Shown: in pieces, positions 1 through 64,000 of the stretch
Numbering within the stretch: the stretch's first letter is position 1
Layout of the letters: each line of letters starts with the position of its first letter
Origin: Paenibacillus sp. 32O-W
GTDB lineage: Bacteria > Bacillota > Bacilli > Paenibacillales > NBRC-103111
Length of the DNA: 64,000 bases
Direction: 5' to 3'
Assembly (NCBI RefSeq): GCF_007679495.1
Contig: NZ_VEGP01000016.1
Span: forward strand, 1 to 64,000
Translations under genes and position numbers: made by a program
The notes under the pieces: generated by a model
What the model was told of the DNA's origin: nothing
Seen by the model: only the letters and a program-made list of their open reading frames with translations
The model's database searches: none

Positions 1-146
1 ATCTTCGGACACCTCGATTTTGCTGAATTTATTGTCGCATTCTCGATTCTCGGTGTCCACTATTCAGTCTAGCATCACACGTATTCAGGGAATTTCGTTC
101 ATAGTGTGCTGTTGAGAATGCTGCTTCCGATGAGTACGTGGTCAAA

Positions 147-162
147 ATGTGGTCAAATGGCG
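147..162 (+). repeat. Left copy of 16-bp direct repeat, att-like
   Basis: ATGTGGTCAAATGGCG here matches 1548-1563 (ATGTGGTCAAACGGCG) at 15 of 16 positions in the same orientation. The two copies enclose the toxin-antitoxin-like pair and the integrase fragment. A shorter copy of GTGGTCAAA also lies just upstream at 138-146. Inference: these may be remnants of the attachment sites of a lost integrative element. Confidence 0.4.
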
Positions 163-340
163 GTCACTATAACATTAACCCCAATAGCACATGAAAGACA
201 CTCGATAATAGCTCGTTCTGTGTGTCGCGGCCGTATCCATTCATTCCATTATCGGGTATAATGTTTATAAGTAAAGATCGAAAAAAGATCGCGGGAAGCG
301 ACCGATTTAGCAACATATTTTGATAAAGGAGTGGTTCTCC

Positions 341-574
341 ATGTCATTGGTACGCAAACTCCATCCTCATATAGCAAAAGACTTAAGGGAGTTTTTATCT
401 GAAAACAATATTTCCACCAAGAAACTTATCATAGATCTTGAAGCAGAAACCATCGAGGACTTTGATGATTACTCAGTTGATGACATTTTAAGTGTAGCTG
501 GAATTCTGAAGCCCGGGGAAGCGCAAGAATTATTAGACCACATTCAGGAGTCACGGGAGGGCTGGGGAAAGTGA
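341..574 (+). CDS. Putative antitoxin of a VapBC-like pair
   Basis: A 77-residue protein that I cannot place in a named antitoxin family. I chose the ATG at 341 (MSLVRKLHPH) because AAAGGAG at 325-331 sits at normal spacing before it; an upstream TTG has no such site. The protein is acidic in its middle and C-terminal half (EAETIEDFDDY). It overlaps the PIN-domain gene by 4 bases (GTGA), the tight coupling usual for antitoxin-toxin operons, and that context is the basis of the call. A TATAAT at 257-262 may be the -10 element, but no good -35 precedes it. Confidence 0.55.
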   Translation: MSLVRKLHPHIAKDLREFLSENNISTKKLIIDLEAETIEDFDDYSVDDILSVAGILKPGEAQELLDHIQESREGWGK

Positions 575-975
575 CTCACAACCACTCCGGATATTTATTC
601 GATTCGAACATCGTCATCGCCATTCTGGACAACGATCATGCTGCTGTTAACTTAGTGCGCCAAGCCCAAGAAGAAAAACAGCGAATATTCTTTTCGACGA
701 TTACGGAATGTGAAGTACTAAGTGGTATTAAACACAATCAGTTTTTAATCGCAGAGCGATTATTCTCCCCCAGACATATGATACATGTCGATTCCACCGT
801 CGCAAGAAAAGCCGCTTCCATGCAAAGCGAGCAAAGAAGCAAGGGACGGAAAATAAAAACTCCGGATGCGCTCATTATTGCAACTGCCTTTACAGCTAAT
901 TTGGTACTGGTTTCCCGGGATTCAGACATGAACTTTGTTACGAATGAGTATGGGATGACTTTGTTAAAAATATGA
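571..975 (+). CDS. PIN-domain protein, VapC-like toxin
   Basis: A 134-residue PIN-domain protein, the size and layout of VapC endoribonuclease toxins that cleave RNA using Mg2+ held by acidic residues. Visible acidic positions are D11 (LFDSN), E48 (TECEVLSG), D99 (KTPDALIIATA) and D117 in the SRDSDMNF tail, which is the full expected set. The GTG start overlaps the stop of the preceding gene by 4 bases, so the two are probably translationally coupled. It lies beside an integrase remnant and between short direct repeats, suggesting it arrived with a mobile element. The active-site set looks intact, so the toxin could be functional. Confidence 0.75.
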   Translation: MTHNHSGYLFDSNIVIAILDNDHAAVNLVRQAQEEKQRIFFSTITECEVLSGIKHNQFLIAERLFSPRHMIHVDSTVARKAASMQSEQRSKGRKIKTPDALIIATAFTANLVLVSRDSDMNFVTNEYGMTLLKI

Positions 976-979
976 TGGT

Positions 980-1156
980 ACATCGCTGCTTGCGGAGGCC
1001 GGAGTCGGCATTCATGAGATCATGGAAAGGCTGGGCCATCAAGATGATGAAATCACAAAACGAGTATATTTGCATGTCACAAAGAGTATGAAAAAAGAAG
1101 CTTCCCAGAAGTTCAGCGTATTAATGAACAACTTATTAAACCAACGAGGACTGTAG
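980..1156 (+). pseudogene. C-terminal fragment of tyrosine recombinase (integrase)
   Basis: Reading from 983 gives SLLAEAGVGIHEIMERLGHQ followed by DDEITKRVYLHVT and a stop at 1154-1156. This is the C-terminal end of phage or ICE tyrosine recombinases, including the LGHQD motif and the segment that normally carries the catalytic Tyr (VYLHVT). The catalytic Arg-containing domain and the HTHAS box upstream are missing; the reading frame simply enters after the end of the PIN gene. It is a remnant with no start codon of its own. Confidence 0.75.
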
Positions 1157-1217
1157 TGGGTCCTCAATTTTTTAAGTGTTATCTATTACTTGTTGTTTTT
1201 CATGCATAATCCCTATC

Positions 1218-1409
1218 TCAGCAATAATCCTCATAATTCCCTCTTGAATAGACCCTATCAAATAGAATAACTTCACAAAACTGTTTAAGCATACTTGAAG
1301 ATATATACGGATCCCTCGAATTATATATCTCCCTCTCCTCGAATCGACCTATATAGGTAAACAGTCCTTCCTTCATGCTCTCAGTAACAGACATCATATC
1401 TGATAGCAA
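1218..1409 (-). CDS. Possible small ORF or gene fragment, unknown
   Basis: An open frame of 63 codons from ATG 1409. The same frame stays open to about 1476 (LIENRKNCTCAWIDVLNKKQ) with GGGGAG just before that point, but the only start there would be CTG or ATT. The sequence is protein-like (MLKQFCEVILFDRVYS) but I recognise no family. It is AT-rich compared with the flanking housekeeping genes. It may be part of the decayed element, or chance. Confidence 0.2.
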   Translation of the reverse strand: MLSDMMSVTESMKEGLFTYIGRFEEREIYNSRDPYISSSMLKQFCEVILFDRVYSRGNYEDYC

Positions 1410-1507
1410 TTTTGAAAGAACATCTTGTTTTTTATTTAATACATCAATCCAGGCACAAGTACAATTCTTTCTATTCTCAATCAGTACTCCCCTTTTTATA
1501 AAAAGAA

Positions 1508-1539
1508 AGACACCTTAGAGTAAAACTCTAAGGTGTCTT
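1508..1539 (-). terminator. Rho-independent terminator, groESL operon
   Basis: A perfect 13-bp stem (AGACACCTTAGAG / CTCTAAGGTGTCT) with a 6-base loop. On the minus strand it is followed by TTTCTTTTT, so it fits the end of the groES-groEL transcript, about 150 bases after the groEL stop. Confidence 0.8.
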
Positions 1540-1547
1540 AAATATCG

Positions 1548-1563
1548 ATGTGGTCAAACGGCG
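1548..1563 (+). repeat. Right copy of 16-bp direct repeat, att-like
   Basis: Partner of 147-162, differing at one base. It lies between the groESL terminator and groEL, so an integration point immediately 3' of groEL is plausible. The 1.4 kb between the copies holds only the toxin-antitoxin-like pair, an integrase fragment and one doubtful ORF. Confidence 0.4.
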
Positions 1564-1645
1564 AAGAACCCTTGATGTTACAGGCTTTACAGCCTTATTT
1601 CCGCATGGTACGCGCTAGCGTTCCATCGGCAATCCAATCTACCGC

Positions 1646-1665
1646 TTAAACGCGGTCGCTCATCC
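1646..1665 (-). repeat. 20-mer shared with 20053-20072
   Basis: On the minus strand this reads GGATGAGCGACCGCGTTTAA, identical over 20 bases to 20053-20072 on the plus strand. It lies 27 bases from the groEL stop codon, inside the groESL 3' untranslated region. Confidence 0.75.
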
Positions 1666-1691
1666 TCGAATTCCTTCGTTGGATGATTGGA

Positions 1692-3332
<1,641 letters not shown>

Positions 3333-3398
3333 CTATTTCAATAGGTACTCAAAAAATTTACTTTCTCTAACGTCGAAACGAATCGATATCTATCAGGT

Positions 3399-3680
3399 TT
3401 AAGCTAATACAGCGAGAATGTCGCTTTCACGCATGATCAGTAGCTCGCGGCCTTCGAATTTCACTTCGGTACCAGCGTATTTGGAGAAGAGTACACGGTC
3501 TCCTTCTTTAACTTCCAAAGGAATGCGTTCCCCGTCTTTCACCGCACCGCTGCCTACTGCAATGACTTTGCCTTCTTGCGGCTTTTCCTTAGCCGTGTCG
3601 GGCAGAACAATACCGCTAGCAGTAGTTTCCTCCTTAGCAATGGCTTCGATAACAACGCGATCGCCTAACGGTTTGATCAT
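3399..3680 (-). CDS. groES: Co-chaperonin GroES
   Basis: A 93-residue GroES, usual family length. It begins [13 protein letters not shown], holds the mobile-loop region ([11 protein letters not shown]) and ends [10 protein letters not shown]. It forms the heptameric lid of GroEL. It is first in the groESL operon with a strong AAAGGAGG ribosome site. A sigma-A promoter (3768-3796) and the CIRCE operator (3730-3756) lie directly upstream. Confidence 0.99.
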
Positions 3681-3729
3681 GGATAAATAGCCTCCTTTAA
3701 TTTTTGCTTTAGCGGCCTATGTAGCCGAA

Positions 3730-3756
3730 TTAGCACTCGTTCGATTCAAGTGCTAA
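3730..3756 (-). promoter_or_regulatory. CIRCE operator (HrcA binding site)
   Basis: The inverted repeat reads TTAGCACTT-N9-GAGTGCTAA on the minus strand, one base from the consensus TTAGCACTC-N9-GAGTGCTAA. It lies between the groES promoter and start codon, the canonical place for repression by HrcA in class I heat-shock operons. The hrcA gene is not in this window. Confidence 0.95.
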
Positions 3757-3767
3757 TAACACTTTTT

Positions 3768-3796
3768 ATCATAAACATTTTCCAATGCTTTTGCAA
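3768..3796 (-). promoter_or_regulatory. Sigma-A promoter of groESL
   Basis: On the minus strand TTGCAA (3791-3796), a 17-base spacer and TATGAT (3768-3773). CIRCE begins 12 bases downstream of the -10 element, at the expected transcription start. Confidence 0.75.
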
Positions 3797-4010
3797 GTAG
3801 TTTTGAGGGAAATTTCATATTTTTTTGCCGCTCTGAGTAAAAAGAACACGTTCCGCGGCCTCAGCCCTTCAGCCGAGGAAATTTGAAGCGTTTTCCATTG
3901 CTCCACCTCATTTTTCAAACGATGCCGCACCCGGTTTATTTCCCTCTTTAGGTTCGCTACAATACGATTGAGGCCGAAGATTTTATCTTGAAAATGAGGA
4001 GGCTTTTTTC

Positions 4011-4391
4011 ATGGATTCTTTAAACGGCAAGTTCACATCGGTTACGCCTATTCTGCGAATCTTTGAAGATAATAAGGCTAAAGAGTTCTATCTCTCTTTC
4101 CTGGAATTCCAATTGGATTGGGAGCACCGGTTTGAGGAAGGAGCCCCGCTGTACATGCAGGTCTCCCGTGACCAAACCGTCCTTCACCTTTCGGAACATC
4201 ATGGGGATTGTTGTCCGGGCTCTGCTATTCGCATTCAAACCGAGAACATTGCCGCCTTTCATGAAAGATTGCTGTCCAAAAATTACGCATATGCCAAACC
4301 CGGGCTGGAAACAACTCCGTGGGGTACTTTAGAGGTTAGCGTTACGGACCCTTTCGGCAATCGGCTAATCTTCTACGGCCATCCCGAATGA
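4011..4391 (+). CDS. Glyoxalase/bleomycin-resistance (VOC) family protein
   Basis: A 126-residue small VOC-fold protein. The pattern of a repeated beta-alpha-beta unit is visible: TPILRIFEDNKAKEFYLSFL at the start and VTDPFGNRLIFYGH at the end, the latter typical of glyoxalase-superfamily bleomycin-resistance-like proteins. Metal-type residues include H65/H66 (SEHHGD) and the C-terminal Glu/His context, but a catalytic role cannot be assigned. AATGAGGAGGC lies before the ATG. It is transcribed alone, divergent from groESL and convergent with tatC. The substrate is unknown. Confidence 0.8.
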   Translation: MDSLNGKFTSVTPILRIFEDNKAKEFYLSFLEFQLDWEHRFEEGAPLYMQVSRDQTVLHLSEHHGDCCPGSAIRIQTENIAAFHERLLSKNYAYAKPGLETTPWGTLEVSVTDPFGNRLIFYGHPE

Positions 4392-4464
4392 CCTCATTCC
4401 TATAATCCAAGCAAAAGAAAGCCAGGGCACCTTCCCTGGCTTCCATACCATTCAATTATGTGAA

Positions 4465-5217
4465 TCAATCTCCGAATTCTTCTTCCCACTGCCTGTCCCT
4501 CTCCAACTGCTTGCGATAGATCATGCCCGACAAGAAAACACTGAATTCGTATAACAGAATCAGCGGAATGATAACGAGGATATCGGAAATCAAATCCGGC
4601 GGAGTAATTACCGTACCGACAATCACAAGTATCATATAGGCGTATCTGCGCATTTTCCGAAGACGCGGGGGGGTGAGAATTCGCAGTTTGGTCAGAAACA
4701 TGACGACGATGGGAAGCTCGAACAGCAATGAAATCGGCAGCAAAATGTTAAACATGAAAGAAAAATATTGTATGATCCCGTAGGTTTCCGTCAACCCGAT
4801 GCTCCGGTTAACAGAAGATGTAAACATGAAGGCCATCTTGAACACAATAAAATAAGCAAAAGCAAGCCCAAGAAGGAACATCACAACCGTAAACGGGATG
4901 TACCTCAGGGTAGCCCTTCTTTCCACTTCCCGCAGGCCGGGTCTGACGAAAGCCCAAATCTGATACAAAGTAAAGGGCAGGACCACAATAAGAGCAATAA
5001 TAAAAGCAAACTGCATATAAACCTGGATACCATCCCACAGGGAGAAAGCATTCCATTCAATCTCCGAAGCGGGCGGCACCGATTTAAAATATTCCAAAAG
5101 ATGAATCGCCGCAAAGAAGCCGCCGATCATCGCGATGACCAAAACAACAATTACCCAGATCAAGCGTCTGCGCAGCTCAGACAAATGCTCGACCAGGGTC
5201 ATCGATTCTTCCTGCAT
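4465..5217 (-). CDS. tatC: Twin-arginine translocase subunit TatC
   Basis: A 250-residue polytopic membrane protein, the receptor for twin-arginine signal peptides of folded exported proteins. It begins MTLVEHLSELRRRLIWV, the conserved TatC N-terminal stretch, followed by six predicted membrane segments; FVRPGLREVERR and the late VGTVITPPDL segment are family hallmarks. The start could be ATG 5217 or ATG 5202 (MTLVEH), which has AGGAAGA before it. It lies downstream of tatA, giving a minimal TatAC system of the Bacillus TatAy-TatCy kind, in the same place relative to groESL as in B. subtilis. Confidence 0.95.
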   Translation of the reverse strand: MQEESMTLVEHLSELRRRLIWVIVVLVIAMIGGFFAAIHLLEYFKSVPPASEIEWNAFSLWDGIQVYMQFAFIIALIVVLPFTLYQIWAFVRPGLREVERRATLRYIPFTVVMFLLGLAFAYFIVFKMAFMFTSSVNRSIGLTETYGIIQYFSFMFNILLPISLLFELPIVVMFLTKLRILTPPRLRKMRRYAYMILVIVGTVITPPDLISDILVIIPLILLYEFSVFLSGMIYRKQLERDRQWEEEFGD

Positions 5218-5343
5218 AGCTTCACCAACCGATCTTTCTCTCTGTGGAGGCTGTCCAACCTGCCTTCATGACCTGCAGCAGAATCAGTGCCGGGCCGATT
5301 GAACTTAAACCTTATGCGTCAGCACGAAAAACCGCAGCCCGGA

Positions 5344-5598
5344 TCAGTCCGGGAGTCTTTTCGTATCGCGAGTGCGATCGGAGTCTTCAGACATGGAAGC
5401 GCGAGATTGGGTATCTTCCTGATACACCTCTTTACGCTTGGGCTGATCATCGTCCGGCATAATATCCTTCGCTCCGTTCTTGAATTCCTTAAGCGTTCTG
5501 CCGAAGGCCCGTCCCAGCTCGGGAAGCTTGTTCGGTCCGAACAACAGGAGCGCGACCAGAATAATCAATATAATTCCAGTAGTTCCGATTCCTGACAT
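5344..5598 (-). CDS. tatA: Twin-arginine translocase subunit TatA
   Basis: An 84-residue TatA/E-type protein: a short N-terminal membrane helix (GIILIILVALLLFGPNKL), the FGPNKLPELGRAFG hinge and amphipathic helix, then a charged tail. It oligomerises to form the Tat pathway pore. I chose ATG 5598 (MSGIGTTG) because GGAG lies 9 bases upstream; the earlier in-frame TTG directly abuts that site. tatC follows after about 125 bases on the same strand. Confidence 0.95.
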   Translation of the reverse strand: MSGIGTTGIILIILVALLLFGPNKLPELGRAFGRTLKEFKNGAKDIMPDDDQPKRKEVYQEDTQSRASMSEDSDRTRDTKRLPD

Positions 5599-5801
5599 CC
5601 TCTGCAACTCCTCTCTGCTTTATATCTTGCACCGGGGATGCCGGTTAAAGCATCCGCAGTTCTTTCAATCATATCTGCAGACAAACCATTCCTGGGCGTC
5701 TGCCGCAATAATTGATTCTATTATACCCCCAACCCTGTTGGATGTACAATCAACAAAATATGAACGTCCATTGAACAAATCATGACCAGAATATGCTAAA
5801 G

Positions 5802-6293
5802 CTACATTATTTCTTTATTCTTCCTGCCGAGAGCATTTAGTGCTGCCGGAAGCTGTTCGATAATGGCTCTCATTCCCTCATGAACACCTTCCGGATGTCC
5901 CGGCAAATTGATAATTAGAGTCGATCCGCGGATCCCGCACACTCCTCTCATCAGCATGGCTTCCGGAAACTTCTGCATCGACTTCATTCTTATGGTCTCC
6001 GCCAAGCCGGGAACCTGCTTGTCTACGACCTGCAGCGTCGCTTCGGGAGTGACATCCCGCGGACCCAGTCCCGTGCCGCCTGCCGTAAAGATAAGATCCG
6101 CTTGATAATAGTCGGTCATCTCGATCAATGACGCCATAATCTCCTTCAATTCATCGGGAACAATTCGGTACTCCACAATTTCTCCGTTCATCTCTTCCTC
6201 AACCAATTCACGGATAACCTGGGCGCTGGTATCTTCCCTCTCGCCTCTGGATCCTTTATCACTGGCGGTAAGAATAGCCACTTTCCAGCGCAT
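5802..6293 (-). CDS. mogA: Molybdopterin adenylyltransferase, MogA/MoaB family
   Basis: A 163-residue MogA/MoaB-type protein that adenylates molybdopterin (Mg-ATP dependent) ahead of molybdenum insertion. Family motifs are TASDKGSRGEREDTS at the N terminus, FTAGGTGLGPRDVTPEAT near residue 70, and IRGSTLIINLPGHPEGV, the GSP-like segment. A strong GAGGAGGAG ribosome site precedes ATG 6293. At this place B. subtilis carries moaC and rex, so the molybdenum-cofactor theme is kept although the gene differs. No other Moco gene is in the window. Confidence 0.85.
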   Translation of the reverse strand: MRWKVAILTASDKGSRGEREDTSAQVIRELVEEEMNGEIVEYRIVPDELKEIMASLIEMTDYYQADLIFTAGGTGLGPRDVTPEATLQVVDKQVPGLAETIRMKSMQKFPEAMLMRGVCGIRGSTLIINLPGHPEGVHEGMRAIIEQLPAALNALGRKNKEIM

Positions 6294-6427
6294 GAGAGCT
6301 CCTCCTCTTCCATAACTGTTTGATGATTTTCGCTTCGGATCTTCCTGTCCGGCCGTTGCCTGCGGGCAAGACCGGTTTCTTCCATCATATAAATAACGGG
6401 CGCCGCAATCAACACCTGTACTGTCGG

Positions 6428-7033
6428 TTAGCGGATAACGGCGCTTTCCGTAATCAGAACGTCCACCCTGTAGTCGTGCTCTTCTTCCGGCACTTCCGGA
6501 ATGATCTGCACATCGAAGGCCAGAGCCAGCCTGACGGGAATCATCAATCCCTGCCGCCCGTACCGGGAGAGAAAACGATCATAGAATCCGCCGCCGTACC
6601 CCAACCGTCTCCTGCAGGCATCGAAGGCCAGGCCGGGCATAAGAATACATCCGATCCGGTCGAGCTTCGTCCATACCGGGCAATCCGGCTTGGGCTCCCG
6701 GATCCCCCAAGGGCCGTTCTCCTCTACTTCCTCCATGGAAGAGATCACGACCGGCTCCATCTCCTTGCTAACCGGGTTAGATCGCGGAGCGGTTACGGGA
6801 ATATGCCGGCCCCAGGCCCATTCTATAATCGGCGTAACATCAAGCTCCGTTCGGAAGGGGAGGTAAGTAAATAATGCCCGTCCCTCCGACAACAAAGAAG
6901 ACTCCTCCGTTAAATACCGGATAGCCTCTTGGCAGATCCTTTCGGATTTCAAACGGCGCTCGGATTCGGCGAGCCCGGATCGCCGCGCCTCGGCTTCCCG
7001 GCGAAGCCGCCGTTTCCGGTCCATATCGGTCAT
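6428..7033 (-). CDS. 5-formyltetrahydrofolate cyclo-ligase
   Basis: About 201 residues, the usual length for 5-FCL (MTHFS), which converts 5-formyl-THF to 5,10-methenyl-THF with ATP. The N-terminal Lys/Arg-rich helix (MDRKRRLRREAEARR) and the C-terminal LGYGGGFYDRFLSRYG motif, which forms the nucleotide/folate site, are diagnostic. I took ATG 7033; an in-frame ATG at 7096 would add 21 residues with no family similarity. It lies upstream of mogA on the same strand with a 134-base gap. Confidence 0.88.
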   Translation of the reverse strand: MTDMDRKRRLRREAEARRSGLAESERRLKSERICQEAIRYLTEESSLLSEGRALFTYLPFRTELDVTPIIEWAWGRHIPVTAPRSNPVSKEMEPVVISSMEEVEENGPWGIREPKPDCPVWTKLDRIGCILMPGLAFDACRRRLGYGGGFYDRFLSRYGRQGLMIPVRLALAFDVQIIPEVPEEEHDYRVDVLITESAVIR

Positions 7034-7345
7034 GATATATGCATGCCTCTCTTGTCCTCGATTGATCTTGTAGACTAATTGTAGCATAACGGCCATATGG
7101 AAGAATAGCTACTTTGGAGCCGTTTCCGTAAGAGCGCTAACCAGCCAATATCAACCGTCAAATAACATACAGGTCGTGGCGGCAGCCAAGCACTTTTGGT
7201 TGGAAGACCCTCCCCTTCTTCGGATAATCGACACTCCTCCCGCTTTCTGAGCCGCCGATTTCCGGTACTGGTCCGAAGCCCATCCATCAGTTAAACTAGA
7301 TAGTAGTTATCCCGATGCAAGTATCTATTCCGGAGGTTAATATAA
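7034..7345. other. Intergenic stretch between divergent 5-FCL and ABC-F genes
   Basis: About 310 bases with no convincing gene. A 70-codon minus-strand frame (7075-7287) is Arg-rich and looks like chance. The segment must hold the two divergent promoters; only the GGAGG ribosome site of the ABC-F gene is clear. Confidence 0.4.
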
Positions 7346-9271
7346 ATGCTGCTTCAAGCTTCAAATTTATGTAAAAATTACGGTGTTCGCCCTGTGCTCA
7401 CCAACATCTCCCTGCAAATTTCGGAAAGGGAACGAATCGGCCTGGTCGGTGTGAACGGAGCGGGCAAATCAACGCTTCTGCAAATTCTGGCCGGCGAGCT
7501 TTCCTATGACAGCGGGGAACTGTTCAAATCCAAAGAGGCACGGATCGGTTATTTGGCCCAGAACAGCGGATTGAACTCGGAACGGACCCTCTATGAAGAG
7601 CTGAGAACGGTATTCTCTCATCTGCTGGAGCTGGAGCAAGAGCTTCGCGAACTGGAAGTCCGCATGGCTGATCCCGAGCTTCTGAACAATGAGAAGCTTT
7701 ATGAAGAAACCATGAATCGTTATGCGGCCCGTTCGGAGACTTTCCGCGAGCAGGGCGGCTATGAAATGGAAGCGAAAATTCGCGGGGTTCTACATGGGAT
7801 GGGCTTCGGAGACTTCCCTCCGGACACCGTGGTGAGCACCTTAAGCGGAGGGCAGCGGACAAGACTTGCCTTGGCCAAGCTTCTGCTGCAGGAGCCCGAC
7901 TTGCTGATGCTCGATGAGCCCACCAACCATTTGGATATCGCTACACTAACCTGGCTTGAGGATTACCTGCGGGGCTACCCGGGCTCGATTCTGGTCGTCT
8001 CTCACGACCGGTATTTCCTCGATGCCCTTGTCCAGACGATCTATGAAATCGAGAGGCACTCTTCCCGCCGGTATACGGGGAACTACTCCCGTTATATCGA
8101 GATCAAGGCAGCCGACTATGCCGTTCAGCTTAAGCACTATGAGAAACAGCAGGAAGAAATCGCCCGAATGGAAGACTTCGTCCGGCGCAATCTTGCCCGT
8201 GCCTCCACGACCAAACGTGCCCAGAGCCGCAGGAAGGCATTGGAACGAATGGAACGGATGGACAAGCCTCTCGGCGATTTAAAGAAAGCCTCCTTCTCCT
8301 TCGAAATCGATCGAACGTCCGGCAAGGAAGTGCTGCGCGCCGACCAAATAGCCGTTGCTTACGATGGGCATGAGCTGTTCACGAATGTCTCCCTGCACCT
8401 GAATCGGGGAGAGACCGTGGCTCTGATTGGCCCTAACGGGGTCGGCAAATCGTCTCTGCTGAAAGTCATCACCGGCCGACTGAAGCAGGAGCGGGGAACC
8501 TATGAATGGGGGAGCAACGTCACTATCGGCTTCTACGATCAGGACCAGTCAGGACTTAATCCCAATCATACCGTCCTTGAGGAAGTATGGAATGCCTTCC
8601 CCCATTTGGAAGAGGCCCGTATCCGCACGGTGCTTGGTAACTTTTTGTTTAGCGGGGAAGATGTGTTCAAGAAAATTTCCGCCTTAAGCGGAGGGGAAAA
8701 AGCACGGGTTTCCCTGGCCAAGCTGATGCTGCTGAACGCCAACGTCCTAATCCTGGACGAGCCCACGAACCATCTCGATCTGTTCAGCAAGGAAGTGCTG
8801 GAGGCCTCTTTGATCGATTATGAGGGAACCTTGCTGTTTATTTCCCATGACCGGTACTTTCTGAATAAAATGGCCGAGCGCGTTCTCGAGCTGTCCCGCG
8901 ACGGGATTACCGGTTATTTGGGGAATTATGACGACTATATGGAGAAAAAGCAGGAGCTTGCCGAGCTGCAGGCCGAAAGCGAACAAGAGAAGCCCACGAA
9001 CGGCGGCCGACAGCAGCCTGTTGAACCACAGAACGATTATGAAGCGGATAAAATAGCCAAACGGGAGGAACGCACCCGCAGGCGCAAGCTGGAACAACTG
9101 GAGCAGGAGATCGCCAAGGTCGAGCAGGAGATAAGCGATCTTGAGGCGGAACTCGCTCAGCCGGAAATCTTTAACGATTACGTCCTCGTACAGCAGAAGA
9201 ACAACGACCTGGAACAGAAAAAAGTGCACCTCGAGCAGCTGTACGAGCAATGGGCAGAATGGATGGAATAG
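7346..9271 (+). CDS. ABC-F family ATPase, YdiF type
   Basis: A 641-residue soluble protein with two tandem ABC ATPase domains and no membrane segments. Domain 1 has Walker A GVNGAGKST (about residue 36), signature LSGGQRTRLALAK and Walker B LLMLDEPTNHLD; domain 2 has GPNGVGKSS, LSGGEKARVSLAK and ILDEPTNHLD. An interdomain linker lies around 250-310, and a C-terminal coiled-coil extension (about 555-641) is rich in Glu, Lys and Gln. ABC-F proteins bind the ribosomal E site and modulate translation or protect against antibiotics. Length, architecture and position next to tsaD match B. subtilis ydiF. GGAGG precedes the ATG. Confidence 0.93.
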   Translation: MLLQASNLCKNYGVRPVLTNISLQISERERIGLVGVNGAGKSTLLQILAGELSYDSGELFKSKEARIGYLAQNSGLNSERTLYEELRTVFSHLLELEQELRELEVRMADPELLNNEKLYEETMNRYAARSETFREQGGYEMEAKIRGVLHGMGFGDFPPDTVVSTLSGGQRTRLALAKLLLQEPDLLMLDEPTNHLDIATLTWLEDYLRGYPGSILVVSHDRYFLDALVQTIYEIERHSSRRYTGNYSRYIEIKAADYAVQLKHYEKQQEEIARMEDFVRRNLARASTTKRAQSRRKALERMERMDKPLGDLKKASFSFEIDRTSGKEVLRADQIAVAYDGHELFTNVSLHLNRGETVALIGPNGVGKSSLLKVITGRLKQERGTYEWGSNVTIGFYDQDQSGLNPNHTVLEEVWNAFPHLEEARIRTVLGNFLFSGEDVFKKISALSGGEKARVSLAKLMLLNANVLILDEPTNHLDLFSKEVLEASLIDYEGTLLFISHDRYFLNKMAERVLELSRDGITGYLGNYDDYMEKKQELAELQAESEQEKPTNGGRQQPVEPQNDYEADKIAKREERTRRRKLEQLEQEIAKVEQEISDLEAELAQPEIFNDYVLVQQKNNDLEQKKVHLEQLYEQWAEWME

Positions 9272-9314
9272 GCTTGACGTGCCGAGATTCGTTCGTCTGC
9301 GGCGCACCTTGTCG

Positions 9315-9347
9315 GGGGATGGTCCAAAAGGGACTATCCCCTTTTTC
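9315..9347 (+). terminator. Terminator after ABC-F gene
   Basis: GGGGATGGTCC (9315-9325) pairs with GGGACTATCCCC (9330-9341) with one mismatch, followed by CTTTTTC. Confidence 0.7.
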
Positions 9348-9506
9348 GAGGCTTTTGGATCAATAGCTGAGGGAGGCGGCAATGGCGGAAAGCTTGCCTT
9401 CCTTTATCATCCAGCAGGCATCGCTATGCCGGTCACTGATTCGTTAAGTGATTGATTGAAATGACGCTTGTCTTAGTCAAAATTGAATAAATGGGCGGAA
9501 GCATTT

Positions 9507-12326
9507 TCATCCGTCGGACGACTCCTCCACCTGCTCTTCCAAGGAAAGAAGCAGCAGGGGTACGGCCGCATAGGTCATCATCGTCCCCGCAGCGACAATG
9601 CCCGAATCGTTGAAGAGGAATGCCGTAACCGTTCCGATGGTTATGGCCGCCCAGCCGTTGAGGAAAGCGGGATAAAGCCTTCTCCACCTGCGGAATCTCC
9701 GCGGCGGCTTCACCAAGATTGCCAGCATGACCAGAACGCAGGTCAGAACCACTTTGCTCCAGATGGATGCCCTGAGCAGGTGCACGTTCATCTTCAGCTT
9801 CCTCACGAGAATGTCCTTGATCTCCGCCAGATCTCCCGCCGCCAAATACCGAAAAGCCTCCCCGATATGACTATGCTGCCCTCCCTTAAACCATACATTG
9901 GCCACCCATAGAACCAGAATGCCACCCACCAGCAGAAGTCCCAGAAGAACCGCTGTCCGCAGCTTCATCCCACGCGCCTGGAACTCATGTCCCGGCTGTT
10001 TTGGCACCGGCTTTCCGGACCGGGACGTCGCCCGCCCGAACTCTTCCCCTCCAGAAACCGTTAGTACGTATTGTCCCAGCCCGAGTTGACGCCCAATAGA
10101 TGCCCGGTCAGTGTGAGCTAACTCCGGCTGCCCGGATCGGGGCGTTTCTCTAAGTACGGGCAGATTTCGCAAGGGAATGGGAGGGCCCAGATAACGGACA
10201 GCGCCTGCGCCTGTCTTCGGCATCCGCCCTCCACCCCGCAGCGATGGCTTTTCCGGCCAAGCAGAAAGCGGCGAGGACCATCGCTCCCCTCTGCGCAGGC
10301 CGAACCAGGCCGCCCCGCAGGTCACTGCGGCCGTTATGGCACCACCTGCATTAGCCCCGCCGACCGGAGAAGCCAGATAGATCAGCAGTGCGACATACAA
10401 AGCCGCCAGTCCCCAACGGAACAACCGATCGGCTGCAGGAGCTGTTGGGCCGATCGCGCGGCCAGACCGGGCGGCTGTGGGAGACGCCGGGCGCTTCGGC
10501 CGGCCAGACCGTCCGGCCGCAACTGAAGCAGACCCGGGCATAGAACCCGCGGGCAGGCTTTGCCGCTGTTGGGCCCATGCCATCGTTCCCAACACAGCCG
10601 CCCCTACCAGCACCCCCATTAGTTCATTGCCGATTCCATAGAACCGGGCTCCGATAATCGGATCGTAACCAAGCACCGAGCGTTTCATGACGTTCGCTCC
10701 GGTCCAGCCGTCCAGCATGAGCACGGCTGCCGTGGCGAGGCCGATCCAGGTGCAGCCGGCCCAGAGGCTCCTCCGGACCAGCCACAGACTGATGGCTGCC
10801 AAAACAACCGGCAGCAGCGCTATTTGCGCGGCATTCCATAACGCCGTACCCTCTGCGCTGGCCAGGGATAAGCCTCCGACGCCCGGCTTCGGGCCATGGA
10901 TAGACAAGGTCCCATTCAACCCGGGGCCCAAGGCAAACAGTAGCAAGGGGGCCGCCGGAATCGACCACAACAGGCCGCGCACCAAGGGCCGCCCCTCTTT
11001 TTTACGGGACAACGCATAATAAAGCCCGATTAATAACACCCCAATTTCATATACCGTAAAAACGGATAACAAAGGGAGCCTGACGCGATAAACCGCCTCC
11101 ATCCGCCCTATTTCCCCCAGCAGGTATGCGAGCGGGTCGGCATGCGGCTTGATCTGAACGGCTTTTCCCGTCCATTCCGCAGCTCCGGCCAAACCTAACC
11201 GCTCGGTAACGGACGGGGTCAGATCCCACATGACGGCAACTCCATCCCGGCGGGTGGACTCCGTATAAATCAACCCCCTTCCGCCATCGTTGCGATGCAT
11301 AATCCATGGAGCCATCGTCAGCTTCCTCTTGGCAGCATCCGAATGAACTACTGGGGATAAGATCCACAGATCTTCCTTATCCGCAATCTCCCGGCGAACA
11401 TTTCCTATGAACGAATCCATTTCCTTAAGTACATCCTGCATTTGGGCCGCGAAGCTTTCCTCCGAATAAAAGGATCTAACAGCATATAACCGCTGCAAGT
11501 CCCCCAATTCAATAAGCGTGACAGAACGATTGTCCCTCTGTTTCCACTGATCCAGGATGGCCGAATAGTCCGTGCTTACCCCTCCGGCACGCCAGGGCGA
11601 TGATCTCAACAGAGACCGGCTGACATCCCCCTGGGCCACGGTTCCCTCCAGATTCATTAGCGCCAATGGCGCGTACCGTTGAAGACCTTTCGCCGGATCG
11701 GCTTCCGAGACTATATCCGCATTGCCCCAGACATTGGTCTGAACCTGATTCCTTCCTAAAATGTCTCCCAACGAACCCGGCCTTCCTCCATAAGAAGTGG
11801 CCCGGTTCGTACTCGCCAGCCCTTCAATAGCGGGAACGAAAATCGCTTCCTTCCCGGAAGGGCGTCCGGTGTATCGCTGATATAGCACATCAGCCGGAAC
11901 CTCCTCTACCGTTTCCCAACGGTTATACCCCTGAGCACCGCCGCTCACACTCCGTCTTCCCGCTCCGATGGAAGCGTAGCTGTCTTTGCCCCCTTGCCCC
12001 GCAAGCCTTGCATTGACCGCCCCCAGCACTCCTTCCTGCAATAGCCGGCTCAACTCCGGCATCACCCTTAAGCTGGGCTCCCGAAGCTCCAGGAAAGACA
12101 AACCGGGGATAGAGATAATCGTCAAGCGCTCCGCTGACTCCCTCTCTTCGGACGAGTTCACACGATGAACCGGCTGCCCGGAGACAGGGCTTCGCCGCGC
12201 TATGTTGTCCTTCAGATAAACCTGTCCCAGATGCCCCAGAACAGCGAAAAACAATATGTACCCGGCCGATACCAACAGCCCTGTAAGTAACAGCAAGAAA
12301 GAACGAACACTGGATTGGGACCCCAT
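9507..12326 (-). CDS. Large membrane protein, N-terminal alkaline-phosphatase-like domain
   Basis: A 939-residue integral membrane protein. After a signal-anchor (about 10-33) comes an outside domain (about 65-415) with alkaline-phosphatase-superfamily features: LTIISIPGLSFLEL, a search-like SYASIGAGRR segment, and TRRDGVAVMWDLTPSVTERL, the usual late motif before the C-terminal His region. From about 425 onward there are roughly ten membrane segments broken by two long loops rich in Pro, Arg, Ser and Gly (about 590-640 and 680-770). The exact catalytic metal ligands are not obvious. GGGAGGA precedes ATG 12326. It is inserted between ABC-F and tsaD, which are neighbours in B. subtilis. No specific function can be assigned. 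Confidence 0.6.
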   Translation of the reverse strand: MGSQSSVRSFLLLLTGLLVSAGYILFFAVLGHLGQVYLKDNIARRSPVSGQPVHRVNSSEERESAERLTIISIPGLSFLELREPSLRVMPELSRLLQEGVLGAVNARLAGQGGKDSYASIGAGRRSVSGGAQGYNRWETVEEVPADVLYQRYTGRPSGKEAIFVPAIEGLASTNRATSYGGRPGSLGDILGRNQVQTNVWGNADIVSEADPAKGLQRYAPLALMNLEGTVAQGDVSRSLLRSSPWRAGGVSTDYSAILDQWKQRDNRSVTLIELGDLQRLYAVRSFYSEESFAAQMQDVLKEMDSFIGNVRREIADKEDLWILSPVVHSDAAKRKLTMAPWIMHRNDGGRGLIYTESTRRDGVAVMWDLTPSVTERLGLAGAAEWTGKAVQIKPHADPLAYLLGEIGRMEAVYRVRLPLLSVFTVYEIGVLLIGLYYALSRKKEGRPLVRGLLWSIPAAPLLLFALGPGLNGTLSIHGPKPGVGGLSLASAEGTALWNAAQIALLPVVLAAISLWLVRRSLWAGCTWIGLATAAVLMLDGWTGANVMKRSVLGYDPIIGARFYGIGNELMGVLVGAAVLGTMAWAQQRQSLPAGSMPGSASVAAGRSGRPKRPASPTAARSGRAIGPTAPAADRLFRWGLAALYVALLIYLASPVGGANAGGAITAAVTCGAAWFGLRRGERWSSPLSAWPEKPSLRGGGRMPKTGAGAVRYLGPPIPLRNLPVLRETPRSGQPELAHTDRASIGRQLGLGQYVLTVSGGEEFGRATSRSGKPVPKQPGHEFQARGMKLRTAVLLGLLLVGGILVLWVANVWFKGGQHSHIGEAFRYLAAGDLAEIKDILVRKLKMNVHLLRASIWSKVVLTCVLVMLAILVKPPRRFRRWRRLYPAFLNGWAAITIGTVTAFLFNDSGIVAAGTMMTYAAVPLLLLSLEEQVEESSDG

Positions 12327-12359
12327 TTTCTTCCTCCCGGTCTTGTGAAAGTACGCCAG

Positions 12360-12720
12360 AGGTTACTTGAAAATAAAGATGACTTCCAACATCGCCCCAT
12401 GACTTCGGCCAATAGACGTTTACCTTAATCTGGAGCTTTGAATAGATCCGCCAATTCCTAGTCTCGTCTTGAATCCCTGCAGACATACTCCGTACAAATA
12501 CCTTCCAAGAATAGCCCCGGCAATAACCCGATTCTCGCGCCAAATCTAAACAACGGACGCACTTGAATTCCAATTAGACGCGTCATTCCGTGTACGGCAC
12601 CGGCAAAAATGAAAATAGATGGATTTCTCAAGGTAGTCCCCATGCCGCTGACGCGAAGCCTTCCGATGGAGAAATCGACACGAGGTGAGTGGTTGGCTAA
12701 TTTTCAGGTATTCGTTTAAT
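12360..12720 (-). other. Stretch possibly holding a degraded membrane-protein remnant
   Basis: The minus strand from 12643 reads NPSIFIFAGAVHGMTRLIGI and then IGLLPGLFLEGICTEYVC before a stop at 12458. This is coherent hydrophobic sequence with no ribosome site. Just downstream in another frame comes RNWRIYSKLQIKVNVYWPKS. It could be a frameshifted relic or chance; I name no family. Confidence 0.2.
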
Positions 12721-12837
12721 CCCCTTGTGCATTTTTTCATCCTATCCCGGAGCTATCAGCCAGCTAAAAAAAGCCCTAACCGTGTATCTGCTGCGAGCTT
12801 TCGCCTGGTTTCTTTTACTACCCGAATATGAACAAAA

Positions 12838-13151
12838 ATGTCCACATCGTTATCCACAAGTGGATAATCAAAAAATCAAAGGAAAATTAGAAAAAAACAT
12901 GACTATCAACAACTTTATCCACATTATCCACAGTTTTTGTTGAAAAAACTATCCCGAAGCGGGGATAATTGTCGCCCTTACTCTCCCATAGACTTTTTGA
13001 TTCTATTCACATTGTCCACATAGGTTGTGGATAACTATGTCCACAGAGTCCTTACCTCGTCATTTTTCTACATGAAGCTGCAAAAAAACCGTCTGCCCCC
13101 CATACGGGTGAAGCAAACGGTAGATTTCTTACATTATTAAGTTGTGGATAA
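12838..13151. promoter_or_regulatory. DnaA-box cluster next to tsaD
   Basis: Five perfect TTATCCACA boxes lie in about 300 bases: plus strand at 12850-12858, 12915-12923 and 12924-12932 (tandem), and minus strand at 13026-13034 and 13143-13151. Two boxes have one mismatch (12859-12867 minus, 13012-13020 plus) and two have two mismatches (12838-12846, 13037-13045). 12850-12867 forms an inverted pair. The flanks are AT-rich. There is no dnaA or dnaN gene here, so this is more likely a DnaA-binding cluster that titrates DnaA than an origin. Confidence 0.85.
13082..13121 (-). terminator. Terminator of the thiL-tsaD operon
   Basis: On the minus strand ACCGTTTGC pairs with GCAGACGGT (one G-U pair) and is followed by seven T. 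It lies inside the DnaA-box cluster, about 100 bases beyond the tsaD stop. Confidence 0.75.
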
Positions 13152-13220
13152 ACGATTGTGCGTCCCAATTAGTCTTCTTGCCATCGACGATGGCCGGAGC
13201 TGCCGTTCAAATACCTTGGT

Positions 13221-14264
13221 CTAAACCGACCATTCTTCTAATGAAAGTAACGGCTCAGCCTTCATATCAAAGGATGAAAATTGCCCGCGCGTATATTTCA
13301 AATAAGCAGCCGCACCGATCATCGCCGCATTATCCGTGCAATATTCGAACGGGGGAATGACCAGAGGAATTCCCTCCTCGGCGCAGCGTCCCGCCAATTC
13401 GGTCCGCAGCCCGCGATTCGCGGCCACTCCGCCCGCCAGAAGAAGCTGCCGTGCGCCTGTCTCCCGAACGGCGCGCACCGCTTTCTCCACGAGCACGTCG
13501 ATGACCGACTCCTGAAAGCCTCTGGCCACATGTGCGGGGTCCAGAGCCTCCCCTTTCATCTTCGCCTGATTCAGGACGGCCAGAACGGCCGATTTCAAGC
13601 CGCTGAAGCTGAAATCGTATGAGCCCGGCTCCAGCCAAGCTCTTGGCAGCGTAATGCTCTCCTTCGCTTCATGAGCGAGCCGGTCGATATGCGGTCCGCC
13701 AGGATAGGGGAGCTGCAGGGCCCGTGCCACCTTGTCGAAGGCCTCTCCCACCGCATCATCCCGGGTCAGTCCGAGAATGCGGAAGCGCCCTTCCTTCTGC
13801 ACATGAACAATTTCCGTATGGCCTCCCGATACGACCAGCGCGACCAACGGGTACTCCAGCTCTCCTACCAGACGGTTCGCATAGATATGGCCGGCAATAT
13901 GATGCACTCCGATAAGCGGAAGCTCGAGCGCCGTAGCCAACGCTTTGGCCGCCACCATCCCTACGAGCAGCGAGCCGACAAGCCCCGGACCGTGAGTAAC
14001 CGCCACTGCCGACAGCTCGGCCGGGCTCACGCGGGCTTCCCTAAGGGCTTCTTCAATAATCCATGTAATGGTCTCCACATGCTTCCGGGAGGCCACCTCC
14101 GGAACGACCCCTCCGAATTTGCGATGGGTCTCGATTTGACTGGAGACGATATTCGATCTGACCTTCGTTCCATCCTCTACGACAGCCACCGAGGTTTCAT
14201 CACAGCTTGTCTCAATGGCAACTATATAACAAGGCTGCTTTCGCAGCTCTTCCGCCGGCTTCAT
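13221..14264 (-). CDS. tsaD: tRNA threonylcarbamoyladenosine transferase TsaD
   Basis: A protein of about 347 residues that, with TsaB and TsaE, moves threonylcarbamoyl to A37 of ANN-decoding tRNAs. The IETSCDETSVAVV start, the HHIAGHIYAN metal-binding His pair, the GGHTEIV segment and LLAGGVAANRGLR are characteristic. I chose ATG 14264 (MKPAEELRKQ) because it forms an ATGA overlap with the rimI stop and follows a GGAGG site. It is last in the thiL-tsaE-tsaB-rimI-tsaD operon. Old name gcp. Confidence 0.97.
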   Translation of the reverse strand: MKPAEELRKQPCYIVAIETSCDETSVAVVEDGTKVRSNIVSSQIETHRKFGGVVPEVASRKHVETITWIIEEALREARVSPAELSAVAVTHGPGLVGSLLVGMVAAKALATALELPLIGVHHIAGHIYANRLVGELEYPLVALVVSGGHTEIVHVQKEGRFRILGLTRDDAVGEAFDKVARALQLPYPGGPHIDRLAHEAKESITLPRAWLEPGSYDFSFSGLKSAVLAVLNQAKMKGEALDPAHVARGFQESVIDVLVEKAVRAVRETGARQLLLAGGVAANRGLRTELAGRCAEEGIPLVIPPFEYCTDNAAMIGAAAYLKYTRGQFSSFDMKAEPLLSLEEWSV

Positions 14265-14779
14265 TCGCCTCCACCTGCTCCTTTCTTGGATGCCTGAGGG
14301 GACTTGTTCAATTCCGCCCACATAATAATAGCGTCCTCATTGTTGTCGGTATAGTATCCTTTGCGGACCCCGCTGTCCTCGAAGCCCATTTTCCGGTACA
14401 GATTCCGGGCGATGGCATTCGATTCCCTGACCTCCAGGGTCATTCGCGAAGCGCCCATATAGGCTGCGGTCTTCTGCAGCTCGCCGACCAGCTTCCGACC
14501 GAGCTTGATGCCCCGGTATTTCTCCCTGATCGCTATGTTGGTAATATGAGCTTCATCCATAATCAGCCACATCCCGGCATAGCCGGCCACTTCCCCATCG
14601 TATTCCATCACCATATAACGGGCGAAGTGATTATTGACCAACTCGTTATAAAAAGCGGCTGCCGTCCAGGGAGTAGGGAAAGCCTCCTCCTCGATTTGGC
14701 AGATTTGCTCAATATCGTCCACCTGCATCAAGCGAAAAACAAGCTTGGGCGAGGTGTCGTTATGGACGCTTTTCTCCAT
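14261..14779 (-). CDS. rimI: Ribosomal protein S18-alanine N-acetyltransferase RimI
   Basis: A 172-residue GNAT acetyltransferase that acetylates the N-terminal Ala of S18. Visible motifs are the acetyl-CoA site around REKYRGIKLGRKLVGEL, the preceding ITNIAI strand, and the C-terminal RNLYRKMGFEDSGVRKGYY stretch. ATG 14779 (MEKSVHND) has AGGAAAAAGGG upstream; the longer frame is a shadow of tsaB. It overlaps tsaB by 20 bases and tsaD by 4, so the cluster is translationally coupled. Confidence 0.93.
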   Translation of the reverse strand: MEKSVHNDTSPKLVFRLMQVDDIEQICQIEEEAFPTPWTAAAFYNELVNNHFARYMVMEYDGEVAGYAGMWLIMDEAHITNIAIREKYRGIKLGRKLVGELQKTAAYMGASRMTLEVRESNAIARNLYRKMGFEDSGVRKGYYTDNNEDAIIMWAELNKSPQASKKGAGGGE

Positions 14780-15602
14780 CCCTTTTTCCTCCCGAGGACG
14801 TTTTGGCCAACAGCTTCGCTTCTGCCTCGGCCAGCTGCGTGTAATTGGGCACCAGCCGGTGCACGTCATCGTGAATTCCGGCCGCATGAAGCCGTAGAGC
14901 AAGCCTACCGACATCATATGCATGGATATCATGAGGGTATGCCCCTGATTCTCCGCTCCATTGCTCCGCCAGGCGTCCTATAGCATCGGCGAAGGCCCCA
15001 ACTTCTCCGACAAACCGGATTTGCCGCGGTCTGGATTTCTCCGGCTCGTTCCGGGCCGCCTCCGCCAGCTCCTCTACCCAAACCTCCAGCAGTCGGATTC
15101 CATCCTCGCGAATTCTACTCCACCGTCCGGACCCGGAAGCAAATAAAGCCGTATAGACTTGTCCCCGGCGAGCATCCATCAGAGGAACGATCCAGGATGG
15201 ACCCGGCTGGCTGTCTTCACGGACTTGCGCTTCCCTTTCCGTCCCGGCCATCGATTCGGCAGCGCCCAAGGCCATCGCTTCCAGGCTGGACACTCCGATG
15301 ACCGGCTGCTTCAGCGCCCACGCCATCGTCTTCGCCACGGTGATGCCGATTCGAACGCCCGTATAGGAGCCGGGCCCCCGTCCGACAGCGAAGCCGTCCA
15401 GATCAGCCGGACGAAGCTGGAGCTCAGCCAACAATTCGTGAATGGTGGGCAGCAAATACATCGAATGGTTACGCTCCGCCCGCGAATTCCGTTCGCCCAA
15501 TAACCGTTCTCCCTCCAGCACCGCGACGGTCATCGCAGAGGTGGAGGTATCCAGGGCAAGCCATCTTCCGCTTGTATTCTGTATCTTGGTTTCTTCTGTC
15601 AT
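14760..15602 (-). CDS. tsaB: tRNA threonylcarbamoyladenosine biosynthesis protein TsaB
   Basis: A 280-residue TsaD paralogue without the metal-binding His pair, serving as the platform protein of the t6A complex. It begins with WLALDTSTSAMTVAV, has the GRGPGSYTGVRIG loop and a MDARRGQVYTALF segment, all typical. ATG 15602 forms an ATGA overlap with the tsaE stop; the in-frame extension to 15755 has no family similarity. At about 280 residues it is longer than the roughly 230 of many TsaB proteins, with extra sequence in the middle and C-terminal part. Confidence 0.94.
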   Translation of the reverse strand: MTEETKIQNTSGRWLALDTSTSAMTVAVLEGERLLGERNSRAERNHSMYLLPTIHELLAELQLRPADLDGFAVGRGPGSYTGVRIGITVAKTMAWALKQPVIGVSSLEAMALGAAESMAGTEREAQVREDSQPGPSWIVPLMDARRGQVYTALFASGSGRWSRIREDGIRLLEVWVEELAEAARNEPEKSRPRQIRFVGEVGAFADAIGRLAEQWSGESGAYPHDIHAYDVGRLALRLHAAGIHDDVHRLVPNYTQLAEAEAKLLAKTSSGGKRDGEKRP

Positions 15603-16087
15603 ATGAAAACTCCGTTCTGTTTCAACGTCTCGCACCAATGCCTGTAGACCGGCCCTTCCGGAGTCAACAGGAACCTTCGCTCCTGCAAGCCGGTCGTTTC
15701 GATATAGATCGTCAGACGCTCCTCCGGAAGCAAATCCGGGATCCGGCTGGCCCATTCCACGACCGTTACCCCGTCGCCATAAAAATACTCGTCCAGCCCG
15801 AGCTCATCCGCCTCTTCCTCGGTTATCCGGTACACATCCATATGATAAAAAGGAAGCGATTCTCCCGAATATTCTTTAATGATGGTAAAGGTCGGGCTGT
15901 TGACCACATCCGCCACTCCCAGAGCCCTGGCCAACGCCTGGGAGAACGTTGTTTTCCCGGCACCGAGATCGCCGTCCAATGCCAGCACGGTACCGGGCGT
16001 CATCATCGGGGCCAGCGCTTCGGCCAAGCGTGACGTGTCCTGCTCGTTAGCAGACTCATAAGTATACTGCGGCTGCGTAGTCATCAT
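15599..16087 (-). CDS. tsaE: tRNA t6A ATPase TsaE
   Basis: A 162-residue P-loop ATPase that powers turnover of the t6A complex. Walker A GDLGAGKTTFSQ (about residue 40), switch region NSPTFTIIKEYSG and HMDVYRI, and VVEWASRIPDLLP are the usual family signatures. It starts 3 bases after the thiL stop, with AGGGG directly before tandem ATG codons. It overlaps tsaB by 4 bases. Confidence 0.95.
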   Translation of the reverse strand: MMTTQPQYTYESANEQDTSRLAEALAPMMTPGTVLALDGDLGAGKTTFSQALARALGVADVVNSPTFTIIKEYSGESLPFYHMDVYRITEEEADELGLDEYFYGDGVTVVEWASRIPDLLPEERLTIYIETTGLQERRFLLTPEGPVYRHWCETLKQNGVFI

Positions 16088-16090
16088 CCC

Positions 16091-17110
16091 CTAATTGTCA
16101 AAATGATTATAGCCCCGCTTGTCCACAGGCTCTATAGCTCCGCTGTGGCGAAGCAGCCGGACGCCCGTGAACCGCTCGCTCACCTCGCCGACGATCGCCA
16201 GCGGAATGCCGTGTCGGCTGAACAACGCGGCCAACTCGTTCACTCCCTCGGGCCTTACCGTTCCGAGCAGCTGATAATCCTCGCCGCCGCCCAAGATCCA
16301 ATCGAGCGGTTCCCGGGAGGCCAGCCGCGCATATTCCGCCAAGTCCGGATGCACCGGCAGCCGCCCTTCCTCCAGCAGCACACCGACGCCGGACGCTTCG
16401 GCAATCTCCGCGGCTTCGCTGGCCACGCCGTCGCTAACATCGTTCAGCGCCCCGGCGAAGCCGGATTGCAGCAGCATTCGGGCGGCTTTCACCTGCGGCT
16501 GCGGCCTCTGATGCGCCTGCACAAGAAAGCGGTAAGGCTGCGCAAGCTCGCCGATGGAATCGGCAGCCTGCTGCCTACCGAGCAGATAGTGCAGGCCGGC
16601 GGCGGAGCAGCCCGGATAGCCGGTGACGAAGACCGCGTCACCCGGACGGGCAGAAGAGCGGACTAACGCCCGCCCTTGCTCGATCTCTCCTATAATGGTA
16701 ACGGCAAGCACTATTTCACCCGGGGTTGAAGTCGTATCCCCGCCCGCCACCGTAACTCCGAATTGTTCGGCGCATTCGTACAGCCCTTCGTACAGATTGT
16801 CCAACCGGGATACAGGTACGTTCTTGGGTGCGCTCAGCGACAATAAAGCATATCGCGGAATGGCGCCCATGGCGGCGATATCGCTAATGTTAGAGGCCAT
16901 GGCCTTGTATCCGACGTCACTGTCTTTCATAGTCACTCGCTTGAAATGAACTTCCTGCACCATCGTATCGCAGGACATGACGATTTGCGATCCGGACGGC
17001 CAATCCGCCACAGCCGCATCGTCTCCGATTCCGACCACCAGAGGCGGAAGAGCCGCCCCGGTTCGTGTCCTGCGTTCGGTCAGGCGACGGATAAGAGCAA
17101 ATTCGTCCAT
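16091..17110 (-). CDS. thiL: Thiamine-monophosphate kinase ThiL
   Basis: A 339-residue AIR-synthase-fold kinase that phosphorylates thiamine monophosphate to thiamine pyrophosphate. Motifs: DEFALIRRLTER, GIGDDAAV (Mg-ATP binding), KAMASNISDIAAMGA, TVAGGDTTS and GGGEDYQLL, in the family order. It is the first gene of the thiL-tsaE-tsaB-rimI-tsaD operon, as in B. subtilis. A sigma-A promoter is seen at 17145-17173. Confidence 0.96.
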   Translation of the reverse strand: MDEFALIRRLTERRTRTGAALPPLVVGIGDDAAVADWPSGSQIVMSCDTMVQEVHFKRVTMKDSDVGYKAMASNISDIAAMGAIPRYALLSLSAPKNVPVSRLDNLYEGLYECAEQFGVTVAGGDTTSTPGEIVLAVTIIGEIEQGRALVRSSARPGDAVFVTGYPGCSAAGLHYLLGRQQAADSIGELAQPYRFLVQAHQRPQPQVKAARMLLQSGFAGALNDVSDGVASEAAEIAEASGVGVLLEEGRLPVHPDLAEYARLASREPLDWILGGGEDYQLLGTVRPEGVNELAALFSRHGIPLAIVGEVSERFTGVRLLRHSGAIEPVDKRGYNHFDN

Positions 17111-17144
17111 ACTTTCAAGGCCACCCTCATTCAGTATTGAACAT

Positions 17145-17173
17145 ATTATAGCCCTCTGTTAAAGATGCCGCAA
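17145..17173 (-). promoter_or_regulatory. Sigma-A promoter of thiL-tsaEBD operon
   Basis: Minus-strand TTGCGG (17168-17173), 17-base spacer, perfect TATAAT (17145-17150), 35 bases before the thiL ATG. Confidence 0.75.
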
Positions 17174-17327
17174 GAAGCGCTGTCGAATTACCGAATCAGA
17201 CCGCCGTCCGCCGCCAAACCGATAAGTGGGGCTAAATCTGAGGCTGTCTTTCATTTGTAGGAAAGGTGTACAACAGGATGTATAGTGAAAAGCCCAATTG
17301 GTATAGTACCAATGAAACTGGTTATGG

Positions 17328-17483
17328 TTAAACGCGAAAATGTAACGGAACTGGGAGACCTTATTTCGTCAAATTAGGCCGTTTTTTTAAACTAACGGAA
17401 CCAGGCGCGCTTATTGCTTGGAATTCTCCTACTTTCGCGAGCATTTCTAGGGAATAAGGTCATCTGGTTCCGTTAAAACCAAA
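17328..17483 (+). repeat. TAACGGAAC intergenic repeat, copy A
   Basis: About 155 bases containing TAACGGAACTGG (17342), CTAACGGAACCAGG (about 17394) and, reversed, CTGGTTCCGTTAA (about 17463). The last two form a 12-bp inverted pair (TAACGGAACCAG / CTGGTTCCGTTA) around a loop of about 60 bases. Almost the whole element recurs in reverse orientation at 55530-55737. No ORF explains it. The rest of the 17174-17535 gap holds a small palindrome TTGGTATAGTACCAA and nothing else I recognise. Confidence 0.85.
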
Positions 17484-17535
17484 CCGTGCAGGTTTTCGCA
17501 TGATCTTTGGCTGTACGCCATTAAATCGACATCGA

Positions 17536-19047
17536 TTACGGCTGTTTAGCATATAAATCATCAAGAAGCTGTTGAATTCGGCGGCTCGCTTCCTCGTTCC
17601 CCGCAGCTTCATAGGCATGCAGCATCAGCTCATAATCATTCACCGTCGGGTTTTCCAACCGTTCGAGATAAGTAAGCGCCTTGGCTTTATCCCCTTCCTC
17701 CCCGTAGCGGAAGCCGGTAAACCACAGCCGGGCGAGCGCCCGCAGGGCATAAGGATGGTCCAGCTGCTTTTCATAAGCCTGGACAGCCTCCTCATACCGG
17801 TGTTCCATGACGTAGCGGTCCCCTTCCAACTGCTCCCGGTCATCGATCGTGAAGTAAGGAACCTGATTGTCATTTAACAAATAATAACCGCTGGAGCTGC
17901 TGATCTTACGCCCTTCGGCATCGAATGCATCCACGTACCAGGTAAACTCCCCTCCCGGGAAGATTGCTCCCAGAACTCCCTGGGTGGACAGCCACATCTC
18001 ATCCTGGCCGTAAGACACGGAAATTCCCCGCCGATAATTCCGGAGTGTATCCAAATCATATTCGGCGGTGGTTTCCGTCCATTTTTCATTCAGCAATACT
18101 GTAGAGCTCCCGGCCACTTTGCCCTGCTTATCACGGTCTATGGAAGTGATGCCCAGTTGATAATAAGAAGCCGCAGGATAAGGCTCCCACTCAAAACGGA
18201 TAGCATCCCCGTCTATTAATTCCCGGTTAACCGGCGAGACCGTCTCCACCTTCGGCAGAAAGACGATATCGTAACCGGCTGTCGAATGTTCACTTATCTC
18301 TGCCACCGGCTCCTCTTGTCCGGTCCGGTAAAACCCGCTGACGGCATCCGCTCCGATACCGACTCCCACTTCGTAATGACCAGACTCCACATCAAAAAAT
18401 CGGTAAGTTCCATCCGAATCCGTTATCGCTACCGGATAATACCCGAAAGGATTGGAATACCACGTATTGTTTTCTGTTTTTTTCCTCAATATGACAAAAA
18501 CATCCGCGACTCCCTTACCTCCTACAATTACCCGGCCGGTTATTGATGGTTCTTCTCCGGGACGGGGCAGCCTGGATCTGATTGCCTCCAAATACCCCTG
18601 CGCCTCTTTTCCGACCCACTGGTTCTCGGAGGAAGCCAGTTGCTCGTAGACACGCTCGGCCTGCGGCCAGTTATTTTGGGCAAAATAAGCTTCCGCCAAT
18701 CTACGTCTCGCCTGCTCCGCATCACGGTAATCCGGATATTCAGCGAGCAGCCTTTCCCATCGGTCTATCGCCAAGCCTAACTGGGCAGCCGTCTCTGAAC
18801 GAGAGTAAGAGGAGCTATTAGGAAAAATATAAATCCGGTCCACCTTGTTGGTTTGAGCTCCTCTCATCGCCTTATCAGCCGACCAAAACAAGGCTTCGGG
18901 AGCTTCGGAACTCTTGGGAAACCAAGTGAGAAGCGCGTCATATTTCTCCATCTTCAACAGCCAACCGGGAAGTGACACAACCAATCCTATAGTCATAAGG
19001 AGAAGGATAGATCCAGCTATGGCTATCGTTCTTATTTTTACCCTCAT
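17536..19047 (-). CDS. Membrane-anchored TPR and carboxypeptidase-regulatory-like protein
   Basis: A 503-residue protein with one N-terminal membrane segment (about 8-30) and the rest probably outside. Residues about 60-160 contain TPR-like helices (AEAYFAQNNWPQAERVYEQL). Residues 165-245 form a carboxypeptidase-regulatory-like beta domain (SITGRVIVGGKGVADVFVIL ... DSDGTYRFFDVESGHYEVGV). Residues about 265-400 resemble a fibronectin-like region (IRFEWEPYPAASYYQLGI), and TPR-like helices return at about 415-495 (HRYEEAVQAYEKQL). It overlaps the preceding small gene by 4 bases and is third in an ECF sigma operon, so it may be an envelope sensor or effector. No catalytic motif is seen. Confidence 0.65.
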   Translation of the reverse strand: MRVKIRTIAIAGSILLLMTIGLVVSLPGWLLKMEKYDALLTWFPKSSEAPEALFWSADKAMRGAQTNKVDRIYIFPNSSSYSRSETAAQLGLAIDRWERLLAEYPDYRDAEQARRRLAEAYFAQNNWPQAERVYEQLASSENQWVGKEAQGYLEAIRSRLPRPGEEPSITGRVIVGGKGVADVFVILRKKTENNTWYSNPFGYYPVAITDSDGTYRFFDVESGHYEVGVGIGADAVSGFYRTGQEEPVAEISEHSTAGYDIVFLPKVETVSPVNRELIDGDAIRFEWEPYPAASYYQLGITSIDRDKQGKVAGSSTVLLNEKWTETTAEYDLDTLRNYRRGISVSYGQDEMWLSTQGVLGAIFPGGEFTWYVDAFDAEGRKISSSSGYYLLNDNQVPYFTIDDREQLEGDRYVMEHRYEEAVQAYEKQLDHPYALRALARLWFTGFRYGEEGDKAKALTYLERLENPTVNDYELMLHAYEAAGNEEASRRIQQLLDDLYAKQP

Positions 19048-19361
19048 GGCCGATTTCCCCCTCCCTGTAACTGTTCCTCATAGAAAACCCCGCTGTTCAG
19101 CACGACCAGCTTGGGGCCGGCAGGCGCCTCCGGCTGTTGGTCCCTGGATACCGGGTTAAAAATAAGAACCGCCGCAAGAACCATCACTCCGACCACAGCC
19201 GCTACAAACGGGTGCGGAATATAAACCTCCTTCTCCCAGAAGGTCCGTTTCGCTTGCCGGAGGACGCTTGCTTTCATCGAGTCCGTAAATTGAACGACGG
19301 ACAATTCCTTATCCAGTTGTTCCTTAATCTTTGCCGCTTCCTCTTTCGTCCAATTATTCAT
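19044..19361 (-). CDS. Small single-pass protein, probable anti-sigma factor
   Basis: A 105-residue protein: a charged cytoplasmic half (MNNWTKEEAAKIKEQLDKEL), one membrane helix at about 52-68 (FVAAVVGVMVLAAVLIF) and a short outside tail. The topology and the overlap with both neighbours (8 bases with the sigma gene, 4 with the TPR gene) are those of membrane anti-sigma factors. No zinc-type HxxxCxxC motif is present, so the assignment rests on context. Confidence 0.6.
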   Translation of the reverse strand: MNNWTKEEAAKIKEQLDKELSVVQFTDSMKASVLRQAKRTFWEKEVYIPHPFVAAVVGVMVLAAVLIFNPVSRDQQPEAPAGPKLVVLNSGVFYEEQLQGGGNRP

Positions 19362-19896
19362 TTTCCCACCCTCCCCGGATTAATTCCTTCTTCAGCATGG
19401 CCCTCCCCCGGGACAGCTTGCTTTTGACCGTTCCTTCTTTATCTCCGGTGATCTCCCCTATTTCCCGAATCGATAGATCCTGATAATAATGCAGAACAAT
19501 AACCTCTCTATACGAATAAGGAATTCTCTGCAGGTGGTTCCACAGAGTTTGTTCTTCCGCCATTTGTTCTATGTTGGAATCCGTTCCGACGATCTCTTGT
19601 TCAATCGGATCCCGGATAAACAGCCTCTTCCAGGAAGCCAGCCTCATCCTGCTCCGGCATAGATGAACGGCGATCCGGGTCAGCCAGCTTTGCAAGCTGC
19701 CCTGCCCTTTGTATTGGCTTATTTTTTGATAGGCCTTGAGAAAGACCTCCTGACTGATGTCCTCGGCCAGGTGCCGATCCTTCAAGAGCAGCGCGGCAGT
19801 CCGGTATATGCTGGTCCCGTAACGGTCCATAAGCCAAGCTAATGCGGAACCGTCCCCCTTCTGAAGTCTGTCTATCCATTCCTGTTCCGAGTTCAT
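19354..19896 (-). CDS. ECF (extracytoplasmic function) RNA polymerase sigma factor
   Basis: A 180-residue sigma-70 family protein with only regions 2 and 4. Region 2 is around residues 12-80 (DRHLAEDISQEVFLKAYQ, then QSWLTRIAVHLCRSRMR) and region 4 around 115-170 (PYSYREVIVLHYYQDLSI, DKEGTVKSKLSRGRAMLK). ATG 19896 is preceded by GGGAGGG at good spacing. The cotranscribed membrane protein is the likely anti-sigma partner. The target genes are unknown, and I saw no clear autoregulatory promoter. Confidence 0.92.
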   Translation of the reverse strand: MNSEQEWIDRLQKGDGSALAWLMDRYGTSIYRTAALLLKDRHLAEDISQEVFLKAYQKISQYKGQGSLQSWLTRIAVHLCRSRMRLASWKRLFIRDPIEQEIVGTDSNIEQMAEEQTLWNHLQRIPYSYREVIVLHYYQDLSIREIGEITGDKEGTVKSKLSRGRAMLKKELIRGGWENE

Positions 19897-19999
19897 CCTA
19901 TACCCTCCCACCCCTTCTCTATATTAGACGGGGTAAGCCCCTGTTTCGGTTGCAATTAATTTAGTCGTAACAAGGATAAACGACTCGCCGTCCTTTTGG

Positions 20000-20040
20000 A
20001 AAGGCACGTTTACCGATGACATATGAGAAAAACTCCTATC
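20000..20040 (+). repeat. Short modules of mosaic repeat M, copy 1
   Basis: The modules GGCACGTTTACCGATGA and ATGAGAAAAACTCCTATCG both recur at 36679-36695 and 36853-36871, but there they flank the main body of the repeat instead of preceding it. A related string, GGCGCGTTTATCGGTGAA, is at 45378-45395. Confidence 0.6.
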
Positions 20041-20052
20041 GAAGTATTTCAT

Positions 20053-20072
20053 GGATGAGCGACCGCGTTTAA
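20053..20072 (+). repeat. 20-mer shared with groESL 3' region
   Basis: GGATGAGCGACCGCGTTTAA, identical to the minus strand at 1646-1665. Similarity continues a few bases upstream (ATTTCAT here, AATTCGA there). Confidence 0.75.
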
Positions 20073-20142
20073 AGGATGTTTTTATCGCCAAATAGAATTT
20101 GGAGTTATTCAGGACGCAATAACTTATAAATTCTAATGTGGA

Positions 20143-20297
20143 AAAAAAAGCTTCTAACGGAGCCTCTTCGAAGACGAATAACCCGGTATTAGAGGAAGCT
20201 TTTTATGCCAATTAGAAAGTTTGTTACACTTTAATGCTTTAATGAACTTAAACTTTCTAATGTGCTAAGAACAGGTACAGATGGAAACTTATACTTT
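20143..20297 (+). repeat. Mosaic intergenic repeat M, main body, copy 1
   Basis: A body of about 150 bases shared with 36702-36852. Shared strings include GAATAACCCGGTA, TTTTTATGCCAATTAGAAAG, TTTAATGCTTTAATGAACTT and AAACTTATACT. AGCTTCTAA and TTAGAGGAAGCT can pair ahead of TTTTTA, so part of it may fold as a terminator. The 19897-20352 gap is almost filled by this element and its side modules. Confidence 0.85.
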
Positions 20298-20304
20298 CAT
20301 ATAT

Positions 20305-20347
20305 TTCAAAAAAAAGAAAGACCCCGGCCAATTAAGGCGCGGGATCT
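20305..20347 (-). terminator. Terminator after sspH-like gene
   Basis: On the minus strand an imperfect stem of AGATCCCGCGCC with GGCCGGGGTCT is followed by TTCTTTTTTTT. Confidence 0.6.
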
Positions 20348-20352
20348 TCTCC

Positions 20353-20532
20353 CTAAACTTCATGAAGCTCTTCCAGCGGAACAAACCTCATCTCTTCCGG
20401 CTTATGCTCCACATGAACTTTGGCCGTCCGGCTCTCCGTATCCACACTGTCGATCCAGACCCGTTGGCCGTTTACTTCTACATTAATTTTGTTCTCGGAA
20501 TCGAGAATTTCCTTGGCTCTTAGCAAATCCAT
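20353..20532 (-). CDS. sspH: H-type small acid-soluble spore protein
   Basis: A 59-residue protein beginning MDLLRAKEILDSENKINV and containing VWIDSVDTESRTAKVHVE, the pattern of the SspH family of small spore proteins (MDxxRAKEI start, central VxVxxNGxxVWI). Such proteins are made in the forespore and packed in the spore core. AAAGGAGGGG precedes the ATG at good spacing. The stop is TAG at 20353-20355 and a terminator follows. Its position beside the Ku and ligase genes fits a spore DNA-protection theme. Confidence 0.85.
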   Translation of the reverse strand: MDLLRAKEILDSENKINVEVNGQRVWIDSVDTESRTAKVHVEHKPEEMRFVPLEELHEV

Positions 20533-20590
20533 GATATCCCCTCCTTTCTCTCGATATGTCCGGATCGTTGAGTTGACTGCGAAAAGAACC

Positions 20591-20794
20591 TCAGTCTTCG
20601 TCTTCCTCCAGGTTCAAGAACGATTCCTCTTCGTCCATAGTATCCGTGGTCGACTCGTCAATCCATCCGTTGTCCACCGTTACATTTCCCCCGCCTAACC
20701 CTTCGTTAACCATCCGGTCAATATCCATGAAGCGTTCGTCTCTTCCTTCGTTTAACTCATCCTGCTTTCTTTTATCCTCTTTATTTTCCGCCAT
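20591..20794 (-). CDS. Small acidic protein, unknown function
   Basis: A 67-residue, very acidic and hydrophilic protein (DERFMDIDRMVNEGLGGG in the middle, MDEEESFLNLEEDED at the end) with no membrane segment. An AAGGCGGG-type ribosome site precedes ATG 20794. The sequence looks selected, not random, but I can name no family. It is upstream of the sspH-like gene on the same strand, with a 58-base gap. Confidence 0.55.
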   Translation of the reverse strand: MAENKEDKRKQDELNEGRDERFMDIDRMVNEGLGGGNVTVDNGWIDESTTDTMDEEESFLNLEEDED

Positions 20795-20996
20795 ACTCTA
20801 AGCCCGCCTTTCATTAACATTTAGTTGAAATTTTCTGTGCCAATATAGCTTACTTTATCCCCGATCCACCCGAACCATTCATAATCCTGACAGCCGGATA
20901 CATACTAACATCGGAGCCTCTTTCGTGACGGACAGACCAGGGGCAGGAATTCCGGTCTTACCGCTTTTAGAAGCCGTTCTATTTGGAAATAATAAT

Positions 20997-21188
20997 AAAT
21001 ACCCCACAAAGCGAAGTATGCCTTCGTAGCTTATTCCGGGTACTTTGCGGGGAGCCCTGTAAATACCCCACAAAGTGACGTATGCCTTCGAAGCTTATTC
21101 CGGGTACTTTGCGGGGAGCCCTGTAAATACCCCACAAAGTGAAGTATGCCTTCGAAGCTTATTCCGGGTACTTTGCGGGGAGCCCCGG
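20997..21188 (+). repeat. Three tandem 64-bp stem-loop repeats upstream of ku
   Basis: Exact units are 20997-21060, 21061-21124 and 21125-21188, each 64 bases and differing at one to four positions. Each begins AAATACCCCACAAAG, passes TATGCCTTCG and ATTCCGGGTA, and ends CTTTGCGGGGAGCCC. CCCCACAAAG and CTTTGCGGGG pair (one G-U) to close a stem-loop. A divergent single copy is at 42486-42545 and a partial one near 60037-60064. There are no spacers, so this is not a CRISPR array. Confidence 0.95.
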
Positions 21189-21253
21189 AACTTATGTCGA
21201 GTCCTTATTATTTTCGCTTCACTTCAATTTAGTTTTAAAGGAGGGTACCAGGG

Positions 21254-22084
21254 ATGCATACGCTTTGGAAAGGAGCCATCAGCTTCGGTCTTGTCCATGT
21301 TCCCGTAAAAATGTTCGCCGCCACGGAAGACAAAGATATCAGCATGCGGTATATCCACAAGGAATGCGGTACGCCTATTTCCTACGTCCGCAAGTGTAAG
21401 TCCTGTGACCGGGAGATTGATTGGGAAGAAATTACTAAAGGCTATGAGTATGAGCCGGGGCATTTTGTTCTGTTTGAGAAGGATGAGCTGGAGAGCCTCT
21501 CCTCAGAGGTTAACAAAGAAATCAAAATAATGGATTTTGTCGATTTGGAGGACATCGATCCGATCTATTTTCAAAAAACTTATTACCTGTCGCCGGGGGA
21601 TACCGGTTCGAATGCATATAACCTGCTGCTCGAATCGATCAAGCAAACGGGCAAAATCGGTATAGCGACCGTCTCCATCCGTTCCAAGAGCAGTCTTGCC
21701 GCCATCCGCATTATTAACAATTGCATTGCTATGGAGACCATTTTCTACCCGGACGAGATCCGCTCTACTTCCCAAGTGCCGAACCTTCCCGAGAATGCGT
21801 CCATTAATGAAAAAGAGCTGGATATGGCAAAAATGCTCATCGAGCAGCTGTCCGGACCTTTCGAGCCGGATAAATACAGCGATAATTACCGAAGCGCCCT
21901 AATGGATGCCATTCAGCAAAAAATCGCCGGCCAGGAGGTCAGGGTCGCTCCGGAGCAGCCTAAAACCAATGTTATCGATCTGATGGCCGCCCTGCAGGCC
22001 AGTTTGGATGCCGTCAAGCCTAAGGAAACGAAGCCGAAGGCTCCCAAAGGGCGGGGCAAAAAAGCGAAGGAGACCGTTTCCTGA
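21254..22084 (+). CDS. ku: Non-homologous end joining protein Ku
   Basis: A 276-residue bacterial Ku homodimer subunit that binds double-strand DNA ends and recruits the ligase. It begins MHTLWKGAISFGLVHVPVKM, the family signature, with the Ku core to about residue 230 and a Lys-rich C-terminal tail (PKAPKGRGKKAKE) of the kind that aids DNA binding. TTTTAAAGGAGGG precedes the ATG. The next gene starts 2 bases after its stop. The tandem 64-bp repeats lie directly upstream. In B. subtilis the equivalent gene (ykoV) is expressed in the forespore. Confidence 0.97.
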   Translation: MHTLWKGAISFGLVHVPVKMFAATEDKDISMRYIHKECGTPISYVRKCKSCDREIDWEEITKGYEYEPGHFVLFEKDELESLSSEVNKEIKIMDFVDLEDIDPIYFQKTYYLSPGDTGSNAYNLLLESIKQTGKIGIATVSIRSKSSLAAIRIINNCIAMETIFYPDEIRSTSQVPNLPENASINEKELDMAKMLIEQLSGPFEPDKYSDNYRSALMDAIQQKIAGQEVRVAPEQPKTNVIDLMAALQASLDAVKPKETKPKAPKGRGKKAKETVS

Positions 22085-22085
22085 C

Positions 22086-23000
22086 ATGCACCCTCCGTTT
22101 GATCCCATGTCCCCCATTCTTCGCGAACAGCTTCCCGAAGGAACCGATTGGGGGTATCAGCTGAAATGGGACGGGGTCCGGCTGATTGCCCATATCGACG
22201 CGGGACGGGTCGAGCTGTATTCGCGCAAAATGCTCTCCAAAAACTCGGTATACCCGGAGCTTGCCGCTTCTTTGTCCGCGGTAGGCGGCAGGTGTGTGCT
22301 CGACGGGGAAGCGATAGTATTCGACCCGGTCAAGCAGCGTCCCGTGTTTCAGAAAGTTCTTCAGAGGGAAAGAATGCGGAGCCCCGGGACGATTTCCCAG
22401 GCCGGTTCCAGGCAGCCGGTGCAATACGTGCTGTTCGATCTTCTTCAGGACGGATCGGAGGACCTGTCCGGACTTCCCTATCAGGAGAGACATCAGCGTC
22501 TGCTTAACAAATTTCCGGACAAGAACGGCTTGTTCTTCGTTACGGACCTGTATGAAGACGGCGAGTCTTTATGGAAGTGGGTTGAAGAGCATCAATGGGA
22601 GGGCGTTGTCAGCAAGCGCTTGACCAGCACTTACCGGGAAGGAAAGAAGCACGGAGATTGGTACAAGAAAAAAACAGCACTGCAGCTGGAAGTGATGATC
22701 GTCGGCGTAACGATAAGAGAAGGACGTCTGGCCAGCCTCGTTATGGTGATGGACGGAGTTTATTTAGGCAAGGTATCACTGGGACTAAATGAGCAGATGA
22801 AGCGTCAGCTTCAAGATTTCGCTCTTGCGGACAGCGCACGGCAGTCCCCCTTCGCCTCCTTGCCCTCCGATTTGAGGCGGGATCGGCTCATTTGGCTGCA
22901 GACTCCTTTTGCCATTGTAGTCACCGGCCTGGAAATTACCGATGCCGGACTGCTGCGCCATCCCAAAATCGTTACCTTCGGTCCGATGACCCGGCAGTGA
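22086..23000 (+). CDS. ATP-dependent DNA ligase (LigD ligase domain)
   Basis: A 304-residue ATP-dependent ligase carrying the adenylation domain and OB fold only. The catalytic Lys is K27 in YQLKWDGVRLIAHI. Further motifs are LDGEAIVFD, GVVSKRLTSTYREGK and DWYKKKT. ATG 22086 follows the Ku stop at once; the longer frame is a Ku shadow. In many bacteria this domain is fused to the polymerase as LigD, as in B. subtilis YkoU; here it is separate. It seals ends in NHEJ with Ku. No phosphoesterase domain is seen. Confidence 0.92.
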   Translation: MHPPFDPMSPILREQLPEGTDWGYQLKWDGVRLIAHIDAGRVELYSRKMLSKNSVYPELAASLSAVGGRCVLDGEAIVFDPVKQRPVFQKVLQRERMRSPGTISQAGSRQPVQYVLFDLLQDGSEDLSGLPYQERHQRLLNKFPDKNGLFFVTDLYEDGESLWKWVEEHQWEGVVSKRLTSTYREGKKHGDWYKKKTALQLEVMIVGVTIREGRLASLVMVMDGVYLGKVSLGLNEQMKRQLQDFALADSARQSPFASLPSDLRRDRLIWLQTPFAIVVTGLEITDAGLLRHPKIVTFGPMTRQ

Positions 23001-23092
23001 AAGGCTGCAGACTTGAACCGGCAGTATAGAAAGCTATGAGAGGAGGGGGGCGCCTGCCAGCGCATCGCGCACGGCGATACGGCGCCATGCCT

Positions 23093-23977
23093 ATGAAGAG
23101 CGCCACCAAAGGAGTGGTTCAAATTGAAGGGCATGACTTGACGATTACCAACCCGGACAAAATTTTATGGCCCGAGCAGAACATCTCCAAGCTGACTTAT
23201 TTGCAGAAGCTCATTGTCCTTTCTCCCTATTTGCTGAAATATTGCCGGGATCGCTATTTGACTACGATCCGGTATCCCCATGGAATTCATGACAAATCGT
23301 TCTATCAGAAAAATTGCCCGGAGCCGACTCCCGCTTTCGTCAAGACGGCCATGCTCCAAGGCATCCGCTATGTCAATATGGATTCCGTCCCCACCTTGCT
23401 GTGGCTCGGAAATTTAGCCTGTCTGGAATTCCATTCTTCCTTCCATCATATAGGAAGCGAACGGCCGTCCGAGTGGATTCTGGATATCGATCCGTCTTTG
23501 GATCACGAGCCCCGCATTATGTACGCCGTCAGCCTGATCGGTGACGTGCTGGATTCGATGAACATCCGATCTGTTCCCAAAACTTCAGGAGCGTCCGGCG
23601 TGCAAATTTTCATCCCGATTCTTCCCAAGTACACCTTCGAACAGCTTCGTGCCATCGGAGAATTTATCGGCAAATATTTGGTGCAGAAGTATCCCGCTTT
23701 ATTTACCATTGAACGGCTCAAAAAAAATCGCGGCGATCTCATTTATGTCGACTACCTGCAGCATTGGTACGGCAAGACTCTGTCGGCCCCGTACACTCCC
23801 AGAGCTCGGGAACACGCCACCGTCTCTACTCCTTTACTCTGGGAGGAGGTCCGCCGGGATTGCGATATCCGTCAATTCAATCTGTTGACCATTGAGGAAC
23901 GGCTGAAGCAGTACGGGGATTTAATCGAGCGAGTTGAACCGCAGTCATTGGATCATGTTCTGAAAATTATTACCTAA
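23093..23977 (+). CDS. LigD-type polymerase/primase domain protein
   Basis: About 294 residues of the archaeo-eukaryotic primase-like LigD polymerase domain, which fills gaps and adds ribonucleotides at ends. The conserved opening is GHDLTITNPDKILWPE; the metal motif is ILDIDPS (two Asp), followed by KTSGASGVQIFIPI, and the third acidic residue lies near YVDYLQ. The start is uncertain. ATG 23093 gives the usual N terminus but lacks a ribosome site; an in-frame ATG at 23036 is followed, not preceded, by AGGAGGGG. It is the third gene of ku-ligase-polymerase and is not fused to the ligase. Confidence 0.88.
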   Translation: MKSATKGVVQIEGHDLTITNPDKILWPEQNISKLTYLQKLIVLSPYLLKYCRDRYLTTIRYPHGIHDKSFYQKNCPEPTPAFVKTAMLQGIRYVNMDSVPTLLWLGNLACLEFHSSFHHIGSERPSEWILDIDPSLDHEPRIMYAVSLIGDVLDSMNIRSVPKTSGASGVQIFIPILPKYTFEQLRAIGEFIGKYLVQKYPALFTIERLKKNRGDLIYVDYLQHWYGKTLSAPYTPRAREHATVSTPLLWEEVRRDCDIRQFNLLTIEERLKQYGDLIERVEPQSLDHVLKIIT

Positions 23978-23988
23978 CTCCTGCGAGG

Positions 23989-24612
23989 TTAAGGGTTGAT
24001 CACCGGATAAAGCTGCCCTTTATAGGCAAAGGAGGATCGCCCGGTTTCTTCGGAGACGACCAGAACGATTGCATCGCTTTTCTCCGATAGGCCGATTGCG
24101 GCGCGATGCCGAGTTCCCAGCTTCCTCTGTCCGAACATGGTATTGGTGAGCGGGAGAACGTTGGCAGCGGAAATAATTTGAATCGCCCGTACCAGCACCG
24201 CCCCGTCATGAAGCGGATTGCCCGGGTAGAAAATCGATTCCAGAAGCGGATAAGTTATTGCCGCACCTATCGGTGTACCGGGCTGCACTAACCATTCCAG
24301 CGGCTCGCTGCGTTCAACCGCTATCAAGGCCCCGTGCCTCCGCTCAGACAAATGTCTTATGCTTATTGACAAATCGACGTATTTATCGGTAAACGGAGCC
24401 AAATAACAGTTCAGATAAAAGGTCGCGGCCCTGGATTCCAACTGGATCAAGCGTTCCTTGAAAGTTTCAATTTGCCCCAGAACACATCGATCTTCGTTGT
24501 TGAATACTTCCAGACTTGCTTCTATATCTTCCTTCATTTGCAGTAAATCGAGCTTAAGCTGCTCTTTTAAGGGAGAAAAATCACAGTCCGGAGTTCTTAC
24601 TTCATTGGTCAT
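23989..24612 (-). CDS. cdaS: Diadenylate cyclase, CdaS type
   Basis: A 207-residue c-di-AMP synthase with a soluble N-terminal alpha-helical region (about 1-70) and a C-terminal DisA_N catalytic domain. The catalytic motifs are PLHDGAVLVR (DGA) and GTRHRAAIGLSE (RHR). No membrane segments are present, which excludes CdaA. The short helical N terminus and the length match sporulation-specific CdaS of B. subtilis, in which the helices are autoinhibitory. It is convergent with the polymerase gene, 11 bases away. A SigG-like promoter candidate lies upstream. Confidence 0.88.
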   Translation of the reverse strand: MTNEVRTPDCDFSPLKEQLKLDLLQMKEDIEASLEVFNNEDRCVLGQIETFKERLIQLESRAATFYLNCYLAPFTDKYVDLSISIRHLSERRHGALIAVERSEPLEWLVQPGTPIGAAITYPLLESIFYPGNPLHDGAVLVRAIQIISAANVLPLTNTMFGQRKLGTRHRAAIGLSEKSDAIVLVVSEETGRSSFAYKGQLYPVINP

Positions 24613-24643
24613 ATCATCACATCCCTATTTTTGCCCTTTATGA

Positions 24644-24673
24644 CAGTATGACCGTTTACCATCACTCACATTC
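24644..24673 (-). promoter_or_regulatory. Possible SigG-type promoter of cdaS
   Basis: On the minus strand GAATGT (24668-24673), 17 bases, then CATACTG (24644-24650), about 31 bases before the ATG. The -10 resembles the CATA-type forespore SigG element; the -35 is weak. Confidence 0.3.
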
Positions 24674-24967
24674 GGCAGGAATGTTGGTTTCAGACCCATT
24701 TTCTCAGCAGACCGGCAGGTTTGTCATAGCCTATCGGCGCCTTAATCATGCCTTTTGTACCCATTCGAACTTGCTCACCTTCGGTCATTAAATCATTGGA
24801 GAAGCGTTATTAAATCGAATAATGGAGAAGTGATCTATGCTGGAATTCAGAATGGCACAAACCGCTCAATGCCCGCCTCCTCCATGTTCAATTCTGATAA
24901 TGATTTCGCTAGAAGCAGCATGTTCTATTATGCAATTGCCAATCACACTAAAATCATGGAGTCATCA
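24674..24967. other. Intergenic stretch with no recognised feature
   Basis: Between the cdaS promoter region and the transglutaminase-like stop. An 83-codon plus-strand frame (24755-25006) runs into the neighbouring gene and lacks a ribosome site. Nothing else was recognised. Confidence 0.4.
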
Positions 24968-25576
24968 TTAAATTTCCGTCGGAAGGTGATGGAGATACAT
25001 ATCTAGAGCATTCGAATGATTCATGAGAGCTTCCATAGTTCTATGATTTGGATGGACGTAGATGGTCGGATAATCGGCTTCCCCATAGTGGGCTCGCACC
25101 GGAAATGCCAGCTTTTCCTCTTCAATGGAAAATTGGGCGTTAACTCCTTCCTTATTTCCCCGGGAATCCAGTCTAACCCATTTCTTATGGCCCGACAAGT
25201 ACACCGCATTCAAGGCGTGAATGCAATATCCGGACTCCGGCTCGACCCCGATGGTCAGTCTTTGGTAGCAAAACCCTGCGGGAATGCCTAACGCACGAAG
25301 AAAGGCGGCAAATAAATTCGATTTGGCATAACAAATTCCTTCTTTAAATATGAGAACCTCCGAAGCCTTCCGTGTAACCCGGGTACTCTGAATATCCCAG
25401 GAATGCGCTATTTCGTCACGCACATATTCAAACACCTCTTTCACCAGCTCCGGCTCATTCAGCGCCATTCTGTCCCACTTCCGGACCTGCTCTCTTATGA
25501 CCAAGTGACTGAAATCGACTTCCTTCGTTTCCAGCAGATAATCCTCCTTGTTGGCCGATTCACATATGAATTCCAC
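24968..25576 (-). CDS. Transglutaminase-like domain protein
   Basis: A 202-residue papain-fold transglutaminase-like protein. The triad is visible: Cys in FKEGICYAKSNLFAAFL, His in YCIHALNAVYL and Asp in WVRLDSRG. I chose GTG 25576 because AAGGAGG lies 7 bases upstream; the longer ATG start would put the ribosome site inside the coding region. Proteins of this type often act as cysteine proteases or amidases, not crosslinkers. No signal peptide is seen, so it is probably cytoplasmic. The substrate is unknown. Confidence 0.85.
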   Translation of the reverse strand: MEFICESANKEDYLLETKEVDFSHLVIREQVRKWDRMALNEPELVKEVFEYVRDEIAHSWDIQSTRVTRKASEVLIFKEGICYAKSNLFAAFLRALGIPAGFCYQRLTIGVEPESGYCIHALNAVYLSGHKKWVRLDSRGNKEGVNAQFSIEEEKLAFPVRAHYGEADYPTIYVHPNHRTMEALMNHSNALDMYLHHLPTEI

Positions 25577-25637
25577 ACCTTTTCCTCCTTCCGGGGGCGG
25601 CATCCCTAACCCATTTCCCAGGCTTATACCAATTCAT

Positions 25638-26528
25638 TCACAAACTAACCCGGAACTCGTTCACCTTCACGGCCGTTCCGGATATGAGTACATCCATTTG
25701 CCCCAGACAAGACCTGCGCACTTCCACCTTAACTCTCCCATCCCTGTTCATTTCCAGACCTTGTTCAACGGTGAAAGCGGCCTCCTGAAGCTCCGGCTCC
25801 ATATAAGTTAAATAGTAGGCCCCCATAACTCCGGAGGCGGTCCCCGTAACGGGGTCTTCCACGGTTCCCGAATAGGGGGAAGAAAAATGTCTGGCATGCA
25901 TCTTTGCATTCTGATCTATGGTCTCGAGGCAGAAGGGATGAAGCGAACATCGCGGATTCCCGGTGAGTATATCCGGAAATAATTCGTTCTTCGGGAGCAT
26001 CCGCCTAAAGCTGCTCAAGCTTTTCACAGGGACTAACAACGTCCAGATGCCGGTGCTGCCATATACGATGGGATACCTGTCGTCCAGCTCTTCAACGGAT
26101 AAACCGATGGAGTGGGCCAGCCGCTCGATATCTCCGTTAAAGGAGCCGAATTGCGGGTTCGCCTGCATCATTTTTATAGTGGTTACATTAATATCATTAA
26201 TGATTTCAATAGGTAAAATGCCGGCATTGGTCTCAATATTGATATTATTTGCCGAGTCAATCATTCCTCTTTCCTGCAGGCAGAACAGAGAGGCTATGGT
26301 AGCATGGCCGCATAGATTCATCTCGTGACCCGGAGTGAAAAATCTCAACCGGACATCTGCTTTATCAGAATTGAGAACAAAAGTCATTTCATTAAAGCCG
26401 ACCTCACGGGCAATATGCTGCATTTGATCCTCGCTTAATCCATCCGCATCCAGAACCACTCCCGCCGGATTGCCTTTGTTGGGGATCGAAGAAAAAGCAT
26501 CGTAATGATAAACATTTACTTCCTTCAT
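25638..26528 (-). CDS. PhzF family isomerase/epimerase
   Basis: A 296-residue protein with the two-lobed diaminopimelate-epimerase-like fold of PhzF. Signatures are FSSIPNKGNPAGVVLDA, the catalytic Glu in GFNEMTFVL (about residue 47), MNLCGHATIAS and, in the second lobe, EDPVTGTASGVMGAY. Such enzymes isomerise small metabolites; the specific substrate is unknown. AAGGAGG precedes the ATG. A folded region with a terminator lies upstream (26564-26645). Confidence 0.9.
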   Translation of the reverse strand: MKEVNVYHYDAFSSIPNKGNPAGVVLDADGLSEDQMQHIAREVGFNEMTFVLNSDKADVRLRFFTPGHEMNLCGHATIASLFCLQERGMIDSANNINIETNAGILPIEIINDINVTTIKMMQANPQFGSFNGDIERLAHSIGLSVEELDDRYPIVYGSTGIWTLLVPVKSLSSFRRMLPKNELFPDILTGNPRCSLHPFCLETIDQNAKMHARHFSSPYSGTVEDPVTGTASGVMGAYYLTYMEPELQEAAFTVEQGLEMNRDGRVKVEVRRSCLGQMDVLISGTAVKVNEFRVSL

Positions 26529-26563
26529 GACAGTTCCTCCTTGTATTAAACATTATATATGGC

Positions 26564-26645
26564 AAAAAAGCCGGCGGAGCAACTGACCTTCCCCGGACCC
26601 TCCCGGATCGATGCTTCATCGATAGTCAATTTTCTCACGCCGGCA
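26564..26645 (-). terminator. Structured terminator between stalk protein and phzF
   Basis: On the minus strand GCCGGCG (26639-26645) pairs with CGCCGGC (26570-26576) ahead of TTTTTT, enclosing a perfect inner hairpin (ATCGATG-AAG-CATCGAT) and a CCGG pair. It ends the stalk-protein transcript. The large structured loop is unusual for a plain terminator. Confidence 0.55.
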
Positions 26646-26658
26646 TCTTGGTAATATG

Positions 26659-27873
26659 TTATCGGACGATCAGCACGGTCTGGGAATTCTGATCCCAGAA
26701 TACCTGCGCCCCCAATGCTTCACTGATAAACCTTACAGGGACCATAGTATGATTATTAATGATTTGGGGCGGAACGGCAAGGGTGATTTCTTGTCCATCT
26801 ACATAAGCTATTTCCGATCCGTTCTGCAGCTTAATCACTCTATTCCCGCGGGTAACCGTTACCGACCGGGTTTCCTGCTCCCATTCCAGACCCGCCCCCA
26901 TAGCCTCAGTAATGGCCCTTATCGGGACAACGACATTCCCCTCCAAATTGACGGGTGACTGCTCCATAGCCACCCCTTTACCGTTAACGGTGACCAGTGT
27001 CCCTCTCTTTTCAATTTCCTGTTTGCCCGTCTCATCGTAATATTTCGCAGCCACCCTGGTGGCGTTAGAATCTTTAATCGTCAAGCGATGATTAAATAAA
27101 CGGTTAGCTTCAATAAAGTCCGCAGCGGTCTGGATGGATAACTCCCTGCCATCGGCCGAATAGGGAGTTGCCCTGGCCGTAAGCTTCTGCGGCTGATCCC
27201 CGTTCTTGACTACGGAAGTAAAAACAAGCTGTCCGTCCTTCATGTAGGTCCCGGAATCAACCAAATAGGTTCGATCATCGGTCAGCACCGTAAATTTAAC
27301 CTCGTCGATTTCGTGCACTGCATCCAGATGGATCTTAAAAATGGATACCCGATTCTCTACTACGTAATTTGAGGTCCCCCGCACTTCCACTACCTTACCG
27401 TTGGCATTGTAGGCCGTAGCCACCACATTAATTAGTTGGGGCTTGCCTCCATTCTTGACAGCTGCGACGGCCTCCATCTGATCCCTCTTGGCCACCGTCG
27501 TTTCCTCCAACACTTTATACGGCTCTGTAATGGAACCCAGTGCCCGGACATCCACTTTCTGAAGCTCCTCCCCATGCTCCATGGGCAGTTGAATGGCCTT
27601 GGTCTGACCGCCCGCTATAAAGTGGTCTTCCTTCTTTATTTCTATGATCTCCCCCTCTGCGTCGTACCCGACCACCAAGAGAGAGACATTCTCCTCGTAC
27701 TTCACACGTACGTCGGCAGTCACCATCATTTTACCGTCCACTAGTTCATGCCCGGACTGCAGCAGTTCGACATTATTCGAGTTTGCGAAGGCCGCGGATG
27801 GAACCAGCAGGACCCAAACCGCCAACGCAAGCCATACCCCGATTATAGAAAGCATACTTTTCGATACCCGCAT
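26659..27873 (-). CDS. Secreted copper-amine-oxidase N-terminal (stalk) domain protein
   Basis: A 404-residue exported protein with an N-terminal signal sequence (SIIGVWLALAVWVLLVPSAA, cleavage probably after AFA). A middle beta-rich region of about 250 residues repeats an EVRGTSNYVVENRVSIFKIH-like pattern. The C-terminal 110 residues are a stalk domain with paired motifs VPIRAITEAMGAGLEWE and VPVRFISEALGAQVFWD. These domains are common in cell-wall proteins of Paenibacillus-like bacteria and do not imply amine oxidase activity. The start may be ATG 27873 or ATG 27900; AAGGAGG lies between them. Confidence 0.8.
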   Translation of the reverse strand: MRVSKSMLSIIGVWLALAVWVLLVPSAAFANSNNVELLQSGHELVDGKMMVTADVRVKYEENVSLLVVGYDAEGEIIEIKKEDHFIAGGQTKAIQLPMEHGEELQKVDVRALGSITEPYKVLEETTVAKRDQMEAVAAVKNGGKPQLINVVATAYNANGKVVEVRGTSNYVVENRVSIFKIHLDAVHEIDEVKFTVLTDDRTYLVDSGTYMKDGQLVFTSVVKNGDQPQKLTARATPYSADGRELSIQTAADFIEANRLFNHRLTIKDSNATRVAAKYYDETGKQEIEKRGTLVTVNGKGVAMEQSPVNLEGNVVVPIRAITEAMGAGLEWEQETRSVTVTRGNRVIKLQNGSEIAYVDGQEITLAVPPQIINNHTMVPVRFISEALGAQVFWDQNSQTVLIVR

Positions 27874-27983
27874 TTTCCCATGTGTCCTCCTTGTTCCCAT
27901 TCAATCGCTCACAGGGCATATGAGATTAAGTTATCGCAATTCATACAGGAAAGTAAATAGAAAGGAAATCCAATAAGAGCCAT

Positions 27984-28024
27984 GAAAAAAGAGCCGGTTC
28001 CTTATCTTTCGACGGAAACGGCTC
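27984..28024 (-). terminator. Terminator of marR-family gene
   Basis: On the minus strand GAGCCGTTTCC pairs with GGAACCGGCTC (one mismatch) followed by six T. Confidence 0.8.
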
Positions 28025-28099
28025 CAATCCCTTTATTTGCATTATTCGAAGGCTAGATGAAATTGCTTATCCTTTTTCCGAACCAAGCATATTTATCCC

Positions 28100-28555
28100 T
28101 TAGTCGATGCTTTGGCTGCCCAGCTGCAGGCCCAGCTTTTTTAACAGATGAATCATCTGCTCCTGTTCCTCTCTGTTCAGGCTGCTGAACATGTCGTGAA
28201 TGACGTTCCGATGTTTAGGGAAAATATCCTCCATCAAGAGCCGTCCCTCTTCCGTAATGGAAGCATAGGTGATGCGGCGGTCTTCCTTGCACTGCTTTCG
28301 CGTCAGCAGTCCCTTCTTCTCCAATTGGTCAATGACGTAAGTCATGCTTCCGCTGGTCAGCAATATTTTCTTGCCGATATTTTGAATGGGCTGGTCTCCT
28401 TTATGAAACAGCAGCTCCAGAACAGCGAATTCCGTCGGGTTGAGGCCATAATTTTTGATATCCTCCTTAATCCGGTCCACCACCGCCCGGTTGGCCCGGG
28501 AAAAGACAACAAACAATTTTAAAGACAATTCATATTCTTGCTGAGTGGGATTCAT
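28100..28555 (-). CDS. MarR family transcriptional regulator
   Basis: A 151-residue winged-helix regulator. The helix-turn-helix spans about 50-80 (PTEFAVLELLFHKGDQPIQN, then LLTSGSMTYVIDQLEKKGLL) and the wing is DRRITYASITEEGRLLM. MarR proteins are dimeric repressors released by small ligands or oxidation. One Cys lies in KQCKEDRR, just before the wing, and could be redox active. ATG 28555 (MNPTQQE) is favoured over 28561. It is transcribed alone; the target genes are not evident. Confidence 0.92.
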   Translation of the reverse strand: MNPTQQEYELSLKLFVVFSRANRAVVDRIKEDIKNYGLNPTEFAVLELLFHKGDQPIQNIGKKILLTSGSMTYVIDQLEKKGLLTRKQCKEDRRITYASITEEGRLLMEDIFPKHRNVIHDMFSSLNREEQEQMIHLLKKLGLQLGSQSID

Positions 28556-28648
28556 AATCAATACCTTCCTGTCCGTTATCTTGAATTAAGGGTAATCTTA
28601 AGTCTACTCCTTGCTCTTGTCAAGCTATCCCGGGGATCCGGCGGCTCT

Positions 28649-30141
28649 TCAAAATAATGGGGACAGCAGTCGTGCCAAGATTTCCTTGAATGAATGAAGA
28701 CCAAACCGACGGGCATAATGCTCGGGCCTCAGTTCCTTGCTATCCTTCAGATCTTGCAGGAAATCCCGCTCGAGCCTGTGAACCGTCGATCGATCGAATA
28801 TGATCGCGTTTAGTTCAAAGTTTTTGTAGAAGCTGCGCAAATCCATATTGGCCGTTCCGACCGAGGCCAGCCGATCGTCGACGAGGATGACTTTCGCATG
28901 CATAAACCCTTTCTGATATTGATAGAACTTCACCCCTGCCCCAAGCAATTCTTTGGCATAGGATAAAGACGCCCAATAGACGATCCGGGTATCCGGAATT
29001 CCGGGAAGGATGATTCTGACATCGACTCCGCTTAGAGCAGCGACCTTAAGCGCCTGAATGATACCGGCATTCGGAATAAAGTAAGGAGTCGCAATATAAA
29101 TCCGTTCCTTGGCCCCCCCGATAGCTGCGAAAGTGACCGCCAGAATAGAATCTTCCTCCGCGTCCGGCCCGCCGCTGACAATTTGCACCCGCTGGCCTGA
29201 TTCTGAGCTTTGCGGAGGAAAATACCGCTCGTCCTTAATCCGAATGCCGCTTACGTATTCCCAGTCCTTCAGAAATGTCCCCTGTAAAGAAAGGACTGCC
29301 TCTCCACTGATACGAAGATGCGTATCCCGCCAGAATCCAAGCTTCGGATTGCCGCCCAAATATTCATCTCCGATATTAATGCCCTCAGGAAACCAACCTT
29401 GCCGTCCACTACAACAATCTTGCGATGATTCCGGTAGTTAATTCTTTTGTCAAGGAAAGCAATGAGTGCGGGAAGAAAGCATTTCGTCTCTACTCCGGCC
29501 GCCCGCAACTCCCCGAGGTAAGCCTCATCCAGTTCGTAGCTGCCGATTCCATCATAGATGACCCGCACCTCAATCCCCTGCCTCGCTTTCGCGATCAAGG
29601 CTTCCTTGAACCTTCGGCCAATCCCGTCGTTGCGAATGGTGTAATAGTCCAGATGGATATGATCTTCCGCCATTCCGATAGCTTCCAATATCGCTTTATA
29701 AGCTTCTTCAGCATTAGTTAATACGGTGACTTCATTATGACAAGTCATTCCGGGCCCGGGAACCGACCGCAGCAGCCTGTCCAATTGCTGATCCCCTGCG
29801 GCGGCCGGTTTGCGGTTTGCAGTACCGCCATGCTCGAGGTAACAACCGTCCTTATCCTTTATGTTCCCTTCCAAGTTCCCCGCTGCCCCGGAGGCAGGCT
29901 CCTCGGTTCCTGTAATTCCTTCATAAGCTGCCGCCTCCAAGTGGCTGGTACCCCGGACGGGCAAATGGCGCCGGTGAGAGAATCGTCTGGAGATAAAATA
30001 ATACATAATAAAGCCAACAATGGGGAAAATAAACAGAACCAGCAGCCATGCCACGGCTTTGGCCGGATGGCGGTACTCCAGACTCGCCATGACGATGGCC
30101 TGGAGATAAATGACAAGCAGCAGAACGCCTAACCAAATCAC
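28649..30141 (-). pseudogene. cls: Cardiolipin synthase, split by frameshift
   Basis: Two overlapping minus-strand frames make one cardiolipin synthase of about 497 residues. The 5' part (30141 to about 29385) has two N-terminal membrane helices, a longer than usual linker, and HKD motif 1 (NHRKIVVVDGKVGF). The 3' part (about 29390 to 28649) has HKD motif 2 (FMHAKVILVDD). At about 29382-29390 the expected FLGGINIGDEY is broken: the bases after TTCCTG are one short, so the first frame continues with an unrelated RALISEMN tail. The GTG start at 30141 overlaps the divergent ger gene's longer frame. It is either a real pseudogene or a sequencing error. Confidence 0.85.
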
Positions 30142-30169
30142 AGCTTCACCTCGACAACTAAGAAGTTTA

Positions 30170-31822
30170 ATGCTAGGTGGTTATCCAGTGTACCCAAAAA
30201 ACCGTCAAAATAAAAAATCGCCCATAGAAGACATTCTCGATTATCATTTCCTCAACGACCTGAAAAAGAAGAGCATTCTCCCCTCTTTGGAAGAGAATAA
30301 AAGGTTAATGAAGGAGCTGTTCGTCGATTGCTCGGATGTGGTCATCCGTCCTTTTGTCATCGAGAAAAACATTCAAGCCCTTGCCGTCTTTGTCGACGGT
30401 CTGGTCATCTCCGATGTACTGGATGACGCTCTCCGGTCTCTAATGGTTATGGAGGGCAATGAGTCGGAAATCGAACGAATCGTCGCTACGACGCTTCCGG
30501 TTTCACAGATTTCGACGGAAGACAATTACGGCGAGTTTCTGATCGCCGTTCTGGGCGGGGATACCGGAATCTTCGTAGAAGACAATGATCAAGCGATTCT
30601 GCTTGGTATCCGGGGGCCGGACACCCGGTCTGTCTCGGAACCAAACACCGAAATCACCATTCGCGGGCCGCGCGAAGGCTTCATCGAAAACCTGCGGACG
30701 AATACGGCTCTCGTGCGGCGCAAGATCAAATCGCCGCGGTTAAAAATGAAGCCCCTGGTGTTAGGACAGCATACCAATACGAACGTAATTGTCTCCTATA
30801 TCGACGGATTAACGGACCCGGCATTGATCGATGAAGTCATGCAAAGGATGGAAAAAATCGATATAGACGGCATACTGGAGTCCGGCTACATCGAAGAAAT
30901 GATCCAGGACAGCGCCTATTCTCCATTCCCGCAGATGCAGTATACGGAAAGGCCCGATGTGCTGGCCAGCGCCCTGCTGCAGGGAAGGATAGCAATCATG
31001 GTGGACGGTACCCCCTTCGCCCTGATTCTTCCGACCATATTCATGCAGTTGATGCAGACGGCGGAGGATTATTACGAACGGTTCCAGATTTCAACCTTAA
31101 TTCGCTGGCTCCGCTATTTATTTCTTTTTGCGTCGATGTTTACACCGGCACTATATGTTGCGATTACGACTTTTCATCCGGATATGATCCCGACCTCCCT
31201 GCTGCTCAGTATAGCCGCATCCCGAGAAGCCATTCCGTTTCCCGCGGTTGTCGAGGCCTTCATTATGGAGGTCATCTTCGAGGCCTTGAGGGAAGCCGGT
31301 GTCCGCCTGCCCAAATCGGTCGGTTCCGCCGTCGGTATCCTTGGGGCTATCGTGATCGGGCAGGCGGCGGTCGAAGCCGGAATCGTCTCCGCCCCTATGG
31401 TTATCGTAGTGTCGATTACGGGAATTGCATCGTTCACGATTCCTCAATTCAACGGGGCTATCGCTATCCGCATGCTGCGCTTTCCGATGCTGATTCTGGC
31501 CTCCATCTTCGGAATCTTCGGCATCCTGTTCGGCATAATGATCGTCCTCGGACATATGGCCAATTTGCGTTCCTTCGGCGTCCCCTACTTATCTCCTTTA
31601 GGCCCGACCAAGTGGTCTGATCTCAAGGACGTTCTGATCCGTGCGCCGCAATGGGAGCTTACCACCCGTCCCAGCTTCGTAGGGGCTCAGGATCAAATCC
31701 GAATCGGCCAAGAATTGCCCGAGACTATTAAGCGGGATAATGGCTTAAAGGGGAAGAACATTTCGCACCCCCATCAGAAAAATGATCAGGAGGGAGCTTC
31801 CGATGATGATCCGAACCCTTAA
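30170..31822 (+). CDS. Spore germination protein GerA family, A subunit
   Basis: About 550 residues of the GerAA/GerKA type, the A subunit of an inner-membrane nutrient receptor that triggers spore germination. A soluble N-terminal domain (to about 270) ends near TERPDVLASALLQGRIAIMV, followed by four to five membrane segments (LFLFASMFTPALYVAITTFH, LLLSIAASREAIPFPAVVEA, and later ones) and a hydrophilic tail. ATG 30170 (MLGGYPVYPK) is favoured; the ATG at 30110 lies in the divergent cls gene. It is the first of four genes in the order A, C, small protein, B. Confidence 0.9.
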   Translation: MLGGYPVYPKNRQNKKSPIEDILDYHFLNDLKKKSILPSLEENKRLMKELFVDCSDVVIRPFVIEKNIQALAVFVDGLVISDVLDDALRSLMVMEGNESEIERIVATTLPVSQISTEDNYGEFLIAVLGGDTGIFVEDNDQAILLGIRGPDTRSVSEPNTEITIRGPREGFIENLRTNTALVRRKIKSPRLKMKPLVLGQHTNTNVIVSYIDGLTDPALIDEVMQRMEKIDIDGILESGYIEEMIQDSAYSPFPQMQYTERPDVLASALLQGRIAIMVDGTPFALILPTIFMQLMQTAEDYYERFQISTLIRWLRYLFLFASMFTPALYVAITTFHPDMIPTSLLLSIAASREAIPFPAVVEAFIMEVIFEALREAGVRLPKSVGSAVGILGAIVIGQAAVEAGIVSAPMVIVVSITGIASFTIPQFNGAIAIRMLRFPMLILASIFGIFGILFGIMIVLGHMANLRSFGVPYLSPLGPTKWSDLKDVLIRAPQWELTTRPSFVGAQDQIRIGQELPETIKRDNGLKGKNISHPHQKNDQEGASDDDPNP

Positions 31823-32984
31823 CCGGAGAAAGCTCCTGGCACTGGTCTTGTCTATATCTCTCCTGTTGACCGGTTGCTGGGACCGCATTGAAATTAATGA
31901 TATTGCCATCGTACTGGCCATTGCGGTGGATAAGGAGAAGGATGGAAACATACGGGTGAGTCTAGAGATTCCGTTGGCTTCCCAATTAGGAGGCACTCAA
32001 GGCGGCGGGGGAGGCACGGGCGGTAGCGGCAGAGCCGACTATATCGATTCGGAAATTGCCCCTACTTTTGTTCAAGCTTATGCCCAGCTACAGGACCGGA
32101 TGTCACGCAGACTGAAATTCGGTCATTACCGGGTTCTCATTATAGGAGAAGAGATGGCGAGGAGCGGGATAGAGGACGTCTTCGATATCGTTGCCAGAAG
32201 ACCGGAGAACCGGCTTTCCTCCTACATGATTGTGGCCAAGGGGACGGCAGAAAGCCTGATGAAATCCCAGCCCAAGCTGGAGAGGTTCTCCGGCGAAGCC
32301 ATCCGGGAAATGGTTAAGCAGGGAGAAATCGTGCCGACTAACGTAAAGAATACCGCCATGTCCTTAAGCCATTATGGGAGCGATGCGGTCCTCCCATATA
32401 TGGGAGTAAAGAAGCTGAAGGAAAAGGACAGCAAGGGAACCGAGGAAATTGAACTGCTCGGGTACGCCCAATTTCTGGAGGACCGAATGGTAGACGTGAT
32501 GGCGCGGGAATCCGCCATGGGATTATCCTGGTTGAAAAACAACATTCGGCCGATCACCGTCGTCGTTAATTTGAACAAACCGGAGAACCTTATTTTTACC
32601 GTTATTCGTTCCAATGCCAAAATAGAGCCTATCGTGGAGCAGGACGGCCGTCTCCGATTCGATATCCGTATAGATGCCAGGTTGCGATTGAACGAGAATA
32701 AATCGAAGGAAGATTTGACGAACCGGCTGGTCATGGAGAAGGTGAAGAAACACGCTGCCGACAATATACGGCTTCAGGTGATGGATACGATCCGGTTAAT
32801 TCAGAAATCGGGGGCGGATTCCGCGGAACTCGGATTGAAGCTGTTCCGGAAAGATCCGATAACATGGAAAAAGCTAGAGCCGAATTGGAGAGAATTACTT
32901 AAGGAAGCGGAGTTTGACGTCAAAGTGAAGGCGGACATCAGCGAGTTCGGATTGATCTCCGAAAATATTGTGAGAGGAGGGTAA
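31803..32984 (+). CDS. Spore germination lipoprotein, GerAC family
   Basis: A 393-residue lipoprotein, the C subunit of the germination receptor. The signal peptide ends with lipobox LLLTGC (Cys about 26) followed by the conserved WDRIEIND. A glycine-rich insert (GGTQGGGGGTGGSG) at about 64-77 is unusual within the N-terminal domain. The C-terminal part has the family pattern NWRELLKEAEFDVKVKADI. AGGAGG at 31787-31792 supports ATG 31803, which overlaps the end of the A-subunit gene by 20 bases. Confidence 0.92.
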   Translation: MMIRTLNRRKLLALVLSISLLLTGCWDRIEINDIAIVLAIAVDKEKDGNIRVSLEIPLASQLGGTQGGGGGTGGSGRADYIDSEIAPTFVQAYAQLQDRMSRRLKFGHYRVLIIGEEMARSGIEDVFDIVARRPENRLSSYMIVAKGTAESLMKSQPKLERFSGEAIREMVKQGEIVPTNVKNTAMSLSHYGSDAVLPYMGVKKLKEKDSKGTEEIELLGYAQFLEDRMVDVMARESAMGLSWLKNNIRPITVVVNLNKPENLIFTVIRSNAKIEPIVEQDGRLRFDIRIDARLRLNENKSKEDLTNRLVMEKVKKHAADNIRLQVMDTIRLIQKSGADSAELGLKLFRKDPITWKKLEPNWRELLKEAEFDVKVKADISEFGLISENIVRGG

Positions 32985-32988
32985 ATCT

Positions 32989-33246
32989 ATGGATCCGATT
33001 TTTCAAGTTTTGTTCATAATCGGTTTTCTGATTTGGATCGCCATCGATTTCCGTAAAATCAAACAATCAAAATCGAAATCAATGATGGCTATATTCGTTA
33101 CCATAAATACGCTAACCCTTCTGCTGTTCTTCGCCTTATTTATGCAGTATAGACCTCCTACTCCCGTATCGCTAATGAACAATACGGTATATTATTGGGT
33201 CAAAGCCTGGACAGGAGGAATTTACTATGTCACGTCAGGTCATTAG
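32989..33246 (+). CDS. Small two-helix membrane protein of ger operon
   Basis: An 85-residue protein with two membrane helices (IFQVLFIIGFLIWIAIDF and MAIFVTINTLTLLLFFALF) joined by a basic loop (KQSKSKS). It lies between the C and B genes, overlaps gerB by 20 bases and follows gerC after 4 bases, so it is almost surely cotranscribed. Small D-type subunits with two helices are known in some ger operons of Bacillus species and can modulate receptors; that role is an inference here. Confidence 0.75.
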   Translation: MDPIFQVLFIIGFLIWIAIDFRKIKQSKSKSMMAIFVTINTLTLLLFFALFMQYRPPTPVSLMNNTVYYWVKAWTGGIYYVTSGH

Positions 33247-34573
33247 CAGCCGCCAACTGGCCTTAATTATCGCTTCCTCCATTATTACGGCCGGGATCAT
33301 TGTCGATCCCCAGCAGTTGGCGCGCAGCACCGGCCACGATGCTATTTTCACCTATTCGTTGTCGCTGCTGCTCTCCTTCATAGTTTGTTATTTCTTCTAT
33401 TCGCTGTCCAAGAAATTTCCCGGCAAGAATCTGTTCGAAATCAGCTTCATTGTGGCCGGGAAATGGGGCGGCGGCATAATCAACATCCTGGTGCTGCTTA
33501 ACATCTGGTTCATCTTTGCCCGGGATTCCTTCGCAACGACGATGTTTTTGCGGGCTACGCTCCTGCAGAAGACACCGCCGGAAATCTTGATCATGCTGTT
33601 CATTTTGGTCATGGTTTATTACGGAAAATCGAGTATAGAGGTCATCTCGAGGGTGAATGAAATCGTATTTCCTTTCGCCTTCGTGATCATTCTCTTTTTT
33701 CCGCTTCTATTGGTTAATGAAATCCAAGCCAGCCAATGGGAGCCGGTATTTACCCAAACCCCCGCACAATTGGCGCTGGGGAGCATTTTAAATTCCATTC
33801 GCTTCGGGGATCTGATTGTTTTTGGAGCTTTTCTCCATACGGTCCAGAACGCGAAGCATCTGCTGACCGGCTTCCGTTTGGGTGTCATCCTGTCGGCTTT
33901 TTCGTTAACCATCGTTATTGCAACAGCTATTGCCGTCTTTGGGGCCGATATTTTGGCCCGATTGAATTTTCCGATATACTCTTTGGTCGCCCAGATCAAC
34001 ATTACGGACTTCATGGACCGGGTAGATGTATTTGCCTTCAGCATCTATTTCCCGGCAGCGATCATTAACGTCGTGGTCTCTTTTACTGCCTTCATTATCG
34101 GGATCAGTGCCTTTACCTCCAAGAACGACCCGACTCTGCTCTCACTTTCGACAGGGTGGTTTCTGCTGCTGACCATCCTGATAACCTTCACTAATTTTGT
34201 CGAGCTTGGCCGGTTCACCTTTTACTCGTATCCGGCCTACGTCATTGTCGTGCAGCCTCTGTTGTTCTTGCTATTGTTTTTTCTTGCGAAGCGGCATCCG
34301 TCGGTTCCGATTCCACAGACGGCATCCCAATCCAAATCGTCAACCGCGGACCAGCGAAACAACCGGTCGGGCAAGCCTCCGAAGCCGCTTGGTTATTGGA
34401 TCAGAGTGACCAATATTTCGATTCTCTCCTCCATGCTGTTACTAATACTCGGTATGACCATCTCCTATATCTCCCCCTGGATTAGGACCTTCTGTGCCAT
34501 TGGCTACGGAGCCTGCCTGATACTAGCCTTGTTCAGTGTCGTTAAAGAGAAGAAAAGGGCGGAAGCCGGGTAA
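33227..34573 (+). CDS. Spore germination protein GerB family permease
   Basis: A 448-residue protein with about ten membrane segments, the B subunit of the germinant receptor, related to amino acid permeases (APC fold) and believed to bind the nutrient germinant. It starts MSRQVISSRQLALIIASSII and has the GerAB pattern throughout (ITAGIIVDPQQLARSTGHDA). A hydrophilic insert of about 40 residues (about 355-395) precedes the last two helices. AGGAGG precedes the ATG. The identity of the germinant cannot be told from sequence. Confidence 0.92.
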   Translation: MSRQVISSRQLALIIASSIITAGIIVDPQQLARSTGHDAIFTYSLSLLLSFIVCYFFYSLSKKFPGKNLFEISFIVAGKWGGGIINILVLLNIWFIFARDSFATTMFLRATLLQKTPPEILIMLFILVMVYYGKSSIEVISRVNEIVFPFAFVIILFFPLLLVNEIQASQWEPVFTQTPAQLALGSILNSIRFGDLIVFGAFLHTVQNAKHLLTGFRLGVILSAFSLTIVIATAIAVFGADILARLNFPIYSLVAQINITDFMDRVDVFAFSIYFPAAIINVVVSFTAFIIGISAFTSKNDPTLLSLSTGWFLLLTILITFTNFVELGRFTFYSYPAYVIVVQPLLFLLLFFLAKRHPSVPIPQTASQSKSSTADQRNNRSGKPPKPLGYWIRVTNISILSSMLLLILGMTISYISPWIRTFCAIGYGACLILALFSVVKEKKRAEAG

Positions 34574-34689
34574 CCCCCGGCATTCCTTTGGCCACAAAAG
34601 TCATATGACGGAGGAAAACGATTTGTGACCGGAATCACTATGGCCACCGTTATTTTTCGAGTACAATAAAGGAAATAACGGTTCTTCGG

Positions 34690-35961
34690 GTGGTTCAGCT
34701 TATGGCTCAGGAAATGGTTCAACGCAGAAGATGGCACTGGTCCGAATGGATTATGCTCGGATTTTACGCTGTATGGGTGATCGGCAGTATCACTACATGC
34801 TTCATGTTCGATAAGGGCAGTATGTCGACGCTTCGGCCCTGGGAGTATGCATCGCTGCTGTTCACCCTGTTTATGCTCCCGCTTCTCTTCTGGAGGCCGG
34901 GTTATGTGCATATGCTGGGGTTTCCCCTAACCGTTCTTCTGACAGTAGGGGGATTTCAGCATTATTTATACTTCAATAAGCTGGAAATGATTGACCTGCT
35001 CTCCTATCCGCTCATTATCGTCGGATTTCTCTCTAACCGGTTAAATATTTGGTGGACGGTGCCCTGCTTTCTCGTCATTCACCCTTCTATATCGATTTGG
35101 TTGATGGATCAGCCCGGGCTGCTGGCTATTCTCCAAATTTTCACTTCCTATGGAGTAAGCTTTGTGATGGGATTGGGGATTCAAAGAATCTTGACCTCCC
35201 ACCTGAGAATGAAGCAGTTGTATGGAGAGAACGTTAAGCAATACGACCTCATCCGCCAGCAAAACAAAGCCTTGGAGCAGTATGCCCGCCAGGTGGAAAA
35301 CCTGACCCTGCTGGAGGAACGCAACCGCTTGGCCAGGGAGCTTCACGATACGGTAGGCCATACGTTCACCTCTGTCATTATGGGGATGGATGCCGTATCC
35401 TATTTGATCGAGCTGGACCCGAACAAAGCCAAGGCCAAGCTGGAGGTGCTGCGGGAGGTTACGCGCAACGGATTGGACGAAGTCCGCAAGAGTATCCACC
35501 AGATTGCTCCACTGGAAGATAACGCGCCGTTGACTCAGCAAATTTCCAGATTGGCCAACGAATTCGCGGTTCATACCGGAACCTCGGTCAGAGTAGATAC
35601 GTCCGGGGAGGAAGGGGAATTCCCCCAGCAGCTGAAGCTGACCATTATCCGCTGCTTACAGGAAGCTCTTACGAATGCCAAGAGGCACGGACAAGCTGCA
35701 TCCGTGCTCATTGAAATCAATTATCTCCATGAACAAATTTCCTTGAAGGTGAAGGATGACGGCCTCGGCTCGGACAAAATCCATACGGGGTTCGGTCTGA
35801 ACGGCATGAAGGAAAGGCTCGCCGCCTGGAGGGGGAATTTGCAGATCCACTCTCATAAAGGGCTGGGGACGACCGTCACCTGCACTATCCCGTATTCGCG
35901 GGCCGGTATCAAATCACAAGGGGGAACCATAGATGAAAGAGATTCGGTTACTTCTGGTTGA
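34690..35961 (+). CDS. Sensor histidine kinase, NarL-partner type (HisKA_3)
   Basis: A 423-residue membrane kinase. Four to six N-terminal membrane segments lie within about 1-170, then a coiled segment (QNKALEQYARQVENLTLLEE), the HisKA_3 dimerisation box with phospho-His in RLARELHDTVGHTF (about residue 220), and a HATPase_c domain (N box LQEALTNAKRHG, G box GFGLNGMKERL). The build resembles LiaS/DesK-type sensors of the membrane. The start may be GTG 34690 or ATG 34702. It overlaps the response regulator gene by 29 bases. Confidence 0.9.
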   Translation: MVQLMAQEMVQRRRWHWSEWIMLGFYAVWVIGSITTCFMFDKGSMSTLRPWEYASLLFTLFMLPLLFWRPGYVHMLGFPLTVLLTVGGFQHYLYFNKLEMIDLLSYPLIIVGFLSNRLNIWWTVPCFLVIHPSISIWLMDQPGLLAILQIFTSYGVSFVMGLGIQRILTSHLRMKQLYGENVKQYDLIRQQNKALEQYARQVENLTLLEERNRLARELHDTVGHTFTSVIMGMDAVSYLIELDPNKAKAKLEVLREVTRNGLDEVRKSIHQIAPLEDNAPLTQQISRLANEFAVHTGTSVRVDTSGEEGEFPQQLKLTIIRCLQEALTNAKRHGQAASVLIEINYLHEQISLKVKDDGLGSDKIHTGFGLNGMKERLAAWRGNLQIHSHKGLGTTVTCTIPYSRAGIKSQGGTIDERDSVTSG

Positions 35962-36649
35962 CGATCAGGATTTAATCCGCGAGAGTCTCCATATCGTACT
36001 GGACATGGATCCGGAGATCGAAGTCGTCGGGCTCGCCGAGAATGGCAGGATAGCTGTGGACCTGTGCTCCAGCAAGCAGCCCAACACCGTATTGATGGAC
36101 ATTCATATGCCGGAGATGGACGGAGTGGAAGCTACCCGGCAGATTAAGAAGCAGTGGCCGGATATCCGGGTTATCATCCTCACTACGTTCCAGGAAATCG
36201 ATTATGTCGTTCAGGCGCTGGATGCGGGAGCGGAAGGATATTTGCTTAAGGCCATTCATCCGAAGGAGCTGGTCTCGGGCATCAAATGGGTGCATAGCGG
36301 GGGAACGCTCATTCCGCAGGATATTGCAAAAATGCTGGTGAAAGAGATCAAAAACGGTGAATCCGCCGAAGCAAGCAGAAGCAGCTCAGCCACCGATTCA
36401 CACGGAAGCCATAGCGCCCAACTGCAGCCAGCGCCCCAAGAATTGCCCAAGTTCTCTTACGGGCTTAGTGAACGGGAGCTGGAGGTGCTTCAGTTGATTT
36501 CCGCAGGCCTGAATAACCGGGAAATTGCCGTCAAGCTATTTTTGTCCGAGGGCACCGTGAAGAACTATATTTCCAGCATCTATTCCAAGATGGATGTTCG
36601 TGATCGGATGCAGGCAGCCAAAAAAGCGAACGACGAAGGAATACTATGA
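35933..36649 (+). CDS. NarL/LuxR family response regulator
   Basis: A 238-residue regulator with an N-terminal receiver domain (phosphoacceptor Asp in VLMDIHMPEMDGVEA, about residue 55, with the DD pair in LLVDDQD) and a C-terminal LuxR helix-turn-helix (LSERELEVLQLISAGLNNRE ... SEGTVKNYISSIYSKMDV). The linker is longer than usual and Ser/Ala/Gln-rich. AAGGGGGAACC precedes the ATG, which lies inside the kinase gene. It is the cognate partner of the kinase; targets are unknown. Confidence 0.93.
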   Translation: MKEIRLLLVDDQDLIRESLHIVLDMDPEIEVVGLAENGRIAVDLCSSKQPNTVLMDIHMPEMDGVEATRQIKKQWPDIRVIILTTFQEIDYVVQALDAGAEGYLLKAIHPKELVSGIKWVHSGGTLIPQDIAKMLVKEIKNGESAEASRSSSATDSHGSHSAQLQPAPQELPKFSYGLSERELEVLQLISAGLNNREIAVKLFLSEGTVKNYISSIYSKMDVRDRMQAAKKANDEGIL

Positions 36650-36678
36650 GGATAAACAGCTATGCCGTCCTTAGAACA

Positions 36679-36871
36679 GGTGCGTTTACCGATGAAATAT
36701 AAAAAAAGCACCTAACGGAGCCATCTCGAAGATGAATAACCCGGTACTAGAGGTAGCTTTTTATGCCAATTAGAAAGTTGTTCCATTTTAATGCTTTAAT
36801 GAACTTAAACTTTCTAATTTGGTAAGAACAGGTATAGACGAAAACTTATACTATGAGAAAAACTCCTATCG
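36679..36871 (+). repeat. Mosaic intergenic repeat M, copy 2
   Basis: The main body 36702-36852 matches 20143-20297. On its left is GTGCGTTTACCGATGA (36680-36695) and on its right ATGAGAAAAACTCCTATCG (36853-36871), modules that both lie to the left of the body in copy 1. The element directly follows the response regulator gene. Confidence 0.85.
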
Positions 36872-37030
36872 GAGCCCTGAGGGAAAGCTATACGTCGCAT
36901 CCGGGTCAGTAAAGACATCGCAAAGACGAGCAGAAATACATTAAAATCGTGCCTTTTTCCAAAAAGAAGGCGAAAGACGCTCAAATGTGCAGGTCTTTTT
37001 CACAAAATGGGGCCATTTCGCAAAAATCGC

Positions 37031-37143
37031 TCCAAAGACGTGCATTATTGCTCTAGAATCAGGTATGTGGCGTCTTTTCTCCAAAAAGACGTGCATTATT
37101 GCTCTAGAATAGGGCACTCCGCGGTTTTCTCCAAAAAGACGTG
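37031..37143 (+). repeat. Tandem repeat of about 50 bp, 2.3 copies
   Basis: TCCAAAGACGTGCATTATTG at 37031 and TCCAAAAAGACGTGCATTAT at 37080 begin two units that share GCTCTAGAATmRGG, then a variable part ending in TTTTC. A third unit is cut after TCCAAAAAGACGTG (37130-37143). The preceding 36941-37030 has related pieces. With repeat M it fills the 36650-37179 gap; no gene is present. Confidence 0.8.
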
Positions 37144-37149
37144 GAAGCA

Positions 37150-37176
37150 ATAAAGGCCGGAGCTTGCTCCGGCCTT
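37150..37176 (-). terminator. Terminator of methyltransferase gene
   Basis: Perfect 11-bp hairpin AAGGCCGGAGC-TT-GCTCCGGCCTT, 4 bases past the stop codon on the minus strand, with a short TTATTG tail. Confidence 0.75.
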
Positions 37177-37179
37177 CGC

Positions 37180-38373
37180 CTATAGGAGGCCCTGCAGACG
37201 ATCCTGCAAGGCTCTTTCCAGGTAAGGATCGATATGCAGGAACTGCTTGAATTGCTTATACTCCGCTGCGAGCTTCCGGAGACTCTCTTCGGAGACAGCC
37301 TGCCGCACCGCCCGAATCAGCAGGTTCTTGGGGGTATGCTCCAAATCGATGAACTCTACAATTTGCGATTTGTAGCCAACCAGCTCCAACAGTCTGGCTC
37401 TTACGGAATCGGTGGCCAGAGCCGACAGCCTCTCCTTAATGATCCCATGCTCCAGCATGGGAGCCAGCACCGGGTTATCCAATTGCTTAAACAGCTCGTG
37501 CTGACAGCAGGGCACGGACAGGATGACCCGGGCTCCCCAACGGACTGCTTTGTCCAAAGCGGCATCGGTCGCCGTATCACAGGCGTGAAGGGTGACGACC
37601 ATATCCACTTCATTAATATCGTTATATTGGCTGATATCGCCGACATAGAAATTTAAGTTCGTATACTGCAGCTTAGCCGCCAGAGACGAACAGTGCGCAA
37701 TGACATCTTCCTTAAGATCAAGGCCGATGGCACGTACATTTAATTTCTTTATGTAGGTTAAATAATGATACATGGCAAAGGTCAAATAAGATTTGCCGCA
37801 GCCGAAATCAATAACCGTTATAGGCCGGTTGCGGGGCAGCTCACTGACAACATCATCCACCAATTCGAGGAAGCGGTTGATTTGCCGGAATTTGTCGTAT
37901 TTCGCCGCAAGAACCTTCCCTTGGGCATTCATCACACCCAGCTCAACCAGATAAGGAACGGGCGTTCCTTCCTCCAACAAATATTTTTTCTTCCGGTTAT
38001 GAGATAATTCTATTGTCTTTTTGGTAGCCGGCTTTTTAAGAATAGCGGCCTTGCCTTTTTTATTCACCAAAATTTGATAGTCCGCCTCTGCTGTTTGCCA
38101 CAAGCCTTGCTTGAACTGTTCACGAAGAAGCTGCGCTAGATGGTCTGCCGCTTGATCCGCATTCCGGTTTTCATGTATGACCTTCGGTCCGACCTGATAT
38201 GTGAATTGGTATTTCCGCTCTCCCTTGAGAATAACTGGCTTCATCTTCACTTTATCCGCATGCTGCGGCTCCTTCCTCCGTTTATTGCTCAATGTGGCTT
38301 GGAGGAGTGTTTCATTATGGATCAACTCAACGGCTAGCCGATATAGATTGTCGTCATTTAGATTGTCTGTCAT
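37180..38373 (-). CDS. Class I SAM-dependent methyltransferase (Methyltransf_32-like)
   Basis: A 397-residue protein with an N-terminal half of unknown fold (about 1-175) and a C-terminal Rossmann methyltransferase. The SAM motif is VIDFGCGKSYLTFAMYHYL (about residue 195), motif II AIGLDLKEDVI, and the family-specific VVTLHACDTATDAALDKAV and SVPCCQHELF. This motif set is seen in the Methyltransf_32 group, with predicted RNA- or protein-methylating roles. The two adjacent Cys in SVPCCQH are notable. It is monocistronic; the substrate is unknown. Confidence 0.8.
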   Translation of the reverse strand: MTDNLNDDNLYRLAVELIHNETLLQATLSNKRRKEPQHADKVKMKPVILKGERKYQFTYQVGPKVIHENRNADQAADHLAQLLREQFKQGLWQTAEADYQILVNKKGKAAILKKPATKKTIELSHNRKKKYLLEEGTPVPYLVELGVMNAQGKVLAAKYDKFRQINRFLELVDDVVSELPRNRPITVIDFGCGKSYLTFAMYHYLTYIKKLNVRAIGLDLKEDVIAHCSSLAAKLQYTNLNFYVGDISQYNDINEVDMVVTLHACDTATDAALDKAVRWGARVILSVPCCQHELFKQLDNPVLAPMLEHGIIKERLSALATDSVRARLLELVGYKSQIVEFIDLEHTPKNLLIRAVRQAVSEESLRKLAAEYKQFKQFLHIDPYLERALQDRLQGLL

Positions 38374-38512
38374 AAGTCTCCCCGCTTTATATTTTCGGTC
38401 GTGTATGAACGGTTCCGCCTGCCAGTCATGCCAGGAAAGTTAACATTCTGCAATTAGTAGTATAGCATGATTGCAGGTTCAGGTTTAATCCTCGAACGAA
38501 ATCCGGGCAAGA

Positions 38513-38550
38513 AAAGAACATCCCCTCCCTTCACCCGTGAAGCGGGGATG
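38513..38550 (-). terminator. Terminator of YhcN/YlaJ lipoprotein gene
   Basis: On the minus strand CATCCCCGCTTCAC pairs with GTGAAGGGAGGGGATG, followed by TTCTTTTC. Confidence 0.7.
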
Positions 38551-38563
38551 CTCTCGCTCAAAG

Positions 38564-39463
38564 CTATCTTTGTCTGACTCCTGTGCTGGGACTGTACATT
38601 CCGTCACTGCCTGTAATCGGGCGGCCGATTTTACCGCCACTGGAACTGCCGCCGTAAGATCCCGTCCCTTCCGTGTCCGGAAAGAAACGAGTAGCTAAAG
38701 AATTCAGGGCGGGCACAATTTGGTCCTTGGTCTGTCCCTGCTGTTGTTCCATCTCCTGAAGCTTGATGAGCTGCGCCCGAAATTCATCGTTCGCCGATAC
38801 AAATACATGATGAAGAGAAGGACTGCTGAGCTCTTTCACCCGTTGGACAATTTTTTGTTTAACGGCTACCGGCATATTGGATAAATCTGCGTCCGAGCTG
38901 GAAGAATGAAGCTCGCCATGCGGGTGTGCGGTCAGGTTCCCTGTTCTGGAAAAGCCGGAACTTCTCGTATCCAGGTCATGTCCGTTGCCCGCAATTCCGC
39001 TGCGTATCTCCGGGCCGACCTGCTCACGGTACGGTTCTTCCCTCTGATTCAGCATACCGCTTCCTCCATCCGCCGTTCCCGCATCCATCCGCTTGGCCTC
39101 TTCCTTAAGCTCTACAGAGACATAGACATATCTATCGGTAACGACGGACTTAGCGTTATCGACCTCGTCCATAGCTGCAATTTGTTCGTCCAGATAAGGA
39201 CTCCATTCCATTCTCGTATTGGTATGAGGCGAAATCAGCCCGGTTCCCGATCTTTCCCCCTGGGCTCTTCTTAATTCATTCATGCGTGGAGTTTGTCGTT
39301 TACGGATATTCTCCTGCATGATCTCCTGCTTGAATTCCCTGCCCCGATATCCGTTGAATCCATGACTTTGCTGGTAACTCGAGCAAGCCGCCAATAAACA
39401 TAGGCAGCCGGCAAGAATAATTGGCCCCTTCAGCCATCGTCCTCCGCGATTGCTTTTATTCAT
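38564..39463 (-). CDS. YhcN/YlaJ family sporulation lipoprotein
   Basis: A 299-residue lipoprotein with signal peptide and lipobox CLLAACSS (Cys about 27). The middle has the YhcN/YlaJ pattern MDEVDNAKSVVTDRYVYVSV (a BON-like strand-helix unit), and PVAVKQKIVQRVKELSSPSL with VFVSANDEF later. The C-terminal tail is Gly/Ser/Thr-rich. In B. subtilis members are made under sporulation sigma factors and located in the spore inner membrane. It is monocistronic with a good AAAGGGGGAAAG site upstream of ATG 39463. Confidence 0.85.
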   Translation of the reverse strand: MNKSNRGGRWLKGPIILAGCLCLLAACSSYQQSHGFNGYRGREFKQEIMQENIRKRQTPRMNELRRAQGERSGTGLISPHTNTRMEWSPYLDEQIAAMDEVDNAKSVVTDRYVYVSVELKEEAKRMDAGTADGGSGMLNQREEPYREQVGPEIRSGIAGNGHDLDTRSSGFSRTGNLTAHPHGELHSSSSDADLSNMPVAVKQKIVQRVKELSSPSLHHVFVSANDEFRAQLIKLQEMEQQQGQTKDQIVPALNSLATRFFPDTEGTGSYGGSSSGGKIGRPITGSDGMYSPSTGVRQR

Positions 39464-39714
39464 TTTGCTTTCCCCCTTTTCTTTGGAGAAATGGATAATG
39501 ACGCAATCTTAGCATTCGATTTTCCTGCCGATTTTATGCTGCTTCTTTTTCTTGCTCAAAGCGGAACTCTCCCGACCCGCTTTACGGCGCTGTGACGTTG
39601 ATCATCCCCCATGCCATTTTACAGTGTGCTAATATTTTGCGGCTGCTGGACACTAGTCCCATTCCAATGCTTGTTCTCTATCATAAATATGATAGCAAGA
39701 GGGGGTTGGACAAG

Positions 39715-40194
39715 ATGATTCAAACGGGGTGCAAATGGAAGCTCATTTTATTCGTCTATCTTCTGCTATGGTTTGCCGGCAGCTTGTACGGGCTGCTCTA
39801 TTGGATGGGGAATAAAGCGCCGCAGGGGCAATGGCTGGGACTCAGCCTTCCCGAAATCCGGAGCTATTTGATCTATGCCTGGGCCGGCGCGAACGGAGGA
39901 ACTTTATATGCTGTGAGGATGCTGCATCAATTTCATAGCTGTCAATCGACTATGCAATGGTTTCTATGGTATTTTTCCCGCCCTCTACTCTGTGCAGGCA
40001 CGGCTGTTTTTGTCATTCTTTTGCTGGAGAGCGGTATTCTCCCCATTCTGGTATCGCCGGACGAAAAAGCCAGAATCGGCGTTGCTTTCCTGGCAGGCTT
40101 GGGTTACGGAAAAATAGCCGAGAAATTAATGTCGTTAACGGAAACGCTTTTTAACGGCAAGAAGCACATCGCTGAAGAGCCGTCCAATAAGTGA
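39715..40194 (+). CDS. Small membrane protein, unknown function
   Basis: A 159-residue protein with probably three membrane segments (LILFVYLLLWFAGSLYGLLY, FSRPLLCAGTAVFVILLLES and a shorter one near SYLIYAWAGANGGTLYAV). ATG 39715 follows GAGGGGG at normal spacing; the earlier in-frame ATG at 39592 has none. The tail (IAEKLMSLTETLFNGKKH) resembles a soluble helix. I recognise no family. Confidence 0.65.
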   Translation: MIQTGCKWKLILFVYLLLWFAGSLYGLLYWMGNKAPQGQWLGLSLPEIRSYLIYAWAGANGGTLYAVRMLHQFHSCQSTMQWFLWYFSRPLLCAGTAVFVILLLESGILPILVSPDEKARIGVAFLAGLGYGKIAEKLMSLTETLFNGKKHIAEEPSNK

Positions 40195-40340
40195 AGCTGA
40201 TCCACATCTTGCGCGGTTCCGCTTTTTACGGCTCAGGCATCGTTTACCAGTATACTTTGACGGGCTCCACTCCATAATACAAACGGTTATCGTTAATTAA
40301 CCAAGCTAAGGACCAATCATATTATTAGGAGGCTTCTTAC

Positions 40341-40685
40341 ATGCAATCGTTCCAAGCGGGCCAGCAGCTTAACCATTGTCGTCAAACTGTTCGTCAAATG
40401 ATGCATCAAACCGAGCAAGCCAGCATGATGTATCAGCAGCTCCTTCAGCAGGAGCAGCAAAATGCTGTAGAATTGGAGCAAATTGCCCAGAAAGAACGGC
40501 AAGCGGTGCAGATGATTCAAACAGCGCTGCAAGGACACCATACCGCAATGCAGCAAATGCAGCACATTGAACAAATTTGCAATGAGCTGGAACAAGTGAT
40601 GCACAGCATCAATCAGGTGAACCAGCCGTACAGCACTCAGCAGGCGGGTTCCCGTTATTACGGTCAATCGTCGTATAGACAATAA
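40341..40685 (+). CDS. Gln/Met-rich coiled-coil protein, unknown function
   Basis: A 114-residue protein very rich in Gln (about a quarter of residues) and Met, with heptad-like helices (MMYQQLLQQEQQNAVELEQI and HTAMQQMQHIEQICNELEQV). AGGAGG precedes the ATG and a strong terminator follows, so it is a real gene. No signal peptide or catalytic motif is present. Low-complexity Gln-rich proteins of this kind occur in spore coats, but that is only a guess. Confidence 0.7.
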   Translation: MQSFQAGQQLNHCRQTVRQMMHQTEQASMMYQQLLQQEQQNAVELEQIAQKERQAVQMIQTALQGHHTAMQQMQHIEQICNELEQVMHSINQVNQPYSTQQAGSRYYGQSSYRQ

Positions 40686-40696
40686 CTTACGGTAAG

Positions 40697-40718
40697 AGGC
40701 GTCCGCGGACGCCTTTTT
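40697..40718 (+). terminator. Terminator after Gln-rich protein gene
   Basis: The perfect palindrome AGGCGTCCGCGGACGCCT is followed by TTTT. Confidence 0.85.
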
Positions 40719-40935
40719 CATTCGCCATACAGAGGGAATTCCAATCGATTAATGCAAATTGCTCCTTTTTCTTTTGTCAAAAAAAAGAACCGGTTCCTAT
40801 TCGGAATCGGTCTGATAAATGAGAAAATGGACAATCGATTTTATTGCACACGTTAACATAGATGAGAAAAGAAAGCAACCATAACGGCATATCGCCGTAA
40901 TGCCCCTTTAAGCAAAGATTGACTATAATCGGGAA

Positions 40936-42096
40936 TCAATAAGTTCCGTCGGTGTTCATAGTCATTTCTTTCGTAACCTTGACAAATTTAGAGTTGCGGA
41001 TCTTCTCCTGCAGCTTCTCGTAGTACAAGTCTTCGTCAATGGGCAGTTGAACCCAATCGTCAAGCCAGGAGGACAAATGCATTGCGTTGGATAGCGTTAA
41101 TCCTTTAATTCCTTCGACTCCGGGGGCTAACAGTGGCGTTCCTTTCAGAATGGCATCGGTAAAGTTCTGGGTGATGCCGCTATGCCCGGTTTCTCTGCCG
41201 ACGATCGGAATTTCGCATTTCCAGCATTCCGGCTGTCCGAAGCCGCCTTTATATTCCGCATTGAACTGGCGTTCCGATACCCGTAATCTCCAGAAGGTCA
41301 TAGTGCCGTCTTCAATAACGATTTTGCCGCGATCTCCCGTTACTTCATAACGATTCGTTCCCGGCGCTTCGCCTGTAGTTGTTACGAACAGGCCTGTAGC
41401 TCCGTTATCGTACTCCACATAAGCCGTCACATCGTCCTCTACCTCGATATTGTGGTATTTGCCGAAGGCACAGAAGGCCCTTACCCGAACCGGCATCATG
41501 TCGACCGTCCACTGCCACAAATCGAGCTGGTGCGGATCCTGGTTCAGCAGCACTCCGCCGCCTTCCCCGGCCCAAGTTGCTCTCCAACCGCCGGAATCGT
41601 AGTAGCTCTGCGGGCGATACCAATTGGTAATAATCCAATTCGTACGGCGGATTTCGCCCAGCTCGCCGGAAGTAACCAAGTCTCTCAGCTTCTGATAGAG
41701 CGGATTCGTTCTCTGATTATACATCATCCCGAAAATTTTATCGGTCTTCCCTGCCGCCTCGTTCATCTCGCGAACCTGCTTGGTATAAACCCCTGCCGGC
41801 TTCTCGCACAGCACATGAAGCCCATGCTGAAATGCCTGAATCGCCAGCGTCGGGTGATCATAATGCGGGGTCGCAATCAGGACGGCGTCAATTTCTCCGG
41901 AAGCATACATAGCCTCTACATTGTCAAACAGACGGACCTCTTCGCCCAAATTTTCCTTGGCCCAGGCCAGCCGTTCCGGTCTGTTATCACAAACGGCGGC
42001 CAGCTTCGCTCCCTGCACGGTTCCTTGGGCTAAATACTTCGCATGGGAAGATCCCATATTCCCGATGCCGACAATGCCAAATCGAACCTTATCCAT
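40936..42096 (-). CDS. Gfo/Idh/MocA family oxidoreductase
   Basis: A 386-residue NAD(P)-dependent sugar-type dehydrogenase. The dinucleotide site is FGIVGIGNMGSSHAKYL at the N terminus, the conserved CEKPAGVY (catalytic Lys) is near residue 97, and the C-terminal beta-sheet domain contains GGVLLNQDPHQLDLWQWTVD, with the metal-free His pair typical of the family. AGGAGGTACC precedes the ATG. It is monocistronic, so the substrate (often inositol or a sugar acid) is unknown. Confidence 0.9.
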   Translation of the reverse strand: MDKVRFGIVGIGNMGSSHAKYLAQGTVQGAKLAAVCDNRPERLAWAKENLGEEVRLFDNVEAMYASGEIDAVLIATPHYDHPTLAIQAFQHGLHVLCEKPAGVYTKQVREMNEAAGKTDKIFGMMYNQRTNPLYQKLRDLVTSGELGEIRRTNWIITNWYRPQSYYDSGGWRATWAGEGGGVLLNQDPHQLDLWQWTVDMMPVRVRAFCAFGKYHNIEVEDDVTAYVEYDNGATGLFVTTTGEAPGTNRYEVTGDRGKIVIEDGTMTFWRLRVSERQFNAEYKGGFGQPECWKCEIPIVGRETGHSGITQNFTDAILKGTPLLAPGVEGIKGLTLSNAMHLSSWLDDWVQLPIDEDLYYEKLQEKIRNSKFVKVTKEMTMNTDGTY

Positions 42097-42119
42097 AGGT
42101 ACCTCCTATTCTAATGTTG

Positions 42120-42485
42120 ATTAATAGTTACGACTACATTATAAACCATGCCGCCCAGTAAACAAAGAAAAGATAATTTAAGTTTGGGAATCGGCATAAA
42201 TTAGCCAAGATTAGTATAGATGCCCTAACGAAAACATCCGGAAAAAAGCAACATGCGTAGACAATAATGTTGAATACCAACATTTAAAACGGGTGTTTGA
42301 AAAGAATCTTAACCTAATAAATGGAATTATGGTAGAATAACCAGTATAATCAAGGTCTTTTTTTGAAATAATTGACAATAGCCTTCCTCAATTTCCTGCC
42401 GCTTATGATGGACTTAAGAAAAAATTTAGGATTTGATAGGCAATTCGTTTAACATTTTGTATTAAAATAAGAAGTAGAAGAAAAC
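42120..42485. other. AT-rich intergenic stretch
   Basis: No gene or repeat is recognised here. TTGACA at 42373-42378 resembles a -35 box but no -10 follows at proper distance. Confidence 0.3.
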
Positions 42486-42545
42486 AATTACCCCACGAAG
42501 TGACGTGAGGCCTTCGATTCGTATCATCTGCGGGGAACTCCCGAA
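42486..42545 (+). repeat. Divergent single copy of the 64-bp stem-loop unit
   Basis: ATTACCCCACGAAGTGACGT, GGCCTTCG and TGCGGGGAACTCCC follow the order of the units at 20997-21188, with several changes. Just downstream, TTGAACTTAAGCTTTCGATG (about 42605) resembles part of repeat M. Confidence 0.7.
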
Positions 42546-42802
42546 CTATATAGTGTACTCAAGTATCTAGGATTCCTTTTGGAACCGTCGAATCATTTCT
42601 TAATATTGAACTTAAGCTTTCGATGTGAAATTTAAACCGCTGGGGCTGACAAACGTCTCATCCACATAAATTATTGATCGTCCACATCATGGCAACCCGA
42701 CCTAAGTCTAGGTTTATAAATGGTCTTAAGTCAATACCGTGACATCCAAAAGTATTTTACAATAAGTGCAATGAGAATTGTTGCAAATGGGGTGTTCTTG
42801 AA

Positions 42803-43984
42803 GTGAACGGAAAACAACAGCATAGAATTTTGATATTATCCGGCGAGTTCGGAGATGGACATAAACAAGCCGCTAAAGCCATTCTGGAAGCTTCTCGACT
42901 TTACGGCCCTGATGTACAGGTGAAGATTGTTGATTTTATGGAATGGAATTACACAAAACTTCATAACATCGGCAAGTTTTGCTATGCGCAATGGGTCAAA
43001 CATTTCCCTAACGTATACGGCTTCTTTTTTCAAAAAACACGAACGGACAATTCTTTGTCGCAATTATTTAAGAAAATCAAATTGTTTGATCTCAATCGTA
43101 TGATAAAATTGTTAGAGGAGGAGCGGCCTACGGTAGTAGTCAGCACATTTCCTCCGGCGGCTGCGGCTATGTCATTGCTGAAAAGCCACGGACTGACCCA
43201 GGTACCCACCGTTACGACAATTACGGATCATACGGATCATAGCTATTGGATCCATCCGTATACCGACCGTTATCTGGTAGGCTCCGATGTAGTGCGCGAT
43301 GCCCTGCTGAGGCATCATGTGCATGAGTATCAAATCTCGATAACCGGCATCCCCGTTCGCCCTCATTTTTCCCAGGAGATGAACCGGGAGGAATTAAGAC
43401 GTAAATATGGAATTGATCCATCGATTCCGACGGTTCTTATTATGGGCGGAGGACTGGGTATGATCGGTAAGGAATCGACCTCTCTTCTATGGTCTGACCT
43501 GCTGCATCCCGATCCGGTGCAATTCATCGTCGTCTGCGGCCATAACGAGAAGCTCAGGCAGTATTTGGAGTCGGAAACGGTTCATTCCCCTCATCGGGTT
43601 ATGTTAACCGGGTATATCGACTATGTTCACGAACTGATGGGTCTATCCGATATTGTCATAACGAAGCCAGGCGGACTGACCACATCCGAAGCGGTAGCTC
43701 AGCAGCTTCCAATGCTGCTGTATAAGCCGCTTCCGGGACAAGAACAGGACAACGCGGCGTACTGGGTTCGTTCCGGAGTGGCGATTCTTGCCAGGAAGGA
43801 AGCCGAGCTGCATGCCCAGCTGTCCCACGTTCTCCGCCATCCGCAACTGTTAAGGGACATGCGGATCAAAGCCGGAACGTTCGGAGCCAAGAATGCGGCG
43901 CTTAACGCCGTGGATGAAATTCTCCGGACGGAAACTTCCTGGAACGCTTATCAGCCTCCGGAAGCCGTTTACGCCGTCCGCTGA
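42803..43984 (+). CDS. MGDG-synthase-like glycosyltransferase (lipid glycosyltransferase)
   Basis: A 393-residue GT28-type enzyme like the monogalactosyl or diacylglycerol glucosyltransferases (UgtP and YkoN relatives). The N-terminal domain has ILSGEFGDGHKQAAKAI, the MGDG-synthase motif binding the lipid acceptor; the C-terminal domain has PTVLIMGGGLGMIG and SDIVITKPGGLTTSEAVAQQ, the sugar-nucleotide site. GTG 42803 is used, with a weak ribosome site. The next gene, a deacetylase, starts 36 bases later on the same strand. Confidence 0.87.
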   Translation: MNGKQQHRILILSGEFGDGHKQAAKAILEASRLYGPDVQVKIVDFMEWNYTKLHNIGKFCYAQWVKHFPNVYGFFFQKTRTDNSLSQLFKKIKLFDLNRMIKLLEEERPTVVVSTFPPAAAAMSLLKSHGLTQVPTVTTITDHTDHSYWIHPYTDRYLVGSDVVRDALLRHHVHEYQISITGIPVRPHFSQEMNREELRRKYGIDPSIPTVLIMGGGLGMIGKESTSLLWSDLLHPDPVQFIVVCGHNEKLRQYLESETVHSPHRVMLTGYIDYVHELMGLSDIVITKPGGLTTSEAVAQQLPMLLYKPLPGQEQDNAAYWVRSGVAILARKEAELHAQLSHVLRHPQLLRDMRIKAGTFGAKNAALNAVDEILRTETSWNAYQPPEAVYAVR

Positions 43985-44020
43985 CTGTATTAATTTTCCT
44001 TAGTGAAGGGGTTAAGGGAA

Positions 44021-45316
44021 ATGAGAGAGAAAATATTGTGGGTAGGGTTAACCTTCCTTGGACTGTATATGATCCTGCCATGGATCATATCACGCGTCTT
44101 CGGTTGGGGAATCCACCGCAAGGGCAGCAAGCTTAAGCAGGTGGCCCTGACTTTTGATGACGGTCCCGATCCTAATTACACACCCAAGCTACTGGATCTA
44201 CTGAACCAGTACAATATCAAGGCCACATTCTTTGTGCTGGGCTCCAAAGCGGAGCGAAATCCGGACTTGATCCGCAGAATTCATCAGGAAGGACATCAAA
44301 TTGGCATTCATAACTATACCCATAAGTCCAATTGGCTGATGACCCCCCGCAAAGTAAGAAAAGACCACGTTGATCGTTCCGCCGACATTGTTGAGCGGAT
44401 TACGGGCGTTCGCCCAACTTATTACCGCCCCCCTTGGGGGATTCTTAACTTGGGCGACTTTCTGCTGCGCCGGCAGTACTCGATTGTCTTATGGTCGCTA
44501 ATGGCCCGCGACTGGAATGCCAAAGCGGCCAAGCAGAAATTGAAGAAGCTTCTGCTCACCCGGGTGACGGACGGATCGGTCATCCTGCTCCATGACAGCG
44601 GTGATACCTTCGGAGCCGATGAAGAGGCACCGCATTATATGCTCGAGGCACTGAAGGAGACTTTGGCGGAGTGGGATCATTCCTTCGAATTCGTTCGAGT
44701 GGATCAGATGTTTCCCGAAACGAAGAAGGCCGTCCCCGCTGCCGGCGAACTCGGCTTCATCAGACGCCTGATGCTGTCCGCCTGGTTATTGTGGGAGCGG
44801 TGCTTTGTCCGGTTATTTCATATTGTTCCTGTTTCCGAGGAGGACTCTCTCCTCCAATTGCGCTGCCGAGAATACTATGGCAGCCCGATCAAGCTGAATG
44901 ATGGCGTTATTATTTCCAAAGGGGACCGGATCGCCGAACTGCATTTCAATAACGATTTGCTCGTTCAGTTGACCAGCCAGTCGAAGAGCTCGGTGCATCT
45001 GGCTATCCAAATGATCCGGCGGACAGAAGCGATGCTTCCGAGAATTCTGTACTTATTACAAAATGATCCTCAATATAAAGACGTCAAAGGGCTGTACGGA
45101 ATAAGCCTCATTCACCGGGGCACCAGCCAGCTTGGATTTACCGTCATTGATCTGCCCAAAGGAATGTTCTCCTTTGCTACGCAATACTATCTTAAATTTA
45201 TGATGTATGTTCTTCACCCGCAAGGCCGGGATAGACTAAGAACCAAGAATGAGCTTCTGGTTCCGAAAATTATCGCCATCTCTACCCGCGAGCTGGAAAA
45301 CCGGTATATTGCATAA
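44021..45316 (+). CDS. Polysaccharide deacetylase with C-terminal YkoP-like domain
   Basis: A 431-residue membrane-anchored protein: an N-terminal helix, then a NodB domain (about 40-230) with metal motif LTFDDGPDPN, His pair HNYTHKS, catalytic YYRPPWG and VILLHDSGD, all intact. The C-terminal 180 residues (LFHIVPVSEEDSLLQLRCRE, then KGMFSFATQYYLKFMMYV) resemble the separate YkoP protein of B. subtilis, so this looks like a fusion. ATG 44021 follows AAGGG. It probably acts on an envelope or lipid-linked glycan made by the preceding glycosyltransferase. Confidence 0.82.
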   Translation: MREKILWVGLTFLGLYMILPWIISRVFGWGIHRKGSKLKQVALTFDDGPDPNYTPKLLDLLNQYNIKATFFVLGSKAERNPDLIRRIHQEGHQIGIHNYTHKSNWLMTPRKVRKDHVDRSADIVERITGVRPTYYRPPWGILNLGDFLLRRQYSIVLWSLMARDWNAKAAKQKLKKLLLTRVTDGSVILLHDSGDTFGADEEAPHYMLEALKETLAEWDHSFEFVRVDQMFPETKKAVPAAGELGFIRRLMLSAWLLWERCFVRLFHIVPVSEEDSLLQLRCREYYGSPIKLNDGVIISKGDRIAELHFNNDLLVQLTSQSKSSVHLAIQMIRRTEAMLPRILYLLQNDPQYKDVKGLYGISLIHRGTSQLGFTVIDLPKGMFSFATQYYLKFMMYVLHPQGRDRLRTKNELLVPKIIAISTRELENRYIA

Positions 45317-45404
45317 TCACCGAACGCCCCAAGCTCATATTGGCAGCAAGGATAAATGGCTGCCGCCTTCCTGAAAAGGCGCGTTTATCGGTGAATAAAC
45401 AGAA

Positions 45405-45440
45405 AGAACCTCGTTTCCTGATTCAGGATTGCGAGGTTCT
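45405..45440. terminator. Hairpin between convergent genes
   Basis: AGAACCTCG (45405-45413) pairs with CGAGGTTCT (45432-45440) around the palindrome TCCTGATTCAGGA. It can serve both strands. It overlaps the last codons of the sensor kinase gene (stop at 45423). Confidence 0.6.
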
Positions 45441-47324
45441 TCCGTTTATCGGCAAGCTTCCCTGCTTTTCTTTAACTCTGCTGCGAAGCGGCAGTTTAAT
45501 GACGACCATTGTCCCTCGTTGGGGGCGGCTGAACATACCGAGCTCCCCTCCGTGCTCTTCTACAATCTTGTGGCTAATGGCCAGTCCCAATCCTGTACCG
45601 TTAGCCTTGGTCGTAAAGAAGGGCATACTGAGACTCGGCAAATCATTAACGTCTATCCCGACTCCTTCATCCATAAATTGGATCTGTACCCCATCCCGTT
45701 CCCGGAGGACCGCTACCTCCATATTGCCGCCTTCGGGCATAGCCTCGATCCCGTTTCTAAGAATGTTGACGAAGACTTGCTTGAGCCGATTGGCATCGCA
45801 CCAAATCAATAGCGGCTCTTCCTCCTCATTCCGGAAATGAATATGGATGGGCTGTTCCGTGGACTGGCTCCGGAATAAAGCAACGACCGATTTCAACACA
45901 AGAATCAAATCATATTTCTCAAAAGTAGGAGGCTGCGTTCTCGACAAGTATAACAATTCACTTAAAATTTCATTAATCCGATTAACCTCTTCCAGCATTA
46001 GAGGCACCGTATCCCTCTTGTTGGGCTGCTTGTTCATCAATTGGAGATTTCCGGAGATGACTGTCAGCGGGTTCCGGATTTCATGAGCTATACCGGTCGC
46101 TAACTGGCCTACCAGAGACAGCTTCTCGGTATATCTCAGCCGGTTAATCATGTGGAACGATTTGCGGATCAGCACAATCACGAGGCATAGAACCAACAGC
46201 AGCATTCCCAGATAGGAAATCGAAGGAATATTCATACCGAAAAACATGCTGTCCAAGATGTCTATGCTTCCTGCCAGGCTGAAGCACACCGTTCCCAGCA
46301 GCACAATCTGCGCTTCCCTGTTTCTCCTGAAGGAAAGAATCGACAAGTATACAATAGTTACCGCCATAGTGACGAACAATAACAACTGATAGTAAAACAG
46401 CCCCGTCAGCAAATGCACCTTCCCTATATAAGCCGATGAGATATAGACGAGACCATATAACAGGTGGACCTTCCAAAGCCATTTCATGGGCCGGACGCTT
46501 TGGGAATCCTCAAACAACTGAATAATTAGAATGATGGCCGAGGCCATTCCGGCTATCAAGGAAACCAGCTCCAGATACATCCATACCTGAGGGTTATCGT
46601 AATAAAAATAAATAATCGTCGTCCGGCAGATCGTATACAGGCCGAAGCTGATCGCGAACCCGCCGAAGGACAGAAACGGCTTGAGCCGCAATTTATAGAA
46701 CGGATATAGCGACAGCAGCCCGGCAATGATGTAAAAGCAGCCAAGTATGAAGCGGGCCGCCTGCTGCTTATGCAGTGAGAGAATATAATCCGAATAACCC
46801 GTCAATTCGGGGTAATCCAGCATTCCTATATTGGGCGACCCGGAATATATCTTAATATAAAGTGTTCCACCCTCTTGCTCCGCCGGGAGCAGCACTACCC
46901 TTTCCGGAGTCCCTTGATAAGCGTTATAGCCTCTATTATCGACGTCCCCATACTGATATACCAGCTGTTCATTGACGTAAACCTTGAAATTTTCATATAT
47001 TTGGATAATCAGACTCGGATCTTTCCATGAGATGGCCGGAAGTGTCGTTCTCAGCCATAGTACATTCCAGTCCCCTCTTCCGGGAAGATTCATCGTCTGT
47101 TGAGCGGGGAGCCAATGGCTATCGTGGATTCCTTCCTGATCCGCACTGCTCTCCCACTGTAAATCTCCATCAGAGCCAATGGGGAAATCCCCCCAGTAAT
47201 ACTCCCACTCCGTCAATGGAAGGCGATCTGCTATTTCAGCATCTGCCCGTATGAACAAGAAACCAATGCAAACCACACCGGCAAATAAAATGAATATTCG
47301 GATAAATTTACTCCATCGTCTCAT
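45423..47324 (-). CDS. Orphan 7TM sensor histidine kinase
   Basis: A 633-residue kinase. The N-terminal segment has one membrane helix, then an outside beta domain (about 35-180; LIIQIYENFKVYVNEQLVYQ, galactose-binding-like, as in 7TMR-DISM sensors), then seven membrane helices to about 390. HisKA has phospho-His in LATGIAHEIRNPLTVI (about 410), and HATPase has VFVNILRNGIEAM, DEGVGI and GTGLGLAIS. No response regulator is adjacent. Kinases of this type often feed the sporulation phosphorelay; this one cannot be placed there from sequence alone. Confidence 0.9.
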   Translation of the reverse strand: MRRWSKFIRIFILFAGVVCIGFLFIRADAEIADRLPLTEWEYYWGDFPIGSDGDLQWESSADQEGIHDSHWLPAQQTMNLPGRGDWNVLWLRTTLPAISWKDPSLIIQIYENFKVYVNEQLVYQYGDVDNRGYNAYQGTPERVVLLPAEQEGGTLYIKIYSGSPNIGMLDYPELTGYSDYILSLHKQQAARFILGCFYIIAGLLSLYPFYKLRLKPFLSFGGFAISFGLYTICRTTIIYFYYDNPQVWMYLELVSLIAGMASAIILIIQLFEDSQSVRPMKWLWKVHLLYGLVYISSAYIGKVHLLTGLFYYQLLLFVTMAVTIVYLSILSFRRNREAQIVLLGTVCFSLAGSIDILDSMFFGMNIPSISYLGMLLLVLCLVIVLIRKSFHMINRLRYTEKLSLVGQLATGIAHEIRNPLTVISGNLQLMNKQPNKRDTVPLMLEEVNRINEILSELLYLSRTQPPTFEKYDLILVLKSVVALFRSQSTEQPIHIHFRNEEEEPLLIWCDANRLKQVFVNILRNGIEAMPEGGNMEVAVLRERDGVQIQFMDEGVGIDVNDLPSLSMPFFTTKANGTGLGLAISHKIVEEHGGELGMFSRPQRGTMVVIKLPLRSRVKEKQGSLPINGRTSQS

Positions 47325-47690
47325 TTCGGGGACTCCGTCTCATACAGATGATAATGGGTTTAAAGCATCGATTAGATTAAGTGGATATGTGCATTGTTCG
47401 ACACAATTTTACAAAATCCTTCTTATTCCACCATTAAGGTTTTCTTTTCGACATTTATAGAATAAATCAGCAGCCATTCTAGAAAGCTGTACCTCCACGT
47501 TGAAGGTGTTGAACCGACTGTTTCATGTAAAATTCTTCATTCTAGAAATTGGATAATTTTGAAATTTACGATTGAATACTTCCGTTTTATATACTATATT
47601 CTAACAAAGGGGTGAAATAATGTTTCACAATTTTATGCAGTTAACTAAATTTAATAACTGCACAAGTGAAAGATGGGGAGGGAATAAGCA
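47325..47690. other. AT-rich divergent promoter region
   Basis: It separates the sensor kinase from the SLH protein. Only the GGGGAGGG ribosome site of the latter (about 47674) is clear; CATTCTAGAAA occurs twice (47476 and 47539). No gene or repeat element was found. Confidence 0.35.
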
Positions 47691-50600
47691 TTGGCGAAGT
47701 GGTTTCATCAAACCAAAAGTACGATCTCGCTTGTTATGGTTTCAGTACTTTTACTTTCCGTTTTTGTAAGCGGTGCCAATTTTGTTGCAGCTAGTTCCGC
47801 ATCCACCAATGATGATTCAGTTACTATGGCTACATACGGCCTGACGCAAACAGCCGATGAGGAATCGGTCACCAAGACTACATACGGCCAACCAACTCCT
47901 TCAATTGTTCGAGTAGTCGAAGATTTCGGGAATGAGAACGTCACAGCTTCTTTTATAAAAGCCACGGGAAATTTAGAATCGGCAAGCCGACCGGAGCCGG
48001 TTCTCTATGGCAATCATTCGGCCAAACTAACCTATAACCTGGTCCAAGAAAGCGGTACGGCAGCCGCATATGTAAACTTCTTGGATCCTGGAACTTCAGA
48101 TTCCAGAACTTTAGAAGGCAAGCCGACCAAGCTGGGCCTGTGGGTATACGGAGACGGCAATAATAAACATTGGCTCCGTGCAGAGTTCAATACGGGTTAC
48201 GTTGCCGATTTTACATCAAGCTCGGGCTTTAACTGGAAGGGATGGAAATACGTGACCGTCAACATTCCCCAACAGCTGACCAAACCGGAATTTACAGATC
48301 CGATTAAACTTCGCCGGATCTATATAGCACAAACCAACGATCTGAATAAAACGGCGGGAACCGCCTACTTCGATCGTGTAAGCGTATTCTACGGCGATAC
48401 GGGAGGGTTATACGGATTAGATCTGCTTGGATTGACTCCGATGAAGACCGGCGAAACTCAAACCGCACAAGTCTTCGAGACACGTGAAGGGTATACCGCT
48501 CCTCAATTAGTTCAGGGGCCGATAGTGTTCACAAGCAGTGACGAAAATGTCGCCACCGTGGATGAGAATGGGACCGTTACTGCGATAAGCAAGGGGGTAA
48601 CGACCATTACAGCGTCCTATGGTGTTTTTGACGCAACCTATGAATTGATCGTAACCGATGATGACCCGTTTGTGGAACATCTTGATTTGATCGGGGCCGC
48701 CGAATTGCAGATGTTTGAGCAAGCTCAAACGGAGCTGTTCGCTACCTTCAGGGGGGTGTCCGAGCCTGTGCGAATTCTGACCGGAGTCACATATTCAAGC
48801 AGCGATGAGAAAGTGGCAACGATCGATGAGAATGGGCTTATAGAGGCCCATTCCATAGGGAGAACGACTCTAACCGCATCCTACAGAAACCAATCGGATA
48901 CTCTCGAGCTTAGCGTCGGAATACCGATTCCAATCCTGCAAAGTATCAAGTTAACCGGACTTACGGCTATGGAGATTGGCGATTCGAAACAAGCCAAGGT
49001 GATAGGAACCTACAATATCGAACCTTTTGAAGTTGAGCTTAAGGAGGGCGTCACCTTTACTTCCAGCAACCCAAGTGTAGCCGCCATTGACGAAAACGGA
49101 TGGATTCAAGGAAAATCGCTGGGCATTTCCATCATTACCGCAAAGTATGGCGGCAAGAACGCCACTTATACTGTCGTCGTGAACAATCCCGATCTTCAGC
49201 CGCCCAAAAGAGAGCTGCGGGCCGCTTGGATTTCGACCGTAGAAAGGATCGACTGGCCCAAATCAAACGATCCTGAGCAGCAAAAACAGGATTTCATCGA
49301 CCTGCTCGATTTTCATCAATCGCTTGGCATGAATGCGGTGGTCGTACAAGTGAAACCGACGGCCGATGCCTTCTATTCATCGGAACTGGCTCCTTGGTCC
49401 CATTGGATCACCGGAGTCCAAGGGAAGGATCCCGGGTACGATCCGTTAGCGTTTATGATCGAGGAAGCGCATAAGCGCAATCTTGAATTCCATGCCTGGT
49501 TCAATCCGTATCGGATCAGCATGAATACGGATATGGACAAATTAGTCGAAAACCACCCGGCACGCCAGAACCCGGATTGGGTCATGTCCTATGGCGGCAA
49601 ATTGTATTACGATCCGGGCGTCCCGGAGGCCATTCAATATATAACGGATAGCGTCATGGAAGTCGTAAAAAAATACGATGTCGACGGCGTTCATTTCGAT
49701 GACTATTTCTACCCGAATCGATTTGACGGAGAAGGCTTCCCCGACCAAGCGACATATGACAAGTACGGAAAGGATTATCCCGGGGATATTAATGCTTGGC
49801 GCAGGCATAATGTAGATACTCTAATCTATAACCTGAGCCGGGAAATTAAGAAGGAAAAGAATTACGTGAAATTTGGCATTAGCCCGTTCGGTGTATGGCG
49901 TAATAAAAGCGTAGATCCCGACGGATCGAACACGAACGCCGGACAGCCAAGCTACGATAATCTCCATGCGGATATTCGCAAGTGGGTTATTGGAGGCTGG
50001 ATAGACTATGTTGCTCCGCAAATCTATTGGAGCTTCGGGTTTGCCCCTGCGGCGTATGAAATTCTGGTGGACTGGTGGAGTGAACTCATTGAGGAGCATA
50101 ACGCCAATACTCATCTTTATATCGGTCATGCCGATTATAAAGTAGGCTCGGACGCTAACTTTACGGATCCTTACGAGATCCCGAATCAATTGATTTATAA
50201 CTTAAACTACGAGCAAGTAAAGGGCAGCATCCACTTTACGACAAGGGATTTGATAGGAAAGCCGGATTTAAGGAATAAGATCGCCGAGGTCTATAAATAC
50301 CCGTCACTCGTTCCGGTCATGCCCTGGTTGGAAACAGAGGCGCCTGAAGCACCCGCTATAGAAGCGTTCTCTCTTCTGAGCGGCATTCAGTTGAACTGGA
50401 CAGATACGGATGACAGCACGGCCTATTATGTCATCTACCGTGCTTCCGGCGATCAAGTGCCGGACAGGAATAATCCTGCTCATATTTTAACTACAATGCG
50501 CAAGTCCGATCTGGCCTCCTATGTCGACCGGGATGTGACCTTGGGCAAGACGTATACCTATGCGGTAACAGCGGTTGACCGATTGCATAATGAAAGTGAA

Positions 50601-52451
50601 TTCAGCGAACCAAGGACGGTAACCGCGACAGCAGCAGCCATTGTGGAAGAAGCCGCCGAATTGTCCGACATTTCTGCAGCATATGGAACAGCATTGGAAA
50701 GCTTGGATTTGCCGAAAACCGTTCAAGTAACCTTAAGCGACGGTACGCAGCCAAGTCTCAACGTGACCTGGGATGGCGGTACTCCCGCTTATGACGGCCA
50801 CAAAGCCGGCATCTATGTGTTCGCGGGTAAATTGGATTTGCCGGATAGCGTTGAAAATCCTAAGAATATTCAGGCAGAAGTGCGGGTGATCGTTAAGGCC
50901 CGGGAGACTGAGACTATCGTGAAAGAAGCTGCCGCGCTTGCCGACATTTTTGTAGACCACGGAACTGTGTTGGCCGATTTGAAGCTGCCTGCCAGCGTCG
51001 AAATCACATTCAACGACGATACTAAAGCAGCTGTCGCGGTGACTTGGGACAGCGGTACTCCCGCTTATGACGGCAATCAAGCGGGCACGTATGTATTCTC
51101 GGGCACATTGGATATTCCGGAAGGAGTCAGCAATCCGGATAACATTCAAGCGAAAGTGCGTGTCATTGTTAAAGCCGGCCCTGTCTATGCGAAGAAAGCA
51201 GCAAAACTGGATGATATTTCTGTAAACTATGGAACCGCAATAACCGATTTGAAGCTGCCTTCCGATGTCATGGTGACTTTGAATGATGAATCCACGACGA
51301 AGGCAACCGTGATTTGGGATGGCGGTACCCCGGCCTACAACGGCCATAAAGCCGGCAAATATGTGTTCGCAGGCAAGCTGAAATTGCCGGAAGGTGTTGA
51401 CAATCCGGATCATATCCAAGCCGCAGTTAACGTCATCGTAAGAGCAAGCTCCGGAAGCTGGAGCGCCGTCCATCTGCCGCCGTCGAGCACGGTGACCTTG
51501 AAAGCAGGCAGCAGCGGAACAGCCAGGCTCGGTGAGGAAGTATCTATTATCCTTCCGGAAGGCGCATTTGATCGAGACTTACTATTAACGATTCGGAAAT
51601 GGAACTCCCCGTTAAACGTATCTATGCCTGAATATAAGCTCGTCAGTCCCGTCTTCGAAATCGTGAAGGATGTTGAAGGCAATTTCAAGAAGCCAGTGAC
51701 GCTTACAATCGCTTATGATCCAAGCATAGTTGGCGAGAACCAAATGCCGTCCATCTTCTATTTCGATGAAGATAAACGTGAATGGGTTGAAGTTGGCGGA
51801 ACAGCGAAGGATGGAAAAATGACTGCGGAAGTCGATCACTTCGCCAAATTCGCAGTGTTCGCCGTTGAGAAGCCTGTTGAGGAACCGGTAATTGAAGTGC
51901 CAGCCTGCGTCGATGTTAATTTTACGGACATCAACGGACATTGGGCGGATAAACATATTAAAGAAGCTGTCCAGCAATGCCTAATCAATGGCTATCCCGA
52001 CCATACCTTCCAACCGGATAAGACGGTCAGCCGGGCGGAATTTACGTTGATGCTGGCACGGGCGCTTCAGTTGGAGGGCAGCGCCAAGCCTTTGTCCTTT
52101 GCCGACCGCAATCAGATTGGCGACTGGGCGCAGCCGGCTATTTCCCTGGCGGTGCAAGCAGGTATAATCAACGGCTATGAGGACGGCAGCTTCCGTCCGG
52201 ATGCGCAGATCAGCCGCGTGGAGATGGTGGCCATGATTATCCGCGCACTGAACGTAGAATTACCATCCGACCATTCTACGTCCTTTGCCGACGATGCCGA
52301 CATCCCTGGCTGGGCCAAAGGATATGCAGCCGCAGCCGCGCAGGAAGGAATCATCCGTGGACGGGACGGCAATCAATTTGCACCGAATGAACATACGACA
52401 CGGGCAGAAGCTGTAGTGATGCTGCTGCGGATGCTGGATACATTAAACTAG
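47691..52451 (+). CDS. Giant S-layer-type protein with GHL10 domain
   Basis: A 1586-residue secreted surface protein starting at TTG 47691 after GGGGAGGG. In order: signal peptide (1-35); a beta-rich carbohydrate-binding-like domain (about 65-237; KPTKLGLWVYGDGNNKHW); three Big_2 Ig-like repeats (240-325, 330-410, 415-500; each with FTSS or YSSSDENVATVDENG); a GHL10 (DUF4015-like) glycosyl hydrolase domain (505-870; RAAWISTVERIDW, VDGVHFDDYFYPN); a fibronectin-like domain (884-982); three Ig-like repeats (983-1070, 1075-1160, 1165-1250) with VTWDGGTPAYDGHKAGIYVF; a ZU5-like segment (1260-1395); and three SLH motifs (1408-1586) for anchoring to the wall polymer. The glycan substrate is unknown. 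Confidence 0.9.
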   Translation: MAKWFHQTKSTISLVMVSVLLLSVFVSGANFVAASSASTNDDSVTMATYGLTQTADEESVTKTTYGQPTPSIVRVVEDFGNENVTASFIKATGNLESASRPEPVLYGNHSAKLTYNLVQESGTAAAYVNFLDPGTSDSRTLEGKPTKLGLWVYGDGNNKHWLRAEFNTGYVADFTSSSGFNWKGWKYVTVNIPQQLTKPEFTDPIKLRRIYIAQTNDLNKTAGTAYFDRVSVFYGDTGGLYGLDLLGLTPMKTGETQTAQVFETREGYTAPQLVQGPIVFTSSDENVATVDENGTVTAISKGVTTITASYGVFDATYELIVTDDDPFVEHLDLIGAAELQMFEQAQTELFATFRGVSEPVRILTGVTYSSSDEKVATIDENGLIEAHSIGRTTLTASYRNQSDTLELSVGIPIPILQSIKLTGLTAMEIGDSKQAKVIGTYNIEPFEVELKEGVTFTSSNPSVAAIDENGWIQGKSLGISIITAKYGGKNATYTVVVNNPDLQPPKRELRAAWISTVERIDWPKSNDPEQQKQDFIDLLDFHQSLGMNAVVVQVKPTADAFYSSELAPWSHWITGVQGKDPGYDPLAFMIEEAHKRNLEFHAWFNPYRISMNTDMDKLVENHPARQNPDWVMSYGGKLYYDPGVPEAIQYITDSVMEVVKKYDVDGVHFDDYFYPNRFDGEGFPDQATYDKYGKDYPGDINAWRRHNVDTLIYNLSREIKKEKNYVKFGISPFGVWRNKSVDPDGSNTNAGQPSYDNLHADIRKWVIGGWIDYVAPQIYWSFGFAPAAYEILVDWWSELIEEHNANTHLYIGHADYKVGSDANFTDPYEIPNQLIYNLNYEQVKGSIHFTTRDLIGKPDLRNKIAEVYKYPSLVPVMPWLETEAPEAPAIEAFSLLSGIQLNWTDTDDSTAYYVIYRASGDQVPDRNNPAHILTTMRKSDLASYVDRDVTLGKTYTYAVTAVDRLHNESEFSEPRTVTATAAAIVEEAAELSDISAAYGTALESLDLPKTVQVTLSDGTQPSLNVTWDGGTPAYDGHKAGIYVFAGKLDLPDSVENPKNIQAEVRVIVKARETETIVKEAAALADIFVDHGTVLADLKLPASVEITFNDDTKAAVAVTWDSGTPAYDGNQAGTYVFSGTLDIPEGVSNPDNIQAKVRVIVKAGPVYAKKAAKLDDISVNYGTAITDLKLPSDVMVTLNDESTTKATVIWDGGTPAYNGHKAGKYVFAGKLKLPEGVDNPDHIQAAVNVIVRASSGSWSAVHLPPSSTVTLKAGSSGTARLGEEVSIILPEGAFDRDLLLTIRKWNSPLNVSMPEYKLVSPVFEIVKDVEGNFKKPVTLTIAYDPSIVGENQMPSIFYFDEDKREWVEVGGTAKDGKMTAEVDHFAKFAVFAVEKPVEEPVIEVPACVDVNFTDINGHWADKHIKEAVQQCLINGYPDHTFQPDKTVSRAEFTLMLARALQLEGSAKPLSFADRNQIGDWAQPAISLAVQAGIINGYEDGSFRPDAQISRVEMVAMIIRALNVELPSDHSTSFADDADIPGWAKGYAAAAAQEGIIRGRDGNQFAPNEHTTRAEAVVMLLRMLDTLN

Positions 52452-52461
52452 ACAACAAACC

Positions 52462-52511
52462 AATAAGCAACCCTAGTCCGGAATCCAACCGGGCTAAGGT
52501 TGCTTATTTTT
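52462..52511. terminator. Bidirectional terminator
   Basis: AATAAGCAACC (52462-52472) pairs with GGTTGCTTATT (52499-52509), with a CCGG inner stem. It has TTTT on the plus side and an A-rich run on the minus side; it serves the SLH gene and possibly floT. Confidence 0.75.
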
Positions 52512-52552
52512 CATACATCGTCGATCTTGATTTATTCTAAATGATTCCGTCT

Positions 52553-54088
52553 CTACTTGTCTTCCGTCGGATTTATATCGAACTTCGGTGCTTCGGAAAC
52601 CGGCGGCACCGTCTTGGTTTCTGTGCTGTCCGACTTCTTGTGAGTCAATTGATGAACAAGCTGGTTCAAATCAATACCCGAGACATCCTTCAGCATCTCC
52701 GGTGCGGTAGCCATAAGCTGGGTCACATAATTGCTTACACGGGTCGCTCCCTCGCCATTGCCGGTATCCACCACCGTCAGCTTATCGATCGAAGCCAGCG
52801 GTTCGGCAATTTTGCCGGCCAACTCCGGCAGCATCTTGACAATGATGTCAAGGACAGCCGCCTCGCCGAATTTCTGGAACGCCTCGGCCAGCTTCTCCTT
52901 CGCTTCCGCTTCCGCGAAGCCTTTCAGCCGGACTACTTCAGCCTCGGCCGAACCTTTAGCCCGCTCCGCATCAGCGATAGCAAGACCTTCCATCCGCTTC
53001 TGTTCCGCAACCGCTTTGGCTTCCGCCTCAATTCTATATTGAAGAGCATCCGCTTCGCGCATTTTCTTCGCTTTCTCCGCTTCAGCAGCCTGGATGACCG
53101 CATACCGGTCCGCATCGGCTTTCTTCTTCACTTCCGCGTCATACAGCTTCTCGCGAACGAGAATTTCCTTCTCCTGAAGATCAATTTCCCGGTTTTTCTT
53201 GACAAGCTCTACCTTCATCTGCTCTTCCACAGCGATCTGCTTGGATTTCGCTTCCTGAATGAAGTAGGCCTGATCGGCTTCCGCCTTGGCCGTATCCTGT
53301 TCCCGTTTGAAGGAGGCCACCTTCAGGTCCCGCTCCTTCTCCGCTTCCGCAATATTGGTATCGCGCAGCAATTCGGCCTTCTGTCCTTCTTCCGCGGCTT
53401 TAGCCTTCTGGATACGGGCGTCACGGATCGCCTCGGCCTCGGCAATATCGGCATCTCTCTTGACCGCCGCAATCCGGGGCTTACCGAGAGCTTCCAGATA
53501 TCCGTGTTTATCCCTTAAATCTTTGATGGTGAAGGAGACGATTTGCAGCCCCATCTTCATCAGGTCCTTAGCAGCAACCGCTTGAACCTGCTGGGCGAAT
53601 TTCTCCCGGTTCTTATAAACCTCTTCCACCGTCATCGTTCCCAGAATGGCGCGCAGATGTCCTTCGAGAACTTCCTGGGCTTCCCCCTTAAGGGATTCGA
53701 TAGGCTTGCCCATATACTGCTCGGCTGCCGTAGCAATATCTTCAATTGCACCGCCAATCTTGATAATCGCAACCCCGTCAGCCATAACCGGTACTCCTTG
53801 CTCGGTGTATACCTCAGGAGTATATACGTCAAGCTTGTGAGACAACAGCGACAGGAACTCGGCCTTCTGGAACACCGGCCATATGAAGGCCCCCCCGCCG
53901 CGGACGATCTTCAGCTTGCGCCCGGATTCATCTATCTGGATGTTTTTGGATCCGAGGAAAGACCCTGTTACAATCATCGCCTGATCGGGTCCTACCGTTT
54001 TGTACCGGGCCCAGAAAGCGAGTCCGAGAATAACAATAACCGCCAAAATAATACCCGGTATTACTAAGAAATCTGGAAGATTCTCCAT
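52553..54088 (-). CDS. floT: Flotillin-like protein FloT
   Basis: A 511-residue flotillin with an N-terminal membrane hairpin (FLVIPGIILAVIVILGLAFW), an SPFH/band-7 domain (about 30-210; PVMADGVAIIKIGGAIEDI), and a long Glu-Ala-Lys-rich coiled coil (about 210-420; AEAEAIRDARIQKAKAA) that drives assembly. Flotillins organise functional membrane microdomains and membrane fluidity. ATG 54088 (MENLPDF) follows GAGGAG. It is second in an nfeD-floT operon, as in B. subtilis yuaF-yuaG, with a SigW-type promoter upstream. The length is near the 509 residues of YuaG. Confidence 0.95.
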   Translation of the reverse strand: MENLPDFLVIPGIILAVIVILGLAFWARYKTVGPDQAMIVTGSFLGSKNIQIDESGRKLKIVRGGGAFIWPVFQKAEFLSLLSHKLDVYTPEVYTEQGVPVMADGVAIIKIGGAIEDIATAAEQYMGKPIESLKGEAQEVLEGHLRAILGTMTVEEVYKNREKFAQQVQAVAAKDLMKMGLQIVSFTIKDLRDKHGYLEALGKPRIAAVKRDADIAEAEAIRDARIQKAKAAEEGQKAELLRDTNIAEAEKERDLKVASFKREQDTAKAEADQAYFIQEAKSKQIAVEEQMKVELVKKNREIDLQEKEILVREKLYDAEVKKKADADRYAVIQAAEAEKAKKMREADALQYRIEAEAKAVAEQKRMEGLAIADAERAKGSAEAEVVRLKGFAEAEAKEKLAEAFQKFGEAAVLDIIVKMLPELAGKIAEPLASIDKLTVVDTGNGEGATRVSNYVTQLMATAPEMLKDVSGIDLNQLVHQLTHKKSDSTETKTVPPVSEAPKFDINPTEDK

Positions 54089-54114
54089 AGCTTCTTCTCC
54101 TCTCATCTGGATGG

Positions 54115-54633
54115 TTAAGCGTCAAATCGGGAAACAAACAGCGTTCTCTCCTTCACCTCCACAACAACTATTTTCTCCCCTGCCGGAATGGACTCTCCGT
54201 CGAAGCTCGCTGCTGTATGATTGCTTACGCCGGCTCCTACCTTAAGAACGACTTCCCCGTATCCATCCTCCGGAATGGAAATGATAGCCTCGCCAACACT
54301 TCCTTTCAGATCGTAAATGGAATACCCTATGGAGTTTTCACTTTCGTTCATAGGCTTCACATAGAAGAGGTAGATAACCGCTCCTCCGAGAATCGCCAGT
54401 CCAACGGCCAGCGCCAATACGGCCCAGACCGCCCATCCGGTATACCGGGTAAGCAGAATGCCCGCTCCTCCGAAGATGGTTACGCCCCCGGCAATCACCA
54501 TCGGCTGCAGAAAATCAACCGACAGGAAATCCAGCAGTCCATCCAGAGCGTGGCTCATCACATCACCCAGCAGAACGGTCACGAGGGCAAACAGCAGCCC
54601 GAAGATTAGGCAGCCCCAGTACAATTCCAGCAT
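54115..54633 (-). CDS. NfeD family membrane protein, YuaF-like
   Basis: A 172-residue protein with three to four membrane helices (WGCLIFGLLFALVTVLLG, then a hydrophobic core to about 105) and a C-terminal OB-fold domain (KGSVGEAIISIPEDGYGEVV ... GEKIVVVEVKERTLFVSRF), the NfeD architecture without protease domain. Such proteins partner flotillins. ATG 54633 (MLELYWG) follows AAGGG. It lies 26 bases upstream of floT. Confidence 0.9.
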   Translation of the reverse strand: MLELYWGCLIFGLLFALVTVLLGDVMSHALDGLLDFLSVDFLQPMVIAGGVTIFGGAGILLTRYTGWAVWAVLALAVGLAILGGAVIYLFYVKPMNESENSIGYSIYDLKGSVGEAIISIPEDGYGEVVLKVGAGVSNHTAASFDGESIPAGEKIVVVEVKERTLFVSRFDA

Positions 54634-54692
54634 AATCAACCCTTCTTTCCAGAACATATTATGCGGGTCGTTGATCGTTTCTTGTAAATTAA

Positions 54693-54718
54693 TACGTGTT
54701 ACCCGACATTATGTTTCA
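54693..54718 (-). promoter_or_regulatory. SigW-type promoter of nfeD-floT
   Basis: The minus strand reads TGAAAC (54713-54718), a 16-base spacer, then CGTATT (CGTA at 54693-54696). This is the classical ECF SigW pattern, located 60 bases before the nfeD ATG, at the same operon controlled by SigW in B. subtilis. Confidence 0.85.
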
Positions 54719-54970
54719 AAAAAAACGATTTTCGAGCGTAAGCATTTCGAAAATTCGCCCTTCCGCACAATAACTGTTTTTTTGACACACGTTCTGTTAG
54801 ACTATTTAGATGATATTTGAAAATATCATTTGGATTCGACATGACAAATAACTTCGGATTGTTTCGCCTGACCCAAAATATTATTCAGCCCTTGTACAAA
54901 CAACGAAGCAGACAATGTTAATAAGGGTGCTCGGTAGTCAGGCCTGGCGATTTTAAAGGAGGATTAATTG

Positions 54971-55471
54971 ATGCGAAAAATAACAACCGGATTCTTCATC
55001 TCATTATTGGTATTTCTTTTCCTAAGTGGATGTAATTCTAATTCCAATGGCGTCGTAAACGAAGATCTATTCCAATATAAAGATTCTTACGTTGGCGATA
55101 ACAGTGCGGTTGGCAATATTGCTAAACAGTTACCAAGTCCAACAGGCGAACAAATAAGTGAGTTGGAACTGAAAACGACAGAACCGCCTTATGGAATTGT
55201 TTTGAATTATGTACCTGCAGAAACAACAGATCAAATAGCAGCGGACTACAAAGAGCTTGCGTTATACAATGCTACATTTATATTTGCGTTGGTTAAAAAT
55301 GCGGATTGGGTTGATTTTAAATTCGTTGAAAAAGCATATAGGGTGACGAGGGAAGCATTAGAATCCTGGTACGGAAAAGATTTAAGCGAATTTAAAAGCG
55401 AAGATGAACTCAGTAAATTCACTCAGAAATACTTTGAAGATGAAAATAAAGTGAATGATTTTTTTAAATAA
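54971..55471 (+). CDS. DUF4825-type lipoprotein
   Basis: A 166-residue lipoprotein: signal peptide with lipobox FLFLSGCNS (Cys about 20), then a domain beginning YKDSYVGDNSAVGNIAKQLP that matches the DUF4825 pattern, with TEPPYGIVLNYV following. AAAGGAGG lies before ATG 54971. AT-rich, single gene. The function is unknown. DUF4825 also occurs at the C terminus of some BlaR1-like sensors, so an envelope role is likely. Confidence 0.8.
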   Translation: MRKITTGFFISLLVFLFLSGCNSNSNGVVNEDLFQYKDSYVGDNSAVGNIAKQLPSPTGEQISELELKTTEPPYGIVLNYVPAETTDQIAADYKELALYNATFIFALVKNADWVDFKFVEKAYRVTREALESWYGKDLSEFKSEDELSKFTQKYFEDENKVNDFFK

Positions 55472-55529
55472 AGTAGACGGACCCCAGGAGTCTTTCGATT
55501 AATGATTAATGGTGTGCAACTAAGATCAT

Positions 55530-55737
55530 TTTGGTTTTAACGGAACCAGATGACCTTAATCGCTCCAAAAGGGCCTTTCGGTCATTTTAACGGAACCAGA
55601 TGACCTTATTCACAAGAAATGCTCGCGAAAGTAGGAGAATTTTAAGCAATAAGCGCAACTGTTTCCGTTAGTTTAAAAAAACCGCCTATTTTGACGAAAT
55701 AGGGTTTTCCAGTTCCGTTACATTTTCGCTGTTTAAA
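55530..55737 (-). repeat. TAACGGAAC intergenic repeat, copy B
   Basis: On the minus strand it runs parallel to copy A (17328-17483) over its whole length: GCGAAAATGTAACGGAACTG, then ATTTCGTCAAAATAGGC, CTCCTACTTTCGCGAGCATT and AATAAGGTCATCTGGTTCCG. It also has an extra unit of about 54 bases duplicating the GGTCATCTGGTTCCGTTAA end. With the copies in opposite orientation, recombination between them would invert about 38 kb. Confidence 0.9.
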
Positions 55738-55960
55738 CTTACTGGAAAACCTTGGGCTGTTGTGATAATGGGGCGCGGAATTATAAGTACGTTTATTTGA
55801 TTATTCATTCAAAATCGAAACCTTCGTGACATACGCCGGCTGACTGTATGATTTTCGTACAATACTCACTCGTTCGCATCCACCTATTTGTGCGTTTGAA
55901 TCTCTATAGCCACCCCTGATGAAAACAGGCTGGATCCTACCCGCTGCTGATAAAAGCCGT

Positions 55961-55992
55961 TGAAGTCTTCGAAGCACTCTTCGAAGACTTCA
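55961..55992 (+). terminator. Perfect 14-bp hairpin downstream of metE
   Basis: TGAAGTCTTCGAAG (55961-55974) pairs with CTTCGAAGACTTCA (55979-55992), loop CACT. The plus side has ATGATTTTT, and it may also end metE on the minus strand although the T run there is poor. The rest of 55738-56041 shows no gene. Confidence 0.5.
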
Positions 55993-56041
55993 TGATTTTT
56001 CTGATGCCGCCGGCTGGAACGGCAGCGCAATAATGAATAGG

Positions 56042-58336
56042 CTACAAAGCTTCGCGGGCTTGGCGGGCCGCCTGAACCATATGCTTCAGGGATTGGACCG
56101 TCTCTTCCTTGGCCCGGGTTTTCAGCCCGCAATCCGGGTTGATCCAGAACAGCGAAGCGGGCAGCACCCGCAGAGCTTTCTCAATCAGGCCGGTCATTTC
56201 GTCAACGGATGGCACCCTGGGACTGTGGATGTCGTAGACGCCCAGCCCTATTCCTTTATCATATGTGTCGGTCTCGAACGCTTCGAGAAGCTCTCCGTGG
56301 CTGCGTGAGGTTTCGATAGAGATCACATCAGCGTCCAACTGGCGGATAGCATCGATCAGATCGCTGAATTCGCAGTAACACATATGGGTATGAATCTGAG
56401 TGCTGTCCTTCACTCCGGATGTCGCCAGCCGGAATGCCCCCACAGCCCATTCCAAATATTCCTCGCGGTCTTCTTCCTTAAGCGGCAGCCCTTCGCGGAG
56501 TGCTGGCTCGTCGACCTGGATCATGCGTATACCGGCCTGTTCCAAATTTTCGACCTCACTTCTCAAAGCTAATGCCAGTTGTTCGGCTACCTCCTTGCGC
56601 GGAATATCGTCACGCACGAAGGACCAGTTCAACACGGTCACCGGCCCCGTCAGCATGCCTTTAACCGGCTTGGAGGTTAGAGATTGGGCGTAGACCGTCT
56701 CTTCCACCGTCATAGGCGCTACGAAATCGACATTGCCCCAGATAATCGGGGGCTTCACACAGCGCGAGCCGTAGGATTGAACCCAGCCGTTGGCGGTGAA
56801 GGCGAAGCCGGCCAGCTTCTCGCCGAAAAATTCCACCATATCGGTTCGTTCGAACTCCCCGTGTACGAGCACATCCAGGCCAATCTCCTCCTGAATGGCT
56901 ATCCATTCGCGAATCTGTTCACGGATAAACCGGTCGTACTGCTCCTTCGTCCACTCACCTTTGCGCCACAGTCGTCTTCCCCTGCGAACCTCCGCCGTCT
57001 GGGGGAAGCTGCCGATCGTAGTCGTCGGCAGAAGCGGCAGATTAAAAGCCTTCTGCTGCTCCTTCCGGCGTTCCGCGAACGGCGTCCTTGTCTTCGCTGC
57101 AAGAATCGCCTCCGCCGGCTGACCGGCCCGAGCCGCTCTCAGAGGCGATGCCTTCAATGCCCGCAGAGCCTCACGGCTCGCTTGCAATCGAGTCTTCACC
57201 TCTTCCTGCTCCGCCCCCAGACATATCGCTTTTGCCAGAAGCGCAATTTCCTCCAGCTTCTCATCGGCGAAGGCCAGCGCATTCCTCAGCTCCGGGGGCA
57301 GCGCCGTCTCTGCCGCCAGGCTGATCGGCACATGCATCAGGCTGCAGGACGGCTGGATGATCATCCGCTCGTAAGGCACCTTGCGGGCGATGGATTCCAG
57401 CAGCTGCAGCCGGTCATCCAAATCGGTGCGCCATATATTCCGGCCATCTACAACACCCGCAGCGAGAAGCTTATCCTCCGGGAATCCATATTGCTCTAGA
57501 GCGTCCAAATGCCGGGTGCGGCCGGATACCAGATCCAGTCCGATCGCCTGTACCGGCAAGGCCACCAATTCCGAGTAACGCTCGGCGGAATCGAAGTAGG
57601 TTTGCAGCAGAAGCTTCAACCGGGGCGCCGCCGAATGAAGATAATGGTAGCTATCCCGAACGGCCTGCATTTCCTCGTCCGTCACCGACATAACCAAGGC
57701 CGGTTCATCCATCTGCAGCCACTGCACTCCTTCCTGCTCCAGCTCCTGCAGAAGCTGGGCATACGCCGGTAGCAGGCTCTGCATAACCTCCTGGAATCGA
57801 GTGCGGTCATATCCCTTGGACAGCTTCAGGAAGGTATAGGGACCGATCAGAACCGGCCGGCCTTCGATGCCCAGCTCTTCCTTCGCTTCCTTATAGAGGG
57901 CAAGAATCCGGTTATCTACAAGCGAAGGTGTGCGCTCGCCGAATTCCGGGACGATGTAATGATAGTTTGTAGTGAACCACTTCGTCATTTCGCAAGCTGC
58001 CGCCGAACGGTTGCCCCGTGCCATGGCAAAATAAGTTTCCAGCGGAACGGGGCCCCCCGTGTAATCGAACCGGTCCGGCACAAGCCCAAACATGGCGGCG
58101 GTATCCAGCATAGTGTCGTATAAAGTAAAATCGGCAACCGGAATCCAATCCAGCCCGGCTTCCCGCTGCTTGCGCAAGTGGTTAAGACGGATCTCCTTCA
58201 TCGAAGCCAGCAGCTCTTCCTGTTCCAGCTTGCCTCCCCAATACGCCTCCAACTGCTTCTTCCATTCCCTGTTTTCGCCAATCCGCGGATAACCGAGGTT
58301 TCCGCTGGTCAGCCCATTTCTCTTCTCCGTATTCAT
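56042..58336 (-). CDS. metE: Cobalamin-independent methionine synthase MetE
   Basis: A 764-residue MetE, the B12-independent enzyme that methylates homocysteine from 5-methyl-THF-triglutamate. Two related barrels are present. The N-terminal half begins NLGYPRIGENREWKKQLEAY; the C-terminal catalytic half has the zinc His-x-Cys segment THMCYCEF, and Cys later in NPDCGLKTR. ATG 58336 (MNTEKRNG) follows GAGGAG at 9 bases. It is controlled by the cobalamin riboswitch upstream, so it should be off when B12 is available; that implies a B12-dependent MetH elsewhere in the genome. Confidence 0.98.
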   Translation of the reverse strand: MNTEKRNGLTSGNLGYPRIGENREWKKQLEAYWGGKLEQEELLASMKEIRLNHLRKQREAGLDWIPVADFTLYDTMLDTAAMFGLVPDRFDYTGGPVPLETYFAMARGNRSAAACEMTKWFTTNYHYIVPEFGERTPSLVDNRILALYKEAKEELGIEGRPVLIGPYTFLKLSKGYDRTRFQEVMQSLLPAYAQLLQELEQEGVQWLQMDEPALVMSVTDEEMQAVRDSYHYLHSAAPRLKLLLQTYFDSAERYSELVALPVQAIGLDLVSGRTRHLDALEQYGFPEDKLLAAGVVDGRNIWRTDLDDRLQLLESIARKVPYERMIIQPSCSLMHVPISLAAETALPPELRNALAFADEKLEEIALLAKAICLGAEQEEVKTRLQASREALRALKASPLRAARAGQPAEAILAAKTRTPFAERRKEQQKAFNLPLLPTTTIGSFPQTAEVRRGRRLWRKGEWTKEQYDRFIREQIREWIAIQEEIGLDVLVHGEFERTDMVEFFGEKLAGFAFTANGWVQSYGSRCVKPPIIWGNVDFVAPMTVEETVYAQSLTSKPVKGMLTGPVTVLNWSFVRDDIPRKEVAEQLALALRSEVENLEQAGIRMIQVDEPALREGLPLKEEDREEYLEWAVGAFRLATSGVKDSTQIHTHMCYCEFSDLIDAIRQLDADVISIETSRSHGELLEAFETDTYDKGIGLGVYDIHSPRVPSVDEMTGLIEKALRVLPASLFWINPDCGLKTRAKEETVQSLKHMVQAARQAREAL

Positions 58337-58390
58337 CGTCTTCTTCTCCTCTCTCACTTTCAAATCCCTTCTAACGCGTATCCATGCAAC

Positions 58391-58442
58391 AAAAAAAGGA
58401 CATTCCCGCCTAAATGAAAAAGAATGAATGGCGAAAATGTCC
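58391..58442 (-). terminator. Riboswitch-controlled terminator before metE
   Basis: On the minus strand GGACATTTTCGCC (58430-58442) pairs with GGCGGGAATGTCC (58398-58410), followed by seven T. The left arm's GGGAC end also pairs with GTCCAG just upstream (about 58460), giving a mutually exclusive anti-terminator. Confidence 0.85.
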
Positions 58443-58504
58443 CAGCTATGTCAGGTAACTGGACATTAATTAACACCCGCCTATCTCCCGTAGGTTTCAT
58501 TTAG

Positions 58505-58690
58505 TGTTGTTGGAACAGGCAGGTCTCCTGGCTTCAAGATCATCATCACAAGCTGCCTTCCCGGTCTGTCGACCAGTGGCGTTCTTGCTGCGACTTCCTT
58601 GTTACAGTGGCGGGACCGCTTCGGACTTACACCGAATTCCCTTTTAAGCTTGCAAGGCATAGCCTACAAGCACCTATTCCCATTTATTCA
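58505..58690 (-). promoter_or_regulatory. Cobalamin (AdoCbl/B12) riboswitch of metE
   Basis: The minus strand has AATAGGTGCTTGTAGGC near its start, AATTCGGTGTAAGTCCGAAGC and GGTCCCGCCACTGT in the core, and GAAGCCAGGAGACCTGCC (the B12 box, about 58519-58536) at the end. These are the conserved parts of the class-I cobalamin riboswitch in the right order. It lies about 170 bases before metE, with a terminator between, so ligand binding is expected to stop transcription. Confidence 0.96.
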
Positions 58691-58878
58691 ATTGGAATAA
58701 TGCGACTTGGTAATAACCATACAACAACTCGTATATATTATCAAGCTTAATCTTTCTAAGTGGTGTCCAGCCTGCAATAAAGCGGGAACACTCTCTCCAG
58801 CCTTATTGGCACTTTTCAAGTCTTCCTTCGTATGATACGTTAGTTTCAGTGAAAATCAAGGTCAGAAGGAGGTGCGCT

Positions 58879-59541
58879 GTGAACGCCATATCTTCTAAGA
58901 CAGGCGGAATTGTTGTTATCGTAAGCGGCGGAAGCTTGGGGGACTGGGCCCTTCGCGAGATTGGACGCGGAGACATTCTGATTGGAGCAGACCGGGGAGC
59001 GGCCTTCCTGGTACAGCATGGGTACAGCCCGGATCTGGCGATCGGCGATTTCGATTCCGTTCGCCCCGAAGAGATCGGACGGATCCGTGAATCAAGCAAA
59101 CGCTGGGTAGAATGTGATCCGGTCATGAAGGATTATACCGATACGGAGATGGCTTTCAACGAAGCGCTGGCTCTTCACCCGCAAGAAATCGTCCTGGTCG
59201 GCGTCATGGGTTCCCGTCTTGACCATTCCATGGCCAACCTTCAACTGCTGGCCAAAGGGCTGGAAGCCCGCGTTCCTTGCAAAATCGTGGATGCATATAA
59301 CGAAATCACGCTTATAGACGATGAATGGATTGTCCATCGCAATGAATACGCCTATCTTTCCCTTATTCCTTTCACAGAAGAAGTAAGAGGCATCACCCTC
59401 GAAGGGTTTCTGTACCCGCTGTGTGACGCGCAGCTTAAGACCGGCCAGTCGTTAGGAATCAGCAATGTGCTGACCGCTGATACCGGTCGCATTACACTTA
59501 CCGAAGGGAAGCTTCTGGTCATCCGCAGCAAGGAAGACTAG
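58879..59541 (+). CDS. thiN: Thiamine pyrophosphokinase
   Basis: A 220-residue enzyme that makes TPP from thiamine and ATP. Motifs: VIVSGGSLGDWAL, IGADRGAAFLVQHGYSPDLA, IGDFDSV (metal), KDYTDTEMA, GVMGSRLDHSMANLQLL. GTG 58879 follows AAGGAGG at 6 bases; an upstream ATG (58849) lies before that site. It is divergent from the metE riboswitch. Confidence 0.95.
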   Translation: MNAISSKTGGIVVIVSGGSLGDWALREIGRGDILIGADRGAAFLVQHGYSPDLAIGDFDSVRPEEIGRIRESSKRWVECDPVMKDYTDTEMAFNEALALHPQEIVLVGVMGSRLDHSMANLQLLAKGLEARVPCKIVDAYNEITLIDDEWIVHRNEYAYLSLIPFTEEVRGITLEGFLYPLCDAQLKTGQSLGISNVLTADTGRITLTEGKLLVIRSKED

Positions 59542-59569
59542 GCTTCCTTTTTCTCATCCCGGTAAACGG

Positions 59570-59863
59570 TTAAATTAACCGGATAATATGAACGACCTTT
59601 TCCTCTGCGGCAATTTTGATCAGGTGATTGTCCCGGTCGTAGACAATTTGACAGGAACCGAAGCTCATCGTCGGCTCCGCGCCCAAGCCATAAAAAATAT
59701 CATCGGCTAATGTCGTTATACAATCCTTCCGCTCCTGCTCGTCCATCTCCCGCCAATCCTCTTCGCTCATCTCGAACAGCTCGTTGCAGTTTCTTACACC
59801 GGACATGGCTCCGGTCAATTCTTCAATAATCTCCTCATACTCTCGGCCGAATTTAACGCCCAT
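59570..59863 (-). CDS. Conserved-looking small protein, unknown function
   Basis: A 97-residue acidic protein (GREYEEIIEELTGAMSGVRN, SEEDWREMDEQERKDCITTL) with alternating helices and a C-terminal strand pair (FGSCQIVYDRDNHLIKIAAE). AAGGATG precedes ATG 59863. Convergent with thiN. I cannot assign a family, but composition and start are gene-like. Confidence 0.6.
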   Translation of the reverse strand: MGVKFGREYEEIIEELTGAMSGVRNCNELFEMSEEDWREMDEQERKDCITTLADDIFYGLGAEPTMSFGSCQIVYDRDNHLIKIAAEEKVVHIIRLI

Positions 59864-60036
59864 TGAAGCAACATCCTTTCTTAACCGGCCCTTTTGCCAG
59901 ATCCGGATTTTTATTCCTATTATAGACAGAATGAATAGTATTTATCGGTATTTATCGGATCCTTGAAAGCCTTATCCCCATTATAATCGATTTCGTCGAA
60001 TCTGTTTCACCCATTTTTCTCTGCAGTCGCATGCAG

Positions 60037-60064
60037 GGAACTCTGTAAATCCCCACAACAGTGC
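60037..60064 (-). repeat. Partial relic of 64-bp stem-loop unit
   Basis: GGGAACTCTGTAAATCCCCACAA resembles the junction of two units (GGGGAGCCCTGTAAATACCCCACAAAG) at 21050-21075. Confidence 0.45.
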
Positions 60065-60105
60065 AAAAAAACACAAAACACGCCATTCCCCCATGACGTG
60101 TCTTG

Positions 60106-60885
60106 TTACTTGTCCACCAATGATTGATGTCCGTTCAAATATTGTTTCAGCTTTTCTATCGCTCTCTTCTGAATGCGGGATACGCTCATCTGGGAGATTC
60201 CCAGCACCTGGGCGATACTCCTCTGCGATTGCCCTTCGTTAAAGACGAGCATCAGCACCTTCTTCTCTTCTTCCTTCAGAAGAAGCAGCGCTTCGTTCAG
60301 ATCCAGCCTTTTCTCGACCATTCCGAAGTCGTCCGCATCACTGCCTATCAAATCACCGATGGTTGCGCTTCCTTCATCGTTAGCCAGAGGAGTATCCAAC
60401 GAAACGTAATTATAGCATTCCCTTCCGGCCAGCACCTCAATCGTCTCCTCCGTCGTCAGCTCCAAGTATTCCGCAATTTCATCTACGTTCGGGGATCGCT
60501 CCAGCTTCATAGTCAACTCATCAACCGCCTGTTGAATCATCAGCCCTTTTTCCTTAATCCGCCGGGGAACTTGAATGTACCACGACTTGTCTCTTAAATA
60601 ATTTTTCATATGTCCGATCAGACTCTTCATCGCATAGGCTTCAAATTGGATCCCGAGCGTGCTGTCGTACTGCTTGAAAAGTCGCAGCAAAGCCATCTGC
60701 CCAACCTGATACAAATCCTCATGCAGGTCGGGGCGGTTCCGGGACATTTTCCCGGCGGCCATCTTGACAATAGGCTCGTAATGGAGCAGCAGGTCAGTCG
60801 CTATCTCGTTGTCTTCCGTCTGCTGGTATTGAAGTATAGCCGCTATTTTATTGTTGGGGTCTTGCGTGGCTTGCTCTGGCTTCAT
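60106..60885 (-). CDS. sigB: RNA polymerase sigma factor SigB
   Basis: A 259-residue sigma-70 of the SigB/SigF/SigG group with regions 2, 3 and 4. Region 2: EDLYQVGQMALLRLFKQYD; region 3 near QVPRRIKEKGLMIQQAVDEL; region 4: GQSQRSIAQVLGISQMSVSR. Third gene of rsbV-rsbW-sigB, overlapping rsbW by 4 bases, the standard layout for the general stress sigma factor. No rsbX follows, and no RsbU or stressosome gene is present here. SigF has a similar operon (spoIIAA-AB-AC), but the SigB-like promoters upstream of rsbV and dps favour SigB. Confidence 0.88.
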   Translation of the reverse strand: MKPEQATQDPNNKIAAILQYQQTEDNEIATDLLLHYEPIVKMAAGKMSRNRPDLHEDLYQVGQMALLRLFKQYDSTLGIQFEAYAMKSLIGHMKNYLRDKSWYIQVPRRIKEKGLMIQQAVDELTMKLERSPNVDEIAEYLELTTEETIEVLAGRECYNYVSLDTPLANDEGSATIGDLIGSDADDFGMVEKRLDLNEALLLLKEEEKKVLMLVFNEGQSQRSIAQVLGISQMSVSRIQKRAIEKLKQYLNGHQSLVDK

Positions 60886-61334
60886 GCCAATTCCTCTTTC
60901 CTTTGGAGAAATTTGGTCAGTATAACCTCCGTTCCGGATTGTGTATGCACCTGGACCTCATCCATGAGTGCTTGCATCATAAAGATGCCCAAGCCCCCTT
61001 CGCTAACTTCGCTTAACGGTTTGTCATGCAGAGATTCGGCCTGGCTTTCTTTCTGCTCATAGTCAAAGCTGCTTCCTTCGTCCTTGACGCTGATTCGAAT
61101 GCCGTCTTCCCGCATTTCAAACCTGATTTCCATCTGCCCCTTCTCTTCTCCCTGATAGGCATGCAGAACAGCATTATTGCAGGCTTCGGCCACAGCCACC
61201 TTCATGTCCTCGATTTCTTCGTAAGAAAATCCCCATTTTGATGCAATTCCGTACAGGGTGAGCCGGACAATGTCTATAAATTCCGCGTCTGCCGGAACTT
61301 TTAAACTGACGCTGTGATTTTGGAAGTCGCTCAT
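60882..61334 (-). CDS. rsbW: Anti-sigma-B factor, serine kinase RsbW
   Basis: A 150-residue GHKL-fold ATPase that binds SigB and phosphorylates RsbV. N box: VAVAEACNNAVLHAYQGEE; G boxes: VKDEGSSFDY and SEGGLGIFMMQALMDEV. It overlaps rsbV and sigB by 4 bases each, so all three are coupled. ATG 61334. Confidence 0.92.
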   Translation of the reverse strand: MSDFQNHSVSLKVPADAEFIDIVRLTLYGIASKWGFSYEEIEDMKVAVAEACNNAVLHAYQGEEKGQMEIRFEMREDGIRISVKDEGSSFDYEQKESQAESLHDKPLSEVSEGGLGIFMMQALMDEVQVHTQSGTEVILTKFLQRKEELA

Positions 61335-61684
61335 ATGATTTCTTCTTTCCTTTCCGATGATCCCTCTATCGGGTGAATATATTGTGAAATTCCCGTAATA
61401 TCGAACAACCGATTAATTTTCGGCGGGATTTCCTCCACTCCGAAAGGAGCTTGCAGCGCATCCCGGGTTTTTAAGATGGAAACCAGAATTCCTATGCCGG
61501 TGCTGTCGATATATTTTAAATCTTTAAGATTTAAAGTTAGTGCTCTTTTGGTCTGATTAATGAACGGCTCCAAATCGGAACGCATCTCCGCAGCTACCGA
61601 TAAATCCAATTCTCCGCTAAGGTACACCACGATTTCGTCCGCCATCACTTCCTTGTAAATGTTAAACTTCTTCTCTGGATACAT
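61331..61684 (-). CDS. rsbV: Anti-anti-sigma factor RsbV
   Basis: A 117-residue STAS-domain protein that frees SigB by binding RsbW. The phosphorylatable Ser is in LKYIDSTGIGILVSI (about residue 59), with VVYLSGELDLSVAAEM before it. GGGAGG precedes ATG 61684. First gene of the operon with a SigB-like promoter at 61717-61741. Confidence 0.93.
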   Translation of the reverse strand: MYPEKKFNIYKEVMADEIVVYLSGELDLSVAAEMRSDLEPFINQTKRALTLNLKDLKYIDSTGIGILVSILKTRDALQAPFGVEEIPPKINRLFDITGISQYIHPIEGSSERKEEII

Positions 61685-61716
61685 GCCTGTTTTCCTCCCA
61701 TGCCGCTAGAAGTTTT

Positions 61717-61741
61717 GTTCCCCACACTTTTCATCTTAAAG
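61717..61741 (-). promoter_or_regulatory. SigB-like promoter of rsbV-rsbW-sigB
   Basis: On the minus strand CTTTAA (61736-61741), 13 bases, GGGAAC (61717-61722), close to the GTTTAA-N12-15-GGGTAT consensus. It lies 33 bases before rsbV, consistent with autoregulation. Confidence 0.5.
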
Positions 61742-61894
61742 CATTTGAAAAATTTCCCTTCATCAAAACAATCCGACAATAATTATATACACGAATTTCA
61801 CGTCGCTTGAAACAGGGCGGCTGTAAATTTTTATAGTAATTTTCTGCCTTCTTCCTCCTTTTCAATTATAGCTGGTTCGTCAATCATTCTCATG

Positions 61895-61919
61895 GTTAAA
61901 AAACCGGTTTTTGGGGTAA
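61895..61919 (+). promoter_or_regulatory. SigB-like promoter of dps
   Basis: GTTAAA (61895-61900), 13 bases, GGGTAA (61914-61919), 50 bases before the dps ATG. The spacer length equals that of the rsbV promoter. Confidence 0.55.
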
Positions 61920-61969
61920 ATAAAGAACAGTCAAGCAAGTTCAATATAGCTTATCAAGGAGGTACAAAG

Positions 61970-62416
61970 ATGCCAAAAACGATGACATCCGTAACGACGG
62001 TACTGAACCAGCAAGTTGCCAATTGGTCGGTGATGTACATGAAGCTGCACAACTACCATTGGTATATTACAGGAGACCATTTCTTCACCCTCCATGTCAA
62101 ACTGGAAGAGCTTTATAATGAGGCCGCCCAGTATTTGGACGATTTGGCTGAGCGACTGCTGTCTTTGGGCAAGAGGCCGGTGGCAACATTAAAGGAAAGC
62201 CTGGAGCTATCCTCTATTAAGGAAGCAACCGGCTCCGAGTCGCCGACCGATATGATCCGCACCGTATCCCAGGATTTTGCGACGATGATCAACGAGCTGC
62301 AGGAAGGCATCAAAGCGGCCGAAGAAGAAGGGGACGAGCCGTCCGGAGACATGATGATTGCCATCCAAGGCTCACTGCAGAAGCATAAATGGATGCTGGA
62401 TGCGTTTTTGAAATAA
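61970..62416 (+). CDS. dps: Dps family ferritin-like DNA-binding protein
   Basis: A 148-residue Dps. The ferroxidase-type residues lie in NYHWYITGDHFFTLHVKLEE (two His, Asp, Glu), and AAQYLDDLAERLLSLGKRP follows, the usual helix B. Such proteins form 12-mers that store iron, protect DNA and detoxify peroxide. AAGGAGG lies before ATG 61970. Dps is a classical SigB target, and the gene is divergent from the sigB operon with its own SigB-like promoter. Confidence 0.95.
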   Translation: MPKTMTSVTTVLNQQVANWSVMYMKLHNYHWYITGDHFFTLHVKLEELYNEAAQYLDDLAERLLSLGKRPVATLKESLELSSIKEATGSESPTDMIRTVSQDFATMINELQEGIKAAEEEGDEPSGDMMIAIQGSLQKHKWMLDAFLK

Positions 62417-62459
62417 CCGAAATTCATCCGTAGTTCCGGTGAATTTCGGACCAACCAAT

Positions 62460-62487
62460 AAAACAGGCGGACCTCACCGCCTGTTTT
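62460..62487 (+). terminator. Terminator of dps
   Basis: AAAACAGGCGG pairs with CCGCCTGTTTT, loop ACCTCA, with TTTTATT on the plus side. Confidence 0.85.
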
Positions 62488-62552
62488 ATTGTGCCGGTGG
62501 ACCGGCTGTGCCGACAGCCTGCGTCAAGGATACGACCAAGCGGCGCCGGGAC

Positions 62553-63533
62553 TCAACCGTTGGCCGTTCGCGGCTCTGTCTGGCCTTCTCTCGCAGCTAT
62601 TTCTTCCTCCAGCAGATTCAGTGCCTGCAGAACGGCCTCAGGCCTTGCCTGCGGAATCATATGGCCGGTGTGCTCGATCTTCAGCAGCTTGGAGTGGGGG
62701 ATCTCTCGATGCAGCCTGTAAGCCTGCAGCTCGGGACGGAACGGGTCCGAGTCACCGACCGCTATAACAACAGGAAGCCGCAGTTCCCCATATCTGCTGC
62801 TGACGGCATCCGCATTCCGGATAAAGCCTTCGATATCCTCCCGGTTCGCCCGGATCTGTGCCGGACGGGGCCAGACCGCCTGCGCCAGTCTGCGATAATC
62901 GTGCGGAACAGGGTCCGGGGCAAAGGTGGCGTCGGTCACCGATTTGACCGCCAGACCCCCGAGCGGGACTAGCAGAGTATGGAGAAGCAGCTTGCCTACG
63001 AAGGGAGAGAGAACGAGCGCATTGAGTATCCGGTCGGCGATACCCGCGGGATAAGCCTTACCCCCATAGGCTCCGGGAGCCAGCAGAACGATTCCGGCAA
63101 GCTCATCGGAATATTGCAGCGCATAAGACAGCACGAGCAAACCGCTCCAGGAATGCCCGACGAGAATAGGCTCTGTTGCGCCCAGCTTCTTCAACGCTTC
63201 ATGGAGAAGCCTCGCCTGGTTTTGCGGCGTCATTATCCCTTTGCCGGGACGCTCGCTATATCCGTATCCGGGCCGGTCGAATACCAGCACCCTGTATTGA
63301 GAGGACGCCAGCTCCATGACACCCGAATAATCAGCGGACGACAGCATCCCCCCGTGCAGGCATACGATAGGCCGGCCCCGGCCTTTGCTGTTATAATGAA
63401 GCCGAATCCCTTCGACCGTAACAAATTCCCCTGTCGGAGGAAATTCCGACTCGGCCCGCCGAACCCGCTGCCGGCTATATCCCATCAAAGCGGCTGCCGC
63501 CAACAGACCGATGCCCGTTAATATCCATACCAC
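62553..63533 (-). CDS. Membrane-anchored alpha/beta hydrolase
   Basis: A 326-residue alpha/beta-hydrolase with one N-terminal membrane helix (WILTGIGLLAAAALMGY). The nucleophile elbow is LVGHSWSGLLVL (Ser in GHSWSG), the oxyanion region IVCLHGGMLSS, acid near VIAVGDSDPF, and catalytic His in IEHTGHMIP. I chose GTG 63533 because AAGGAAGG precedes it; the longer ATG start has no support. A palindrome at 63689-63712 suggests control by the TetR-type gene upstream on the same strand. The substrate is unknown. Confidence 0.85.
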   Translation of the reverse strand: MVWILTGIGLLAAAALMGYSRQRVRRAESEFPPTGEFVTVEGIRLHYNSKGRGRPIVCLHGGMLSSADYSGVMELASSQYRVLVFDRPGYGYSERPGKGIMTPQNQARLLHEALKKLGATEPILVGHSWSGLLVLSYALQYSDELAGIVLLAPGAYGGKAYPAGIADRILNALVLSPFVGKLLLHTLLVPLGGLAVKSVTDATFAPDPVPHDYRRLAQAVWPRPAQIRANREDIEGFIRNADAVSSRYGELRLPVVIAVGDSDPFRPELQAYRLHREIPHSKLLKIEHTGHMIPQARPEAVLQALNLLEEEIAAREGQTEPRTANG

Positions 63534-63688
63534 AGTGATCCTTCCTTTCTGAGATTGGGAATGGGTAATCCAGAAGAAACGACTGTCGCCGTCCTTGTCC
63601 AAGGACATACAGTTACAACCTTTGGTAAGTCTATTTAAAGCATTCAATTCCCTCCTTTCGCCAAAAATACATACTGTTAAATATTCGA

Positions 63689-63712
63689 TTAACATACTCA
63701 TAGGTATGTTAA
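63689..63712. promoter_or_regulatory. Putative TetR-type operator palindrome
   Basis: TTAACATAC-TCATAG-GTATGTTAA is a perfect 9-bp inverted repeat between the TetR-family gene and the hydrolase. The size and symmetry fit the operators of TetR regulators. It is 156 bases upstream of the hydrolase start. Confidence 0.55.
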
Positions 63713-63718
63713 TTTCAA

Positions 63719-63741
63719 ACAAAAACCCGTAATAATACGGG
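63719..63741 (-). terminator. Terminator after TetR-family gene
   Basis: Minus strand CCCGTATTATTACGGG followed by TTTTTG, 6 bases past the stop codon. Confidence 0.8.
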
Positions 63742-63746
63742 CTTCA

Positions 63747-64000
63747 TCACGAGCCCGATTCCGGCTCCAGTCCTTGCCACAGAACCTGAGAAGCGGCCGT
63801 TACACCGGAACGCAAGCGGTCCGGATTCCGGTCAATAATTCTAGTTAGCTGCATGCCGTAAATAAGAGCCTGGAACAGAGTTGCCAGAGCCTGCGGAGCT
63901 ATATTCCTCTTCAACAAACCGTTATCCTGCATCTCCTGAAATATGGCGCTCGTCCCCTCGATAATGCTGCTGTATGCTTGGTTCAGCATCTCCCTTACCG
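63747..64000 (-). CDS. TetR/AcrR family regulator, C-terminal part
   Basis: A frame open to the window edge, so the gene is partial. The visible 84 residues (SSIIEGTSAIFQEMQDNGLL, PQALATLFQALIYGMQLTRI) resemble the helical ligand-binding and dimerisation domain of TetR regulators; the DNA-binding domain would lie beyond 64000. The stop codon is at 63747. Probable control of the adjacent hydrolase through the palindrome at 63689-63712. Confidence 0.65.
   Translation of the reverse strand, partial: VREMLNQAYSSIIEGTSAIFQEMQDNGLLKRNIAPQALATLFQALIYGMQLTRIIDRNPDRLRSGVTAASQVLWQGLEPESGS

Follow-up and report, generated by a model that had tools for sequence, protein, structure and literature searches.

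A DnaA-box cluster conserved 3' of tsaD in Bacilli, a probable Paenibacillales counterpart of the Bacillus subtilis gcp/ydiF cluster

The window, a stretch of 64,000 nucleotides (contig C75:1-64000), belongs to a genome of 5.76 Mb in 235 contigs. Judged by TsaD, the nearest named relatives are Paenibacillus, and on this basis the organism was placed in the Paenibacillales. Its gene order includes groEL, groES, tatC, tatA, moaB, 5-formyl-THF cyclo-ligase, a ydiF-type ABC-F gene, a gene for a 939-aa protein, tsaD, rimI, tsaB, tsaE and thiL; names given without a family search were assigned by inspection. The 939-aa protein is membrane-like. Near groEL (320-975), a short ORF of 84 aa overlaps another of 134 aa, and by eye only the two have the look of an antitoxin and a PIN-type toxin. 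The features around the junction of tsaD and ydiF are listed in Table 1. The fold of the tsaD terminator was equalled by 1 of 200 shuffles, and its hairpin is located between the last two perfect DnaA boxes, inside the cluster as the earlier note on this DNA had stated. A structured RNA was considered as a reading of the region and rejected, since no Rfam match was obtained.

Table 1. Features at the tsaD-ydiF junction in the window
Feature	Position	Strand	Remarks
ydiF-type ABC-F gene	7346..9271	+	NF000355, E 2.2e-151; other conserved border of the junction
939-aa protein gene	9507..12326	-	No Pfam/NCBIfam match; homologues located in the cluster-ydiF interval in many families of Bacilli
DnaA box 1, TTATCCACA, perfect	12850..12858	+	Aligned position TTATCCACA in 4/5 genomes, CTATCCACA in the fifth
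DnaA-box-like TTATCCACT, 1 mismatch	12859..12867	-	Abuts box 1, inverted; not conserved in the five-genome alignment
Weak box CTATCAACA, 2 mismatches	12903..12911	+	12 bp ahead of the tandem pair; makes a 12-9 head-to-tail spacing
Exact head-to-tail pair TTATCCACA-TTATCCACA	12915..12932	+	Pattern search and alignment
Second, weaker head-to-tail pair CTATTCACA-TTGTCCACA (2 and 1 mismatches)	13003..13020	+	Both positions box-like in 5/5 genomes
Inverted DnaA box TTATCCACA, perfect	13026..13034	-	Identical in 5/5 compared genomes
Box-like ATGTCCACA, 2 mismatches	13037..13045	+	TGTCCACA or TATCCACA core in 5/5 genomes
tsaD intrinsic terminator	13084..13121	-	Stem of ~10-12 pairs, then U7; -19.8 kcal/mol, z -2.8
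Outlying perfect DnaA box	13143..13151	-	Unmatched at this place in four aligned relatives
tsaD (gcp)	13221..14321	-	TIGR03723, E 1.6e-129; 3' end faces the cluster

The DnaA-box cluster beside tsaD that the earlier note had reported was confirmed. All five perfect boxes claimed were present, including the exact head-to-tail pair (starts at 12915 and 12924), and they were the only perfect ones in the 64-kb window, where 0.28 would be expected; none of 100 shuffles reached five. The best 350-bp score was 12, and the maximum in shuffles (100 of the window, 2000 of the intergenic region) was 3, so that 0/2000 of the latter reached the score of the cluster. The boxes agree with the consensus 5'-TTATNCACA of PMC4447404. 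The second head-to-tail pair lies at 88 bp from the first. The two one-mismatch boxes, at 12859(-) and 13012(+), were found as claimed; the sites with two mismatches numbered seven and not two (12838, 12903, 12938(-), 12960(-), 13003, 13037 and 13064), and those at 13003 and 13037 coincide with conserved box positions. The claim of a single isolated near-match elsewhere did not hold, as 18 other one-mismatch sites were counted in the window, scattered and none of them clustered.

Genome-wide box statistics were obtained by pattern searches. There are 85 perfect boxes in the genome, and the five within 302 bp at tsaD form the largest group found. The dnaA gene, which encodes an ordinary DnaA C-terminal motif (by inspection), its box-bearing flanks and a two-part oriC were located on contig C157 and not on C75; the upstream flank contains three perfect boxes, and only scattered one-mismatch boxes were found in the 7.5 kb that precede the oriC region. 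The tsaD array is thus a multi-box cluster, above chance and within a few hundred bp, which is located outside oriC and not next to dnaA/dnaN. A cryptic or relic replication origin could be imagined here, because the boxes are as dense as at oriC and, near 12850-13045, are spaced much as in one half of an origin. However, dnaA and oriC lie elsewhere, and tsaD is 0.2-1.5 Mb from dnaA in closed relatives; this explanation was rejected on both grounds and is considered very improbable.

Other DnaA sites of B. subtilis were also sought in this genome. Immediately upstream of sda, its promoter on contig C158 (L282:1695-1794; G000:C158:4134-4233 region) carries two perfect boxes and two with one mismatch, which suggests that the DnaA-Sda checkpoint site of B. 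subtilis is kept here; these boxes serve as a positive control inside the genome. No perfect box was found on the contig of the ywlC (tsaC) gene, and therefore the B. subtilis cluster at this gene seems not to have been retained. Three perfect boxes in 62 bp, equal in number to those in the upstream flank of dnaA, were seen at the start of a tadA-like gene (L034:2861-2922; G000:C183:12860-12921). Box pairs exactly 17 bp apart (13 in the genome) were considered as further clusters and rejected, since they are copies of one repeat. This repeat end with two DnaA boxes occurs in at least 13 copies (L014:692-717, L038:1893-1918, L288 and L289:37-62, and others); a transposase-like ORF precedes it in L014, and it is probably an insertion sequence end.

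The intergenic region was aligned for five genomes from three genera of one family, in which the relatives were one of the same genus and three of two other genera. Invariant columns made up 81% of the boxes vs 11% of the other core columns (Fisher P about 1e-22), and the sequence outside the boxes was mostly diverged. The boxes are the conserved element of this intergenic region. The five genomes share one plan: a single box, 64-65 bp and the head-to-tail pair are followed, after about 80-90 bp, by the second, weaker pair; the inverted perfect box comes next, and a box-like site closes the array. Accumulation of boxes by chance or composition might be suspected in a relatively AT-rich intergenic region (GC 0.44); but no shuffle came near the observed score, and conservation of the box columns extends over genera and families, which refutes this explanation and leaves it a negligible likelihood.

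The head-to-tail pair TTATCCACATTATCCACA, with at most one mismatch, was found in 136 of the 148 genomes of the order, and the reversed pattern in two. Most of these pairs are located at the tsaD junction or between hpf and fliS. The latter is a second conserved head-to-tail pair, often TTATGCACA-TTATCCACA, beside the ribosome hibernation factor gene hpf and usually between it and fliS/fliT-type flagellar genes. It was found in about ten genera of the order, and here it lies at G000:C55:41656-41673 (L037:2157-2174); it was also seen at L117, L124, L126, L127, L129, L131, L132, L133, L141, L262, L269, L271 and L274. The hpf pair is absent from the eight strongest B. subtilis DnaA regions (PMC4447404).

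Conservation was then assessed with 40 Bacilli genomes outside the order, representing 38 families; three Paenibacillus loci and mostly distant phyla obtained in a collection scan with TsaD were used as outgroups. A cluster was present within 1.5 kb 3' of tsaD in 28/40 of these genomes (26/38 families), with scores of 5-14. Twelve representatives were without a cluster at that distance; in two of them, one was present within 4 kb. No cluster was found 5' of tsaD in any of the 40 genomes (maximum score 2), and the reversed motif, used as a control, gave none either (0/40; maximum score 1). A lack of box enrichment in relatives, which the earlier note had named as grounds for refuting its reading, was thus not observed; enrichment was present, and on the 3' side only. 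Clusters were also found 27-433 bp 3' of tsaD in the Clostridia-type records Marinisporobacter, 'Lutibacter sp. B2' and Geosporobacter.

The polarity of the array was also fixed. Among the matches listed, all 108 tandem pairs less than 16 kb from tsaD (74 from the order set and 34 from the class genomes outside it) were 3' of the gene and oriented against it, and none was 5'. Among the matches listed, genomes with a pair but none near tsaD numbered 27/85 in the order and 42/74 in the class; the order-set pairs away from tsaD that were followed up proved to be hpf-fliS pairs or a rearranged cluster beside ydiF. Some clusters were without a pair meeting the strict pair pattern. One strand was favoured by the boxes in the clusters (172:36 and 150:35), and the commonest same-strand spacings were 9 and 12. 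These comparisons show that the multi-box array in the non-coding DNA of the tsaD-ydiF junction, head-to-tail for the most part, has been kept by selection across Bacilli, with fixed polarity. The cluster is conserved by descent with the boxes as its conserved element. No earlier statement on this conservation was found in the literature searched, whose reach did not include Okumura 2012 and Ishikawa 2007.

The gene neighbourhood varied considerably more. The cluster was 3' of tsaD with ydiF as the next conserved border, and in many families it fills the space directly between these two genes. In other families, homologues of the 939-aa gene (27-36% identity) are located between the cluster and ydiF. 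The earlier note had correctly placed the cluster at the tsaD-ydiF junction; its description of a large inserted gene was not upheld, because homologues at the same junction in many families point to a long-standing neighbour rather than a unique insertion. Another genome of the same genus (L042, L096) has no match to the 939-aa gene there and has kept the cluster. In part of the order, leuA lies between tsaD and the cluster (identified by inspection at one locus read). Genus g6 has an rRNA operon after tsaD, and the cluster is found beside ydiF instead; the operon is probably why many assemblies break 230-550 bp past tsaD. After a split of tsaD from ydiF, the cluster is found on the ydiF side. 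For example, in the closed genome G061 (L093) tsaD lies 633 kb from dnaA in one direction and the ydiF cluster about 624 kb in the other, a layout suggestive of an oriC-centred inversion in which the distance was preserved. These arrangements show that the position of the cluster is independent of any single gene.

These rearrangements bear on whether DnaA at the cluster might control the transcription of a neighbour, namely the 939-aa gene, tsaD or ydiF. In this window, the 939-aa gene starts about 0.5 kb downstream of the cluster, which also overlaps the tsaD terminator, and several B. subtilis clusters do regulate genes. However, the cluster is kept without the 939-aa gene, with leuA intervening and with tsaD on the other chromosome arm, and in many families it is located between two 3' ends. 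Moreover, gcp and ydiF are not among the reviewed gene sets directly regulated by DnaA (PMC8203912). Neighbour control is therefore judged improbable, and control of one fixed neighbour was rejected, as the cluster outlasts changes of its neighbours. The survival of the cluster through loss and gain of neighbours, and its linkage to ydiF after a split, favour a chromosomal DnaA sink over local gene control.

The distance between tsaD and dnaA in 25 closed relatives had a median of 0.134 genome length (range 0.061-0.349), and only 2/25 were above 0.25. The gene was nearer dnaA than expected from a uniform spread (KS P 1.6e-4 for the 25 closed genomes, a value that overstates their independence because they are related).

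In Paenibacillales, the cluster probably corresponds to the gcp/ydiF cluster of B. subtilis and may act as a high-affinity DnaA sink that restrains re-initiation. It is a counterpart of a known element, and not a new kind, and the reading offered by the earlier note is largely upheld. That note had pointed to a DnaA-binding cluster at gcp/ydiF in B. subtilis, and rightly so: with its 10 sites, the DNA downstream of gcp and ydiF ranks as one of the eight strongest DnaA regions (PMC4447404). Its Kd is 0.15 uM for ATP-DnaA and 0.33 uM for ADP-DnaA, and at 55 nM ATP-DnaA recovers 16-fold more of this DNA than ADP-DnaA (PMC4447404). The restraint of initiation that the note had mentioned was also borne out by the literature, as deletion of all six extra-oriC clusters leads to early initiation; the effect is strong only with all six gone, and one reinserted cluster relieves it partly (PMC5295017, PMC13220808). 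By analogy with B. subtilis, DnaA would bind the cluster described here and affect initiation, and titration would be expected on the same grounds.

For such a sink, the following mechanism might be proposed. DnaA would load cooperatively on the closely spaced same-strand boxes, probably for the most part in its ATP form, as in B. subtilis, and the array would thereby withdraw initiation-competent DnaA. If, as in most of the closed relatives, the site lies in the origin half of the chromosome, it would be duplicated early after initiation; this would double the sink and lower the free initiation-competent DnaA. Re-initiation at oriC would then be restrained jointly with other clusters and protein regulators. 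Regulation of one neighbour gene is probably not the mode of action. The conserved cluster suggests an old DNA 'sponge' that helps to keep replication from starting too early.

The main rival to titration is an effect on the nucleotide state of DnaA, in which the cluster, like datA or DARS, would arrange DnaA for ATP hydrolysis or ADP exchange and thus change the active fraction. Two head-to-tail pairs at a distance of about 88-99 bp, the 9- and 12-bp spacings, the fixed polarity and one inverted box represent more order than a plain sink needs, and the B. subtilis site tells ATP-DnaA from ADP-DnaA. However, B. subtilis is without IHF, Hda and DiaA homologues and without datA/DARS loci, and no regulator of DnaA ATP/ADP interconversion is known there (PMC13220808); moreover, the box architecture differs among families. 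This alternative seems unlikely. It may be widened into the tentative and still rather doubtful proposal that the tsaD-ydiF cluster represents an ancient element of replication control in Bacilli (and a few Clostridia) with fixed polarity, whose ordered head-to-tail arrays would go beyond titration by assembling an ATP-DnaA complex that changes DnaA activity, as a Gram-positive counterpart of datA/DARS without IHF.

The depth of conservation and the fixed polarity make the cluster more interesting than a single orthologue. The extra-oriC clusters of B. subtilis look redundant because a strong effect is seen only when all six are gone, and the importance of any single one has been doubted. The deep conservation, fixed orientation and conserved spacing suggest that the tsaD-ydiF cluster is under selection, and that it is the one to study. 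Natural variation in the presence of the 939-aa gene, in leuA insertion and in separation from tsaD offers a comparative set in which the importance of box number, polarity and distance to oriC could be weighed.

Among known systems, the closest likeness is to region 4 of B. subtilis (gcp/ydiF; Smith and Grossman 2015, PMC4447404), which sits at the junction of the same two genes, tsaD (gcp) and ydiF, downstream of both, and, as here, has about ten boxes within a few hundred bp. Its summit is at 628 kb of 4.2 Mb, a distance from oriC in the same range as that between tsaD and dnaA in the closed relatives. Six extra-oriC DnaA-box clusters, with the gcp/ydiF region as one of them, were reportedly described by Okumura et al. 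in 2012. The present cluster differs in that the 939-aa gene separates it from ydiF, so that it is not directly between two 3' ends. In E. coli, datA needs IHF and promotes the hydrolysis of ATP-DnaA, and DARS1 and DARS2 regenerate ATP-DnaA and promote initiation. An activity of the DARS type is not known for Bacillus clusters. Like the tsaD cluster, datA is a multi-box locus outside oriC, and its loss causes over-initiation (PMC5295017); whereas B. subtilis has no IHF (PMC13220808), and the genome context differs. DARS1 and DARS2 likewise have ordered DnaA boxes outside oriC. Within the present genome, the sda promoter also represents a B. subtilis DnaA site that was kept; however, it is gene-regulatory in B. 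subtilis, and it has fewer boxes than the tsaD cluster and no tandem pair.
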